Notes under the pieces: model-generated
What the model saw: the letters and a program-made list of their open reading frames with translations, nothing else
What the model was told of the DNA's origin: nothing
Databases searched by the model: none
Source: Nitrosomonadales bacterium
GTDB lineage: Bacteria; Pseudomonadota; Gammaproteobacteria; Burkholderiales; Gallionellaceae
Length of the DNA: 64,000 nucleotides
Reading direction: 5' to 3'
NCBI GenBank assembly: GCA_016177795.1
Contig: JACOUM010000008.1
Span: forward strand, 1 to 64,000
Translations under genes and position numbers: made by a program
Part shown: piece by piece, positions 1 to 64,000 of the stretch
How the letters are laid out: each line of letters begins with the position of its first letter
Numbering within the stretch: the stretch's first letter is position 1

Positions 1-113
1 GAGACCGGCTGGGGTTGCCTCCGCCAAGTTTCAAGGACCGGGTGAAAAACCCCACCCTCAAGGACAATACGTTTATGGTGGGGCACTGGTTTTATCCGCA
101 GGTGATCTGGTAG
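1..113 (+). CDS. C-terminal end of an unidentified protein (partial)
   Basis: An open frame enters from the left edge and stops with TAG at 111-113, giving about 36 residues that end in an aromatic stretch (GHWFYPQVIW). The fragment is too short to name. It lies just upstream of a lipoprotein and a cytochrome b6-like gene on the same strand, so it may belong to the same cluster, possibly as a further electron-transfer subunit. That is inference from position only. Confidence 0.45.
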   Translation, partial: DRLGLPPPSFKDRVKNPTLKDNTFMVGHWFYPQVIW

Positions 114-183
114 GAAAAAACATTTTGAGCCGTGGCAGCAAGCTATGGCGGTAAGCGGTCGCAAGCATTGAAATGGACCGTAG

Positions 184-744
184 ATGAGAGTATTTCTAAT
201 CGATAAAATGGGGGTTGCTTTGATCCTGAAGTTTAAAAAAGAGTTTTATGGCCGTATATTGCTGGTTCTCGCCATTGCGTTGACGGGTTGTGATCTGGGG
301 GACACCAGTGCTCTGCCCGAAGATGGACCTGAAGTCGTTACAAAACGATTCTATGAGTTAATCTCAGCGGCGAAGATGGAAGGTGGCACCACGACCGCCA
401 GTGAAGCGTATAAGCTGGTCGACACTAGGGTATCCAATTTGACCGTGAACCAGTTCCTGGAGATTATCAAGCGTTATCCGGAGAAATTTGCGGTGGATAT
501 AGGTAAAGCCGAGATCAAAGGGAACCAAGCCCTGGTTCAGATAAGCTATAAGCTACCCTCCAGTTTTGGTGGCGACTATACGGTGCAGGAGGTGTTGCCT
601 CTCAATGTTGATCCCGTTACCAACACATGGAAGGTCGATTTTACCGGCGATAGCTATGGCATGCAGAAGGATGAGGCAGTAGCGGCGAGCAAGTCTGAAG
701 CTCCTCCGCAAGTTAAGTCTGAAGTTCCACCAGAAGGAGAATAG
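184..744 (+). CDS. Putative lipoprotein of unknown function
   Basis: A 186-residue protein with an N-terminal hydrophobic segment ending in a lipobox (LTGC, Cys about residue 36), followed by a soluble alpha/beta domain and a Lys/Pro/Glu-rich tail. It would be a membrane-anchored periplasmic protein. The compact domain looks like the DUF4878/NTF2-like lipoproteins, but I cannot confirm this. The start is uncertain: ATG 184, ATG 208 and TTG 220 (behind a G-rich stretch) are all in frame, and the last gives the most normal signal peptide. The stop is 2 nt before the cytochrome b start, so the two are very probably co-transcribed and the lipoprotein may be an accessory of that complex. Confidence 0.7.
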   Translation: MRVFLIDKMGVALILKFKKEFYGRILLVLAIALTGCDLGDTSALPEDGPEVVTKRFYELISAAKMEGGTTTASEAYKLVDTRVSNLTVNQFLEIIKRYPEKFAVDIGKAEIKGNQALVQISYKLPSSFGGDYTVQEVLPLNVDPVTNTWKVDFTGDSYGMQKDEAVAASKSEAPPQVKSEVPPEGE

Positions 745-746
745 CG

Positions 747-1367
747 ATGAGCGCTTCCAAGGTTGCAGAGTGGGTCAAGCAAAGGATTCGGCTAAAAATG
801 GGGAAGCCGATACCCTCACACGTAAATTTCTTTTATTGTTTTGGCGGCATTTCGCTTTTCCTCATTCTCATCCAGCTGGTCTCGGGTGTGTTCATGCTTT
901 TTTTCTATACGCCCGAACCCGACAAGGCGCTGCAAAGTATTGCGTATTTAAGCAATGAGGTAACCATGGGATGGCTGTTCAGAAACATGCACCGGTGGAT
1001 ATCCTCGCTTCTGCTGGCAACCGTGTTTTCCCATATGGTCATTGTGTTTTATTTGAAAGCCTACCAGAGCCCCAGGCAGTTTACCTGGCTGACCGGAGTT
1101 TCGCAGTTGCTCCTGGTGTTCCTCCTGGTCGTAACCGGGATTATCCTTCCATGGGATTGGCGATCCTATTGGTCTTTTGCGATATGGATGGATTACCTTG
1201 GAACATGGACTGTAGGTGGTGAAACCATCAAGACAGCAATACTTGATACTTTTACCCTGAGTGCTGCGTATTACACTCACATTCTGTTGATTCCGTTAAT
1301 TCTTGCGGCTTTCCTGTTTTTTCACTTCAAAATGGTAAGGCGGTACGGAATATCAAAGCCTCTATAA
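747..1367 (+). CDS. Cytochrome b6-type subunit (N-terminal half of cytochrome b)
   Basis: A 206-residue, four-helix membrane protein matching the haem-binding half of cytochrome b. Haem ligands are H82/H96 (H-x13-H) and H178/H193 (H-x14-H). The longer second spacing is typical of b6-type rather than bc1-type cytochrome b. The cd-helix signature ILPWDWRSYW is present near residues 133-142. The C-terminal half is encoded separately by the next gene, as in b6f complexes. It would bind two b haems and take part in quinol oxidation at the cytoplasmic membrane. No Rieske gene is visible nearby; it could lie left of the window. This is the second cytochrome b in the window, distinct from the bc1 gene at 37736-38974. 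Confidence 0.9.
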   Translation: MSASKVAEWVKQRIRLKMGKPIPSHVNFFYCFGGISLFLILIQLVSGVFMLFFYTPEPDKALQSIAYLSNEVTMGWLFRNMHRWISSLLLATVFSHMVIVFYLKAYQSPRQFTWLTGVSQLLLVFLLVVTGIILPWDWRSYWSFAIWMDYLGTWTVGGETIKTAILDTFTLSAAYYTHILLIPLILAAFLFFHFKMVRRYGISKPL

Positions 1368-1390
1368 AGCTTCATAAAGGTACCCAAATC

Positions 1391-2080
1391 ATGGCACAAA
1401 AGAAAATAGAGATCATCAAGGAGCCCAAATACGCTCCTCCCTATCCACAGTCGTTTTATGCTTTCTGGCCGAAACATGCGATAAAAGCCGGCGTGCTGAT
1501 ATCGGTCATATTTCTGGCACTGTTGTTGTTGTCCTATTTCATAAGGGTACCCATGGATCCGGCCATGCCACCCATGCCTGATGAAGGTTTCCACATACCC
1601 GCCCCGGAATGGTATCTGTTCCTTCTATTTCAGCCATTCTGGTATCTGACGGGGGACTATGCCAAATGGTTATCGGTTGGCACATTCTGGCTCCCGCTGC
1701 TGGCAGTGGTTTTTCTGTTTCTGGTACCCGTTATTTTCCGGAAAAAAAGCAAGACTCGTTTCGGATTCAAGGCCACCTCAATAGTGGCAATTGCCATCTA
1801 TGCCGGGCTCATATGGGCAGTTCCCATCGGGGCCGTGGTAGCCAGTGGTTCTCCCGCCAAGACCTTGGGCTGTCCGTCTTGCCACAATCCCATGATGGGC
1901 GAGAGACAGGCACTGCCTCCAGCCGAAATGGGCAAATATTACAGGGTTGAGCGCCAACGACAGGTCAACCTGGGTGGTTACAACGTAGGCGCTGAGGAGC
2001 ATTCGGGCACAGGAGGCGGATCTTATAAGGATGCAAACTGGCAACTGCGCCATTTCTACGAGCCCACGATGACGTGGTGA
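1391..2080 (+). CDS. Cytochrome b subunit IV-like protein with C-terminal haem c site
   Basis: A 229-residue protein. Residues about 30-150 hold three or four membrane helices with the Qo-site motif PEWY (residues 72-75), the mark of cytochrome b6f subunit IV or the C-terminal part of cytochrome b. A periplasmic tail follows with a c-type haem motif CPSCH (161-165). It is therefore subunit IV fused to a monohaem cytochrome c, as known in several non-photosynthetic bc complexes with modified cytochrome c subunits. It pairs with the b6-like gene 23 nt upstream. The tail after the haem site is Gly-rich and short, with Met residues just after the motif that could supply the sixth ligand. Confidence 0.85.
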   Translation: MAQKKIEIIKEPKYAPPYPQSFYAFWPKHAIKAGVLISVIFLALLLLSYFIRVPMDPAMPPMPDEGFHIPAPEWYLFLLFQPFWYLTGDYAKWLSVGTFWLPLLAVVFLFLVPVIFRKKSKTRFGFKATSIVAIAIYAGLIWAVPIGAVVASGSPAKTLGCPSCHNPMMGERQALPPAEMGKYYRVERQRQVNLGGYNVGAEEHSGTGGGSYKDANWQLRHFYEPTMTW

Positions 2081-2084
2081 TCCG

Positions 2085-3443
2085 ATGTCTGGTAATACCA
2101 AAAATTCATTTAAGATATTTTCAATGAGAACAGCCTTTAATTTTCCTCTCCATAAAACCGATTATGGCCTGATGCTTTTCATGTGCGGGATACTTATGGT
2201 CGGGGGGACCGCTTCCGCACAGGGTGAACATGACCATGGCAACACCGAAGTACCGGTTAGTGCCAAAGACCTGGTTGATCCCCACGGCCACGGTCACGAC
2301 CATGGCCATACCAAGACCGAAGTCAAGTCGACAACCCCAACCCCAATCAAGGAGGTGGCGCTGCCCGATGGGCTCAGCTCGGCACAGTCGATGGCCATCG
2401 ATTCGGCTGGACATGTCTGGTTTACCGAGAAAGTCGGCAGAAAGCTGGCCGTGTATGACCCGGAAAAAAAGGAGTTTAAAACACATTCCCTTCCTCCCTC
2501 GTGGGGGAAAATGGGATTTTCAAATATGACCATGGGTCCCGACGGGGAAATCTGGTTTACCGTGACCCGATGGATTGAGGGTGAGAAAGAGCCGAACATA
2601 CTGGGGCGATTTTCGCCTGCGGACGGGTATTTCACGAAGTATGTTGTTCCCCATAATACAATTCCAGAGGAATTGATCGTAGATGCCAATGGCGCGATAT
2701 GGTTTATTGCCTCCAATAAAAACTATCTCTATCGCGTTGACCCAAAGACCTTTGCGCTTAAAGGCTATTCCATCCCTACCGCCGACGGCAATCCCAAAAG
2801 TTTGGCCGCCGATCAAAAAGGGCATATCTGGTTTGCCGAAGCCACTGCCAATAAAATAGGCGAATTCATTCCGGAGCAAGGCACATTCCGTGAATATGAC
2901 TTGCTGACCCAATTTGCCAACCCGGGAAAAATCTCCATTGATAAACAAGGGAGGATATGGTTTGTGGAAGTAACGGCAAACAGGTTGGGAATGTTTTCAC
3001 CTGAACAGAACCGGTTTGACGAGGCCATTATCCCCACCCCCGGCAGCTCACCTGTAACGCTGGTAAACGATGACAACGGGAATATCTGGTTTCTGGAATA
3101 CAAGGGGAACAAGGTTGGCGTCTTTAATCCTGAGACGGCGCTGTTTCATGAATATGACATTCCCAACTTCGGCAGTTTGCCGTCAGACATGGCAATAGAT
3201 CGCAAACGGTCTCTGCTCTGGTTCACTCAAAGCTCCACAGATGCAAAGCGGCTGGGAATGATTTCCATTAACGAAGTGTTGGCAGAAAGCAACAAGCAGG
3301 ATAATGCCCCTCAAAGTCCTTCTGTTGAGAAGGCCTCCGATGGGAACATGTCCAAATGGCTGGCTTCTCTCGTGGCGGTTATCGGCGTCGCAACGCTGGG
3401 CGGCTGGTTAACCAGGAAATCTCGCAAAGGTGGGCATTCATAA
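2085..3443 (+). CDS. Vgb-like beta-propeller protein, His-rich, membrane anchored
   Basis: A 452-residue protein with an N-terminal signal/anchor segment (about 27-46), a His-rich stretch at 67-75 with alternating HGH/HDH, then repeats of the form IWFTE...NKIG.F.P...F.EY.IPT, the pattern of the virginiamycin B lyase/streptogramin lyase propeller. A C-terminal hydrophobic helix (about 424-440) with a basic tail suggests anchoring to the membrane facing the periplasm. The family contains true streptogramin lyases, but many members are of unknown function. Placement 4 nt after a bc-type subunit argues for an electron-transfer or metal-related role rather than antibiotic resistance. The His-rich part could bind Cu, Zn or Ni. 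Confidence 0.75.
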   Translation: MSGNTKNSFKIFSMRTAFNFPLHKTDYGLMLFMCGILMVGGTASAQGEHDHGNTEVPVSAKDLVDPHGHGHDHGHTKTEVKSTTPTPIKEVALPDGLSSAQSMAIDSAGHVWFTEKVGRKLAVYDPEKKEFKTHSLPPSWGKMGFSNMTMGPDGEIWFTVTRWIEGEKEPNILGRFSPADGYFTKYVVPHNTIPEELIVDANGAIWFIASNKNYLYRVDPKTFALKGYSIPTADGNPKSLAADQKGHIWFAEATANKIGEFIPEQGTFREYDLLTQFANPGKISIDKQGRIWFVEVTANRLGMFSPEQNRFDEAIIPTPGSSPVTLVNDDNGNIWFLEYKGNKVGVFNPETALFHEYDIPNFGSLPSDMAIDRKRSLLWFTQSSTDAKRLGMISINEVLAESNKQDNAPQSPSVEKASDGNMSKWLASLVAVIGVATLGGWLTRKSRKGGHS

Positions 3444-3641
3444 GCCAAACCCTGCTGGTTTTTTGCCACACAAATTTTGTTCCGCATTCCACTTCATGAA
3501 ACTTTTCGGACTTTGGCGTATCGATAAGCTGTGTTCTGCCGGTTATTTGTGCTGATCCAGTGGCAAGCCGCTCCCGGCTTTGCAACGCTTCTCGCAAACA
3601 TGCAATCGTCCCCTGCACACATTTTTGACAAGGATAATGTA

Positions 3642-4631
3642 GTGAAAATAGCAGCTGTTTTTTGGATAGTTCTCGGTAGTTTGCTGTGCTCCTCATCGTG
3701 GGGAGCGGATGTTTCCAAGTCGTTCGAAACACCCACTGCGTATACTTTACCCACTAGGATTGCCATCGATAAAACGGATACTATCTGGTTTATTGAGTCC
3801 AACCTGAATAAGATCGGCAGGTTTCAGCCTGCCAAGGGAGTATTTTCCGAGTACACTATTCCCACTCCCTCTAGTGCTCCCACGGACCTGACCATCAGCA
3901 ATACCGGCAAAATCTGGTTTACCGAATCAGATTCAGACCAACTCGGCGTTCTTGATCCCGCCTCGCTGACATTCAAGGAATACAATATTCCGACGATACA
4001 AAGCATGCCCTCCAGGATTGCTGCCGATATCCACGGCAATATCTGGTTTACTGAATTTTATGGCAACAAGATTGGCGTGTTCGACCCTCGGAAAAAGGTA
4101 TTCCGGGAATATCCGGTTCCTACACTTGGCAGTCGTCCATCCGGTATTGTCGTGGATAAAAATGGCATAGTGTGGTTCGTGGAAACCGAGGGTAACAAGC
4201 TGGCCAAGTTAAATCCCCGGGACGGTGTGATTCATGAATTTGCACTGCCAACACCTCACCAGACCCCAAGAGAAATTGCGATAGACGGATCGGGCGCACT
4301 CTGTATTGCCGGCAACATCGGTCGTGATTTGACGGTATTTAACCCCGTTACCAAAAAATTCAGGATCTTTGTATTGCCGAATAACAGCGTCATTGAAAGC
4401 ATGACCGTGGCGAGCAGTGGAATAATATTTGGTACGCTCAAAACAAGCGGCAAAATATCCATGTTTGATCCAAAAACCAGCAAGTTTATGGAATTTGAAG
4501 TAGGCATAGGCAAAAGCAAACCCATTGGCATTGACACCGATTCGAAGGGAAATATCTGGTTTGCCGATAAGGAAAAAAATGCATTGGTCAGGCTGGATGC
4601 AAGCATAATGAAAAAACTGCGGCTAAAGTAA
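3642..4631 (+). CDS. Vgb-like beta-propeller protein, periplasmic
   Basis: A second Vgb-family propeller of 329 residues from the chosen start. GTG at 3642 is preceded by AAGGA with 7 nt spacing and opens a normal signal peptide ending near SSWGA; the longer ATG frame from 3531 lacks this arrangement. About seven copies of the IWF-x(n)-NKIG-x(n)-EY.IPT repeat fill the mature protein. It resembles its upstream neighbour but lacks the His-rich segment and C-terminal helix, so it is probably a soluble periplasmic paralogue from a tandem duplication. Function unknown; the genetic link to the b6-type complex and the following cytochrome c is the main clue. Confidence 0.75.
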   Translation: MKIAAVFWIVLGSLLCSSSWGADVSKSFETPTAYTLPTRIAIDKTDTIWFIESNLNKIGRFQPAKGVFSEYTIPTPSSAPTDLTISNTGKIWFTESDSDQLGVLDPASLTFKEYNIPTIQSMPSRIAADIHGNIWFTEFYGNKIGVFDPRKKVFREYPVPTLGSRPSGIVVDKNGIVWFVETEGNKLAKLNPRDGVIHEFALPTPHQTPREIAIDGSGALCIAGNIGRDLTVFNPVTKKFRIFVLPNNSVIESMTVASSGIIFGTLKTSGKISMFDPKTSKFMEFEVGIGKSKPIGIDTDSKGNIWFADKEKNALVRLDASIMKKLRLK

Positions 4632-4686
4632 CGCCTTAAGAACGCTGGGAGTTGCTCAGCACTTGGCCATCAAAGGTGGACAGAAT

Positions 4687-5208
4687 ATGAAAAAATATAA
4701 ATTAGCGGCAAGTATACTTATTTTGGTCATTATTGCGGCGATTGGCGCAGTGGCCATTCCCAACCCGTTAGGTGCGCAGATATTAGCGGAGGTCAAATAC
4801 CGGGGCTATCTTGCCTATACCACTGACGAGGCTGTTACCCTTGCCTATACCCGATGCACCACCTGCCACCCGGCTGACAAGATGCTCAAATACTGCTCTC
4901 GATGCGGGCCACCCTTTGTTGTCGTCACCCATTCCATGAAAAAGTATACGGAATTGATGAACCAGAAAGGCGGGAACTTCAAGCCGTTCTCTGATGCGGA
5001 GGCAGTTGCGATTACACAGGCATGGAACGGGCTGGTCGGCAATTGGGAGCCTGATTGGGGCTCAAAGGACCTCAATAAGCTGTTGCAAGGCGATCAGGCA
5101 CTGATTCGTTTGGCCAATACCCCGGTGAATGAAAGGCCAATAGAGTGGGCACTGAAGACCAAGCAGGCGCCTGGCGCTATGAAAGAAGACAGGAAAATCA
5201 TCCCCTGA
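4687..5208 (+). CDS. Membrane-anchored monohaem cytochrome c
   Basis: A 173-residue protein. ATG 4687 is chosen because AGGTGG lies just upstream; an in-frame TTG 24 nt earlier is less likely. An N-terminal hydrophobic helix acts as signal or anchor. One haem c motif, CTTCH, is present near residue 58. About 13 residues later a CSRCG occurs, a CxxC without the haem His, so it is not a standard second haem site. Last gene of the + strand cluster, followed by a hairpin terminator. It could accept electrons from the haem-c-bearing subunit IV. Confidence 0.8.
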   Translation: MKKYKLAASILILVIIAAIGAVAIPNPLGAQILAEVKYRGYLAYTTDEAVTLAYTRCTTCHPADKMLKYCSRCGPPFVVVTHSMKKYTELMNQKGGNFKPFSDAEAVAITQAWNGLVGNWEPDWGSKDLNKLLQGDQALIRLANTPVNERPIEWALKTKQAPGAMKEDRKIIP

Positions 5209-5250
5209 TTGTTCCGGGGGCGGTATTTTGTTAGCGGTAATACAAACACG

Positions 5251-5285
5251 GCCCCGTAATGCATTCACGGGGCGCATCGTTTTTA
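5251..5285 (+). terminator. Rho-independent terminator of the b6/Vgb/cytochrome c cluster
   Basis: Stem GCCCCGT/ACGGGGC (5251-5257 with 5267-5273) and a loop of 9 nt, followed by GCATCG and a T run at 5280-5284. It separates the + strand cluster from the convergent - strand operon that ends at 5283. Confidence 0.7.
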
Positions 5286-5534
5286 TACAATCAATTTTTC
5301 GAGAATTTTTGCGTAATAGTACTGGCGCAGATTCTGCCTGGCCATAAGCAGGATCAGAAGCACCGGCACAAAATGAATGCCAACAGCGAATCCGGGCTGG
5401 GTGGCAAACTGCCAGGTGTAATACAGTGCCAAACACAACGCCACGATGACGCTGGCAACGGACAGCACCAAAAAAAGATTTTTACGCCTGATCGCACGCT
5501 TGGCAAAGTGCAGTTCGGAATCAGTCATGTTCAT
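5283..5534 (-). CDS. Small two-helix membrane protein
   Basis: An 83-residue protein with a charged N-terminus and two hydrophobic helices (about 20-40 and 50-65). Its stop overlaps the terminator region of the convergent + strand cluster. It lies 45 nt downstream of the protoporphyrinogen-oxidase-like gene and is probably the last gene of that operon. No family recognised. Confidence 0.6.
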   Translation of the reverse strand: MNMTDSELHFAKRAIRRKNLFLVLSVASVIVALCLALYYTWQFATQPGFAVGIHFVPVLLILLMARQNLRQYYYAKILEKLIV

Positions 5535-5579
5535 GCGCCGGCGCTCGATGGGTTTCCGTGAAAATCAAAAAAAACAGGT

Positions 5580-7016
5580 TCAGGAGGTAGCCTGCTGCAA
5601 GGCAACCACCTCAGCCGAATTGCCCGAGCCTTCGCGGCTCTTCCGCTCAACGGATGGATGCGCCGCCAGAATAGCGTTCGCCACCGCATGGCCACGGACA
5701 AGACGGTCGCGCACCGACACACCGCCACGGTAGTTTGCTTCGAGATGCAGGCCGTGGATTTGTCTCAGGCGCGCCGCAATTGCCTGCATCCGCAGCTGAT
5801 AGGCGCCATGGTATACCGGCAGGGCTTCCAGATGCCGGTCGATGCGCACCATCTCCGGATCGGCTTTCAGATTTACCAGCGGGCGCAATGTTCTGAGAGT
5901 CTCGTCCACGAGCCTGTTATCGTCCCAGTCCGCCACTTGGGGAGCGCGCACCCCACCGAGGTACGACGTGAGCAGAACCTTTCCCGGGGGCGCCCGGTCC
6001 GGGAACAAGGTGCTCATCCACAGGTTGCCTGTCAAGACTGCGCTGGCTCCCCTCGGCGCCAGAAATCCGGTGCCATCCAGCGGGTGACCCACCGCGTCGC
6101 GTGCCATGCCAGCGTGCACAACATTCACCGCAGCATAGCCGATTCCACGCAACAGCTCGGCCAGTTCATTATCCACGCGGTCAATCAGCGCAGCAGCGAC
6201 AGAAGCTGGCGTTGTCACGATCACTTGGCGCGCGGACAAAGTCTGCTGGCCATGCGGTGTCGTTGCCGTCACCCGCCAACCATCACGCTCGCGAACCAAT
6301 TCATCCACCGAGTAGCCGGTGCGCACATTGATTCCGGGTGTTCTGGCCAGATTCTCCACCAGCGCGCCCATGCCGCCATGGAAGGAAAAAGTATCGGTAG
6401 TGCAGGCCGTGCGGCGGCGCAATACCCGGTTAACCAGAACCCCGGCAGCCAGGCTGCCGTAACGCCGCTCCAATGCTGTAAGGCGCGGCAGTGCGGCGGC
6501 GGCACAGGTCTGGTCCGGATCTGCTGCCAGCGTCCCGGCAACAAATGGCTCGATGGCTTTTTCCAATACTTCACGGCCAAGCCGGCGGGTAATGAATTCG
6601 CTCACCGACTCGTCAGCCCGCCCACTGGAGAAAATGAAGGGTTCTGCCAGCAGCCGTAACTTGCCGCGCATGCTCCATAACGGTGAAGTCATCATGGCGC
6701 CCATGCGCATCGGCAGCGCCCTCAGGCAGTTTTGATGCAACAGATACCGACGCGCCTCTGCCGCAGGCAGACGGCCGGTCTTTGCCGATTCCAGTCCGGC
6801 CTCGCGCACCATTTCCACAACCTCTGGACGGAAATTCAGCACCATGGAGGCGGCGCGTTCGGTCAGGTATCCATCCTGCCGGTTGCTCATGATCTTGCCG
6901 CCCGTCCGCTTGTCTGCTTCCCAGACTTCAACGGACATACCGCTTCGCGCCAACCACCAGGCAGAAGCCAACCCCGTGATACCACCACCGACAATCAGTA
7001 CGTCGAGCTTATCCAT
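5580..7016 (-). CDS. Protoporphyrinogen oxidase-like FAD protein (HemY/PgoX type)
   Basis: A 478-residue flavoprotein. The N-terminal dinucleotide-binding motif is GGGITGLASAWWL (about 10-22). The central GTLAADPDQ segment followed by an Ala-rich stretch and LPRL is typical of oxygen-dependent protoporphyrinogen/coproporphyrinogen oxidases. The C-terminal FAD contact is GVSVRDRLVRGHAVA. The expected reaction is six-electron oxidation of a porphyrinogen to a porphyrin in haem synthesis. It starts 4 nt after the radical SAM/PCP_red gene and belongs to that operon, so it may serve a dedicated tetrapyrrole route, or simply be the cell's HemY. Other FAD amine-oxidase-like functions cannot be excluded. 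Confidence 0.8.
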   Translation of the reverse strand: MDKLDVLIVGGGITGLASAWWLARSGMSVEVWEADKRTGGKIMSNRQDGYLTERAASMVLNFRPEVVEMVREAGLESAKTGRLPAAEARRYLLHQNCLRALPMRMGAMMTSPLWSMRGKLRLLAEPFIFSSGRADESVSEFITRRLGREVLEKAIEPFVAGTLAADPDQTCAAAALPRLTALERRYGSLAAGVLVNRVLRRRTACTTDTFSFHGGMGALVENLARTPGINVRTGYSVDELVRERDGWRVTATTPHGQQTLSARQVIVTTPASVAAALIDRVDNELAELLRGIGYAAVNVVHAGMARDAVGHPLDGTGFLAPRGASAVLTGNLWMSTLFPDRAPPGKVLLTSYLGGVRAPQVADWDDNRLVDETLRTLRPLVNLKADPEMVRIDRHLEALPVYHGAYQLRMQAIAARLRQIHGLHLEANYRGGVSVRDRLVRGHAVANAILAAHPSVERKSREGSGNSAEVVALQQATS

Positions 7017-7020
7017 CTTG

Positions 7021-9108
7021 TCATACCGCCGGTTTTTCTTCTGTTTGATCCTGCTTGTTGGCCTTGAGTTGCGCCTTCATTTTCTCGAGCAAATCATGCC
7101 CCAGCAAATCGCCTGGATTTTCCCTCGTCGCAACGAAATTGCGGATGGTGTCAAAACGCTTGTCCGCCTCCGGATTGTCCTTGAGTCGCGGCACGCGTTC
7201 ACGGGCAATCTCATAGGCATCGAAGCTCAATTCCTGCATGCCGAAACCCTTCATGCGCTGCACCGCGCGCATCATGGCCACGTTGCGGAAACGCGTCAGG
7301 TCGCCGGAAGTGATGCGTTTAAGCCCTTCCTTGCGCGCATTGAATTCGGCGGCCTTCTTGATGCCTGCCCGGTTGAAGTCCGGTGCAGACAACACGCGCG
7401 CCAACGCATCTTCATCCCATTCCACTCCGCCGGTCAGCTGGGCAATGGCCTCCTCGGCATCGCGCCGCTCCACCGTTATGGCGCGCCGCTTCCTGGCAAA
7501 ATGTTCTGCGGCATTTTCCAGTGCCGGCGCCACGAACATGAGCGCCTGGGGTGTCTTGTCAGCGAGAAACTCCGTAAGTATGCAGTCTGATTCTTCAGTC
7601 CATGGCAAGCTGCGGCCGGGTTGTGATTCTGATTCCAGCCGGTCCAGCAGCTTGATGTTTACTTCCAGCCTGCCTTCGGAGCGGGCGACATCCTCGGCAA
7701 CCGCGCGCACACCCTCGCGCAGAAATGCCGGCATGGATGCCAGACGTTCCTGCGCCTGTTCGCTCCATGGCAGCGTGCCGACGGACGGCTGCGCGACTTG
7801 TTGAATTTCTTCCTGCGCCCCCTTGGGCTGGCTGTCAGGCCGGGGCGGACCACCGCTTCCGAAACGTTTCGCGGACAAGGTAGCCAAGTGCTCTTCGGTC
7901 ACCACGTGCATACCCAGTTCATGCACATAGCTTTCGGCGCGACTCTTGACCATCTTGCGCAGGAAGGAGGGAACCCGCGACAAACGCTTCTCTGCCTCCT
8001 TGTTCCAGATGAGTTTCTTTGGCTGCTCAATCAACGGCTCTATGACCGCAGACCCATCGGGTATATGGACGCACCATGGATCCGTGTCCATCAGGCTGTC
8101 ACCCATGGCGAGGGGCCGTGCCCGGCAACCGCCACATAGCTTCTGGAATTCACAGCTGCCGCATTTTCCCTGCAGCCCGGGATGACGCAAGGACTGGAAA
8201 ACCGGCGATTGATCCCAGATGTCCCAGAACTTCGTGTCGCGAATGCTGCCTTCCTCATCAGGAATGTAGGGACAGGCCGTGACGCCGCCTTCCGGCGTAA
8301 TGCGGCAATAATGGATACCTGCCAGGCAACCGCCGCCTTCATACCCGGCGGCGCGGGTGAGCGTGGATTGCGGGTTGCGTTGATAGGCGATGCGCTTGTA
8401 ATGGGGTGCGCAGCGTGCGCGAATGAGCAAGTCCTGGCTTTGCTCCTGCGCTTCCACCAACTGCTCAAGCACCCGCTCGTAGGTGGCCGGACTGATGTCC
8501 GACATGGATTCGCCGCGACCGGTGCAGATCAGGAAAAACACGTTCAGCACGCGCGCGCCCGAAGCGCGTGCAAAGTCGATCATGGCAGGTATTTCGTCGG
8601 CGTTGGATTCGGTGACGGAGAAATGTATCTGGAAAGACAGGTCGTGACGCTTGCAGGCCTCGATGCCATTCAGGGTTTTCTCCCACGCGCCGGGAAGCCC
8701 GCGAAAGACATCATGCTTTTGCGGATCCAGGGAATCGACACTGATACCTGCACCCATTGCTCCTGCAGCCTTCAGCGATTGCACGCGTTTATCGGTGAGT
8801 GCAACACCGTTTGTTCCCACCACCATGGAAAGACCGAGTCCGGTACCATGAGCCAGCAGTTCTTCCAGGTCGGGGCGCATCAGCGGCTCGCCACCGGTCA
8901 GCACCACCATGGTCTCGGTGCTGCGGCCTGCGATCTCCTCCAGCAGGCCGCGCACCTCTTGCGTGGCAAGCTCGCCTTCGCCACCCTGCTTCAGGGTTTC
9001 CGCATCCATGTAACAATGCGCGCAGGCAAGATTGCAGCGTTTGGTCAGGTTGATGGCAAGCAGGAACAAGCCATTGGTATCGGGGTTAACTGTGTAAGGC
9101 GCTTGCAT
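7021..9108 (-). CDS. Radical SAM/SPASM protein with C-terminal PCP_red-like repeats
   Basis: A 695-residue protein. The N-terminal radical SAM domain has the 4Fe-4S triad C25-x3-C29-x2-C32 and GGEP near residue 72. A SPASM-type Cys cluster region (about 255-345) includes CxxCxxxxxC and GGCRARP motifs. This architecture matches the haem d1/alternative haem enzymes NirJ, AhbC and AhbD. The second half (about 368-690) is unlike those enzymes: it holds three or four helical repeats starting W-x-E/K-x-A and containing P-x-F-L/V-R, which resemble the PCP_red domain of light-independent protochlorophyllide reductase subunit B. It starts 10 nt after the universal-stress/PCP_red gene and is followed by a porphyrinogen oxidase. 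Inferred role: modification or handling of a tetrapyrrole. The substrate is unknown. Confidence 0.8.
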   Translation of the reverse strand: MQAPYTVNPDTNGLFLLAINLTKRCNLACAHCYMDAETLKQGGEGELATQEVRGLLEEIAGRSTETMVVLTGGEPLMRPDLEELLAHGTGLGLSMVVGTNGVALTDKRVQSLKAAGAMGAGISVDSLDPQKHDVFRGLPGAWEKTLNGIEACKRHDLSFQIHFSVTESNADEIPAMIDFARASGARVLNVFFLICTGRGESMSDISPATYERVLEQLVEAQEQSQDLLIRARCAPHYKRIAYQRNPQSTLTRAAGYEGGGCLAGIHYCRITPEGGVTACPYIPDEEGSIRDTKFWDIWDQSPVFQSLRHPGLQGKCGSCEFQKLCGGCRARPLAMGDSLMDTDPWCVHIPDGSAVIEPLIEQPKKLIWNKEAEKRLSRVPSFLRKMVKSRAESYVHELGMHVVTEEHLATLSAKRFGSGGPPRPDSQPKGAQEEIQQVAQPSVGTLPWSEQAQERLASMPAFLREGVRAVAEDVARSEGRLEVNIKLLDRLESESQPGRSLPWTEESDCILTEFLADKTPQALMFVAPALENAAEHFARKRRAITVERRDAEEAIAQLTGGVEWDEDALARVLSAPDFNRAGIKKAAEFNARKEGLKRITSGDLTRFRNVAMMRAVQRMKGFGMQELSFDAYEIARERVPRLKDNPEADKRFDTIRNFVATRENPGDLLGHDLLEKMKAQLKANKQDQTEEKPAV

Positions 9109-9118
9109 CGTTGTCCTG

Positions 9119-11302
9119 TTATAAGCCGCTGCGCGGGTCCTGCGGATCCAGGTGGAAATAACCCTTGGACTGCCATTGCTGTTTGACGGTATTTACCGTG
9201 GCGAGATCAATATGCTGCAGCTTGTTGTGCTGTGCCCATTTTTCCACTTCTTTTATCAGCATGCCGCGCACCATGTCCGGCGCACGGCTGAGGCTGTCGC
9301 GCGCATCCTTGTCCCAAAGCATGGTTTCGCCGGCATTGGCTGATCCGGATTTGAAGGTGTCCAGCACCTGCCTTACCAAATCCGCAGTGATTTCAGTCAG
9401 GCCATTTTTGGCGGCGATGGCCACTATGGCATTGCGGGTCATATCGCGGCTCATGCCTGCCGGCAATCCCTGCACCAGTTCCTGTGCCTCGCCGGTCCAC
9501 GGCAAGACCGCATCGGTCGTCGTTGCCTTGCTACCAAAGCCGAAGGGACAACCGCCGCGCGCTGGTTTGGGAGCCGGTTCAGCCTGCCCCTGCATGGTTT
9601 TTTCCATTGCGCCACGAGCCAGCTTGAGACCATTTTCCGCCACTTCCAGCGTGACTTCAGCGTGACTATTCTGCCGGGCATAATCCTCGATGGTCTTCTT
9701 GCAATTGTCACGCATGAAACCCTCTGGTACCCGCATCAGACGGGCCAGCGCAGCGGCTTGCCAGTGAAGTTCGGAAATTTGATGCTGAACAGCTTCAGTC
9801 CCTGACGCTTCCGCGTCAAGGAACGGTTTAATGTGCCCGGCTTCCACCGTGCCGCTTTTTTCCTGGCGGGCTTTTTTCTCGGCACGCATGCTGAGATTGC
9901 CGCGCACGGAAAGGTCTTCGATGGTGAGCAAAAGGGCGGTTGCCTCGCTGGACCAGCGCATCGCATCTTCTGCCGTGGGTTTATGTTTCAGCTCGCCGGC
10001 ATCATAGGCGGCGACGATTTCTCCCATGGCCTGCTCCGCATGGCTCGGCATGAGCTGGGCGGTGGCTTCTTCCACAATTCTCTGGGTAATGACGGTATGG
10101 CCGTGTTCCTGCGCATAACGCAGTATCGCCATGCGCGCCATGTTGCGGACAAACGAGGGCACCCGCTCCATCCTGGATTCGGCTTCATGGGTCCAGGATG
10201 TCGTGACCCCGGAGACAACGTCTATTTTCGGCTGATGTTCGCGCATGCTGAGCAAAATGGCGCAATCCACATTTTCCAGCAGTTGTTCGCTGTTGCCGCC
10301 GATATCGAGTTCGTCATCGGCATGAATTCCCAGCTTGCCGACAACCAGCAGCGATGGCCTGGTTTTCTTGACGTACTTCTCGATGGCGTCGTGGGGCTTG
10401 CCGGCCAGCAGCTCAGTTTCTATTTCGACATCAAAGTCCCGGGCAATGGAACGGGCGACAATCAAATGGCCCTCATAAATCTTGGCCAAGCCGGAATCAA
10501 TGATTTCTTCGTGCAGCTTTTCCTGGTCCTTGAACTTGAATACCTTGCCTGCCTCTTCCGACAGCACCCCGGCAATCCGGTTGAAGGCCACGTAATGATA
10601 ATAGGGGTCAAACGCGGCAATCACCTTGACGGCTACCTGCCACTGCTTGGCCAGCGCCAGCGCCGTGAGCAATCCTCCATAGGCCTTGGGTGAACCATCC
10701 ACTGCGACGACAATCGGGCCTTCCCTGACAGGATGGCCAGCTTCCTTGATGATAAGCGTGTCGATGGCTGAACGCCGTGCCACACGCTTGCTTACCGTGC
10801 CCAGCCGGCTTCCCTGAATGGCGCCCAGACCCATGGCGCCCATGACGAGCAAGTCGTAGGCGCCGGAATTGGCTTCCCTAACAAGCTCCCGGTAATTTTT
10901 ACCTTCCAGCGAGCAGCGCCTGAAGCTGATGCCGATCTGGTCGCATTGGGCTGCGGCCTGATCGAGATAAGAGTCGGTGATAATCGACAGGCCGCGGGTA
11001 ATCAGGTCGTCGTGCACATCCCGTTGGCGCTCCAGTTCATGCTCCTGCTTGAACTGTTCCGGCAAGCCTCCTTCCATCTGGCGGAAGCGCATGTCGTGCA
11101 GTTTGGCGGCATAGACGTGGGCGCCGGTAATCACCGGTTCCTCTGCCAGCGCCGCCAGTTCCGCTGCATTCTCCATGGCGGCATTCGCATGGTCGGAGGA
11201 ATCAAGCGCAACCAGAATGCGTCGATGCAAATGGGCGTCAAGTGATAAGTATGAATCTTCGGCAATGGCCAGAGAAGCCTGTGGTGGCGTCATGTGTTGC
11301 AC
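9119..11302 (-). CDS. Tandem universal stress protein (UspA) domains fused to PCP_red-like repeats
   Basis: A 727-residue protein. Two UspA-type domains occupy about 27-195 and 200-355, each ending with the nucleotide-binding GxxGxGxxxG-like segment or its remnant (for example MGAMGLGAIQGSRLG). The rest contains about five repeats of 45-50 residues that begin with W-x-x-E/A-A and include a P-x-x-(V/M)-R-x-M core and a charged helix, matching the PCP_red domain. It shares these repeats with the radical SAM protein encoded 10 nt downstream. PCP_red caps the substrate in protochlorophyllide reductase, so binding of a tetrapyrrole or of partner proteins is plausible. An upstream TATAAT-like hexamer (11346-11351, - strand) may belong to its promoter. 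Confidence 0.8.
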   Translation of the reverse strand: MQHMTPPQASLAIAEDSYLSLDAHLHRRILVALDSSDHANAAMENAAELAALAEEPVITGAHVYAAKLHDMRFRQMEGGLPEQFKQEHELERQRDVHDDLITRGLSIITDSYLDQAAAQCDQIGISFRRCSLEGKNYRELVREANSGAYDLLVMGAMGLGAIQGSRLGTVSKRVARRSAIDTLIIKEAGHPVREGPIVVAVDGSPKAYGGLLTALALAKQWQVAVKVIAAFDPYYHYVAFNRIAGVLSEEAGKVFKFKDQEKLHEEIIDSGLAKIYEGHLIVARSIARDFDVEIETELLAGKPHDAIEKYVKKTRPSLLVVGKLGIHADDELDIGGNSEQLLENVDCAILLSMREHQPKIDVVSGVTTSWTHEAESRMERVPSFVRNMARMAILRYAQEHGHTVITQRIVEEATAQLMPSHAEQAMGEIVAAYDAGELKHKPTAEDAMRWSSEATALLLTIEDLSVRGNLSMRAEKKARQEKSGTVEAGHIKPFLDAEASGTEAVQHQISELHWQAAALARLMRVPEGFMRDNCKKTIEDYARQNSHAEVTLEVAENGLKLARGAMEKTMQGQAEPAPKPARGGCPFGFGSKATTTDAVLPWTGEAQELVQGLPAGMSRDMTRNAIVAIAAKNGLTEITADLVRQVLDTFKSGSANAGETMLWDKDARDSLSRAPDMVRGMLIKEVEKWAQHNKLQHIDLATVNTVKQQWQSKGYFHLDPQDPRSGL

Positions 11303-11414
11303 CCCTTTTGCTTAAGCTTTGACAATGTGGTACGCATAGCGGGAAATTATATGGCAAATTCAAGTGACGGAGGTTTTGAAACGAAAAAATATTTTTTGCT
11401 TCCACAAAACGAGA

Positions 11415-11453
11415 GAGGTATATCCCTGGATTTTCATCCGTAGGATATACCTC
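11415..11453 (-). terminator. Inverted repeat, probable terminator of the NosZ-like/cytochrome c unit
   Basis: Perfect 11-bp stem GAGGTATATCC/GGATATACCTC (11415-11425 and 11443-11453) with a 17-nt loop, about 90 nt downstream of the cytochrome c stop on the - strand and followed by TCTCGTTTTG. The T tract is short, so it could instead be an RNA-stability element or an operator for the next gene. Confidence 0.5.
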
Positions 11454-11540
11454 GCTCAAACCATCTAACTGCTACAGGCTCAATATATCAGCCCTGCTTG
11501 CCCACCCCAACATTCAGGTGAGCTTCTGATGTGACAGGTT

Positions 11541-12503
11541 TTATTTGACAGCCTTTAGCTGGACTTGCTCAGGTGCGGCCCTGTTGCCGCCCGCAACAAA
11601 TCCACCGCCGACCAACTCGCTGCCCGGAGCGCGCCCGGTCATTTCCGATTCAATCAGCTCCTGCGCTTCCTGGAAGTCTGCACTTTTCGCCGCATTAAGC
11701 GCAGTTACATCGCCCTTGATCGGCTTGAAGGTTGACTTCGGGTTCAGGTACTCGGTTACGCTCTTCGGTGGCTGAACATCCTGCATTGCCCGGATAAAAG
11801 CGACAATGTCCCAGATATCCTGATCCTGCAGAACGTTACCCCAGTTGGGCATGGACGAAGACAGCGACACAGCCTCACCACCACCCTTGATTACGGTAAA
11901 CAATTCAAGGTTGGTTTTCTTCTGCATGTAGTCGCCACGGGTCAATGTCCTTGGGCGCGGATCCAGCTCGGAGGCACTGGGGCCGTCACCGTGCATCAAC
12001 CAGCCATGACAGGCAATGCAGTAAGAGTAGTAATAGGTTTTGCCATGATTTGGATCAGCGCCAGCCACCAGCGTCTCGCCGAACTTTGGAGACCAGTTGT
12101 TTGTCCACTGATCGTATACGCTCTTGTCTTTCACGCCATCGGAGGACGGGGCCTTCACGCGATCCCACAACTCAGTCTTGTAGCTGCCTTTGGTATCTGA
12201 ACCATAACCGCTATGCGTTTTGAAAGTCTTGGTATCGGAGTCAGCGCGCTTGCCCACGCCGGTCAGGTAATCGAACGGCGCGATGCCATAGGTGCTACCA
12301 CCCTGGCCCTCTTCCATATCAGCGCCTTCTTTCAAAAAAGCAGCAGACGCTGCTGCAGCTTCTGCTGCGCTTACAGTAGGACACTCAACCTTCTGTCCGC
12401 CGGCGGTGCAACGCTTCTCGGCAGCAAAAGCGGTTGCGCTCCCCCACATCATGCCCAAACTCGTCATTGCGATCAGGCCTATTTTCAACTTGGCATTCTT
12501 CAT
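11541..12503 (-). CDS. Periplasmic monohaem cytochrome c, partner of the NosZ-like protein
   Basis: A 320-residue exported protein with a Sec signal peptide ending ATAFA-A (about residue 28). One haem motif, CIACH (162-166), is followed by a cytochrome c fold with SMPNWG as likely Met ligand. N- and C-terminal extensions flank the haem domain. An RC...EC pair near 32/41 could form a disulfide. It begins 82 nt after the NosZ-like gene and shares its promoter, so it is the natural electron donor or acceptor for that copper protein. Several clade II nos clusters also carry cytochromes c. Confidence 0.85.
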   Translation of the reverse strand: MKNAKLKIGLIAMTSLGMMWGSATAFAAEKRCTAGGQKVECPTVSAAEAAAASAAFLKEGADMEEGQGGSTYGIAPFDYLTGVGKRADSDTKTFKTHSGYGSDTKGSYKTELWDRVKAPSSDGVKDKSVYDQWTNNWSPKFGETLVAGADPNHGKTYYYSYCIACHGWLMHGDGPSASELDPRPRTLTRGDYMQKKTNLELFTVIKGGGEAVSLSSSMPNWGNVLQDQDIWDIVAFIRAMQDVQPPKSVTEYLNPKSTFKPIKGDVTALNAAKSADFQEAQELIESEMTGRAPGSELVGGGFVAGGNRAAPEQVQLKAVK

Positions 12504-12585
12504 TTTCTATTTCTCCCTCTTTAGGCCACCCCCGCAAGGAGGGCGGCCGGTTATTTCATCCGTATATCTGCGCACGAAGTGTAAA

Positions 12586-14343
12586 TTACAGACCCTTCAC
12601 ACGTTCAGCTATCGTCAGAGCACCACCTTCGAGCAAGCCCGGCAGTGTTTGCGCCTTGTCATATTCACCCACAGCCAGATTGGATGGCCCTTTCTTGGGA
12701 TCGTCAACAAAGAATGCAGCTCTCATTTCCAAGTGCAGAGGTCCGCAGAAGTGCGTGCAGAAGATTTCATATTCGCCTGCAATATCCGCTGTGAACTCGT
12801 GCACGGAAGTTACTCCGCGTGGAAGATCCATATTGGACCTCTGGCCGTACGGACCGTAGATCGTCAAGCCCATTGTGACGTCTGGGTTCTTCGTGATACC
12901 GGACGCCTTGTCGATATTGGTACCGAACAAACGCACCTTGTCGCCCTTGTTCACGCGCACCTGACGAGGAATATAGCCGTAGCTGAAGGCCTTCATGTGA
13001 ACCTCCTTGACGCCGTCAACTGTCTTGACGCCTGGAGCGGTGGTTTCCTTGGGAATAAACCACCTTCTCGAGTGTGCCCTGTGAGGAGGATCAAGCAGTT
13101 CGGTCATGCCAGTGATCAAACCGCCTTGCTCTGCCTGGCCCTTGGTCCAATCCTTGATCAGATAAGCCATCAAGCCCTTGGCGTTATGCGGTTCGCCGTC
13201 CACCGGCATGATCCTCAAGGTCTTGCCGTAGGTCGGGCTCTTTTCACGCGCATCCCACATCTCGAAGTTAACTGGGAAAACAATACCCGTCGGGCTGAAC
13301 AGACCGGTAGAGAACTTGTTCAATGACATCACGTAGGAGTTATCCGGGCTGATGGAAATATGACCAGTTCTGTAGTGAGTCGGGATTTCGTCAACCACTT
13401 CAAGCTTGGCGTAGGACACCTTGACGTTCGCGTCGGCCACGAAGCAGCTCTCGTAGACGTACTTGGAAGTCAGGCCATCCGGGCTATCAATGCCAGCACG
13501 GTAGGAGCCGCCATCCTTGTTATATACGTCCATTACCGAATGCAGAGGACCGGCGCAGGTCGGAATGACTTTCTTGACTGCCAGCTTCTCCATATCGATA
13601 ACCGTCATAGTTGCCGAAAGCTTGTCGCTCACGACCGCCATAGTGCTTTCCGGATTGATGTCGGTACCATGCGGGTTCTTGCCCACCGGAATTTCCTTGA
13701 TCAGCTTGAAAGGGCTGGTGGAAAATACACCCACGGTAGAGTGGTAGTAGTTGCCCGCTATAACGTATTTACCATTCCGGGTCGCATCGATGTAATCTGG
13801 AGCGCTCGGAGACGGACCCCAGTCGATCACCTCGGTCTTGCCCGACTTGATGTCAATCTTGGCCATCTTGCCACTATACTCACCCGTGGCAAACAGATTT
13901 TTGCCATCAGTGCTCATCGCAATATGGTGCACCCCGAACGGGAACGGCAGCGCGATGATCCTGTTCAAATAACCTGTCTGAAGATCGAATTCGCAGACCG
14001 TGTTGGCGCCCTTGTCGTTCAGATAAACGTATTTGCCATCCGGCGTACCGTTCTTGTTACCCTTGTTGCTTCCGCCGAAAGAAATTTCGTGTGTATCAAC
14101 ACCGCAATCGATGTGACGGTAAGTCTTGAAACTCGGGATACCGATAACCGCCATCTTGCCGTCCACACCGCCGGACGAGTACAGAATCATCGGATCAATG
14201 GTCGGCGTATCCTTGCCATCCGGAACCGCCATCTGCCATCCAGGGATGGCCAAAGAAGGGTCCTTCGCAGCATGAGCCGCACCCGCCATCAAGCAACTCA
14301 TCGATAGAGCGCTCACCATAAGAAACTTATATTTGTCTTGCAT
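12586..14343 (-). CDS. Divergent NosZ-family copper protein, Sec-exported
   Basis: A 585-residue protein with a Sec-type signal peptide (about 1-25; no twin arginine), a beta-propeller and a C-terminal cupredoxin domain, the layout of nitrous-oxide reductase. Six of the seven CuZ-type histidines appear kept: H85, H139 or H140, H225 (NPHG), H268 (GPLH), H328 (TGH) and H386 (EPH). The usual paired HH near the N-terminus is reduced to TH. In the cupredoxin the CuA loop has C529-x3-C533-x3-H537-x2-M540, but the earlier His ligand (DVSHGF in known NosZ) reads DVTMGL, Met at 491, and the Trp inside the loop is His. No nosR, nosD, nosF, nosY or nosL is in the window. It may be a diverged N2O reductase or a NosZ relative with another substrate. 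Confidence 0.8.
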   Translation of the reverse strand: MQDKYKFLMVSALSMSCLMAGAAHAAKDPSLAIPGWQMAVPDGKDTPTIDPMILYSSGGVDGKMAVIGIPSFKTYRHIDCGVDTHEISFGGSNKGNKNGTPDGKYVYLNDKGANTVCEFDLQTGYLNRIIALPFPFGVHHIAMSTDGKNLFATGEYSGKMAKIDIKSGKTEVIDWGPSPSAPDYIDATRNGKYVIAGNYYHSTVGVFSTSPFKLIKEIPVGKNPHGTDINPESTMAVVSDKLSATMTVIDMEKLAVKKVIPTCAGPLHSVMDVYNKDGGSYRAGIDSPDGLTSKYVYESCFVADANVKVSYAKLEVVDEIPTHYRTGHISISPDNSYVMSLNKFSTGLFSPTGIVFPVNFEMWDAREKSPTYGKTLRIMPVDGEPHNAKGLMAYLIKDWTKGQAEQGGLITGMTELLDPPHRAHSRRWFIPKETTAPGVKTVDGVKEVHMKAFSYGYIPRQVRVNKGDKVRLFGTNIDKASGITKNPDVTMGLTIYGPYGQRSNMDLPRGVTSVHEFTADIAGEYEIFCTHFCGPLHLEMRAAFFVDDPKKGPSNLAVGEYDKAQTLPGLLEGGALTIAERVKGL

Positions 14344-14606
14344 TATTACCTCCCTGTACGCAACTGCTTAAAGATTAGGATAGCGCAACATTGACGCCGG
14401 CCTTCAACCCAGAATTTACTCAGGTACTGCGACTGCCATACTGCTCTACTACTTCAATACTCTTAACAGAATCACCACATCAAACCGGGCATTATTTTTC
14501 ATCCCGTCGATGCCGCGACCCCGCCCCTGCCTGCACTACTTATTACAAACCTTTCGAACAATGCGTCATTTTGACACATGTGACATTTTGACGCAGCCTC
14601 ATGCGA

Positions 14607-14648
14607 ATAATTACACCACCCGCTTGATGCAGATTTGACATAGGTCAA
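14607..14648 (-). promoter_or_regulatory. FNR/Dnr-type site and promoter for the NosZ-like gene
   Basis: TTGAC-ATAG-GTCAA (14635-14648) is a perfect palindrome of the CRP/FNR type used by Dnr, NnrR and FixK-like regulators. On the - strand AATTAT (14607-14612, 4 of 6 matches to TATAAT) lies exactly where a -10 falls if the site is centred at -41.5. The predicted start is near 14600. Confidence 0.7.
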
Positions 14649-14781
14649 AAAGTGTCAACAAATTTTGCGGTGAATATCACTTATCCGGAACTATTCATGG
14701 TCACCGTAGTCGTCGTCCGCTTTGATGCTGCTAACAATAGTGCCGGAATGTCCAATCCAGGAATAAAGACGCAAACGATGA

Positions 14782-14825
14782 AATGGCCGTTCATGGATTA
14801 AACATCCTCACCACGAACGGCCATT
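14782..14825 (-). terminator. Inverted repeat downstream of the bd-like oxidase operon
   Basis: Perfect 11-bp arms AATGGCCGTTC/GAACGGCCATT (14782-14792 and 14815-14825), loop 22 nt partly able to pair further. It begins 49 nt after the stop of the last operon gene. There is no long T run, so termination is likely but not certain. Confidence 0.45.
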
Positions 14826-14873
14826 CAGAAAACAGCGCAAATTACCATACCCTGCACCAGAAGCGTTTTGGAG

Positions 14874-15086
14874 CTATGCCTTGCCGGATTTCTGTCCGCC
14901 ACGAACTGCGCCAATGGCAAACACCGTCGCCCCCAGAACTATGAGCAGAAGGAACTCATAAGCGGGAACCCCGCCGCGCAAGGTCAGCAAGCTGTCCAAT
15001 ACGCCCAGCAGCATTAAGACAAAGCCCAACAACCGGGTCTTTACGCCTCTGGTGCTGAATTCCGCTTTTTCAACCACGATGCTCAT
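14874..15086 (-). CDS. Small two-helix membrane protein ending the oxidase operon
   Basis: A 70-residue protein from ATG 15086, which lies 4 nt after the stop of the dihaem/EB_dh protein; a longer frame would overlap that gene by 80 nt. Two hydrophobic helices (about 19-36 and 43-62) are separated by a short loop and followed by a basic tail. No family recognised. The tight spacing suggests translational coupling and a role as a small subunit or assembly factor of the respiratory complex. Confidence 0.6.
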   Translation of the reverse strand: MSIVVEKAEFSTRGVKTRLLGFVLMLLGVLDSLLTLRGGVPAYEFLLLIVLGATVFAIGAVRGGQKSGKA

Positions 15087-15090
15087 TCTG

Positions 15091-16635
15091 TCAGTATTTG
15101 TTGCCAGCGGCGGTAGCCTGGCCGGCGCTGCGCGCCCACCAGAGCAAGCCACCCAGGAACAACAGCGCAATCACCAACGCCGTAACAAGCGGCCTGGAAC
15201 CGGTTGCCGGCTTCAGCAACATCCAGTACCAAGTAGTCATGGTGTGCTTCGAGCCCTTCTCGCTGAAGTTGCTGCCATCCCAGGCAGCGAATGCAACAGG
15301 AATAAACTTGCCCTCGACGAACTGGATATCCTTGTCTGCTGCCGACGTGGTAAGCGGCCTGGTCATCACCACTTTCCAGGTTCCATTGTCATAGCTTGCC
15401 TTGGACATGAGCCCGACATCTGCAGCATTGCGCTTCTCGATTTCCTTGAAGCCTTTGCTGCTAAGAAGACTGGTGGTTTCCGGCGCGCCGGCCGAACCGC
15501 TCTTCCAGTGCCAGATATTCACCGGATTTGCCGCATCACCCATGCCGAAATAAGGCTTCTGCATTTCCCTCGGGATCACGACGGGCAACTGTACCGCGAC
15601 ACCGTCTTCCGCGATAGGCGCATCGGCCAGTTTCTCCGCATCGCCATCCCCGGGAATGCTCTTGGTGCGGTCATCCCACTCCAGCAGCATCGCCACGTTC
15701 TTGTCGTTGTACATGGCACGCACGGTGATGGTGTCATTGGACGGCCTGAAGAAGCGCTCCTCACCGATAATCTGCGGAACCAGGATAAAGGTGGTAGGCG
15801 TAGAGGCTTCCCAGCGCTCATCATCCGGGGTAGCGGGCAATTCGCCCTCCACCATGTCCGCCTTGACAACGGTATTTTCCGCATTAACCGCCTTGTCGGT
15901 CTTGGCCAGGGACGCCACATAGTTGGCCACATGCCAGCGCTCCTCGACCGAAAGTTTCTTTTTGCTGCTCGGATCGGCGAAGGACGGCATCTCGGTGCCT
16001 GGAATGCCGGTGGAAATACGCGTAAAAATGTCTTTCGGGTCGTTGCTGCCGCGGAACGTCCATGGCTTGGTCAGGTTACGCGGCCAGGTACGCTCGCCGG
16101 CATCGCCCTTGAGCCGCTTGATCGCACTGCCTTTGCCGGTCTTGCCGTGACATTCCACACAACGATCCCCATCCTCGAACAACTGCTTGCCCTTTTCGAT
16201 GCTTTCGGCCGAACTCGCGATCTGGGTGCCGTAATCAACCGCCTTGGCAGGCGGTTTGTCGAAACCGGCAAAGGATTTGACATAAGCCACCAGGTCCCAC
16301 ATGTCCTGCTCGGAAAGCAATTCTTTCCAGCTTGGCATCGCGGTTCCGGGCATGCCGTCGCGAATCATGCGAAAGACGTCATCGTCGCTCGGCGTCATTT
16401 CATCAAAACTTGAGGTTTTGATTTTGTAGTTGCCGGAGGTAAAGTCCCGCGGCGGCGGGTTGAGCCGGTCCATGGCCGCCCCATCACCAGCCCCCTCATC
16501 CCCGTGACACCAGGTACAACGCTTGTTGTAAATCTCCTTACCCTTGTCAGCGGTACCCGGCTTAGCCATTGCCGGCCCCGCCATGAATAATGCCGCACAG
16601 AGTGTCAGGACTGTCAGTTTAGTTTTATGAGTCAT
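15091..16635 (-). CDS. Dihaem cytochrome c fused to an ethylbenzene-dehydrogenase-type haem domain, membrane anchored
   Basis: A 514-residue protein from ATG 16635, chosen because AGGAA lies 7 nt upstream and a Sec signal (cleavage after AMA) follows at once. Two cytochrome c domains come first, with CTWCH (40-44) and CVECH (159-163), each followed by a MP(S/A)(W/F) ligand segment. Residues about 265-470 resemble the EB_dh b-haem-binding domain found in gamma subunits of DMSO-reductase-family enzymes such as ethylbenzene dehydrogenase and nitrite oxidoreductase. A C-terminal transmembrane helix (about 485-503) anchors it. No molybdopterin alpha or beta subunit is nearby. It may wire periplasmic electrons to the bd-like oxidase. 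Confidence 0.8.
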   Translation of the reverse strand: MTHKTKLTVLTLCAALFMAGPAMAKPGTADKGKEIYNKRCTWCHGDEGAGDGAAMDRLNPPPRDFTSGNYKIKTSSFDEMTPSDDDVFRMIRDGMPGTAMPSWKELLSEQDMWDLVAYVKSFAGFDKPPAKAVDYGTQIASSAESIEKGKQLFEDGDRCVECHGKTGKGSAIKRLKGDAGERTWPRNLTKPWTFRGSNDPKDIFTRISTGIPGTEMPSFADPSSKKKLSVEERWHVANYVASLAKTDKAVNAENTVVKADMVEGELPATPDDERWEASTPTTFILVPQIIGEERFFRPSNDTITVRAMYNDKNVAMLLEWDDRTKSIPGDGDAEKLADAPIAEDGVAVQLPVVIPREMQKPYFGMGDAANPVNIWHWKSGSAGAPETTSLLSSKGFKEIEKRNAADVGLMSKASYDNGTWKVVMTRPLTTSAADKDIQFVEGKFIPVAFAAWDGSNFSEKGSKHTMTTWYWMLLKPATGSRPLVTALVIALLFLGGLLWWARSAGQATAAGNKY

Positions 16636-16654
16636 CGTTATTCCTAAGCGTCGA

Positions 16655-17440
16655 TTATTCATTTGCCCACGACCTTGGCCGTCTGCCGGTATAGTCATAC
16701 AAGAACAGAATCACCTTCCATATCTCGTCTTCGGTCAGGAAATTCTGCCAGACGGGCATGGACGAAATCCACGGAGCGGCTTCAGCAGGCAGCCCCGGGC
16801 CGCCGGTGGAAATACGCCAGAACAGGAAGGACTCCTGCAGTTGCGCGATGGTGCCCACGTCCTGGAAGTTGAGCGGGGTAGGGTTCAGGCCCGAAGCATA
16901 TGGCCCCTTGCCATCCAGCCTGTCGCCATGGCAGTACTGGCAATTCTGGATATAGACATTGCCGCCCTCCTTGACCAGTTCCTTGAACTTCACCGGATCT
17001 TCCTTCTCGAACTTGCGATACGGATTCTCCAAGGTGGTCAGGTTGAAGCTCTTGCCATACGCCTTGAACTTGTTGGGCGGTGCCGGGTGGATGGTACGCA
17101 ATTCCACCGGCGCCTCGAAACTGGGCAGCATGCTCGAATAGGTGTAGTAGCCCGCCAGCAAGGGCACGATGACAAATACCACATTGCGCACCATTTTCCT
17201 GGACGGATCTTCAACCAGCGCCTTGATCGGGCCTGCCAGTTCCTGCGCGCCCTGTTCGGTGAAGGTAAACACCATCACCACACCGGCTATCACGAAGACC
17301 ATATACATGGTCAGCAGGCTCTTGGGAATCAACTGGCCCAGCAGCACGTCGAACACCAGGATAAAGGTGAAATAGACTGCAACGACAACCAGCGCCATCT
17401 GCAACAGGCGTGGGATAAGTCTTTTCTTTGTCATATTCAT
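16655..17440 (-). CDS. Membrane cytochrome c with N-terminal helices
   Basis: A 261-residue protein with three N-terminal hydrophobic helices (about 12-35, 40-60, 83-100), then a periplasmic cytochrome c domain with CQYCH near residue 167 and SSMPVW as probable Met ligand. It overlaps the upstream gene by one base (TAATG), indicating coupled translation. It is likely an integral subunit of the same complex as the dihaem cytochrome and the bd-like oxidase. Confidence 0.8.
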   Translation of the reverse strand: MNMTKKRLIPRLLQMALVVVAVYFTFILVFDVLLGQLIPKSLLTMYMVFVIAGVVMVFTFTEQGAQELAGPIKALVEDPSRKMVRNVVFVIVPLLAGYYTYSSMLPSFEAPVELRTIHPAPPNKFKAYGKSFNLTTLENPYRKFEKEDPVKFKELVKEGGNVYIQNCQYCHGDRLDGKGPYASGLNPTPLNFQDVGTIAQLQESFLFWRISTGGPGLPAEAAPWISSMPVWQNFLTEDEIWKVILFLYDYTGRRPRSWANE

Positions 17441-18249
17441 TATTTCAACCCCGCCATGTAGTTCACCAGCATTTCAAGCTCCTTCGCTTTCATTTGCTCA
17501 CCGAATGTCGGAGGCATCATGCCGCCTGTAAATCCCTGGGCGATGACCGCTTCAGGATCGAGAATCGCCTGCCGCAAATAGTCTTTGCTTTTTGACTTAC
17601 CAACCTTGGTAAGATCAGGCCCCAACGCGCCGACCTGGTCAGCCACTTTATGACACATACCGCAACCATATTTGACAATAACTTCCTCGGGCGTTTTCAG
17701 CGCAGCTTCCTCAACAGGAGCTGCACCCTCGGCCGGAGCGGCATCCATCTGCGGAATCTCGACCGTCACTTCACTGCCACTCGAATCCTGAAGATAGGCG
17801 ATTACCGCCGCAAGCTCAGCCTCGTTCAACCCGATACCGCCGCCAGAAACGTCAGGCATCGGACTCTCGGTGTCGTTGCTGCCGGATTTGCCAAAACCGG
17901 CCACCACATAGGCCGAGGGTTTCACCAGCGACTCGTGAATATACTCCTGAACCGTCTTGGCTTCGCCCTTGTAACGAGCATCCTTCATGCGCTCTTCGGC
18001 ATTGGCGCCCACCTTGTCCAGCATCGGCGCCCGGCCCATTGCGTTGTGGCACAGGGTACAAGTGCCCTTGCCGTTAAAAATCTTGCCGCCCAGCGCGATG
18101 AATTGATCCATGGTCATCGCGCCGAGATCCAGCTTTTCCTCCACCGGCGGCGGTGCCGGCTTGATCTGCGGGATGCCGAAGTTGGAAAAGCCCCAGAACC
18201 CACTGATTACCAGCAGGCTGAAAAAGGCTGTTTTAAAAAAATTCTTCAT
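17440..18249 (-). CDS. Dihaem cytochrome c
   Basis: A 269-residue protein with an N-terminal hydrophobic anchor (about 8-24) and two cytochrome c domains, CTLCH near 64-68 and CGMCH near 195-199, joined by a Pro/Ala/Glu-rich linker. A GGMMPPTFG segment near the C-terminus would supply the second haem's Met. The start overlaps the stop of the bd-like oxidase gene by four bases (ATGA), so the products are probably made in equal amounts and work together. Confidence 0.85.
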   Translation of the reverse strand: MKNFFKTAFFSLLVISGFWGFSNFGIPQIKPAPPPVEEKLDLGAMTMDQFIALGGKIFNGKGTCTLCHNAMGRAPMLDKVGANAEERMKDARYKGEAKTVQEYIHESLVKPSAYVVAGFGKSGSNDTESPMPDVSGGGIGLNEAELAAVIAYLQDSSGSEVTVEIPQMDAAPAEGAAPVEEAALKTPEEVIVKYGCGMCHKVADQVGALGPDLTKVGKSKSKDYLRQAILDPEAVIAQGFTGGMMPPTFGEQMKAKELEMLVNYMAGLK

Positions 18250-20114
18250 GCCTGCTCCTTCCAGTATCCCTTGGCAACAACATGTTTGCCGCTAATCGTG
18301 CTCAGCCAGAAGACGAAGATGACCATGGCCATGAATATGATCGTCCCGACTGACACCACGCTGGCCGCGTAGCCCAGACCAGGTGTAAAGGCATCGGGAG
18401 AGCCGTCACGGAAGATATTGGATACATGCCAGTGCTGGCGAATGCCGGAACGGACATAACCCATCAGGCCCATCAGCCAGGTAAAGGATACCGCCAGCAG
18501 GAACAGTGCATATTGCGAGCGTGCCGGCATGCGTCCCCAGTGCAACGGCGCCACATCTTTCGCACCCTTGTACATGAATGCATCGATGACCAGGCTGGTG
18601 ATAATAATGGTCAACGTGGTCAGCACCTGCGGTATCGAGGCCGCCACCTTGTACACCGTGTTGGTGAAGTAACCATAATAGACACCCAGTATCACGATAT
18701 TGATCAGTCCCACGGTAAACAGCGCAATCTGCGCCGCATTACCCGCTGCCGCCCACGATACGGTAGCAACCTTGTTGGCACGCCGGTAAAACACAAAGCT
18801 CAGGAATGTGAAGGTAAGCAAGAAGTTCACGGCCGTGTTCTTAGCCGGCATGATGCCAAACACGCCCAGGATCTGGTGATAGGGCCCGCCCAAGTCCTTG
18901 AGCTCGGAATTGGTGAGCACCAAGGTATGCGGCGTAAACCACACCAGGAAGGCCAGCACCAAGACAGCGGCGATGTATTTGATCCTGGGGTTGTAACGAT
19001 ACGCGCCGTCGCTGCGACCCATGCCGCACCACAGATAATAGTTGGCCGACAGGAACAGGGCGCCGATCAACACTGCCTGGATAATAAATATCCAGGCGAA
19101 CACACCACCCATCAGGGTGATACCCATCTGCTGGCTGTAGGCATACATTTCTGCGGTAAGGTAATAACCGGCGAAAGGCAGCGGCAGCAGCGCGGAAATG
19201 GCGATGAAGTTGGCGTTATAGCCTACCCAGTCATAATGGGCACGCTCTTCCTTCTTCTGCGCACTAAGAAACTTGAATGCGGCATAGGCGCCGACAACCG
19301 AACCGCCATACGCCACGTTGGCGACCACCCGGTGAATGTTGATCGGGTTCCACAGGAAGTTGTGAATTGCCTCCCAAGTGTTGCCATTGAACACGCCCGC
19401 CGCATCCACAGCCGCCGGGCTCATCATGAAGGTCGTCCATGCATTGGCCAGGAACATCAGCTGCAAACCCACCGCGTTAAGCAACAAACCGAAGGTCAGG
19501 TGAATCCATTTCTTGTTGCCGCCCTGCAGCCAGTGCCAGCCGTAATAATAGATATACAGGACCGCGCTTTCGGCGAAGAACAGCAGCGCGTAGGCAAACA
19601 TGCTCTCCTTGAAGATCATGGCCAGATACTTGAACAAGTCGGGATAGAACAGGATCAGGCCGAAAGACAACAAACCGCCCAGAATCGCGGTCAGCGAATA
19701 GGCAGTGATACTGACCTTGATGAATTCATAGGCCATGTTGTCATAGCGCTCATCCCGGGTCACCATGCCGATCACCTCGATGATGAACACGAACATCGGC
19801 ACCGCGACCACAAAGGCTCCGAACCAGAGGTGCAGCTGGGCCACCAGCCACACCATCACCCTGGCATTTACGCCCGGGATGGTGGGGTAGTCCGCCTCAG
19901 TCAGCTTAGGCGCTGGCGGAAAGGTTATCGCATTTGCGACGGGCTCTGCAGCTGCGTCCGATGCGGCGGCTGACGCCGGTGCGGCGGCCGATGTTGCTTC
20001 GGCCGCCGCCGCCTCGGAAGCATGCACTGCAGGCATGAAATCGGGCAGCATGAACATGGCCAGTATGACCAGCATCAATGCCCCGAAGGTTATTTTCATA
20101 TTCCGTGTTAGCAA
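18246..20114 (-). CDS. Cytochrome bd-like oxidase subunit (CydA-related, extended)
   Basis: A 622-residue polytopic membrane protein, longer than CydA. TTG 20114 is the likely start because CAGGAG lies 6 nt before it; ATG 20099 lacks such a site. A signal-like helix and an Ala-rich linker precede the core. CydA-like features are H95 in a helix matching the b595 ligand helix, E182 preceding a YYGW segment as CydA E107 precedes FFGW, H261 matching the b558 His, and a Met at 330 or 335 matching the b558 Met. The CydA Glu99 equivalent and the long Q-loop are missing. No cydB is present. Similar bd-like proteins are known in nitrite-oxidising Nitrospira. With five cytochrome c genes alongside it, it may take electrons from cytochrome c rather than quinol. 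Confidence 0.8.
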   Translation of the reverse strand: MLTRNMKITFGALMLVILAMFMLPDFMPAVHASEAAAAEATSAAAPASAAASDAAAEPVANAITFPPAPKLTEADYPTIPGVNARVMVWLVAQLHLWFGAFVVAVPMFVFIIEVIGMVTRDERYDNMAYEFIKVSITAYSLTAILGGLLSFGLILFYPDLFKYLAMIFKESMFAYALLFFAESAVLYIYYYGWHWLQGGNKKWIHLTFGLLLNAVGLQLMFLANAWTTFMMSPAAVDAAGVFNGNTWEAIHNFLWNPINIHRVVANVAYGGSVVGAYAAFKFLSAQKKEERAHYDWVGYNANFIAISALLPLPFAGYYLTAEMYAYSQQMGITLMGGVFAWIFIIQAVLIGALFLSANYYLWCGMGRSDGAYRYNPRIKYIAAVLVLAFLVWFTPHTLVLTNSELKDLGGPYHQILGVFGIMPAKNTAVNFLLTFTFLSFVFYRRANKVATVSWAAAGNAAQIALFTVGLINIVILGVYYGYFTNTVYKVAASIPQVLTTLTIIITSLVIDAFMYKGAKDVAPLHWGRMPARSQYALFLLAVSFTWLMGLMGYVRSGIRQHWHVSNIFRDGSPDAFTPGLGYAASVVSVGTIIFMAMVIFVFWLSTISGKHVVAKGYWKEQA

Positions 20115-20188
20115 GATCTACTCCTGTTTATGCACGCGTGTGCGTTACCTTAAGAGGAAACACCCTTAAGCATGGTGATGACAAATTC

Positions 20189-20305
20189 TTAATGACCATA
20201 TACCAGCGTCAACCCCTGAAGCTTCATCATGGAGAAATCCAGGGCAAAAAATACCAGGCAAAACACTATAAATGCACCGATGAACGGTAAAAAATAAGCT
20301 TTCAT
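20189..20305 (-). CDS. One-helix membrane microprotein (38 residues)
   Basis: ATG 20305 is preceded by GAGGG at 9-10 nt spacing, and the frame ends with TAA at 20189-20191. The product is one long hydrophobic helix (about 4-24) and a short polar tail. It lies 75 nt upstream of the bd-like oxidase gene, in the position and size range of CydX/CydH/CcoQ-type small subunits. No sequence family is recognised. Confidence 0.6.
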   Translation of the reverse strand: MKAYFLPFIGAFIVFCLVFFALDFSMMKLQGLTLVYGH

Positions 20306-20309
20306 GTCG

Positions 20310-20435
20310 TTACGCCCTCAAGAACCATACAAAGAAAACGGTTACTGCGGCCAGCGTCAGGCTAAAAATGGCCGGCCCCAGCCACGGAAACTTCGATGTT
20401 CCGCATTCTTCTGTTTCACAATTATCAGCACTCAT
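20310..20435 (-). CDS. One-helix membrane microprotein (41 residues)
   Basis: ATG 20435 follows a strong GGGAGGG ribosome-binding site, and the stop TAA is at 20310-20312, 4 nt before the next microprotein. The product has an acidic, Cys-containing N-terminus (CETEEC) and one hydrophobic helix (about 18-38) ending in Arg. A CydX-like or complex-stabilising role is inferred from context. Confidence 0.6.
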   Translation of the reverse strand: MSADNCETEECGTSKFPWLGPAIFSLTLAAVTVFFVWFLRA

Positions 20436-20486
20436 ACCAACCCTCCCTCAGCGGTTTATTTGCCCGTTACGGCATACTCTCTCGCA

Positions 20487-20511
20487 AAAAGGGGGAAAAT
20501 CACCCCCTTTT
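20487..20511 (-). terminator. GC-rich hairpin with T run inside the oxidase operon
   Basis: On the - strand the sequence reads AAAAGGGGG, a 7-nt loop, CCCCCTTTTT. It sits between the 34- and 41-residue microprotein genes, so it would act as a partial terminator or as an mRNA processing/stability boundary between the two leading cytochromes and the oxidase genes. Confidence 0.5.
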
Positions 20512-20530
20512 CGAGTTCTGCCTTGCTCAA

Positions 20531-20635
20531 CTATATGACGTAGAAATACAGGATCAGGCAAATGAAGACGACATTCACCAGCAGTCCGGAAAAAATAACG
20601 CCGTCAGCAAGATATTTTTTGCTCAGCAAGCTCAT
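20531..20635 (-). CDS. One-helix membrane microprotein (34 residues)
   Basis: ATG 20635 is preceded by AAGG at about 8 nt, and the stop TAG is at 20531-20533. The product has a short basic N-terminus and one hydrophobic helix (about 13-34). It lies 10 nt downstream of the 121-residue cytochrome c gene. No family recognised. Confidence 0.5.
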   Translation of the reverse strand: MSLLSKKYLADGVIFSGLLVNVVFICLILYFYVI

Positions 20636-20645
20636 TCAGATCGCC

Positions 20646-21011
20646 TTACTTGGCGGTGCACTTGCAAAGCTTGCGGATATGCGCCAGCAACCCGTCCACT
20701 TCCGCATCGGACAAGGTAGCACCCCATGGCGGCATCAATGGGGACTTGCTGATAGCCGGCCCGCCATCCTTGATAACGGTTCTGATGTCGTCATCGGAAC
20801 GCTTTTCCATGTCCGCGGTAACGGTGAAGTTACGCGGGTCCGTGGAAAAACTCTTGGTGACATTGATGCCCTTGCCATCGCCCTTTTCACCATGACACTG
20901 CGCACAATAAAAATCGAATACCTGCTTGGCGTCGTCCGCCGCCTGCGCTGAACCAGCAGCGCTCAGAGCCAAACCAAGCGCCATGGTAATCATTATTACA
21001 AATCTCGACAT
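20646..21011 (-). CDS. Small periplasmic monohaem cytochrome c
   Basis: A 121-residue class I cytochrome c with a Sec signal peptide (cleavage near AQA, residue 24), haem motif CAQCH near 36-40 and a MPPWG Met-ligand segment near residue 93. About 97 residues mature, a typical soluble electron shuttle. Second gene of the operon and the most likely mobile donor to the membrane cytochromes downstream. Confidence 0.85.
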   Translation of the reverse strand: MSRFVIMITMALGLALSAAGSAQAADDAKQVFDFYCAQCHGEKGDGKGINVTKSFSTDPRNFTVTADMEKRSDDDIRTVIKDGGPAISKSPLMPPWGATLSDAEVDGLLAHIRKLCKCTAK

Positions 21012-21040
21012 GAGTCTATCCCTCCGTTAATTCGCTTCTA

Positions 21041-21694
21041 TCACTCAAAAGTGGCAATGTATGCCGCCAAGCCTTCCATATCCTTCGGGCTCATTGCCTT
21101 GGAAAAGTCTGGCATATCCCGAACCGGCTTGAAGGACTTGACGTCTGTCAAGTAAGCATAAACCCAGTCAGGATTCAGCCTCTTGCCCGCGCCGACCAGA
21201 GAGGGTCCACTCAGCCCGCCCGACACATCGCCCTTCGACTCGGTCTGATGACATCCGCTGCAAGGCATTTTTTTGGCGAAGATGTTGCGCGCCTGCGGAG
21301 TGCTTTTTGCCTTAATCTTGCCCGCCGCAACTTTGGCAGAAGTCAGGCCCATCAGGTAATCGGTGAGCGCAGCAGCGTCGCCTGCTGACGATTTGGGATG
21401 GTCACCCGCGTTCTTTTCGGTGAGGGAGTTGTATTTCATCGGACGAATCGGCTTGGGATCCTGCAACCATGCCGCCAGCCAGCCCTTCTGAAACTTGCTG
21501 CCAGCATAGAACAGCTCTGGACCCTTCTTTGCCAACTGGTCTGCAATGGTCTTTTCCTTGGCCGGACCATCGGTGTAATGACAGCTGGCGCAGTTCTTCT
21601 TGAAAATTGCGTCCCCGCCACCTGCATAACTGGGCGCTGTCATCGTGACCAGCAAAGCCGCTCCTAGGGAAACGGTAACTGCTAGCAGTTTCAT
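21041..21694 (-). CDS. Periplasmic dihaem cytochrome c
   Basis: A 217-residue protein with a Sec signal peptide (cleavage near SYA-G), haem motifs CASCH near 35-39 and CSGCH near 144-148, and MPDF as a likely C-terminal Met ligand. A good AAGGAA ribosome-binding site precedes ATG 21694. First gene of the bd-like oxidase operon, about 273 nt downstream of the predicted transcription start of an FNR-type promoter. Confidence 0.85.
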   Translation of the reverse strand: MKLLAVTVSLGAALLVTMTAPSYAGGGDAIFKKNCASCHYTDGPAKEKTIADQLAKKGPELFYAGSKFQKGWLAAWLQDPKPIRPMKYNSLTEKNAGDHPKSSAGDAAALTDYLMGLTSAKVAAGKIKAKSTPQARNIFAKKMPCSGCHQTESKGDVSGGLSGPSLVGAGKRLNPDWVYAYLTDVKSFKPVRDMPDFSKAMSPKDMEGLAAYIATFE

Positions 21695-22119
21695 ATCGCA
21701 TTCCTTTCTATTTCTATGGATTCAAAAAAACAAACTGTTACGGATTGGATTTTATTGGGCTCTGAAAACCGCTCATTTCTTCGCTTGCGCGAAGGCATGG
21801 AGCCGGCTCAACCAACAAACCGGCAACCTGTGCGTGAACGACAGATTTCTCGAAGCTCCCTTTTTTTGATTTTCTATTATTTTTATTAAAACACCCAATA
21901 TTTATGAGGCCACTCCTCGCCAAGCCTTATCAAACCTAGCTTTGTATTACCCCTAGCAACCACATTGGTGCGGAAATATAGCATAACAAAACCCCCCTTT
22001 ATTGATCTAGGTCAACTTGTACGGGTCAATTTGGCACCGTTCCAGGATCTCAATGGCAACATCCACCCGCTCACTGAATGAAGCCATTTCAGTGTGCGGC
22101 CTACCGCTCATCAAGCCTT
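21695..22119. other. Gene-free promoter region of the oxidase operon
   Basis: About 425 nt between the first cytochrome gene and the end of arsM. It holds the FNR-type promoter at 21975-22015 and a long leader. The leader includes the short hairpin CTTCGCTTGCGCGAAG (+ strand reading, near 21778-21793). Nothing else recognised. Confidence 0.6.
21975..22015 (-). promoter_or_regulatory. FNR/Dnr-type site and promoter for the bd-like oxidase operon
   Basis: TTGAT-CTAG-GTCAA (22002-22015) is an FNR/Dnr-type palindrome with one half FNR-like and one half Dnr-like. On the - strand TATATT (21975-21980, 5 of 6 matches to TATAAT) lies one base from the position expected for a site centred at -41.5. 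The predicted start is near 21967. Confidence 0.7.
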
Positions 22120-23157
22120 TCAGCAGCATGCGTTACTTCCACTCGCAGCTTCATGCTCGAAGGGCAGCCCGCCGCCACAGCCGGCAAACAGGCCATAGTG
22201 GCGGCTGAAGTCACCGATGAACTCAAAGTGCCCGCGGAAACGTGTTTCGTGCAGCATCCGCCAGGTATTGCCGCAAACCGGAAAGACGCGTCCCGCCTCG
22301 ATATCGTGATGCTTGTCCAGTACCAGACGGTATGGATGATCGGGTATGGTGCCGCGATAAATGACCGCCTGCCCATAGTCCTCACAGGCGGTTTCCATGC
22401 TGTCCAGCTTGAACAGGCGATAGGTCGCCGAATAAAAACGGATATTGCCGGCGATCAGCGCAAGCTCCGGGTCAGTAATATCCAGCGGCCTGTCAGTAAC
22501 CAGCCGCGCATCGGCAAAGCCCTGCCGATGTGCAATCCGCAGAAAATCGTTCCAGTACAGCGCGCCGCCCAGACACTCGCCGTACATTACCGGGTCATTG
22601 CGAACCTGGTCCGGCACGCGCCGGTCGGCGTACACATCAGAGAAGTAAAATTCACCACCCGGCTTGAGCAGGCGATGCACCTCGTGCAATACAGCATCCT
22701 TGTCCGGCGACAGGTTGACCACACAGTTCGACACGATGACATCGAAGCTGTTTGACTCCAGCCCGAGTTCATCGAGACGCTCAATGTAACCCTGCCTGAA
22801 AGTTACATTGTCGAAGCCGAACAATTCGCTGTGGTAGGCACGATGTTTTTCGGCAACCGCCAGTTGCTCCCCAGTCATGTCTATCCCGACCACATGACCG
22901 CGTTCGCCCACGAGCTGCGCCAGCGCATAAACATCCCGCCCGGAGCCGCTGCCCAAATCCAGCACGCGGCAGCCTTCAAGCAGGGGCGGGCAAACCAGGC
23001 CGCAACCGTAATAACGGGAAATGACCTCAGGATGGATACGCGCCAGCAGCGGCTTGAGCCAGCCCGGCACTTGCGACGCATCACAACAAGCGGAAGTCTT
23101 CAGGTCGTCGGAATGCTGCAACTGGCGCCCATAGTAATCTTTAACAAGGCTATGCAT
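22120..23157 (-). CDS. arsM: Arsenite methyltransferase ArsM, arsenosugar type
   Basis: A 345-residue SAM-dependent methyltransferase. Motif I reads VLDLGSGSGRD (about 66-76) with GIDMT following. An N-terminal YYG...DLKTSACC segment, a YGCGLVC segment and SNCVVNLS supply the Cys positions typical of As(III) S-adenosylmethionine methyltransferases. Expected reaction: stepwise methylation of arsenite, giving dimethylated arsenic for arsenosugar synthesis. Last gene of a six-gene operon with arsS, which supports this over a general methyltransferase role. The C-terminal part is longer than in minimal ArsM proteins. Confidence 0.85.
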   Translation of the reverse strand: MHSLVKDYYGRQLQHSDDLKTSACCDASQVPGWLKPLLARIHPEVISRYYGCGLVCPPLLEGCRVLDLGSGSGRDVYALAQLVGERGHVVGIDMTGEQLAVAEKHRAYHSELFGFDNVTFRQGYIERLDELGLESNSFDVIVSNCVVNLSPDKDAVLHEVHRLLKPGGEFYFSDVYADRRVPDQVRNDPVMYGECLGGALYWNDFLRIAHRQGFADARLVTDRPLDITDPELALIAGNIRFYSATYRLFKLDSMETACEDYGQAVIYRGTIPDHPYRLVLDKHHDIEAGRVFPVCGNTWRMLHETRFRGHFEFIGDFSRHYGLFAGCGGGLPFEHEAASGSNACC

Positions 23158-23204
23158 GACTTCTCAATCCTTCCTATTCACGATCAATTTGCGCACAAGG
23201 TCCC

Positions 23205-23939
23205 TCAACGAATGGCGCAAGGCTGCTCTCTCGAGACAAAATGCAAATCAGCAAAACCGGCCCTGGCCTTTTCCGCGGTATTGTCCGTATCCGATGCCAC
23301 GGCCAATAGTGTCACTTCACCCTGCTCCGCTGCAAAGCCCAGCTTGAAGTCGGAAAGCAGATCTCTGCGTTCTGATACCCAGCTACCTGCCCTTGCCGCG
23401 CCCGACTCCACAACAATCATCCGGGTACGGTCGGTATAAGCATTGGGACGATATGTGCCGATCGGATAGCGGTTGTCCCAGACATAGTTCAGTGCCGCAT
23501 CCGGCACGGCATCACCATAAATTGTGCGTGCCAAGCCTAACTTGGCACGCGTAATGAAGTCAATCATGGAAGGCGGCAATTTGAATGCCACGTAAACGCG
23601 TGCCGCATAATCGTCGCCGCTTTTCTTTGCCATGTCCGCGTTGATCAGCGGCGCATCAACACGCCAGCTCCAGCACAGGACCGGGGTCAGGGAAAGGTCC
23701 ACTTCGACCGGGCGCGCCAGCAGCGTCATGCTGCTGTCGGCCGTCGCCTCGATGGCCGGGACGCCATCCCACAGCCTGATGCGGTACTGTGTCGCAGCAA
23801 CATGTTTATCCAGTTGCAACAAACGCCACGGCGCCGGCACGGCAGTATCGGCTCCGTCGAAGCGGCCAACCCAATTCTCCTCGCCGGCGCAGGCAATCGG
23901 CAACATCAGCATCCAGCAAAAAAAGATCAATCCGGGCAT
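23205..23939 (-). CDS. DUF3047-family exported protein
   Basis: A 244-residue protein with an N-terminal signal segment (about 1-19), then a beta-rich domain containing CWSWRVDAP and DYAARVYVAF, characteristic of DUF3047. Its start overlaps the end of the preceding gene by 13 nt. Biochemical function unknown. Within this operon it is presumably periplasmic and linked to arsenosugar handling. Confidence 0.75.
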   Translation of the reverse strand: MPGLIFFCWMLMLPIACAGEENWVGRFDGADTAVPAPWRLLQLDKHVAATQYRIRLWDGVPAIEATADSSMTLLARPVEVDLSLTPVLCWSWRVDAPLINADMAKKSGDDYAARVYVAFKLPPSMIDFITRAKLGLARTIYGDAVPDAALNYVWDNRYPIGTYRPNAYTDRTRMIVVESGAARAGSWVSERRDLLSDFKLGFAAEQGEVTLLAVASDTDNTAEKARAGFADLHFVSREQPCAIR

Positions 23940-24550
23940 GATGCTGCCTGCAGCCAGTTGGCCGGAATGCGCTCCAAGTCGTCCGGCTCGTCAACGTCGT
24001 GCAATGGCGTACCCACCTCCAGCGACCAGCCCAATTGCCCGATGCGTGCGATGGTCTCGGCAGCCACGCTATCTGTGCTCCAGGCAATATTGCTGAACAG
24101 CGACGAATGAAATTCAGTGAGCCCCAGCAGGGCATAGCCACCATCTGCTGCGGGATAAATGACGGCGTCTTTACGCTTGAGCGCGACGGCGGCCTCGCGC
24201 AACAGCGGCGCACTCATTTCGACACAATCGGTACCGATCAGCAGCGCTGATTCATCATGTTCAAGCGCACGTTGCGTGGCGCGAGCAAGCCGGGCGCCTA
24301 GATCGCCGTCGCCTTGCGCACTGATCTCGATCTCTTGTGCAATATCCACGTCATGCCAAGCAGTTGAAACGATCTCAGGCGTAACACACAACTCGACCGG
24401 ACCGATCGCGGCAGCCATTGCGCTGTCCAGTGTCCGGAGCAGCATCCGGCGCGCGAATCTCGCCGCACCCGCTGAACCAAGCACCGGGATAAGCCGCGTC
24501 TTGGCAAAACCGGCCTGTGGCGCCTTGGCAAATACAATTATTCTGGTCAT
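23927..24550 (-). CDS. TIGR04282-type glycosyltransferase-like protein (DUF2064)
   Basis: A 207-residue protein from ATG 24550, which overlaps the preceding stop as ATGA; a longer frame would intrude on that gene. It opens with IIVFAKAPQAGFAKTRL, and TDC near the middle and DVDEPDDL near the end match the nucleotidyltransferase/GT-A-like DUF2064 family. Members are often paired with TIGR04283 glycosyltransferases in arsenosugar clusters, as here. Likely role: making or transferring the sugar part. Confidence 0.8.
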   Translation of the reverse strand: MTRIIVFAKAPQAGFAKTRLIPVLGSAGAARFARRMLLRTLDSAMAAAIGPVELCVTPEIVSTAWHDVDIAQEIEISAQGDGDLGARLARATQRALEHDESALLIGTDCVEMSAPLLREAAVALKRKDAVIYPAADGGYALLGLTEFHSSLFSNIAWSTDSVAAETIARIGQLGWSLEVGTPLHDVDEPDDLERIPANWLQAASCPD

Positions 24551-25233
24551 CGGTATGACCTGGCCAGTTCGCTGGCGGGCACGCCACGCCAGTAATGCCA
24601 GCGCAACCGCCACATCAGCCATATCGTTCTCCACACCCCATTCACCTCCCAGCGGCGTCCGGAGGTGGCTACCCGATCCATCAGGTAAATCGGTCTGGAT
24701 CGTGCCAACAGACGTTTGGACATCTCAATATCCTCCATCAATGGCTGATCCGGAAATCCGCCCACCGCTTCGAAGGCACGCTTGGTCATAAACATGGCCT
24801 GATCGCCGGTTGCGATTCCGGTGAGACGTGAGCGCCAATTCATCAGCCTGGCAACCACTCGCAGCATGAATGCGCAGCCGTCGATGCGCACAGCAAAATG
24901 TCCCCATGCAATTTCATCGGCGCTTCCACCACGCCGGATGACTGTTTCGATTGCCTGTCCCGCGCACAAGGGCAACGCGGTGTCGGCATGCAGAAACAAC
25001 AGGACCTCGCCGTGTGCGGCAGACGCACCAGCGTTCATTTGCCGCGCCCTGCCGCGCTCGGCGCAAATTACCTGCGCTCCGGCGCGTGAGGCTATTTGCT
25101 GCGAGCCGTCCCCGCTTCCGCCGTCCACCACGATCACTTCGGCGCCGCATGCACGCAGCGGGGCGAGATGATCCAGCAAACCCGGCAACACGCCGGCTTC
25201 ATTGAGCACGGGGATAATAATCGAGAGCTGCAT
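24547..25233 (-). CDS. TIGR04283-type family 2 glycosyltransferase
   Basis: A 228-residue GT2 enzyme: IIIPVLNE at the N-terminus, VVDGGSGDG (sugar-nucleotide binding) near residue 35, FLHADT near 80 as the metal-binding DxD equivalent, and a C-terminal amphipathic/hydrophobic part suggesting membrane association. The family is tied to arsenosugar biosynthesis clusters. It is 3 nt downstream of the TVP38 gene and overlaps the next gene by 4 nt. Confidence 0.85.
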   Translation of the reverse strand: MQLSIIIPVLNEAGVLPGLLDHLAPLRACGAEVIVVDGGSGDGSQQIASRAGAQVICAERGRARQMNAGASAAHGEVLLFLHADTALPLCAGQAIETVIRRGGSADEIAWGHFAVRIDGCAFMLRVVARLMNWRSRLTGIATGDQAMFMTKRAFEAVGGFPDQPLMEDIEMSKRLLARSRPIYLMDRVATSGRRWEVNGVWRTIWLMWRLRWHYWRGVPASELARSYR

Positions 25234-25236
25234 GGC

Positions 25237-25911
25237 TTAGGTTCGCCGCCGTTGAATCGCCTGTCCAATCCGTTTGGCCACTAACGGAAATACGCCCAGC
25301 AAAGCGAAGGACAGTAACACCGCCGGAGAGAGAATGCCGGACAAGCTGTCAACGCGCGCCAGTTGCGTGCCTGCATTCACGTACACCAGCGTACCCGCCA
25401 GCATACCCAGCTGACTGACCCAATAGAAAGTGGCAGTACGGATATGCGTCAATCCCATCAGCAGATTAATCAGAAAGAACGGGAATATCGGTATGAGGCG
25501 CAGCAGGAAAAGATAGAGGGCGCCATCCTTGGCCATACCCTCGTTGATCCCCTTCAGTTTGTCGCCAAAGCGGCGCTGAACCATGTCACGCAGCACGTAG
25601 CGCGAAGCGAGGAACGCCAGAGTGGCGCCGATGGTTGACGCAAAAGACACCAGCAACGCGCCATACCAGAAGCCGAACAACCCGCCGATCGCCAGCGTCA
25701 TGATCGTTGCACCGGGTAGCGATAACGCCACAACCACGACATACACCCCAAAAAATGCAAGCGTGGTCAGCCAGGGAGACCGCGCTTGCATGGCGGCAAA
25801 TTTTGCCTGGCTTTCCTTGAGCGCATCCAGCGTCAGGTGCTGATCAAGACCCATGCCAAAAAAAAGCGCAATGACCGCAACCACCAGCAGGACGATTAAC
25901 GCTTTTTTCAT
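25237..25911 (-). CDS. TVP38/TMEM64 (DedA-like) membrane protein
   Basis: A 224-residue membrane protein with about five hydrophobic helices. The G-F-W-Y-G...F-A-S-T-I-G-A-T-L-A-F region and F-R-x-I-P-x-F-P-F-x-x-x-N-like segment (LRLIPIFPFFLINLLMG) are the marks of the SNARE-associated/DedA superfamily. Its substrate is unknown, though the family includes lipid-transport proteins. It sits 8 nt after arsS and 3 nt before the glycosyltransferase, inside the operon. Confidence 0.85.
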   Translation of the reverse strand: MKKALIVLLVVAVIALFFGMGLDQHLTLDALKESQAKFAAMQARSPWLTTLAFFGVYVVVVALSLPGATIMTLAIGGLFGFWYGALLVSFASTIGATLAFLASRYVLRDMVQRRFGDKLKGINEGMAKDGALYLFLLRLIPIFPFFLINLLMGLTHIRTATFYWVSQLGMLAGTLVYVNAGTQLARVDSLSGILSPAVLLSFALLGVFPLVAKRIGQAIQRRRT

Positions 25912-25918
25912 GCCTTGC

Positions 25919-26878
25919 TCAGGCGCTCAATGCGCCGCCGCAACTGCTGCCCTGCCCCGCAGTACAGGCGTAGCAGTGATCGGCAACACGAATGACATTT
26001 CCCTGCAAGCCGGATTGCAGAAGGTCGCGCAGGTGCGGGCGTCCTTTGCCCGGCAGCGCCAGTTCGAGCTGCTGGTTGAAATCACAGTCATAAAGGTAGC
26101 CCTGCCAATCCACACTCACCAGATGGCGGCACATCACGTTATCAAGATTGGCTGCGGAAAAATTTTCCTTGAGCAGGCGCATGTAATCGTTGAATTGCCC
26201 CCTGGAAATCAGCGTACTGCCAAACCGTTGAATAGGCATGTTGGCAATAACGAACAAATGATTGAAGACGATGCCAAAGTGCTCGAACAATTCGCGCTGG
26301 TAATCCGCTTGCAACACAACCTGATCAGGCGGCAGCGAGGGGCCTTGCGGGTTATAGACCAGACTCAGAGTGAGTCCGCTGCCTTCGTGTCCATAACCCA
26401 GCGCGTTAAGTTGTTGAAGTGCCGCGACGCTTTTATCGAACACGCCCTTTCCGCGTTGTTTGTCCACATTGGCGGAGGAATAACACGGCAACGATGCCAC
26501 CACTTCCACCTTGCGACTGGCCAGAAATTCGCCAATGCCTTCCTGTCCTGGCTCAAACAGAATCGTCAGGTTGCAGCGATCAACCACGTGCACACCCATG
26601 GCTGTCGCCTTGCTCACCAGATCACGAAAATGATGATGTAACTCCGGTGAACCGCCGGTCAGATCAAGCGTCTCAATCTGACGTGCCGCCAGCACTTGCG
26701 GAATGAGTTCAATTACCTCATCGACCATCATCTCCTTGCGTCTTGGTCCGGCGTTGACGTGGCAGTGCAAACACGCCTGGTTGCATCGATAGCCCAAGTT
26801 GACCTGCAGCGTTTCCTGCTTGCCGCGATGCAGTGCAGGAAAAACGGTGGATTGAAGCAAGGGTAAAGTGGCGTGCAT
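25919..26878 (-). CDS. arsS: Arsenosugar biosynthesis radical SAM protein ArsS
   Basis: A radical SAM enzyme of 319 residues from ATG 26878; ATG 26887 is also possible, and the frame is open further upstream. The cluster motif CNQACLHC is followed by HVNAGP, a signature of ArsS. The C-terminal part contains CDFNQQ and a Cys-rich end (HCYACTAGQGSSCGG). Known role of the family: transfer of the 5'-deoxyadenosyl group to dimethylarsenic, forming the arsenosugar precursor. First gene of the six-gene operon ending in arsM. Confidence 0.9.
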   Translation of the reverse strand: MHATLPLLQSTVFPALHRGKQETLQVNLGYRCNQACLHCHVNAGPRRKEMMVDEVIELIPQVLAARQIETLDLTGGSPELHHHFRDLVSKATAMGVHVVDRCNLTILFEPGQEGIGEFLASRKVEVVASLPCYSSANVDKQRGKGVFDKSVAALQQLNALGYGHEGSGLTLSLVYNPQGPSLPPDQVVLQADYQRELFEHFGIVFNHLFVIANMPIQRFGSTLISRGQFNDYMRLLKENFSAANLDNVMCRHLVSVDWQGYLYDCDFNQQLELALPGKGRPHLRDLLQSGLQGNVIRVADHCYACTAGQGSSCGGALSA

Positions 26879-27149
26879 AAACGTTCTCATATAATGGATT
26901 GAAAGCCACCTTGTGGCCAAATTTCTTCTTCGAGCCAGCGAGGCAACCGCGCCCTGAATCGTTTGCCCGGCCATTTTATACTGGTTCTATCAGCATTTTC
27001 CTTTCATCCACCACCAGAATATAATTTGCCGCCTGCTGCTCGAAGGAACTTTATCTGCTTCTATATGCCGAATGCGCATTTATAGCGCAGTGCGCAGCGT
27101 TCGGCGGCTACCGGGCAATTATCAATCCGTTTTCTGAAAGGCTGTTCCA

Positions 27150-27578
27150 ATGAAAGAATGTCGCGGTATTATCAGTCTGTTTTTCAGAGTGCCTGTGCTG
27201 GCGCTCTTTTTGGCGATGAGCAATGCCAGCTTCGCGGAAGTGCCGGATATTTCGCAGGCCGAACTGATGCAACGCATCAAAGCCAGCCACGCACAACTCA
27301 TTCTGGATGTGCGCAGCCCGGAAGAATATAATGAGGGCCACATACCCGGCGCGATCAATATTCCTCACAATCAAGTGGGTTCGCACCTGTCTGAGATCAT
27401 CTCGCACAAGAACAATGAAGTGGTGCTGTACTGCCGGAGCGGCAAGCGCGCAGCAATTGCGGCGGATACTTTGCAATCTGCGGGTTTCAGCAAATTGCTG
27501 CATCTGGATGGGGACATGTACGACTGGCAAAACAACGGCAAACTGCCGGTGGTGAAACAACCGTGCACCTCGTGTTAA
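27150..27578 (+). CDS. Periplasmic rhodanese-like protein
   Basis: A 142-residue single-domain rhodanese with an N-terminal signal peptide (cleavage near SFA-E, about residue 29). ILDVRSPEEY and the active loop CRSGKR (Cys about 95) are intact. Expected activity: binding or transfer of sulfane sulfur in the periplasm. Divergent from the arsS operon, with a 271-nt gap. It ends with CTSC, a Cys pair that might bind metal. Confidence 0.85.
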   Translation: MKECRGIISLFFRVPVLALFLAMSNASFAEVPDISQAELMQRIKASHAQLILDVRSPEEYNEGHIPGAINIPHNQVGSHLSEIISHKNNEVVLYCRSGKRAAIAADTLQSAGFSKLLHLDGDMYDWQNNGKLPVVKQPCTSC

Positions 27579-28030
27579 ACGATTGAATTTCGCATAACTC
27601 ACAGATTTTCCGGGCACTATTACCCGAATCGAAACTTGCCATGCAGAGCCATTTGGAATTTAAACAAAATTGGTTTCGGCTCTGTTAGAATTCGTCCTGC
27701 TGTCGCATTTGTTTCTGGTTGGCTCGCCGTAACGCCGTGTTGTTTTCTCTTGGAAAGCAAGCGGGTCTGACGGCCAGCGTGAAGCTGACCTGATTCTGCT
27801 GCGACGGAATGTACCGTATCAAAGCGCTGCCAGTGTGCAGGTCAGCAGATCATTGAGGTGCGAAGCTCCAGCCGTTTCGCGGCAACTCACTAGCATAATC
27901 GAGTGCCGGAGCCTTCTAGCCACACGAATCCCTTGCGGGAATTGTGTGCGTATTTCATATCTGTCTTTCCTTTCGCGATTTCTGGCCGTCTCGATACTGT
28001 TTATTAGTGATCAGCCGAAAGGAGCTACAA
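27579..28030. other. Intergenic region, nothing recognised
   Basis: About 450 nt between the rhodanese and transglutaminase-like genes. No convincing gene, RNA or repeat was seen. The last 15 nt carry the AAAGGAG ribosome-binding site of the next gene. Confidence 0.5.
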
Positions 28031-29047
28031 ATGTTTAAAAAAATATCATGGGTACTGCTGGGCATGCTGTTTGCGTTCCCTGGCACCGCGCTGTCCGGTG
28101 AAAGGAGCGGGGAGGTCGAACTGGCCGTTACCGTCGCTGCACCGGATGACAGCAGGGATGTGAAGGTCTGGATTCCCTATCCAACCTCGGACAATGTGCA
28201 GGATATTTCGAATGTCCGAATAAAAGGCAATTTTTCACATAGCGGCATTTATCGTGAGAAAGAAACCGGCAACCTCGCTTTGTATGCCGAGTGGACAACG
28301 CCAACCAAAGACCGGGCCATTACCCTGATCTTCGATGCCACCGGCAGGGAATTGATCAGGAAGGATTTCCCCGCAGTGGAGCCGCCTGTTCCCGTTGAAA
28401 TACAGGAATACCTCAAGAGCACCAAGTTCATTCCGACGGATGGCAAGGTCAGGGAAATTGCCCTCAGCATAACCAATGACAAGCAGAAAATCAGCGAAAA
28501 GGCCCGGGCCGTTTACCAGTGGGTCGTCGAAAACACGGTAAGGGACCCGGACGTCAAGGGGTGCGGCACCGGCGAAGTCGATAAGGTGCTCGCCAAGCGA
28601 GGCGGCAAGTGTGCCGATATCAGTACGGTGTTTGTTTCAATCGCCAGGGCAGCCGGAGTGCCGGCGCGAGAAGTCTTCGGTCTCAGGCTGGGCAAAAAGG
28701 ATGCAGCTGAAGAAGACATGACCAGCGGGCATCACTGCTGGTCCGAATTCTATGTGCCCGGTTATGGTTGGGTGCCGGCGGATGCTGCTGACGTCAGAAA
28801 GATCATGCTGGTGAACAAACTGGATATCAAGGGTGCTCAAGATACGATCGACTATTACTTTGGGGGCGTTGAGCAATACCGGATTGCGCTGGCCAGGGGC
28901 GGAAGAGGTTACTACCTGAACCCGCGCCAGAATGACGGCCCGCTGAATTACTTCATGTATCCCTATGCCGAGGTCAATGGAAAGTCGCTCGAATGGCTGG
29001 CCGCCCAGACCGATCTGAAATACAAGGTCATGTTCAAGGCGCATTGA
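28031..29047 (+). CDS. Periplasmic transglutaminase-like (cysteine protease fold) protein
   Basis: A 338-residue exported protein. ATG 28031 follows AAAGGAGCTACAA and opens a clear signal peptide (cleavage near ALS-G). The transglutaminase-like catalytic core shows GKCADIS (Cys), HHCWSEFY (His) and PADAADV (Asp) in the usual order. The N-terminal third is a beta-rich domain. Substrate unknown; such proteins act as amidases, proteases or scaffolds on cell-envelope peptides. Confidence 0.8.
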   Translation: MFKKISWVLLGMLFAFPGTALSGERSGEVELAVTVAAPDDSRDVKVWIPYPTSDNVQDISNVRIKGNFSHSGIYREKETGNLALYAEWTTPTKDRAITLIFDATGRELIRKDFPAVEPPVPVEIQEYLKSTKFIPTDGKVREIALSITNDKQKISEKARAVYQWVVENTVRDPDVKGCGTGEVDKVLAKRGGKCADISTVFVSIARAAGVPAREVFGLRLGKKDAAEEDMTSGHHCWSEFYVPGYGWVPADAADVRKIMLVNKLDIKGAQDTIDYYFGGVEQYRIALARGGRGYYLNPRQNDGPLNYFMYPYAEVNGKSLEWLAAQTDLKYKVMFKAH

Positions 29048-29124
29048 TCGGGGCGCCCAGCTTCCAGACCAGAAAACGGCAATAAAAACGCAACCAGCGG
29101 GGATTAATAAACAGAAGGCGTGAC

Positions 29125-29913
29125 ATGAAAAAACTTATATTTCTTGCAACATTGTTTTTCTCGGTTGTATTTGTGCAGAGCGGGATGGCTGCAGAGGCAA
29201 TTAGCATTCTCGGCGATCCCTGCACGGCGCCTTTAGCCAAAAAGTTGGGTGACGCATTTACGAAAAAGACCGGAACAGTGGTGAATGTGGAGACAGCGGC
29301 TTGTGCCGCAGGTATTTACAAGGCCAGCAACGGGTTGGTAGATATCGGTGTAAGCACTCATGAAGTTGTGCTCAACTATCTTCCGGATGGAACCGTCAAC
29401 AACGTTATTGCCAAGGCTCCCACGGTCGTGCTGGTCAACAAGGCAAATCCGGTCAATGACCTCAAACTGCAACAACTCAAGGATATCCTCGCCGGCAAGA
29501 TTAAGAACTGGAAGGAGGTCGGGGGCAATGATTCGGAAATAAAGAATGTCCTGCTGCAACCCTGCACAACCACCATTTTTGCCAAAAGGTCGGCGCCATT
29601 CGGCAAGGATATAAACAGGCTGACGCAGGCAGGGAATCCCGTGGCGGCAACCAACCATCTGGTTGAAGCAAATGAGGGTGCCATGGGACTGCAGATCTAC
29701 GGTTACGAAAGTCCCGAGGTCAAGGTGATAACCGTAGATGGCTATCTGCCCGATGAGAAATCATTCCCTTCCAAATACCAGTTTTATCAAGACTACAACG
29801 TAATCACGAAAGATAATGCCAACAATAATACAAAGGCCTTTGTTGATTTTGCCATGAGCCCGGAAGGACAGGAGATAGTGGCCTCGTTGAAGCACATAAG
29901 GGTGAATAAATAG
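29125..29913 (+). CDS. Periplasmic substrate-binding protein, phosphate-binding (PstS-like) type
   Basis: A 262-residue protein with a Sec signal (cleavage near GMA-A). The fold pattern matches PBP-like domains of the PstS/ModA class, including VVLVNKANPVNDL, ILAGKIKNWKEVGG (typical of phosphate-binding proteins) and FVDFAMSPEGQEIV near the end. Four Cys residues are unusual and could form disulfides. No transporter genes are adjacent, so it may be an orphan sensor or ligand carrier. The ligand is not predictable. Confidence 0.75.
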   Translation: MKKLIFLATLFFSVVFVQSGMAAEAISILGDPCTAPLAKKLGDAFTKKTGTVVNVETAACAAGIYKASNGLVDIGVSTHEVVLNYLPDGTVNNVIAKAPTVVLVNKANPVNDLKLQQLKDILAGKIKNWKEVGGNDSEIKNVLLQPCTTTIFAKRSAPFGKDINRLTQAGNPVAATNHLVEANEGAMGLQIYGYESPEVKVITVDGYLPDEKSFPSKYQFYQDYNVITKDNANNNTKAFVDFAMSPEGQEIVASLKHIRVNK

Positions 29914-29991
29914 GGAGAGCTTACCCCTCCAAACATATAAGCACCAGTAGCAAAGAACTGCCATACAAAACCCCGTTCCTTACCTCCCTGC

Positions 29992-30017
29992 GGGTGTCTT
30001 CGGACACCCTTTTTTTT
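29992..30017 (+). terminator. Rho-independent terminator after the binding-protein gene
   Basis: Perfect stem GGGTGTC/GACACCC closed by a TTCG tetraloop (29999-30002) and followed by eight T residues (30010-30017). About 78 nt after the stop codon. Confidence 0.95.
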
Positions 30018-30189
30018 GGTTTACTGGATGAACTGCGCCAGGACGCAGGAACAATGTTTGCCTGTTTCCCGCAATATATTTATCAACAACCACATGCCTG
30101 AGCGATGCGATAATGCGCGTTGTGCGGTTGCGCAGCCAGCGCAGCATGGCTGGTAAACACCGCGAATTGATTTTTCGGGAAAACACCTA

Positions 30190-32223
30190 ATGAACCCATT
30201 GCTCGACTTCTCCGGCCTGCCGCGCTTCGCGGAGATCAAACCCGAACATGTCGCTCCGGCGATCGAACAACTGCTGGCGGAAAACCGCGCGCTGATTGCG
30301 CGGCTGCTGGGCGATAGCGCGCTCCCCACCTGGCAGAATTTCATCGCGCCAATGGAAGACGCCAACGAACGGCTGTCGCGTGCCTGGGGACCGGTCGGGC
30401 ATTTGAATGCGGTGATGAACAGCCCGGAACTGCGCGAGGTGTATAACGCCACGCTGCCGAAGATTACCCAGTATTACGCCGAGCTCGGCCAGAACCTCGC
30501 GCTGTTCGAGAAGTTCAAGGCGTTGCGCAACAGCCCTGAATTCGGCGAGTTGAGCGCGGCGCGCAAGAAAATCATCGAGAACGAACTGCGCGATTTCCGG
30601 CTTGGCGGCGCTGAATTGCCGGAAGCGCAGAAGGCGCGCTATCTGGAAATCCAGGAACGCTTGTCCGAATTGTCGTCGCGCTTCTCTGACAACCTGCTCG
30701 ACGCGACCAACGATTACACACTGGTGATCGGGAACAAGGACGAGTTGAGCGGCTTGCCGGAGGATGTGCTGCAGGCGGCGCGGGAAGCTGCGCAGGCGTT
30801 GGGCAAATCCGGCTGGCTGTTCACGCTGAAGGCCCCGTCCTACCTGCCGGCGATGCAATATGCCGACAACCGCGGGCTGCGCGAAAAAATGTATCGCGCC
30901 TATGGCACGCGCGCCAGTGAGTTCGGCAAGCCGGAGTGGGACAACACGCCGCTGATGGACGAGATCGTGCAACTGCGCGGCAAGGAGGCAAGCCTGCTGG
31001 GTTTCGCCAACTACGGCGAACTGTCACTGGCCAGCAAGATGGCGGACAGCCCGCAGCAGGTGGTCGGGTTCATGCGCGAACTGGCGCAGCGTGCGCGTCC
31101 CTTTGCAGAAAAAGATTTGGCCGAACTTCGCGAACTTGCCCGCACTGAACTGGGCATAGACAAACTGCAATCCTGGGACATCGGCTACGCCAGTGAAAAG
31201 CTGCGTGAGCGGCGCTACGCTTTCTCCGATCAGGAAGTCAAACAGTATTTCCCGGAAGATGCGGTACTGCCCGGCATGTTCAAATTGGTCGAGACACTGT
31301 ATGGCTTGCAGATCAAAGCGGCCAGCGCACCAGTCTGGCATGGCGACGTGCGTTTTTTCGATATCCGCAATCAGCAAGGGCAGTTGGTCGGGCAGTTCTA
31401 TCTCGACCCGTACGCGCGCAACAGCAAGCGTGGCGGAGCTTGGATGGACGATGTGATCACGCGCCGCCGTCTTGCAACGGGTATTCAGACACCGGTCGCT
31501 TATCTCAACTGCAATTTTTCTGCACCAGTGGGTAACAAACCAGCTGTATTTACGCACGACGAAGTGATCACGTTGTTCCACGAATTCGGCCACGGCCTGC
31601 ACCACCTGCTCACCGAAGTGGAAGACCTCGCCGTGTCCGGCATCAACGGCGTGGAATGGGATGCGGTGGAGCTGCCCAGCCAATTCATGGAAAATTTCTG
31701 CTGGGAGTGGGATGTGCTGCGCGGCATGACACGCCACGTTGACAGCGGTGAACCGTTGCCGCGCGCATTGTTCAACAAGATGCTCGCCGCGAAAAACTTC
31801 CAGAGCGGCCTGCAAACTTTGCGCCAGGTCGAATTCGCGCTGTTCGACATGCTGATGCACAGCAACTTCGAGGCGGGCGGCGGCAAGAGTATCCTGCAAT
31901 TGCTCGACGAAGTGCGCGCCGAAGTAGCGGTGCTGATTCCGCCCGCGTTCCACCGCTTCCCGCACAGTTTCGCGCATATTTTCGCCGGCGGTTACGCAGC
32001 GGGTTATTACAGCTACAAATGGGCGGAAGTGCTGTCCGCCGATGCGTACAGCCTATTCGAGGAAAGCGGCGTGCTGAACCCCGATGTCGGCGCGCGCTTC
32101 CGCAGCGAGATACTGGCAATGGGCGGCAGCCGCGGCGCGATGGACTCGTTCAGCGCGTTCCGCGGGCGCGAGCCGGGCATCGACGCATTGTTGCGGCGTA
32201 ATGGGCTACTGGAAACACCTTAG
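30190..32223 (+). CDS. prlC: Oligopeptidase A (M3 metallopeptidase)
   Basis: A 677-residue cytosolic peptidase, the usual length for OpdA/PrlC. The zinc site HEFGH followed by GLHHLL lies near residues 466-476, with the downstream Glu ligand in the NGVEWDAVELPSQ region. It degrades short peptides, including cleaved signal peptides. It ends 9 nt before the DUF4124 gene, with which it is probably co-transcribed. Confidence 0.95.
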   Translation: MNPLLDFSGLPRFAEIKPEHVAPAIEQLLAENRALIARLLGDSALPTWQNFIAPMEDANERLSRAWGPVGHLNAVMNSPELREVYNATLPKITQYYAELGQNLALFEKFKALRNSPEFGELSAARKKIIENELRDFRLGGAELPEAQKARYLEIQERLSELSSRFSDNLLDATNDYTLVIGNKDELSGLPEDVLQAAREAAQALGKSGWLFTLKAPSYLPAMQYADNRGLREKMYRAYGTRASEFGKPEWDNTPLMDEIVQLRGKEASLLGFANYGELSLASKMADSPQQVVGFMRELAQRARPFAEKDLAELRELARTELGIDKLQSWDIGYASEKLRERRYAFSDQEVKQYFPEDAVLPGMFKLVETLYGLQIKAASAPVWHGDVRFFDIRNQQGQLVGQFYLDPYARNSKRGGAWMDDVITRRRLATGIQTPVAYLNCNFSAPVGNKPAVFTHDEVITLFHEFGHGLHHLLTEVEDLAVSGINGVEWDAVELPSQFMENFCWEWDVLRGMTRHVDSGEPLPRALFNKMLAAKNFQSGLQTLRQVEFALFDMLMHSNFEAGGGKSILQLLDEVRAEVAVLIPPAFHRFPHSFAHIFAGGYAAGYYSYKWAEVLSADAYSLFEESGVLNPDVGARFRSEILAMGGSRGAMDSFSAFRGREPGIDALLRRNGLLETP

Positions 32224-32232
32224 GGAGGCAAT

Positions 32233-32814
32233 ATGAAGCGCATTGTTTTGTTATTGGGTTGTTTGGCGGTGATGCCATCAGTTGCGCAAGCGGGGGAGCT
32301 GTTCCGCTGGATAGATGCGAAGGGCACGGTGCATTACGGTGATGCGCCTCCGGCGGACGCGACACAGATTGAGCCCCTGAAGTTTCCTGCTGCCATCACG
32401 CCCGGCGAAGACCTGCCCTATGCGACGCGCCGCGCACAGCAGAATTTTCCAGTCACCCTGTATGTCGCAGAAAACTGCTTCGAGTATTGCGATAAGGCGC
32501 GCAACCTGTTGATCGAGCGTGGCATTCCGTTCGCCGAAAAGACATTGCAAACCCAGGAAGAACTTGATGCCTTCAAGGCGCTTTCCGGCAGCAGCAGCGT
32601 ACCCACACTGAGAGTGGGAAGAAGCTTTCTGAAGGGTTTCCTGGCCGAGCAATGGCACAACGAACTCGACATCGCCGACTATCCGAAAACTGCACCATAT
32701 CGCGCGCCCACTCCCGCGCCCACTCCCGCGCCCGCTGCTGCAGACCAGCAAGCGGCTCCAGCCATCCCGGAATCAGCCGGTGAGGCCGTCCCGGACAGCG
32801 CTGCCGGGCAATGA
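32233..32814 (+). CDS. DUF4124 and glutaredoxin-like domain protein
   Basis: A 193-residue exported protein: Sec signal (cleavage near AQA-G), a DUF4124 domain (LFRWIDAKGTVHYGD, about 23-38), then a glutaredoxin-like domain starting TLYVAENC with C-x3-C (CFEYC) instead of the usual CxxC, SVPTL as the cis-Pro site and a GF.. glutathione-site remnant. The tail has Pro/Ala repeats (APTPAPTPAP). A strong GGAGG site precedes the start. A redox role in the envelope is plausible, and the C-x3-C spacing is atypical. Confidence 0.8.
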   Translation: MKRIVLLLGCLAVMPSVAQAGELFRWIDAKGTVHYGDAPPADATQIEPLKFPAAITPGEDLPYATRRAQQNFPVTLYVAENCFEYCDKARNLLIERGIPFAEKTLQTQEELDAFKALSGSSSVPTLRVGRSFLKGFLAEQWHNELDIADYPKTAPYRAPTPAPTPAPAAADQQAAPAIPESAGEAVPDSAAGQ

Positions 32815-33223
32815 ATTGACACAGAAAGAAGCGCATTAAACCGCTTCCGGTTTGGCCACGAGCGGATCCTTGGCAAACTCCCGTTACCCTTTTTTCGTCC
32901 CTGAACGTAAAGGTCCGATGCCCGCTTCCGGGATGTCTGTTGCAGGAATCAACGGGCATTTCCATGCCATTGGCAGTTATTTGTACAGCACAATTGTGTT
33001 TAAATCAGACTGAGAGTAGAGTGCCGCCCCATCCTTTCTCGGCTAAGGAAAACAGGTGCGAAATGAGCTGGTCACGAAACAAGCTTACCCACATATGAAC
33101 TGGGTACGATTGGTTTTGTGTGCGGCAATCAACAGGTTCACAGTTCGCATTAAAGCCTTGCCCGCTATCAACGCGCTGCTGGTTGTCTGAGCGCATGGCA
33201 CAGATGCAAGAACCAGCTTTCAA
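32815..33223. other. Intergenic region upstream of the trkH remnant
   Basis: About 410 nt with no recognised gene. I looked for a trkA remnant, since trkA often precedes trkH, and did not see one. Confidence 0.5.
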
Positions 33224-33590
33224 ATGAACCGCGCCTTCACTGTCATCCACGCGCTTGGGCTGATGCTGGTGGTATTCAGCATCACCTACATCATGCCTGT
33301 CATCACGTCGGTGATTTATGCCGACAGCCCCTTATTCTTCGATTTTCTGCTGGCAATGATTTGCACCGCTACGCTGGGTTCTCTGATGTGGCTGGTGACC
33401 CGTCATTACAAAGGGGAACTGTCGCCTCGATAAACAATTGCGGACCTGGATTGGGACGGTCGGGCCGGCCACCAATTACCAGGGGTTAAACGATTTTCAT
33501 ACTTGGGTATGCGCTTTCGCCATGCTGATCGGGCGTCTCGAAATATTTACCGTACTTGTTTTGTTCCATCCGCGTTTCTGGCAGCGCTGA
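33224..33590 (+). pseudogene. trkH: TrkH potassium transporter remnant with large internal deletion
   Basis: The first 69 codons (33224-33433) encode a normal TrkH N-terminus: a start followed by HALGLMLVVFSITYIMPVI and ending HYKGELSPR, just before the usual RDGF segment. An immediate TAA follows. In another frame, 33432-33590 encodes a TrkH C-terminus: GTVGPATNY, then MLIGRLEIFTVLVLF and a final FHPRFWQR stop. About 360 central residues, including nearly all pore segments, are missing, and the two ends are out of frame. No functional transporter can result. The N-terminal piece could still be translated as a two-helix peptide. Confidence 0.85.
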
Positions 33591-33722
33591 ATCGATGTTA
33601 CGCAATTGTTTACAATGGACGCTGACTGGTCACAAATTCGTTATTCACGAGGTGCCTGACGTACGGTTTGCCTATTGCATTATTGGTTTCCCCTTCAACT
33701 TTTTTTATTAAGGACTTGTGAC

Positions 33723-35099
33723 ATGACTTTTTTTTCATTGCGCCAGCTCAGCAGTATTCTGGTATTTGCTCTAGTGCCAAGCTTCGCCTTGGCGGATGAT
33801 AGCTATGCGATAGCAGGGATTTCCATTGAATTCATACTGTTCGCCCTGACGCTGTTGGGGGTAGCGCTGTTTCACAACCAGACGTTTTATGTCGCGCTTG
33901 CCGGCCTGATCTCAGTGGCCTTTTACAAGATGATTTTTACCAGTTTCAAGACGGGGACGGGGTCGGCCGGTTTCGCGGGTCATCTCGGCCATGAGTGGGT
34001 AACGCTTGCCAACCTGTTCTGCCTGTTGATGGGCTTCGCCATCCTCGCGCGCCATTTCGAAAAAAGCCATGTGCCGGTAATCCTGCCGCGCTTCCTGCCG
34101 CATGACTGGAAAGGAGCCTTCGGCGTATTGGTTATAGTCTGGCTTGTCTCCAGCTTTCTCGACAACATTGCCGCGGCGCTGATTGGCGGAGCCATGGCAC
34201 ACCAATTGTTCAGGGCCAGGGTGCACATCGGATATTTGGCGGCTATTGTTGCGGCTTCCAATGCAGGGGGCGCATTTTCCGTTGTCGGGGATACCACGAC
34301 GACCATGATGTGGATTGCCGGCGTGTCGCCTGTATCTGTCTCTCATGCCATCCTGGCGTCAGCCATTGCCTTAATCATCTCTGGCTATGTGGCAGCCAAG
34401 CAGCAGCATGCCTATTCCCCGATTATCAAGCATGCCCACGAACACACTCATGTCGACTGGGGAAGAATTTCTGTCGTCGCGCTGATCCTTGTCTTTGCGA
34501 TGACCACCAACATTGTGGTGAACCGGAGTTTTACTTCGATCAGCGGCAGCTTCCCGTTCATCGGTGTCGCCGTCTGGACAGCTATTTTCGCGACCATTCC
34601 GGTGCGCCGGCATGACTGGGAAGTGCTGGGTAAATCACTGAAGGGAACTCTCTTCCTGTTGTGCCTTGTCACCACCGCTTCGATGATGCCCGTGGAAAAA
34701 CTGCCCGCTGCCTCGTGGCAAACAACTTTTGGCCTGGGCTTTATCTCGGCTGTGTTTGACAACATCCCACTCACGGCGCTGGCGATCCGCCAGGATGGTT
34801 ATGACTGGGGGTTGCTGGCTTTCGCTGTAGGCTATGGTGGCTCGATGCTTTGGTTCGGCTCATCAGCCGGCGTGGCGTTATCCAACATGTACCCCGAGGC
34901 CAAGTCGGTCGGTAATTGGCTGCGCCACGGCTGGCATGTTGCTGCCGCCTATGTGGTCAGCTTTATGGTCATGCTGGCGTTGCTTGGCTGGCATCCGGAA
35001 CCAGTCAGAAATGAGCCAGTCCTTGCTCCTGCGGTTGAAGGACAATCCCCTGCTGGTACACAAACCGACTTCAATCCGGAAATTTCCACCTCTGAATAG
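33723..35099 (+). CDS. NhaD-type Na+/H+ antiporter (ion transporter superfamily)
   Basis: A 458-residue protein from ATG 33723, chosen for the AAGGAC site 9 nt upstream. The first 22 residues look like a cleavable signal (ending FALA), as in other NhaD proteins. About eleven membrane helices follow. The core motifs SFLDNIAAALIGG and NAGGAFSVVGDTTTTMMW, and a second FDNIPLTALAI, are the duplicated re-entrant signatures of the NhaD/ArsB superfamily. Sodium/proton exchange is most likely. An arsenite or organic-anion substrate is less likely. Confidence 0.85.
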   Translation: MTFFSLRQLSSILVFALVPSFALADDSYAIAGISIEFILFALTLLGVALFHNQTFYVALAGLISVAFYKMIFTSFKTGTGSAGFAGHLGHEWVTLANLFCLLMGFAILARHFEKSHVPVILPRFLPHDWKGAFGVLVIVWLVSSFLDNIAAALIGGAMAHQLFRARVHIGYLAAIVAASNAGGAFSVVGDTTTTMMWIAGVSPVSVSHAILASAIALIISGYVAAKQQHAYSPIIKHAHEHTHVDWGRISVVALILVFAMTTNIVVNRSFTSISGSFPFIGVAVWTAIFATIPVRRHDWEVLGKSLKGTLFLLCLVTTASMMPVEKLPAASWQTTFGLGFISAVFDNIPLTALAIRQDGYDWGLLAFAVGYGGSMLWFGSSAGVALSNMYPEAKSVGNWLRHGWHVAAAYVVSFMVMLALLGWHPEPVRNEPVLAPAVEGQSPAGTQTDFNPEISTSE

Positions 35100-35188
35100 C
35101 GATCTGCCGTCAATCGTATAAAATGAGCGCGTAGCCAGAGAAGAGGGCGGGAGCAGAGAGCCTTGTTGGCACTTATTTACAGCAGACC

Positions 35189-35950
35189 ATGAAACTTGCG
35201 ACCTGGAACGTCAACTCGCTGAAAGTGCGCCTGCCGCAAGTGCTGGACTGGCTCGCGGCCAATCCGGTTGACGTGTTGTGCCTGCAGGAAACCAAGCAAC
35301 CGGACCGTGATTTCCCGCAAGCCGAGCTGCAGACGGCGGGCTACCACAGCGTATTCAGCGGGCAGAAGACCTATAACGGCGTGGCAATTCTGAGCCGCAC
35401 GCCGGTCAACGATATCCAGATGGGCATCCCGGATTTTTCCGATGAACAGAAGCGCGTCATTGCGGTTACGATCAGCGATATCCGTGTGGTGTGTGTGTAT
35501 GTGCCGAACGGGCAGAGCGTCGATTCCGACAAGTATCGCTACAAGCTGGGCTGGCTCGCCGCGTTGCACGACTGGCTGAAGCAAGAGCTGATCCGCTACC
35601 CGAAGCTGGCGTTGCTGGGCGACTACAACATCGCGCCGGAAGACCGCGACGTCTATGACCCAAAGGCATGGGAGGGCAACGTGCTGGTCAGCGACCCGGA
35701 GCGGCAGAAATTCCGCAACCTGTTGCAGCTTGGGCTGCGCGACAGCTTCCGCCTGTTCGAGCAGCCCGACAAGTCCTATTCCTGGTGGGATTACCGCATG
35801 ATGGCGTTCCGCCGCAACATGGGGCTGCGCATTGATCACATTCTGATCAGCGAGCCGCTCGTCGCATTATGCAAAAGCTGCGTGATAGACAAAGCCCCAC
35901 GCAAACTGGAGAGACCCTCTGATCATACGCCGGTAGTGGCAGAGTTATAA
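35189..35950 (+). CDS. xthA: Exodeoxyribonuclease III
   Basis: A 253-residue enzyme of the AP endonuclease family 1. WNVNSLK (residues 6-12), LQETK (catalytic Glu about 34), GDYNIAP (about 148-154) and the final RPSDHTPV give the full active-site set. It repairs abasic sites and 3' blocks in DNA. Isolated gene, 90 nt after the antiporter. Confidence 0.95.
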   Translation: MKLATWNVNSLKVRLPQVLDWLAANPVDVLCLQETKQPDRDFPQAELQTAGYHSVFSGQKTYNGVAILSRTPVNDIQMGIPDFSDEQKRVIAVTISDIRVVCVYVPNGQSVDSDKYRYKLGWLAALHDWLKQELIRYPKLALLGDYNIAPEDRDVYDPKAWEGNVLVSDPERQKFRNLLQLGLRDSFRLFEQPDKSYSWWDYRMMAFRRNMGLRIDHILISEPLVALCKSCVIDKAPRKLERPSDHTPVVAEL

Positions 35951-36029
35951 TTCAGCGGTCATTCTCAACGCCTCAAACCATTTCCGGAAAAACTTTCGCC
36001 GCGCCGGCCTGCTGCATGCAGCGCCTCAT

Positions 36030-36803
36030 TTATTTCGAATCGGCTTCCCACACATTGCCATAGACTTTTCCGTTGCGCGACAGAATCAGCATCTGGTACA
36101 TGCTGACGAACCACATGATCGTGGATGCCACGCTGTAGCCAAAGCCGCCAATGATGGTGAGCCAGGCAAAACCGGGGATCCATTTAGTAGCCCACCAGGA
36201 AATTACGTCCACGATCAGAAATGCAAAGGGAAACGCGATTACCGTAACCTTCAGCCATTTTGGTATGCCTACCGCGAAGCTGAAAATAAACCCGACAAAA
36301 AAGAAAATGAAACTGATCCCGAACAAGTGGATATGTGACACCCTGGTCAGTGTTTGAATGCTTGCCCCCTCACCGGTTTTGGCCAGCTTTTTGATTTCTT
36401 CATATTTGGTAAAATCAGCCAGGTTCGGAGTAGTGCTGTGGCACATCACGCAATGCTGTCCGAAGATATCCTTGAGGCGCGGCTCCCAGTCGGCCTCGGG
36501 CGCTCCAGCGCGAACCCACCTGACGATATCGAGGCGCGCTTCCGGCGTCCCCATTTCCTTCATCGACCCGTTTAGCTTGCTTTCAATCTGGCTCCCGCTG
36601 CGGTCGCCATAATAGCTGTACACGATATCGTCCAGGGATAGCCCGGGTTTGCCGTCCGCCATGCCATGTGTCAGCATGATCTGTAATCCGGCCATGCACA
36701 AGCCCAACCCGATCGCGAGCAAATATCCGGAGAAAAGCACTTTGACAGATAACGGCAGGTTAGGCAGGTTCATCCAGGCCATATCCGGGGATGCTGGTTT
36801 CAT
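36030..36803 (-). CDS. Membrane cytochrome c encoded after the bc1 operon
   Basis: A 257-residue protein with an N-terminal helix (about 20-40), a periplasmic domain with a single haem motif CVMCH near residues 118-122, and three or four C-terminal helices (about 155-250). The sequence around GVSHIHLFGI is reminiscent of membrane cytochromes encoded beside bc1 genes in betaproteobacteria. It lies 158 nt after cytochrome c1 on the same strand, and may link the bc1 complex to a terminal oxidase. Not a known named subunit. Confidence 0.75.
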   Translation of the reverse strand: MKPASPDMAWMNLPNLPLSVKVLFSGYLLAIGLGLCMAGLQIMLTHGMADGKPGLSLDDIVYSYYGDRSGSQIESKLNGSMKEMGTPEARLDIVRWVRAGAPEADWEPRLKDIFGQHCVMCHSTTPNLADFTKYEEIKKLAKTGEGASIQTLTRVSHIHLFGISFIFFFVGFIFSFAVGIPKWLKVTVIAFPFAFLIVDVISWWATKWIPGFAWLTIIGGFGYSVASTIMWFVSMYQMLILSRNGKVYGNVWEADSK

Positions 36804-36961
36804 TTCATTGCCTCACAGTCCGTTATCAGGAATCCGGTAAATGGTTGATGCTTCACGGCATCGGTTTGGCTTGTTGGCACAAAACACCCACCGGAGAGGA
36901 ACACCCCGCCTGTTCGTCACTCCTGCCCGGAAATGCCAGAACTTTCAAACCTCCCCTGACT

Positions 36962-37696
36962 TCAATGCTGTATGTCTTTCCAGATTTCCTTTTTCAGCGC
37001 GTAAACCAGCATGAGAAGGACGAACAGGAAACCCAGCACAATGAAGCCGAGCTTGTAGCGCACTAGTTTGGCGGGTTCACTCATGAACACCAGATAATTG
37101 ACCAGATCGGCGATGGTGGCGTCATATTCCGCCACCCCCATCGAGCCGGGCTTGGCCAGCACCAGCTTGTTGATTTCATGCCCCTCGTAACGCTCGACCT
37201 CCAGCGTTTGCTCGCCTTGCAGTTCGGCCAGAATGTGCGGCATCGCCACGCTCGGGAATACTACATTATTCCAGCCGCTCGGACGGCTGCTGTCCACATA
37301 GAAGCCACGCATGTAAGTATAGAGCCAGTCCGGTGTGCGCGAACGTGCAATGACGCTGAGATCCATGGGAGCGACGCCATATACCTGCTGGGCGGCCTCC
37401 TTGTCCATCGCAGCCTGCATGGTCGAGCCCAGTTTCGTTCCTTCCGGCAGCAGCAAATCTTTCTTGATCTGCTCCTCGCTCATGCCAAGATCCATCAGGC
37501 GGTTGTAGCGCATGTAGGAAGCGCTGTGGCAGCTCAGGCAATATGAGGTAAAAAGTTTCGCCCCGCGCTGCAGCGAAACCTTATCCTCCAAGTCAACCGG
37601 CGCCTTGTCCAGGTGAAATTCCGCCCCGCCGGCGGTGGCCACCGCCGGCACGGCTATCAGCAGCACCAGCATCCATAGTTTTTTGATTGCATTCAT
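36962..37696 (-). CDS. petC: Cytochrome c1 of the bc1 complex
   Basis: A 244-residue protein with a signal peptide (cleavage near TAG-G), haem c motif CLSCH (53-57) followed by MRYNRL, a Met-ligand region further on, and a C-terminal transmembrane anchor (about 212-232). It passes electrons from the Rieske protein to soluble cytochromes. Third gene of petA-petB-petC, 39 nt after petB. Confidence 0.95.
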   Translation of the reverse strand: MNAIKKLWMLVLLIAVPAVATAGGAEFHLDKAPVDLEDKVSLQRGAKLFTSYCLSCHSASYMRYNRLMDLGMSEEQIKKDLLLPEGTKLGSTMQAAMDKEAAQQVYGVAPMDLSVIARSRTPDWLYTYMRGFYVDSSRPSGWNNVVFPSVAMPHILAELQGEQTLEVERYEGHEINKLVLAKPGSMGVAEYDATIADLVNYLVFMSEPAKLVRYKLGFIVLGFLFVLLMLVYALKKEIWKDIQH

Positions 37697-37735
37697 GTCA
37701 ACGAACCTTTCTCAATTCTTTAACTGTTCGTGGTC

Positions 37736-38974
37736 TTATCTGGATGTCACGCGATCCGGTTCGTGCTTGCACTTGTCGATCCGGGTATACCAGGGCATCA
37801 GCAGGAAGAAGGCGAAATACACCACGGCCAGCACCCGGGCAATCAAGGTATATACAGGAGTAGCCGGCAACAGGCCCAACGTGCCGAGACCGATGAAACT
37901 GATCACGAACAATGTCAGGAAAATCTTGTAGATCGGACCGCGATAGCGTATTGATTTGACCTTGCCGCGGTCCAGCCAAGGCAGGAAGAAGAACGCCATG
38001 GTAGCCACGCCCATTGCCACCACACCCGGAAACTGCGAGCCAAACATCGGCGGCACGGCGCGCAAGATGGCGTAATACGGAGTGAAATACCATACCGGCG
38101 CAATATGCTCGGGCGTTTTCATCGGGTTAGCCGGTATGAAGTTGTTGTCTTCCAGGAAATAACCGCCCATGTCAGGCGCAAAGAAAATTATCGCGCAGAA
38201 GATGATCAGGAAGCCGACTACGCCCACGCCGTCTTTTACCGTGTAATAAGGGTGGAAGGGAATACCGTCCAGCGGCTTGCCATCGGCATCCTTGTGCTTC
38301 TTGATTTCGATGCCGTCCGGATTGTTCGAGCCGACTTCATGCAGCGCCACCAGGTGGAAAATCACAATAAACACCAGCACCAGCGGGATAGCGATGACGT
38401 GCAGCGCAAAGAAGCGGTTCAGGGTAACGTCAGAAATCACGAAGTCGCCGCGGATCAACAGCGCCAAGTCCGGCCCGATGAACGGGACGGAGGAAAACAG
38501 GTTGACGATCACCTGTGCGCCCCAGAATGACATCTGCCCCCACGGCAGCAGGTAGCCCATGAACGCTTCGGCCATCAGCATGAGGTAAATGACCATGCCG
38601 ATGATCCACAGCAGTTCGCGCGGTTTACGGAAGGAGCCGTACATCAGCCCGCGGAACATATGCAGATAAACCACCACGAAAAACATGGAAGCGCCGGTGG
38701 AGTGGATGTAGCGCAGCAGCCAGCCCCATTGCACGTCGCGCATGATGTACTCGACGGAAGCAAAGGCAAACAGCGCATCCGGCTTGTAGTTCATGGTCAG
38801 AAAAATGCCGCTGGCGATCTGGATCACCAGCACCAGCAGTGCCAGGGAGCCGAAGAAATACCAGAAGTTGAAGTTTTTCGGCGCGTAATATTCGGAGACA
38901 TGCGCCTTCCAGGTGGCAGTGAGGGGAAAGCGGGCATCAATCCAGCCGAGCAGTTTATGCAACAGTTTCATCAT
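37736..38974 (-). CDS. petB: Cytochrome b of the bc1 complex
   Basis: A 412-residue full-length cytochrome b with eight helices, HSTGAS and HMFRGLMYG carrying haem-ligand His residues, and MGYLLPWGQMSFW as the cd helix. The Qo motif is PVWY rather than PEWY, a variant known in beta- and gammaproteobacteria. It overlaps petA by four bases. This is the housekeeping bc1 complex, separate from the split b6-type pair at 747-2080. Confidence 0.95.
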   Translation of the reverse strand: MMKLLHKLLGWIDARFPLTATWKAHVSEYYAPKNFNFWYFFGSLALLVLVIQIASGIFLTMNYKPDALFAFASVEYIMRDVQWGWLLRYIHSTGASMFFVVVYLHMFRGLMYGSFRKPRELLWIIGMVIYLMLMAEAFMGYLLPWGQMSFWGAQVIVNLFSSVPFIGPDLALLIRGDFVISDVTLNRFFALHVIAIPLVLVFIVIFHLVALHEVGSNNPDGIEIKKHKDADGKPLDGIPFHPYYTVKDGVGVVGFLIIFCAIIFFAPDMGGYFLEDNNFIPANPMKTPEHIAPVWYFTPYYAILRAVPPMFGSQFPGVVAMGVATMAFFFLPWLDRGKVKSIRYRGPIYKIFLTLFVISFIGLGTLGLLPATPVYTLIARVLAVVYFAFFLLMPWYTRIDKCKHEPDRVTSR

Positions 38975-39564
38975 GCGGCTCCTTTGCTGTCATCGCCGAT
39001 CAGGAGTCGGCCGTCACTGAGGTATTTGTGCGGCGGCACAATCATGTTGGTTGGCGCCGGCGCCCCCTTGTATACACGCGCTGCCATATCGAAGCGCGAA
39101 CCGTGGCAAGGGCAGAACCAGCCACCATCCCAGTCAGCGCCCAGGTCAACCGGCGCAACTTCCGGGCGATAGGTCGGCGAACAGCCAAGGTGGGTGCAGA
39201 TGCCAAGCACCACGAAATATTCCGGTTTGATCGAACGATGGAAATTATTGGCATATGCCGGCTGTTGCGGAACAGAAGAGCCTGGGTCGGCCAGTTCTTC
39301 ATCGTGTCCGGGTAGCGCATCAATCATTGCCTGGGTGCGTCGCACGATCCATACCGGCTTGCCCTGCCATTCGATGCTCATCATCATGCCAGGCTCGAGC
39401 TTGCTGATGTCCACCTCAACCGGCGCGCCAGCGGCCTTGGCACGCTCGCTCGGCATCAAGCTCAATACAAATGGTGCGCCTGCCCCCGCCGCGGCAACGC
39501 CGCCCGCCGCCGTGGTAGCAGCGATCAATAGTTGCCGCTTGCTACGATCTACCTTATTGGTCAT
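38971..39564 (-). CDS. petA: Rieske iron-sulfur protein of the bc1 complex
   Basis: A 197-residue protein with an N-terminal signal/anchor helix and the two cluster motifs CTHLGC and CPCHGS near residues 127-132 and 156-161. It carries the 2Fe-2S centre that accepts electrons from quinol. First gene of the bc1 operon. Confidence 0.95.
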   Translation of the reverse strand: MTNKVDRSKRQLLIAATTAAGGVAAAGAGAPFVLSLMPSERAKAAGAPVEVDISKLEPGMMMSIEWQGKPVWIVRRTQAMIDALPGHDEELADPGSSVPQQPAYANNFHRSIKPEYFVVLGICTHLGCSPTYRPEVAPVDLGADWDGGWFCPCHGSRFDMAARVYKGAPAPTNMIVPPHKYLSDGRLLIGDDSKGAA

Positions 39565-39885
39565 AACTATCGTTCCTCATAAAATTAAGACCCCCAGCAT
39601 AACCAGGGGGCTTTAGTTTTGTGAGCCGCTCAAAGCGGCTACGAGATCGCTTACGGCTGCCCATCTCGCCGTTTAAACGAAATACCCTTCGGCACAAAAA
39701 GATTTTCCTGCAGGATTGTACTTTTCCCCTAGTGCTTCCCAATCATCCGGGACACTTTTTTTCGAATGATATATCACTTATTCACAATAGTGTCTTTTTT
39801 TAACACAATGGAACAGATGCAACATGATACCTGCATCCCGCTCCAATATGACCCAGGTTTTTGCGCCCACCCGTTTTTGCGCACT
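39565..39885. other. Intergenic region between petA and priA
   Basis: About 320 nt. It should contain the bc1 promoter and holds the hairpin at 39591-39610. No other gene or site was identified. Confidence 0.5.
39591..39620. terminator. C5/G5 hairpin upstream of petA
   Basis: CCCCC (39591-39595) pairs with GGGGG (39606-39610) around a 10-nt loop. T-rich sequence flanks it on both strands (CTTTAGTTTT on +, TCTTAATTTT on -). It lies 27 nt before the petA start, so on the - strand it would act as a leader attenuator rather than an end-of-gene terminator. Confidence 0.4.
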
Positions 39886-42099
39886 TTAAAACTCCAGCGG
39901 ATCAATGTCCAGCGACCAGCGCAGCTTGTGGGCGGGCAATCCGTCCAACAAGGGTTGCCAGACGCGCAGAAATTGCTGCAAGCCTTTACGCTTCGCGCTT
40001 TGTATCAGCAACTGCGCACGAATATGGCTGGCACGGCGCGGCAGGGCGGCGGGCACTACACCCAATATTTCCACATTCTGCTTCAGCCCGATGGCCGCAG
40101 CACGCGCATGGTTGAGAAATGCATAAACCTCGGTCTCGCGCTTACCCTCGGCACGCAGCATGGCCTGATACACGAACGGCGGGAAACCTGCCATCTGTCG
40201 TTCGGCAAGCTGCTCCGCAGCCCAGCCCTCGAAGTCGTGCGCCTGCAGGGCACGAAACAGCGGATGATCCGGAAAGGCCGTCTGAATCAGCACTTCGCCG
40301 GGCCTGTCGGCGCGCCCGGCGCGCCCCGCCACCTGCACCAGTTGCGCGAACAGCTTTTCCGCCGCGCGGAAGTCGCTGCTGTACAGCGCGCTGTCCGGAT
40401 TGAGTACGCCGACCAGCGTCAGCGCGGGAAAATCGTGCCCCTTGGCCAGCATCTGCGTACCGACCAGGATGTCCACCTCGTTGGCGTGGATCTGCTCGCG
40501 CATAATCTGCCAGGCGCGTTTGTTGCGCGTGCTGTCGCGGTCTACCCGCAAAATACGCGCCTCCGGGAAGCGCTCTTGCAGCACGCTTTCCACACGCTGT
40601 GTGCCGCTGCCGACCGGATGCAGGTCCGCGTTGCCGCAGTCCGGGCAGGCGGACGGCACGCGTATCTGGTAGCCGCAATGATGGCAGCGCAGCCGCCTGT
40701 CGTTAAGGTGCAGCACCATCTTGCCCGCGCAATGCTTGCAGCCGGACAGCCAGCCGCAGCCGGTGCACATCAGCACCGGCGCGTAACCGCGCCGATTAAT
40801 GAACAGCAGGCTCTGTTCACAGCGCGCGATACGCTGCCCAATCTCGCGCAACAGGTTCTCGCTGATGCCGTGATGCATCACGGTCTGGTTGATGTTGACG
40901 CAGCGCACCGCAGGCAGGCGCGCCTCTGCCTGCGCACGTCCGCTCAGCTTGAGCATCCGGTAGCGCCCGCTCTGCGCGTTGTGGTAACTCTCCAGCGACG
41001 GCGTCGCCGAACCCAGCACGATGGGCACGCCGCGCTGATTTGCGCGAAAGATCGCCACGTCGCGCGCCGAATAGCGCAAGCCGTCCTGCTGCTTGAACGA
41101 ACTGTCGTGCTCCTCGTCCACGACGATCAGCGCGAGCCGGGGCAACTCCGCGAACACCGCCAGCCGCGTGCCAAGCACAATTTGCGCGCTACCCGCTTGC
41201 GCCTGCTGCCAGTTGTGCAAGCGCTCATTTTCGCTCAGCCCGCTGTGAAGACTGATCAGATTGACCTCCGGGAAACGGCTGCGGAAATAATTTTCCAGTT
41301 GCGGCGTGAGGTTGATCTCCGGCACCAGCAACAGCACCTGCCCGCCGTGCTGCAGCACATGATGCATCTGATGCACATACACTTCGGTTTTGCCACTACC
41401 GGTGATGCCGTGCAGCAGGAAACAGGCAAAGCCGCTGGCTTGTGCAACGGCATCCACCGCCTGCCGCTGTTCGCCGGTCAGCGTATGCGCACCATGAAAA
41501 ATATAGCCTTCCACGTTTGCCTCCTCTCCCCCTTGCAGGGGGCGGGCTAGGGAGGGGGTAGAGGCATAACTTTCAACCCACCCCTCCTCCTCCAACGCCT
41601 TCAATTGCTTGCCCGCCGTCGCCGACAATGCCTTGAGCTGCGCCAGATTGCACGGCTGCTCGGCCAGCTTCGACAGAATGCGCCGCTGCACCACCTTGCG
41701 TTTCGGGAACGATTCAATATCGAGAGCAGCGCCGCTGGCGCTCAGGCGATAACTCAAGTCTGGTTTGCCAACGATCGGCTTGTCAGAACGCAGCCGCGTC
41801 GGCAATGCAGCCAGCACCGTCTGCCCGATGGGATAGCGGTAGTAATCGCTGCAAAAACGCAGCAGGTCAAGCAGTTCCGCCGACAGCGGCGCGCTGTCCT
41901 GCAGCACCTGCTTCACCGGCTTGATGCGCCCCGGCGCCATCTCCGTGACGGTAGCGCACTCCATCGCCACCCCGACCATCTGCCTGCGCCCGAACGGCAC
42001 AATCACGCGCTGGCCGATCGCCACAGCAATGCCTTCCGCCACCGTGTAATCGAACAGGGTGGGCAGCGGAACATCGAGGGCAACGCGGACAATAGACAT
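39886..42099 (-). CDS. priA: Primosomal replication restart helicase PriA
   Basis: A 737-residue protein with a 3'-DNA-binding domain at the N-terminus, Walker A GITGSGKTEVY near residue 234, the Walker B DEEHD, and the eight Cys of the two zinc sites (CTGCGWLSGCKHC and CHHCG...CPDCG). It restarts stalled replication forks. Odd feature: residues about 178-195 (TPSLARPLQGG) are encoded by a GC-rich palindromic stretch that looks like an intergenic repeat inserted in frame between the DNA-binding and helicase parts. Confidence 0.95.
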   Translation of the reverse strand: MSIVRVALDVPLPTLFDYTVAEGIAVAIGQRVIVPFGRRQMVGVAMECATVTEMAPGRIKPVKQVLQDSAPLSAELLDLLRFCSDYYRYPIGQTVLAALPTRLRSDKPIVGKPDLSYRLSASGAALDIESFPKRKVVQRRILSKLAEQPCNLAQLKALSATAGKQLKALEEEGWVESYASTPSLARPLQGGEEANVEGYIFHGAHTLTGEQRQAVDAVAQASGFACFLLHGITGSGKTEVYVHQMHHVLQHGGQVLLLVPEINLTPQLENYFRSRFPEVNLISLHSGLSENERLHNWQQAQAGSAQIVLGTRLAVFAELPRLALIVVDEEHDSSFKQQDGLRYSARDVAIFRANQRGVPIVLGSATPSLESYHNAQSGRYRMLKLSGRAQAEARLPAVRCVNINQTVMHHGISENLLREIGQRIARCEQSLLFINRRGYAPVLMCTGCGWLSGCKHCAGKMVLHLNDRRLRCHHCGYQIRVPSACPDCGNADLHPVGSGTQRVESVLQERFPEARILRVDRDSTRNKRAWQIMREQIHANEVDILVGTQMLAKGHDFPALTLVGVLNPDSALYSSDFRAAEKLFAQLVQVAGRAGRADRPGEVLIQTAFPDHPLFRALQAHDFEGWAAEQLAERQMAGFPPFVYQAMLRAEGKRETEVYAFLNHARAAAIGLKQNVEILGVVPAALPRRASHIRAQLLIQSAKRKGLQQFLRVWQPLLDGLPAHKLRWSLDIDPLEF
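41522..41566. repeat. REP-like palindromic element inside priA
   Basis: On the + strand CCCCC-TTGCA-GGGGG (41528-41542) is followed by GCGGGCTAGGGAGGGGG, so C-runs and G-runs form a hairpin with CCTCTCCC pairing to GGGAGGGG. This is the look of common short intergenic palindromic repeats. Here it is coding, adding about 15-18 residues to PriA. Confidence 0.55.
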
Positions 42100-42125
42100 T
42101 GTTTATGATTGTCGCAGAAATGCAA

Positions 42126-42150
42126 AAGCCGCAGGAGAAACCTGCGGCTT
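42126..42150 (-). terminator. Terminator after hemE
   Basis: Perfect 10-bp stem AAGCCGCAGG/CCTGCGGCTT with a 5-nt loop, between the hemE stop and the priA start. On the - strand it is followed by TTGCATTT. Confidence 0.8.
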
Positions 42151-42168
42151 CTTGTTCAAGCTACCGGC

Positions 42169-43233
42169 TCAGTGATATTTGCGGCTCAGTTCATGTACCG
42201 CCGCAACCAGCGCCGCCGCGTGTTCCGGGTCAGAGTGCTGCGAGATGCCGTGCCCCAGGTTGAACACGTGGCCGCTGCCATAGCCATAGCTGCCGAGGAT
42301 GCGTTCTACTTCCGTGCGGATCGCATCCGGCGAGGCGAACAGCACGGCAGGATCCATGTTGCCCTGCAGCGCGACCTTGTTGCCGACCTTCTGCCGCGCG
42401 ATGCCGATATCCATGGTCCAGTCCAGGCCCACCGCGTCGCAGCCGCTGTCGGCGATGCTCTCGATCCACAATCCGCCGCCCTTGGTAAACACGATGGACG
42501 GGATGCGCACGCCGTCCTTTTCCTTGATCAGGCCGTCGATGATGCGCCGGGTGTAGGCCAATGAAAATTCGTGGAACGCCGCATGGGACAGCACACCGCC
42601 CCACGAATCGAAGATCATCACCGCCTGCGCGCCCGCTTCGATCTGCGCGTTCAAGTAGGCGACCACCGCCTGCGTGGTGACCTCGAGAATATGGTGCATC
42701 AGCTTCGGCTCGTTGTACATCAGGGTCTTCACCTTGGCGTAGTCGTCGCTGCTGCCGCCTTCGACCATGTAGCAGGACAGCGTGAACGGGCTGCCGGAGA
42801 AACCGATCAGCGGCACGCGGCCATCCAGCGCCTTGCGGATCTGCGTCACGGCATCGGTGACATAGCGCAAGTCCTTGCCGACATCCGGCACGCGTAATGC
42901 CTTGATCGCCGCTGCGTCGCGCAACGGGCGCTCGAACTTCGGCCCTTCACCCTCGGAGAAATACAGCCCCAGTCCCATCGCGTCCGGCACGGTGAGGATG
43001 TCGGAGAACAGGATTGCGGCATCCAGCGGAAAACGGTCCAGCGGTTGCAGCGTGACTTCGGTGGCAAAGTCCGGGCTCTTGCACAGGCCGAGGAAGCTGC
43101 CGGCGCGCTTGCGCGACTCGCGGTATTCCGGCAGGTAGCGGCCGGCTTGGCGCATCATCCACAGCGGGGTATAGTCGGTCGGTTCGCGCAACAGGGCGCG
43201 CAGGAAGGTGTCGTTTTTCAGTTTGAAGTTCAT
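42169..43233 (-). CDS. hemE: Uroporphyrinogen decarboxylase
   Basis: A 354-residue enzyme of normal length. [14 protein letters not shown] near the N-terminus and [16 protein letters not shown] in the middle are hallmark segments. It decarboxylates the four acetate side chains of uroporphyrinogen III to give coproporphyrinogen III, and feeds the haem demand of the many cytochromes in this window. Monocistronic by its flanking repeats and terminator. Confidence 0.97.
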
Positions 43234-43239
43234 GATTAG

Positions 43240-43263
43240 CCTATTAACCTATTAACCTATTAA
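43240..43263. repeat. Three tandem copies of CCTATTAA
   Basis: Perfect 8-bp units at 43240-43247, 43248-43255 and 43256-43263, immediately upstream of the hemE start and next to the inverted repeat at 43271. Copy number could vary and alter hemE expression. Confidence 0.8.
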
Positions 43264-43270
43264 AAATCAG

Positions 43271-43319
43271 TCCGCAGATTACGCAGATTTAAATCTGTTT
43301 AATCTGTGTAATCTGCGGA
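43271..43319 (-). repeat. Large inverted repeat, probable terminator of gltB-gltD
   Basis: Arms of 19 bp (43271-43289 and 43301-43319) differ at one position; each contains two copies of an AATCTG(C/T)G-type motif, and the loop is 11 nt. It lies just after the gltD stop on the - strand and before hemE. Repeats of this composition are common between genes in some betaproteobacteria, so it may be a dispersed element used as terminator. Confidence 0.65.
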
Positions 43320-43333
43320 TAAAAGAGTTGTTA

Positions 43334-44784
43334 TTAACGCGGCAATACCGACGAACCCATAAGGTATTCGTCCACCGCGCGCGCGCACTGACGCCCTTCG
43401 CGGATCGCCCACACCACCAGCGACTGGCCGCGGCGCATGTCACCGGCGGCGAACACCTTGTCCATGCTGGTGCGGTAATTTTCGGTATCGGCCTTGGCGT
43501 TGCCGCGTGCATCCTTCTCTATGCCGAAGGCATCCAGCACTTTCTGCACCGGACTGACGAAGCCCATCGCCAGCAGCACCAGATCGGCTTTCAGCTCGAA
43601 CTCGCTGCCGGCGATTTCGCTCATCTTGCCGTCCTTCCATTCGACGCGCACCGCACGCAGTTTTTCAACCTTATTGTTGCTGCCGATGAATTCCTTGGTG
43701 GTAATCGCCCAATCGCGCGAACAGCCCTCCTCATGCGAACTGGAGGTGCGCAACTTGAGCGGCCAGTTCGGCCACACCAACGCTTTATTTTCCTGTTCGG
43801 GCGGACGCGGCATCACTTCGATCTGGGTCACCGACAACGCACCGTGCCGGTTGGAAGTGCCGACGCAATCGGAACCGGTGTCGCCGCCACCGATCACAAT
43901 TACATGCTTGCCTGAGGCAGAGATCGGGTTCCTGCCGTCACCGGCCACTTCCCTGTTCTGCGGAATGAGGAATTCCAGCGCGTAATGCACTCCGCTCAAT
44001 TCGCGTCCATGTACCGGCAGGTTGCGCGGGGTTTCCGCCCCGCCAGATAGCACGATGGCATCGAATTCCTTAAGCAGCGCTTCCGGCGCGATGGTTTCGC
44101 TGGCAAGATTGGCCACTCCGATATTGCTGTCAGTGCCGATGAATACGCCGGTGCGGAACGTCACGCCCTCCGCCTGCATCTGCGTCATGCGGCGGTCGAT
44201 GTGCGACTTCTCGAACTTGAAATCGGGAATGCCGTAACGCAGCAGGCCGCCAATGCGGTCATTTTTCTCGAACACGGTTACGTCATGTCCGGCACGCGCC
44301 AGTTGCTGCGCGGCGGCCAGACCTGCCGGACCGGAGCCAACCACGGCGACCTTCTTGCCAGTTTTCGCCGCAGGCGGTTGCGCTACAACCCAGCCCTGCT
44401 CCCAGCCCTTGTCGATGATGGCGTGCTCGATGGACTTGATGCCTACCGCATCATCGTTGATGTTCAGCGTACAGGCAGCTTCGCACGGCGCGGGACAGAT
44501 GCGCCCGGTGAAATCTGGAAAGTTGTTGGTGGAGTGCAGCACGTCCAGTGCCTCGCGCCAGTTGCCGCGATACACCAGATCGTTCCAGTCCGGGATGACG
44601 TTGTTGACCGGGCAACCGCTGGTGCAGAACGGAATGCCGCAATCCATGCAGCGCGCGCCCTGCACCCTGGCCTGCTCGTCGGTCAGGTGCAGCACAAACT
44701 CACGGTAGTTTTTCAGGCGCTCCGCCACCGGCAGGTGGGCCTCGCTCTGCCGCTGAAATTCGATGAATCCGGTTGGCTTGCCCA

Positions 44785-44785
<1 letters not shown>
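43334..44785 (-). CDS. gltD: Glutamate synthase small subunit
   Basis: A 483-residue flavoprotein. N-terminal 4Fe-4S Cys motifs are [12 protein letters not shown] and CPAPCEAAC; the FAD site is [11 protein letters not shown] and the NADPH site is GGGDTGSDC. It passes electrons from NADPH to the large subunit. Its start overlaps the gltB stop by one base (TAATG). Confidence 0.97.
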
Positions 44786-49452
<4,667 letters not shown>

Positions 49453-49713
49453 TCAAATCAAAAGCCAAAATAATGGCGACACACGCCGCCACGTCAAATG
49501 CAAAAGCGAAAGGGCGGGAATCTTACCTTTTCTGGGGGTTGTGGGCAACCATAACCATTAACCGAACGTGAAGAAGATGAGGGGGAAATCACATCAATTC
49601 AGCGAGGCGGCTGTGCCTTTATATGGTGCGTCCGGCTTAGCCAGATGCCCCGCAACAGCTCCCGCTGCCCTGCTTTATGTTAATCTGCGCGGGTATTTTT
49701 CAGGCAATTTATC

Positions 49714-51222
49714 ATGGACGGTTATTTGAAACGCATCCTCAACGCGCGCGTCTACGACGTGGCGATCGAAACACCGCTGGAATTCGCGCCCAACCTTTCG
49801 GCGCGCACCGGCAATACGCTGCTGCTCAAGCGCGAGGACATGCAGCCGGTGTTTTCCTTCAAGCTGCGCGGCGCGTACAACAAGATGGCGCAACTCACGC
49901 CGGAGCAACTCAAGCGCGGCGTCATCGCCGCCTCGGCGGGCAACCATGCGCAGGGCGTGGCGCTGTCCGCGCAGAAGCTCGGCTGCAAGGCGGTCATCGT
50001 GATGCCCGCCACCACGCCGCAGATCAAGATCGATGCGGTGAAAGGCCGCGGTGCGAAAGTGGTGCTGCACGGCGATTCGTATTCCGACGCCTGCGCGCAT
50101 GCGCTGGAACTGGAAAAACAGAAGGGCATGACCTTCGTGCACCCCTATGACGATCCCGACGTAATCGCAGGGCAGGGCACTATCGCAATGGAAATCCTGC
50201 GCCAGCACACCCGACCGATCCACGCGATCTTCTGCGCGATCGGCGGCGGCGGGCTGATCTCCGGCGTGGCGGCCTACGTCAAGGAACTGCGCCCCGACAT
50301 CAAAATCATCGGCGTGCAGCCGGTCGACTCCGACGCAATGTACCGCTCGCTGAAGGCGAAGCGGCGCGTCACGCTCGACCATGTCGGCCTGTTCGCCGAC
50401 GGCGTGGCGGTCAAGCAGGTCGGGCAGGAAACCTTCCGCCTGTGCCGCAAACTCGTTGACGAGATCGTGCTGGTGGACACCGACGCCACCTGCGCCGCGA
50501 TCAAGGATGTATTCGAGGATACCCGCTCGATCCTCGAACCGGCGGGGGCGCTCGCCATCGCCGGAGCCAAGCTGTATGCCGCGCGCGAAAGACTCAAGGA
50601 CGAGACGCTGGTCGCCATCGCCTGCGGCGCGAACATGAATTTCGACAGGCTGCGCTTCGTCGCGGAACGCGCCGAGATCGGCGAACGGCGCGAGGCGATC
50701 CTCGCCGTGACGATCCCCGAGACGCCCGGCAGCTTCCGCAAATTCTGCACGCTGCTCGGCAAGCGTAACATCACCGAATTCAACTACCGCTACGCCGACC
50801 CGAAAGTGGCGCATGTGTTCGCCGGCATCCAGGTGCGCGACCAGTCCGAGACCGCCGAACTGGTGGACAAGTTGCGGCGCAACAACCTGCCCACGCTCGA
50901 CCTTTCCGACAACGAAATGGCCAAGCTGCACCTGCGCCATCTGGTCGGCGGGCATGCGCCGGAAGCCAGGGACGAAATCCTGTTCCGCTTCGAGTTCCCG
51001 GAACGCCCCGGCGCGCTGATGAATTTCCTCAACAGCATGAGCCACAGCTGGAATATCAGCCTGTTCCACTACCGCAACCACGGTGCGGACTATGGGCGCG
51101 TGCTGGTCGGCATGCAGGTGCCGCATCACGACAAGAAAGCGTTGCGTGAATTTCTCGATACGCTCGGCTATCGCTATTGGGACGAGAGCGATAATTCGGC
51201 GTATCGACTATTCCTGGGATAG
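49714..51222 (+). CDS. ilvA: Threonine deaminase, biosynthetic
   Basis: A 502-residue enzyme. The PLP lysine lies in SFKLRGAYNK (about residues 46-55), and the Gly loop GGGGLISG near 172-179 binds the cofactor phosphate. Two ACT-like regulatory domains occupy about 330-500, as expected for the isoleucine-inhibited form. First step of isoleucine synthesis: threonine to 2-oxobutanoate. Confidence 0.95.
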   Translation: MDGYLKRILNARVYDVAIETPLEFAPNLSARTGNTLLLKREDMQPVFSFKLRGAYNKMAQLTPEQLKRGVIAASAGNHAQGVALSAQKLGCKAVIVMPATTPQIKIDAVKGRGAKVVLHGDSYSDACAHALELEKQKGMTFVHPYDDPDVIAGQGTIAMEILRQHTRPIHAIFCAIGGGGLISGVAAYVKELRPDIKIIGVQPVDSDAMYRSLKAKRRVTLDHVGLFADGVAVKQVGQETFRLCRKLVDEIVLVDTDATCAAIKDVFEDTRSILEPAGALAIAGAKLYAARERLKDETLVAIACGANMNFDRLRFVAERAEIGERREAILAVTIPETPGSFRKFCTLLGKRNITEFNYRYADPKVAHVFAGIQVRDQSETAELVDKLRRNNLPTLDLSDNEMAKLHLRHLVGGHAPEARDEILFRFEFPERPGALMNFLNSMSHSWNISLFHYRNHGADYGRVLVGMQVPHHDKKALREFLDTLGYRYWDESDNSAYRLFLG

Positions 51223-51272
51223 TTTGGCAGTAGTGGGGCAGAAGAGGGCCATATTATTGCCCTGTCGGCAAA

Positions 51273-51995
51273 TCAAACCAGAATTGCCACGCAGCCCTGC
51301 TTATCGCAACGCAATGCCGAACCTTGCTGATGCCAGTCACCCAACACCCAGCGTTCGCAACGATGCCCGTCCACAACATGCTCGTGGCAATCGGGCAGGT
51401 GGGTATGGCCGTGAATCAGGCGCGGATAGCGATATTCGCGCAGCAACGCGGCAACTGCGGCATCGCTTACATCCATGATCACACTGTCCTTGCCTTGCTT
51501 TTCCGTCGTGCTGCGCGAGCGTAACTGTTCGATGTAGGCCTTGCGTTCCGCTAGCGGCCGGGCAAGGAATTGTTGCTGGAAAGCCGCGTCATGTACTTGC
51601 GCGCGGTAACGCTGATATTCGGTATCGCCTGTACACAATATATCTCCATGGCTCAACAAAGTAGGCATGCCATACAAATCTATCAGCGTCGGGTCATGCA
51701 GCAACGTGGCATGACAAGCCTCTGCCAATGCCTGCCCCATCAGCAGATCGCGGTTGCCATGCAGCAAACAAACCCGGGTGCCGTGCCGGAGGAGACTGCG
51801 CAAGGCGGTAATCACCCGGGCATGAAATTCATCATTCAGATCGTCATCGCCAGCCCAGTATTCAAACAGGTCGCCAAGGATATACAGCGCTTCCGCTTGA
51901 GGCGCCACTTCGGCAATGAAACGCTGGAATGCCGCCATGCTGCCGGAATGGTCGGCGCTCAGATGCAAATCGGAGATGAATAAGGAATGGGGCAT
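51273..51995 (-). CDS. lpxH: UDP-2,3-diacylglucosamine diphosphatase
   Basis: A 240-residue metallophosphoesterase. The metal-binding series is intact: SDLHLS (residues 8-13), GDLFEYW, GNRD (about 80-83), SHGD and HGHTHLP. It hydrolyses UDP-2,3-diacylglucosamine in lipid A synthesis at the inner membrane. It lies downstream of the cyclophilin gene but is separated by a strong terminator. Confidence 0.93.
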   Translation of the reverse strand: MPHSLFISDLHLSADHSGSMAAFQRFIAEVAPQAEALYILGDLFEYWAGDDDLNDEFHARVITALRSLLRHGTRVCLLHGNRDLLMGQALAEACHATLLHDPTLIDLYGMPTLLSHGDILCTGDTEYQRYRAQVHDAAFQQQFLARPLAERKAYIEQLRSRSTTEKQGKDSVIMDVSDAAVAALLREYRYPRLIHGHTHLPDCHEHVVDGHRCERWVLGDWHQQGSALRCDKQGCVAILV

Positions 51996-52000
51996 AAAAC

Positions 52001-52025
52001 AAAACGGCGCTTAGTGCGCCGTTTT
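52001..52025 (-). terminator. Terminator between cyclophilin and lpxH genes
   Basis: Perfect 10-bp stem AAAACGGCGC/GCGCCGTTTT with loop TTAGT. On the - strand the stem ends in a T run (TTTTGTTTT), so it terminates the cyclophilin transcript. The symmetrical A/T ends make it potentially bidirectional. Confidence 0.9.
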
Positions 52026-52029
52026 ATTG

Positions 52030-52605
52030 CTATTTCACCACTTCCGCCTTGGCGATGACGACATCCTTTTCCGGAACGTCCTGATGGCCACCGCGAAAAC
52101 CGGTCGGCACCTTGCGGATAGCATCCACCACATCAGTGCCTTCCACCACTTTGCCGAAGACGCAGTACCCCCAGCCATCCTGCCCGGGATGATCGAGAAA
52201 ACCGTTATTTTTCACATTAATAAAAAATTGCGCAGTGGCGGAATGCGGGTCCGAAGTGCGCGCCATGGCAATCGTATAAGTGTCATTGCTCAAACCGTTT
52301 GCCGCCTCGTTTTTAATCGGCGCCTTGGTGGATTTTTCCTTCATGCCTGGCTCAAAGCCGCCGCCCTGGATCATGAACCCGTCAATCACGCGGTGAAAAA
52401 TGGTGTTGTTGTAGAAGCCGCTGTTTACATAATCGAGAAAATTCTTCACGGTATTCGGAGCTTTTTCGGCATCCAGTTGCAATGTAATAGCGCCGTGATT
52501 GGTATGTAATTTGACCATGATTTTTTTGCCTTGAGTTGATGAATGGGAAGATTGCATCGCGCAACCCAGCAAGAGCGCAAGCAACGTGGTAAACAGATAT
52601 TTCAT
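52030..52605 (-). CDS. Peptidyl-prolyl cis-trans isomerase, cyclophilin type
   Basis: A 191-residue protein whose N-terminus contains a lipobox-like LLGC (Cys about 15), then a cyclophilin domain: [31 protein letters not shown] and VFGKVVEG. From the first ATG it would be an envelope lipoprotein. An internal ATG at 52518 would give a cytosolic enzyme, so location is uncertain. It begins 1 nt after the L,D-transpeptidase stop, consistent with an envelope operon. Confidence 0.9.
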
Positions 52606-52606
52606 A

Positions 52607-53839
52607 TTATGCGGCTCCTTCGTAAATAATCTGCCAGCGATTGTTTTGCCTGATCCAGTATTGACGTTTCTTCATGCGATTGGACAGGTTGCTGCTGTTG
52701 TAACTCTGTTCAAAATTGACTACCACCATATCGGGTTGTTCAGGGTAGGTGAATATGCTGAGATTGGACACACCGACCTTGATCCACGATTTCGCGCTGT
52801 TTACCAGCCGTTTCTGTTTCGCCCACGCTTGGTAACTCAGGCTGTCGCTGGAAAAATTGCGCGCATAATGTCCGAGGTAAGCGTCGGTATTGAGGCTGGA
52901 CCAATCACCGCGCCATTGTTCAATCGCCTGCAGCAGCGCGTCTCGCTCGTCATGATCCTGCTCGTTGCTCCAGTCCATGCGATTGGTGATGATAACCGGC
53001 GTAATGCCGACTTGCAGATAGGGCGCAAGTTTGTTCAGATCTTCATTCGCCAGTACCACACAACCATCGCTGGCACGCGGCGGGCGGCTATAGGTATCGC
53101 TGGGTGTGCCATGCAGCCAGATGCCGCTGCCGGTTCGCTTGTTTTTACGATCCCATTCATTCGGATAGCTGAGCGGATAAGCACCGCTGCCATACATATC
53201 GGCAAGCTTGCTTTTCGGTAAATCGGCCTTGATGAAATACACCCCGATGGGGGTGCGCTTGTCGCCTTCAGAGACTTTTTCGGTGCCCAATTTGCCGATG
53301 GTGATGTAGAAGTCCGTCACATAACGCGGCTCGCCATTTACGTTTTCATAAACAAACAGGGTAGCGCGGCTGGTATCCACCACCAGCACGTGTTTCTGTT
53401 GCGCATCGAGCTTCCACAAGAAACGCGGTTTGAGAGCGCTGTCCGGCTGGGATAGCACCCGTTGCAGGCGTACCCGCGCCTCATCACGCAGATCTTCGAT
53501 CTTGTCACGCGGCGCATTGGCTGCGCTGCCAAAATGATCAATCGCGCCGGCACGCGCCATCAGCAAGTCGCCCTTGACCAGATGTGCCAGCTTGAAATTC
53601 GGATTGACGCGCAACAGGCTATTCACCTCATTGAGCGCAAGATCAAGACGGTTGTTGTTGATGGCTTGCAGGCTTTTGGCCAATTGTGCTTCTGTGCTAT
53701 ATGAGTTAATAGCGCGTTGCAACGGTTTCTGATCGGTGCTGGCGGAAGCCTGTGCCGCATGGACTGAATCAGGCGAGGTGTGGGCCGCGCCAATCAGCAA
53801 GCTGCATAACAATGAATAAATCAGTGCCCGGCTCAACAT
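52607..53839 (-). CDS. L,D-transpeptidase (YkuD) with C-terminal NTF2-like domain
   Basis: A 410-residue exported protein. A TPR-like helical segment follows the signal peptide. The YkuD domain (about 145-290) contains the catalytic H...SDGC motif: [10 protein letters not shown] and then RASDGCVVL. The last 110 residues form an NTF2/SnoaL-like domain closely similar in pattern to the end of the next gene's product (W-R/A-x-x-W-S-x-x-N, VG-x-SN, F-x-QSY). Expected role: 3-3 cross-linking or protein attachment in peptidoglycan. Confidence 0.9.
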
Positions 53840-53841
53840 GG

Positions 53842-54861
53842 TTAATTGGCGCGCTCTTCCTGAATCAACCAGTTATCGCCGGTTTTCACCATCTGCAAGG
53901 TTTTGTTGCCGGAAGTTTTCAGGTGGCTGGCATGGTAAGACTGACTAAATTCCACGGTGGCATGATCGTTGTCGCTGAACTTGACGGTAGCATTGCTGAT
54001 GCCAACGCGGATGAAATTCGGTTTGCTGAGACGCTCTTGCCGAGTGGCTTTCCATGCCGCACGGCTTTCACCGTTCGGCGTCTTGAAATCAGCGGCGTAG
54101 AACGACAGGTATTTATTCACATTTTTGGCTGACCAAGCTGCAGCCCAGGCATTGACGGTTTTCAAGACTTCGCCGCTGTTATCTGCCACAGGCGCTGCTG
54201 CAGGTTCCGGGACTTTCTCGACTGAAGCGGGTTTGTTTGCAACAGGCGCAACGGGTTCGGTTTTGGCTGGTTCAGGCTTGTTTGTCGCCGCAATGACAGG
54301 CGTTTCAGCACTGTGTGCCGGGGCTGATTTGCTGCGCGCACCGCCGGCAAACAAATCCTGGATCATTGCCAGCTTGGTTTTTGTGGCGGTATTGCTGCGA
54401 TCCAGTTGCAGAGCGCGATCGTAAGCCTGACTGGCCATCTTGGCGTAAATGTCGCCGAGGTTTTCATGTGCGGTCGCATAACTGGGATGAGTGCGTATCG
54501 CCATTTCCAGCGCCAGCTTGGCTTTGTCATATTGCCCCTGTCCGGCATACAGCACCGCGAGATTGTTATAAGGCTCGGGCAATTCGGGATAGTCTTCGGT
54601 CAACGCCGAGAACACCTTGATGGATTCAGCAGTTTTGCCCTGCTCGGTGAAGATCAGTCCCTTGAGAAAGCGCGCCTGCGCATCTTTGGGGTTGTTAGCC
54701 AGAAATTCATTTACCTTATCCAGCGCCTGGCTGTGCTGGCCTTGTTTGAACAGTTTGTTTGCATCCTGAATATCGTCGGCATAGGCGGCTAGACTGGCGC
54801 CTGACAGCCAAACGCCAATAATCAGTGCGAGGCAATGATGAGAACGGTTGAACATGTTCAT
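53842..54861 (-). CDS. TPR protein with C-terminal NTF2-like domain
   Basis: A 339-residue exported protein from ATG 54861 (AAGGA about 12 nt upstream; signal peptide cleaved near AYA-D). About four tetratricopeptide units (25-160), a Pro/Ala/Lys-rich linker and a C-terminal NTF2-like domain (about 230-339) shared with the L,D-transpeptidase 2 nt downstream. Probably an assembly partner of that enzyme in the periplasm. Confidence 0.85.
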   Translation of the reverse strand: MNMFNRSHHCLALIIGVWLSGASLAAYADDIQDANKLFKQGQHSQALDKVNEFLANNPKDAQARFLKGLIFTEQGKTAESIKVFSALTEDYPELPEPYNNLAVLYAGQGQYDKAKLALEMAIRTHPSYATAHENLGDIYAKMASQAYDRALQLDRSNTATKTKLAMIQDLFAGGARSKSAPAHSAETPVIAATNKPEPAKTEPVAPVANKPASVEKVPEPAAAPVADNSGEVLKTVNAWAAAWSAKNVNKYLSFYAADFKTPNGESRAAWKATRQERLSKPNFIRVGISNATVKFSDNDHATVEFSQSYHASHLKTSGNKTLQMVKTGDNWLIQEERAN

Positions 54862-55027
54862 CTTGTTATTCAGTTCCTTGGGTATGCGGGTACACGCAAC
54901 GGCTGATTCTATCAAAATACCTGCGCATTTTCACAGTTTATGTTTGTTGGCGCCCCAGCCTCGCTGGTGTTTCGGGTAAAATCCATCGCGCATTCTGCAA
55001 ACTAAAACCAAAACCGAGAATTCCAGC

Positions 55028-56692
<1,665 letters not shown>

Positions 56693-56707
56693 TCATCAAC
56701 AACAGCA

Positions 56708-57001
56708 TTGCCGCCTTCGATTCTGTTGTACGCGTTTTCCTGCTTCGCAGGTGTAACGGCGATTATCGGCATCATCGTCAATTATTTGAAAAAAGGAAAG
56801 GTCGCGTGTACATGGCTGGAGTGCCATTTTCGCTGGCAGACACGCACTTTCTGGTTCGGCTTGCTGTGGGCGGTGATCGGTGCGTCAACCATTTTCATTT
56901 CGATCGGCATGACAATTTTGTTTGCCAACTTCTGCTGGATCATTTACCGCATCGTCAAGGGTTGGCTCAATCTGAACGACAACAAACCCATGACATTCTG
57001 A
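56708..57001 (+). CDS. Small membrane protein, DUF4870-like
   Basis: A 97-residue protein with three hydrophobic helices. The pattern IIVNYLKKG...[21 protein letters not shown] and IYRIVKGW near the end matches a conserved family of proteobacterial membrane proteins annotated DUF4870. The start is TTG 56708, 15 nt after the glnS stop; no ATG is available in frame without losing the first helix. Function unknown. Confidence 0.75.
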
Positions 57002-57008
57002 GCGCCTC

Positions 57009-58406
57009 ATGTTGAAAATCTACAACACCCTCACTCGCGACAAGCAGGACTTCATCCCCATCGAGCCGAACAGGGTGCGCATGTATGTGTGCGGCATGAC
57101 GGTATATGACTACTGTCACCTTGGCCATGCACGAGTGATGGTGGTGTTCGACATGGTATACCGCTGGCTGAAGGCTTCCGGTTACAACGTAACCTACGTG
57201 CGCAACATTACCGACATCGACGACAAGATCATCAAGCGTGCGGCGGAGAACGGCGAGTCCATTCATGCGCTAACACAACGCTTTATCGATGCGATGCACC
57301 AAGACGCCAAGGCACTGGCCGTACAGCCTCCCGACCATGAGCCGCGCGCCACGCAATATGTGCCGCAAATGCTGGAGATGATTGCGCAACTGGAACAAAA
57401 CGGGCTGGCCTACCATGCAGCGGATGGTGACGTGAATTACGCGGTGCGCAAGTTCGACGGCTACGGCAAGCTGTCCGGCAAGTCTCTGGAAGATTTGCGC
57501 GCCGGCGAGCGTGTCGATGTTGCTGCCGACAAACACGACCCACTCGATTTTGTGCTGTGGAAGCATGCCAGGGAGGATGAGTCGGAAGAGGTAAAGTGGG
57601 ATTCACAGTGGGGCAAAGGCCGCCCCGGTTGGCATATCGAATGCTCGGCGATGGGCTCGGAATTGCTCGGCCCACACTTCGACATTCACGGCGGCGGCGC
57701 AGACTTGCAATTTCCGCATCACGAGAACGAGATCGCGCAAAGCGAGGGCGCACACCGGTGCCAGTTTGTGAATTACTGGATGCATAACGGCTTCGTGCGT
57801 GTGGATGAGGAAAAGATGTCCAAGTCGCTGGGCAACTTCTTCACCATCCGCGAAGTGCTGAAGAAATATGACGCCGAAGTAGTGCGCTTCTTCATTCTGC
57901 GCGCACATTACCGCAGCCCGCTGAACTACTCCGATGCGCATCTTGATGACGCCAGAGGGGCGTTGACCAGGCTTTATACGGCACTTAAATTTTTACCCGT
58001 TCTCACTTCGACAGACTCGGGACGAACGGAGGCGGTCGACTGGAACGAGCCTCACGCCCAGCGTTTCAGGGCCGCGATGGACGACGACTTCAACACGCCG
58101 GAAGCGATGGCGGTGTTGTTCGATCTTGCCAGCGAAGTGAACCGCAACCAGTCATCCGAAGCCGCAACCCAACTTAAACTGCTGGCTGGCATATTGGGCT
58201 TGTTACAACGCGATCCGCGGGAATTCTTGCAGGGCGGCGACAAAAAAAATATGAGTGAAGCGCAAATCAACGAGCAGATTGCCGCACGCATCGCCGCCAA
58301 GCAAGCCAAGAATTATGCCGAAGCCGACCGCATTCGCAAGGAGCTGCAGAACATCGGTATCGCACTGGAAGATACGCCGCAAGGCACGACCTGGCGGCAC
58401 ACCTGA
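57009..58406 (+). CDS. cysS: Cysteinyl-tRNA synthetase
   Basis: A 465-residue class I enzyme. The first zinc Cys is in [14 protein letters not shown], which also has the HIGH-type HLGH. The KMSKS loop is exact ([10 protein letters not shown], about residue 272). Both lie at the usual positions. It starts 7 nt after the small membrane protein gene. Confidence 0.97.
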
Positions 58407-58412
58407 CGATGA

Positions 58413-60830
<2,418 letters not shown>

Positions 60831-61937
60831 TCAAATGCGCATCGGCATAACAACATAACGAAATTCCTCGTTTTCCGGCGTCGTCATCAGGATGCTGCTA
60901 TTGGGATCACCGAACGAAAAAGTGGCTGTATTGCTGCTGATATTATTCAACCCATCCATCAGGTAGGTAATATTAAAGCCGATATCCAAGGCTTCACCAT
61001 GATAATCGGTCTCAATTTCTTCCTGCGCTTCTTCTTGCTCGCTGTTGTTGCTGATAATGCTGAGATTTTTTTCGGTCAACACAAAGCGTACACCACGAAA
61101 TTTTTCGTTGGATAATATGGCGGCGCGCTGCAATGCCTGCTGTAAAAAAACCCGTTCCATACTGAGGTGGTTGTTATATTTCGGGATAACCCGCTCATAA
61201 TCCGGAAATTTTCCATCAATTACTTTTGTTGTTAATATAACACCCGAAAAAGTGGCTCTAATTTGTTGCGGTGAAAGTTCCAGTTCGATATTTTCATCTG
61301 TATCCGCCAACAGCTTGGATAATTCCATAACAGCCTTGCGGGGTAAAATAATTTCCTGTTTTTCATAATCGCCACCGATAACTCTGGCATTGTAAGCCAA
61401 TCGATGCCCGTCGGTGGCCACCACTCTTAACTTGTCGCCTTCTACTATCAATAACACCCCGTTTAAATAGTAACGCACGTCCTGTTGTGCCATGGCATAT
61501 TGAACGGACAGCAACAGATCCTTTAATACGCCCTGGCACAGGGTAATTTTTTTGGCGTTTTCCAACTGGTTGCTCAGCTTAGGGAAATCCTGTGCCGGCA
61601 GGGTTTGCAAGCTAAAGCGGCTTCTGTTTGTTTTGATCTGCGCTTTATTTTCCTTCAGATCAATGGTTACTTTGCTTTGGTCAGGAAGAACCCTCAAAAT
61701 TTCCTGCAACTTTTTCCCTCCAACTGTAATGGCAGCATTCTTTCCGATTCCTGCGCCGACATCGATAGTCGTAGTAATCTGTATTTCCAGATCGGTTGCA
61801 GTAAATCGTATTTTGCCATCCTGATTTTCAATCAGTACATTCGACAATATGGGCAGTGTTTGTTTTCGCTCCACAATACCAATAACTATTTGTAACGGTT
61901 TAAGTATGGCTTCTTTATCAATTTTTTCAATAAACAT
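60831..61937 (-). CDS. dnaN: DNA polymerase III sliding clamp (beta subunit)
   Basis: A 368-residue protein of the exact family length, with three repeated clamp domains and the conserved C-terminus ending YVVMPMRI. It tethers polymerase III to DNA. It follows dnaA by 201 nt and precedes gyrB. Confidence 0.97.
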   Translation of the reverse strand: MFIEKIDKEAILKPLQIVIGIVERKQTLPILSNVLIENQDGKIRFTATDLEIQITTTIDVGAGIGKNAAITVGGKKLQEILRVLPDQSKVTIDLKENKAQIKTNRSRFSLQTLPAQDFPKLSNQLENAKKITLCQGVLKDLLLSVQYAMAQQDVRYYLNGVLLIVEGDKLRVVATDGHRLAYNARVIGGDYEKQEIILPRKAVMELSKLLADTDENIELELSPQQIRATFSGVILTTKVIDGKFPDYERVIPKYNNHLSMERVFLQQALQRAAILSNEKFRGVRFVLTEKNLSIISNNSEQEEAQEEIETDYHGEALDIGFNITYLMDGLNNISSNTATFSFGDPNSSILMTTPENEEFRYVVMPMRI

Positions 61938-62138
61938 AATATATAAATCCTTAATAGAAACTAATAAGCTACCCTTGCTTGTGTTAAGAACAATAAAAAA
62001 TGTTCAAATACATTATGTTAATGGTCAGCAAACCACAAAGGATGATTGTCGATAAGTAATGACCGTAATGTGAATAATTGTTGCGGCCATTACACAAAAG
62101 CGAATTGCTGACAAATTCCATACATAATATTAACAACC
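61938..62138. other. AT-rich dnaA-dnaN gap, candidate part of oriC
   Basis: A 201-nt AT-rich gap. DnaA-box matches are TTATTCACA (62069-62077, - orientation) and TTATCCACG (62139-62147), the latter overlapping the dnaA stop. A third, perfect TTATCCACA lies at 63560-63568 upstream of dnaA. The boxes are too few to fix the origin; either gap could be oriC. Confidence 0.4.
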
Positions 62139-63494
62139 TTATCCACGCAATGTTTGAAGCAACACCCTGTAATCAGCATCAGCTGTAGCATCAAGCATTC
62201 TGAGGTTTCCCACCATTTTGCAAGCATGTATAACAGTCGAATGATCTTTTCCACCGAAAGCATTGCCTATTTCTGGCAGGCTCATCGTAGTTAACTCGCG
62301 AGCAAGAGCCATGGCTATTTGTCGCGGCCGAGTCAGGTTACGGGTTCTTTTTTTGGAAAGCAGGTCGACCATTTTGATGCGGTAATAGTCAGCAACTGTT
62401 TTTTGTATATTTTCAATGGAAATTTGTCGGCTTTGTGCAATTAGAATGTCCTTTAGCGCCTCTTTTGTTGTTTCCGTAGAAATAGCACAGCGATGAAATT
62501 TGACATATGCCTCAACCCTTTTCAATGCGCCTTCCAGCTCGCGAACATTTGAGTTGACGTTTTTGGCTATGAAAAATGCTACTGCTTCACTGAGCGTGTA
62601 TCCACTCAGACTGGCTTTCTTCAGCAGGATTGCCACGCGCATTTCCAGTTCCGGCGGCTCGATAGCGACAGTCAAACCCCAACCAAAGCGCGAGATCAAA
62701 CGACTATCAAGTCCGGTAATTTCTTTGGGAAAGGTATCGCTCGTCATGATTACCTGTTTGTGCGAGTCGATCAGCGTGTTGAATGCGTAAAAAAACTCTT
62801 CTTGTGTTTTGTTTTTTCCAGCAAAAAACTGAATATCATCAATCAGTAAAGTATCGAGAGAATGATAATACTGCTTGAATTCTTCAAACTTGTTTGACTG
62901 ATAAGCGCGTACGACATCGGATATGTACCGCTCAGCGTGCATATAGCAAATTTTTGCTTGCGGGTTATTTGCCTTGATTTGATTGCCTATTGCCTGGATC
63001 AGGTGAGTTTTTCCTAATCCCACGCCACCATAAATAAACAGGGGGTTGTAAGATGCGCCCGGAAGCTCAGCTACTTGGGTGGCGGCTGCAAAAGCAAGCT
63101 GATTGGCTTTGCCGATAACAAAGTTATCGAAAATCAGACTGGGGTTGAGTTTCCCGTAGCTGCGAAACGATGTCTCAACTTTAGGTTTTCCGCCATAAGC
63201 CACCACCTCTTTTTTTTGGGGCGTGATTTCTGGCGGTTTATTGACCATTTCGGTTTCGAGAACGCGAAATTCAAATGGGGGAACTTGTGAATAAATCAAG
63301 CCGGCTTGCCGGCATATCTCGGGTAAAAAGCGTTCCTGAACAAGTTTTAAGGTAAAACTGTTGGGCGCGGTAAGTATCAGTGAGCCATTGCCACTTTCAA
63401 GAAGCAACGGCTTTATCCATGAATTGTATTGTTGCGGCGGCAGACTCTTTTCAAACGAGCGGAGGCATGAATCCCAAAAAGAAGTATCCTGCAT
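62139..63494 (-). CDS. dnaA: Chromosomal replication initiator DnaA
   Basis: A 451-residue protein from ATG 63494, which matches the normal family start (MQDTSFWDSC); the open frame extends further upstream. Domain I is followed by a short linker, then the AAA+ core with GGVGLGKTHL and LLIDDIQF, and the C-terminal DNA-binding domain with GGKDHSTVIHA. It opens the origin. Confidence 0.97.
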   Translation of the reverse strand: MQDTSFWDSCLRSFEKSLPPQQYNSWIKPLLLESGNGSLILTAPNSFTLKLVQERFLPEICRQAGLIYSQVPPFEFRVLETEMVNKPPEITPQKKEVVAYGGKPKVETSFRSYGKLNPSLIFDNFVIGKANQLAFAAATQVAELPGASYNPLFIYGGVGLGKTHLIQAIGNQIKANNPQAKICYMHAERYISDVVRAYQSNKFEEFKQYYHSLDTLLIDDIQFFAGKNKTQEEFFYAFNTLIDSHKQVIMTSDTFPKEITGLDSRLISRFGWGLTVAIEPPELEMRVAILLKKASLSGYTLSEAVAFFIAKNVNSNVRELEGALKRVEAYVKFHRCAISTETTKEALKDILIAQSRQISIENIQKTVADYYRIKMVDLLSKKRTRNLTRPRQIAMALARELTTMSLPEIGNAFGGKDHSTVIHACKMVGNLRMLDATADADYRVLLQTLRG

Positions 63495-63559
63495 AATTGA
63501 GCGTAATTTGCGGGTTGGCAGCGACAAAAGTCCTTGCATTCTACAGCGCAAAGGCAAAC

Positions 63560-63568
63560 TTATCCACA
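63560..63568 (+). promoter_or_regulatory. DnaA box upstream of dnaA
   Basis: TTATCCACA, an exact consensus DnaA box, between the dnaA start and rpmH. It may serve autoregulation of dnaA or be part of the origin. Confidence 0.7.
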
Positions 63569-63648
63569 AGCAAAAAAGCAAATTCAACTTGACATATCCA
63601 CCTTAACACTTTGTAATAGCGCGCTTTACGATTCAGCCAAGGAAAAAC

Positions 63649-63783
63649 ATGAAACGCACTTACCAACCCTCCGTAACCAGAAGAAAACGTACCCATGGTT
63701 TTTTGGTACGCATGAAAACGCGCGGTGGACGCGCTGTTATCAATGCGCGCCGCGCCAAGGGCCGCGCCAGACTTGCGGTTTAG
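63649..63783 (+). CDS. rpmH: Ribosomal protein L34
   Basis: A 44-residue basic protein with the invariant MKRTYQPS start, KRTHGF and the Arg/Lys-rich end. Divergent from dnaA and followed by rnpA, the conserved order near bacterial origins. Confidence 0.98.
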
Positions 63784-64000
63784 CATATCTGCCAAATTTA
63801 CCAATGCGCACCGACTGTTGCGTAAAGATGGTTTCAATCATGTTGTTCACGCGGAAAGCATTGAGAATAAATGCTTTAAAATATTCTTTGTGCGCAATAG
63901 TCAGGCAAACGCCAGACTTGGAATAATTGCAAGAAAAAAAATATTGCCAGGCGCAGTGCAACGGAATTATGTTAAAAGAGCCATCCGTGAAGCATTTCGC
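63773..64000 (+). CDS. rnpA: Ribonuclease P protein component (partial)
   Basis: The first 76 codons of RnpA run off the right edge. Recognisable segments are [11 protein letters not shown] near the start, RLGIIARKK and [16 protein letters not shown] at the edge. TTG 63773 is the most likely start and overlaps the rpmH end by 11 nt; no ATG is available in frame at a sensible place. The protein assists the RNase P RNA in tRNA 5' maturation. Confidence 0.85.

Follow-up and report, generated by a model that had tools for sequence, protein, structure and literature searches.

The reading frame at 12,586–14,343 of the window (the whole 64,000-nucleotide stretch of DNA analysed here) encodes a protein that, by its match to a curated model, is a member of the third nitrous oxide reductase family, already named clade III or L-NosZ. 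It probably acts as an exported periplasmic N2O reductase which is fed by the adjacent c-type cytochrome and lacks the histidine gate at the CuA site. The preliminary description had presented an aberrant NosZ-like protein whose CuA residues were altered and whose CuZ histidines were fewer than usual. Alignment confirms these residues, but the set belongs instead to the named family, represented by the NCBIfam model NF052460. The interest of the protein lies in an apparent split between methionine and histidine at CuA, a CuZ glutamate taken as family-wide, the cytochrome linked to its gene, and genomes in which searches found neither NosD nor NosL.

Family assignment and predicted structure

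The frame begins with ATG and is open over its full length (Table 1). The model NF052460, 'clade III lactonase-type nitrous-oxide reductase', is matched with 745.6 bits against a cut-off of 700 and is covered from position 1 to 480 of 480; the clade II and clade I NosZ models (TIGR04246, 164.7 bits; TIGR04244, 99.9 bits) both remain under their cut-off of 625. Among Pfam models, YNCE (59 bits) and Lactonase (36.5 bits) exceed their cut-offs, the nos propeller repeat reaches 29.5 bits against a cut-off of 30, and cupredoxin is sub-threshold. The C-terminal CuA domain speaks against a plain lactonase or YncE identity, as does the match to NF052460 over its whole length, and this identity was rejected. 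Among solved structures, the best matches in sequence are N2O reductases (pairwise alignments with PDB entries, best E 3.1e-17). He et al. (2025, Nature 646:152-160) reportedly described L-NosZ, with N2O reduction, as a third NosZ family. The N-terminal stretch suggests that the protein would be exported to the periplasm by Sec.

The full-length structure predicted from 15 sequences has a mean pLDDT of 48.3, and no ligand geometry was taken from it. This model matches N2OR chains with Z 25.4–26.0 at an rmsd of about 15, and plain propellers with Z 24–27 at an rmsd of about 3; since the Z scores of the N2OR chains are level with those of plain propellers, it speaks more for the propeller than for the arrangement as a whole. 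The CuA-domain fragment, predicted from 13 of the 15 sequences (L008 and L011, where the motif was missed, were left out), reaches a pLDDT of 69.5, and no cupredoxin or CuA protein is found among the 50 listed of its 1709 Foldseek matches.

Table 1. Coordinates of L-nosZ, its sites and its neighbours in the window
Feature	Position	Strand	Basis
L-NosZ, clade III lactonase-type N2O reductase, 585 aa	12586..14343	-	ORF; NF052460, 745.6 bits
Signal peptide-like stretch, residues 1-25, no twin arginine	14269..14343	-	Sec-type by inspection of sequence
T84-H85-E86, place of the paired CuZ His (His129-His130 of P. stutzeri)	14086..14094	-	Profile-profile alignment; H85 and E86 in 17/17 rows
H139 (place of His178) and extra invariant H140	13924..13929	-	Profile-profile alignment, 17 rows, NF052460
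M491, place of CuA His583	12871..12873	-	PDB, multiple and profile-profile alignments; single-change scoring; 17-row comparison
CuA loop C529-x3-C533-x3-H537-x2-M540	12724..12759	-	Sequence; multiple alignment, 17/17 rows
c-type cytochrome, one CxxCH, 320 aa, likely electron donor	11541..12503	-	Pfam cytochrome c; synteny
USP domains with four PCP_red repeats	9119..11302	-	Pfam; conserved synteny
Radical SAM/SPASM protein (NirJ2/AhbD-like, under cut-offs) with PCP_red repeats	7021..9108	-	Profiles; synteny
HemG-like protoporphyrinogen oxidase	5580..7016	-	TIGR00562, 237.9 bits (cut-off 97.85); synteny
Cytochrome c / EB_dh protein, neighbouring respiratory module	15091..16698	-	Pfam; synteny
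Two c-type cytochromes (16655-17440, 17440-18249), CydA-like module	16655..18249	-	Pfam; synteny
CydA-like (bd-type) membrane protein, same respiratory module	18246..20114	-	Pfam PF01654, 54.3 bits
c-type cytochrome, CydA-like module	21041..21694	-	Pfam; synteny

Conservation and the CuA site

Residues were compared across 17 L-NosZ rows, comprising the window protein, 14 further contig loci and two rows (L046, L047) identical with genomes G186 and G412, and across 30 of 32 collected canonical NosZ rows, L065 and L071 having been dropped because the wrong frame had been picked. The other 16 L-NosZ members are 67.9–93.0% identical to the window protein. Invariant in all 17 are the CuA loop ligands, Met491, six CuZ histidines, Glu86, His140, Phe532, Glu384 and Lys343, and six comparisons, with dS partly saturated, give dN/dS of 0.07–0.12, a sign of purifying selection. 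Identity in 17/17 rows under such selection means that the residue set is not a product of chance or error.

The CuA loop is kept, as had been described, with the sequence C529-T-H531-F-C533-G-P-L-H537-L-E-M540. In pairwise PDB, multiple and profile–profile alignments, the place of the canonical CuA histidine, His583 of P. stutzeri, is taken by Met491, which bears out the exchange reported earlier; the structures in the pairwise alignments include H583 variants. Replacing Met491 with His raises the score against the clade II model by 5.2 bits and against the clade I model by 4.9 bits. All 30 canonical rows have the CuA histidine, where the window protein has Met491. The stretch that follows Met491 is longer than in canonical NosZ in the multiple alignment. 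The histidine in place of the loop tryptophan, also pointed out in the preliminary description, is correct but a weak sign, because canonical NosZ vary there as well (W in 20, E in 7, N in 2 and Q in 1 of the 30 rows); His531 is partly favoured in NF052460, by 1.6–1.7 bits over Glu or Trp.

PMC11573801 describes how His583 of P. stutzeri NosZ swings between copper and Ser550, a movement proposed to gate electron and proton transfer. Both gate residues are changed in the window protein, His583 to Met491 and Ser550 to Ala452. We discarded the loss of Ser550 as a special sign of L-NosZ: serine is absent from 7/30 canonical rows too, and Ala452 is the less conserved in NF052460, where it differs from Ser by 1.1 bits against 1.9 bits in a model built from the 17 rows.

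Methionine and histidine at column 491

NF052460, used as a model and not through its seed alignment, served as a stand-in for clade III from other phyla, and protein fragments with a single residue changed were scored against it. With His at column 491 the score is 174.0 bits, with Met 173.1, and with the other 18 residues 170.2–171.8; only His and Met are clearly enriched, and the window protein carries one of the two. In the 17-row model, Met exceeds Ala by 3.9 bits when the column is all Met, and His exceeds it by 4.3 bits when the column is all His. The values observed for NF052460 are 2.7 bits for His and 1.8 for Met, and the closest mixtures hold 10 to 12 His of 17, a rough proportion since one random choice of rows was made per mixture. 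Because mixtures of His and Met come closest to the observed values, both types appear to be represented in the curated family. Met491 is, on this scoring, the mark of a sub-type already inside the curated family, and we infer the His-type half from the model. No relative was found in the viral contigs scanned; 199 plasmid records all had less than 60% identity, and the annotated ones among the 40 listed were TAT- or Sec-dependent NosZ. Further samples within the phylum (the classes of G412, G186 and the window, and the order of G186) yielded no new L-NosZ members.

The CuZ site and its maturation genes

Six of the seven CuZ histidines are kept, in agreement with the count given before: H85, H139, H225, H268, H328 and H386. 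The N-terminal pair, which the preliminary description had found reduced to one without naming the residue, is His85-Glu86, glutamate taking the place of the second histidine. These assignments come from a profile–profile alignment of L-NosZ with canonical NosZ (probability 100, E 6.9e-41), in which His178, 326, 382, 433 and 494 of P. stutzeri pair with His139, 225, 268, 328 and 386; the N-terminal pair, misaligned in the multiple alignment, was read from the same source. The P. stutzeri numbers are those we take to be the CuZ histidines, and they agree with the titles of mutant structures among the structure matches. All seven histidines are present in 30/30 canonical rows, and the window protein lacks the full seven. 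An extra invariant histidine, His140, adjoins His139.

Substitutions at these positions are costly in the curated model. The loss relative to wild type is 4.6 bits for His85 to Ala; 3.0, 3.3, 2.1 and 2.4 bits for Glu86 to His, Ala, Asp and Gln; 4.6 bits for His139 to Ala and 5.3 for His140 to Gly; and, in the CuA loop, 5.2 bits for Cys529 to Ser, 4.7 for His537 to Ala and 2.8 for Met540 to Leu. Calibration was against the 17-row model, in which these columns are invariant, and every listed loss exceeds the drop seen there. His85, Glu86, His139, His140, Cys529, His537 and Met540 are for this reason taken as family-wide in L-NosZ; the window protein has all of them as in NF052460.

Glu86 could serve as the copper ligand in place of the histidine, with His140 as the alternative. 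In canonical NosZ, each of the seven CuZ histidines was replaced singly and metalation was abolished in six cases, according to PMC11573801, which disfavours the easy loss of one of them. In clade I and II NosZ, the features of CuA and CuZ are 100% conserved according to PMC11096178.

NosL was not found in the genome of the window, which is 73.84% complete, and neither NosL nor NosD was found in any of 13 L-NosZ genomes, 7 of them at least 90% complete. Among 14 control genomes NosL was matched in 2 and NosD in 4 (none over its cut-off). The absence of nos maturation genes noted earlier extends, for NosD and NosL, to all 13 genomes, and the joint presence of nosD and nosL in the genome that accompanies canonical NosZ was not found.

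The linked cytochrome and other neighbours

The cytochrome gene starts 82 bases past the L-nosZ stop codon on the same strand. A homologue follows L-nosZ directly in 14/14 further loci and in G412; in G186 it is encountered about 4 kb further along. At E<=1e-60 the cytochrome occurs in 11/150 genomes sampled from the family of the window, the same 11 that have L-NosZ. The linkage makes it the likely electron donor of L-NosZ.

The remaining flanks of L-nosZ form two modules, one with the CydA-like protein, the cytochromes and the EB_dh protein, and the other, on the opposite side, with the USP/PCP_red, radical SAM/PCP_red and HemG-like genes. The CydA-like protein occurs at E<=1e-60 in 19/150 family genomes: 9 belong to the group of 11 that have L-NosZ, and 10 do not (Fisher p 5e-8). 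An obligate partnership between the CydA-like module and L-NosZ was rejected, as the module was not found in G056 and G129 and is present in 10 genomes without L-NosZ; in L097 and L098, both modules stand side by side without L-NosZ. By their occurrence, the flanking modules and L-NosZ are associated but separable. CydA of the OR-N type is thought, in the account of PMC10839748, to take electrons from cytochrome c.

The flanks also hold unusual architectures. PCP_red (PF08369, protochlorophyllide reductase 57 kD subunit) is fused in four repeats to USP domains, and in three repeats to the radical SAM/SPASM protein beside the HemG-like gene. The CydA-like module with its four cytochrome c proteins (15,091–21,694) is conserved both with and without L-NosZ.

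Distribution

The window protein has one match in its own genome (1.65 Mb). Ten of the 14 further loci come from Gallionella, Gallionellales or Nitrosomonadales MAGs, and the other four from Casimicrobiaceae, Betaproteobacteria, Thiothrix and Moraniibacteriota. This last locus (L002), probably a binning error, is a 7.4 kb contig labelled Candidatus Moraniibacteriota that carries the same cassette at 93% identity. Ten of the 14 loci lie on the same contigs as the ten other L-NosZ genomes of the family search.

Only matches over the cut-off were counted as L-NosZ, because 7/14 control genomes match the search at E<=0.001 and 0/14 exceed the cut-off. By this count L-NosZ occurs in 11/150 genomes of the family (52/150 at E<=0.001), in 3/398 genomes of the phylum sample, own genome included, in 1/78 of the class of G412, in 1/48 of the class of G186 (its order being the same 48), and in 1/369 of the class of the window, this one being its own genome. 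With so few genomes over the cut-off in each sample, the gene can be called rare and its distribution patchy.

At least four genomes of the family sample (G001, G038, G065, G125) encode a NosZ of canonical type in which every CuZ and CuA ligand is present (L027, L028, L029, L031); none of these genomes is among the 11 with L-NosZ. A passage of the Gallionellaceae pangenome paper (PMC10734462) gives nosZ for none of its genomes. In literature from 2025 on, we found no paper joining clade III, nosZ and Gallionella.

Discussion

In the mechanism we propose, the beta-propeller of the exported protein would hold a CuZ-like copper–sulfur cluster bound by six histidines and, in place of the seventh, probably Glu86 or else the extra His140. 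The C-terminal cupredoxin domain would form a CuA-like site from Cys529, Cys533, His537, Met540 and Met491; if Met491 binds copper, the site would be a CuA with two methionines and one histidine. Electrons would pass from the adjacent cytochrome to CuA, and from there to CuZ through the kept Phe532/Glu384/Lys343 conduit, the counterpart of the Phe621/Glu492/Lys454 conduit described for canonical NosZ in PMC11573801. A methionine would be unable to gate by protonation, and with Met491 in place of the movable histidine the P. stutzeri-type gate is predicted to be absent. Of the two outcomes proposed in the preliminary description, a changed electron-entry site appears likely for the Met sub-type, while a different substrate is not favoured, as the residue set belongs to a family with reported N2O reduction. 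PMC13274427, a study with 96 clade III sequences, states that acetylene acts as an inhibitor of the N2O reduction carried out by clade III NosZ, and this clade is also treated in PMC12569097, PMC13122619 and PMC13033781.

A fuller version of this scheme is put forward tentatively, as we think it somewhat less probable than its negation. L-NosZ would come in two natural CuA types, of which the Met-type of Pseudomonadota, paired with its cytochrome, reduces N2O with a gate-less CuA (two Cys, two Met, one His) and a Glu-containing CuZ assembled without NosD and NosL, so that both the seventh histidine and the gate would be dispensable.

It is rather unlikely that the Met-type branch has instead lost or changed N2O reduction and acts on another substrate, for example in the chemistry of NO or O2 next to the bd-like module, with methionine setting another CuA potential. 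Such a change would fit the presence of Met in 17/17 Pseudomonadota members while the curated model favours His too, the frequent proximity of the CydA-like respiratory module, and the 13 L-NosZ genomes in which neither NosD nor NosL was found. Yet the CuZ-defining residues are identical in the Met-type rows and the curated model, and the CydA-like module is present in 10 genomes without L-NosZ and not found in 2/11 with it.

Still less probable is an ordinary CuA in which another residue, for instance from the inserted 'YGPYGQRSN', takes the place of His583 in space and leaves Met491 a bystander. The lengthened stretch after Met491 would allow for this, and the predicted structures (pLDDT 48.3 and 69.5) are too poor for ligand placement; but Met491 is invariant in 17/17 rows and aligned without gaps, the clade I and II models both score about 5 bits higher once it is exchanged for His, and the L-NosZ model favours His in the same column. 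A decaying or non-functional nosZ relic, which the patchy presence of the gene (11/150 family and 3/398 phylum genomes over the cut-off) might suggest, is scarcely credible in view of the low dN/dS, the full-length open frame, the invariant motif residues and the linked cytochrome.

The gate-less N2O reductase that we favour is of use as a natural experiment. It combines two natural variants, glutamate for one CuZ histidine, taken as family-wide, and methionine for the movable CuA histidine, apparently confined to a sub-type; these allow the need for the histidine gate and the seventh histidine to be tested, and raise the question of how CuZ forms without NosD and NosL. With L-NosZ in 11/150 genomes of its family, the gene may also represent an overlooked sink of the greenhouse gas N2O.

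Among known systems, the protein stands closest to the L-NosZ family of NF052460, with which it shares the whole-length match, the D-x-H-E motif, His139-His140 and the CuA loop, and from which it differs at column 491 by having Met instead of the His to which the model gives a slight preference. With clade I and II NosZ it has in common the propeller and CuA domain, six of seven CuZ histidines, the CuA loop and the Phe/Glu/Lys conduit; it differs from them by Glu86 for the seventh CuZ histidine and Met491 for the CuA histidine, and the L-NosZ genomes differ by having no NosD or NosL found in 13/13. YncE/lactonase-like beta-propellers share the propeller repeats and, to our knowledge, have neither a CuA domain nor the CuZ histidine set. 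The CuA domain of cytochrome c oxidase subunit II, which as far as we know comes without a propeller, weakly matches the C-terminal domain of L-NosZ (E ~2e-05) with its Cys-Cys-His-Met loop, and carries its first histidine where L-NosZ has methionine here.
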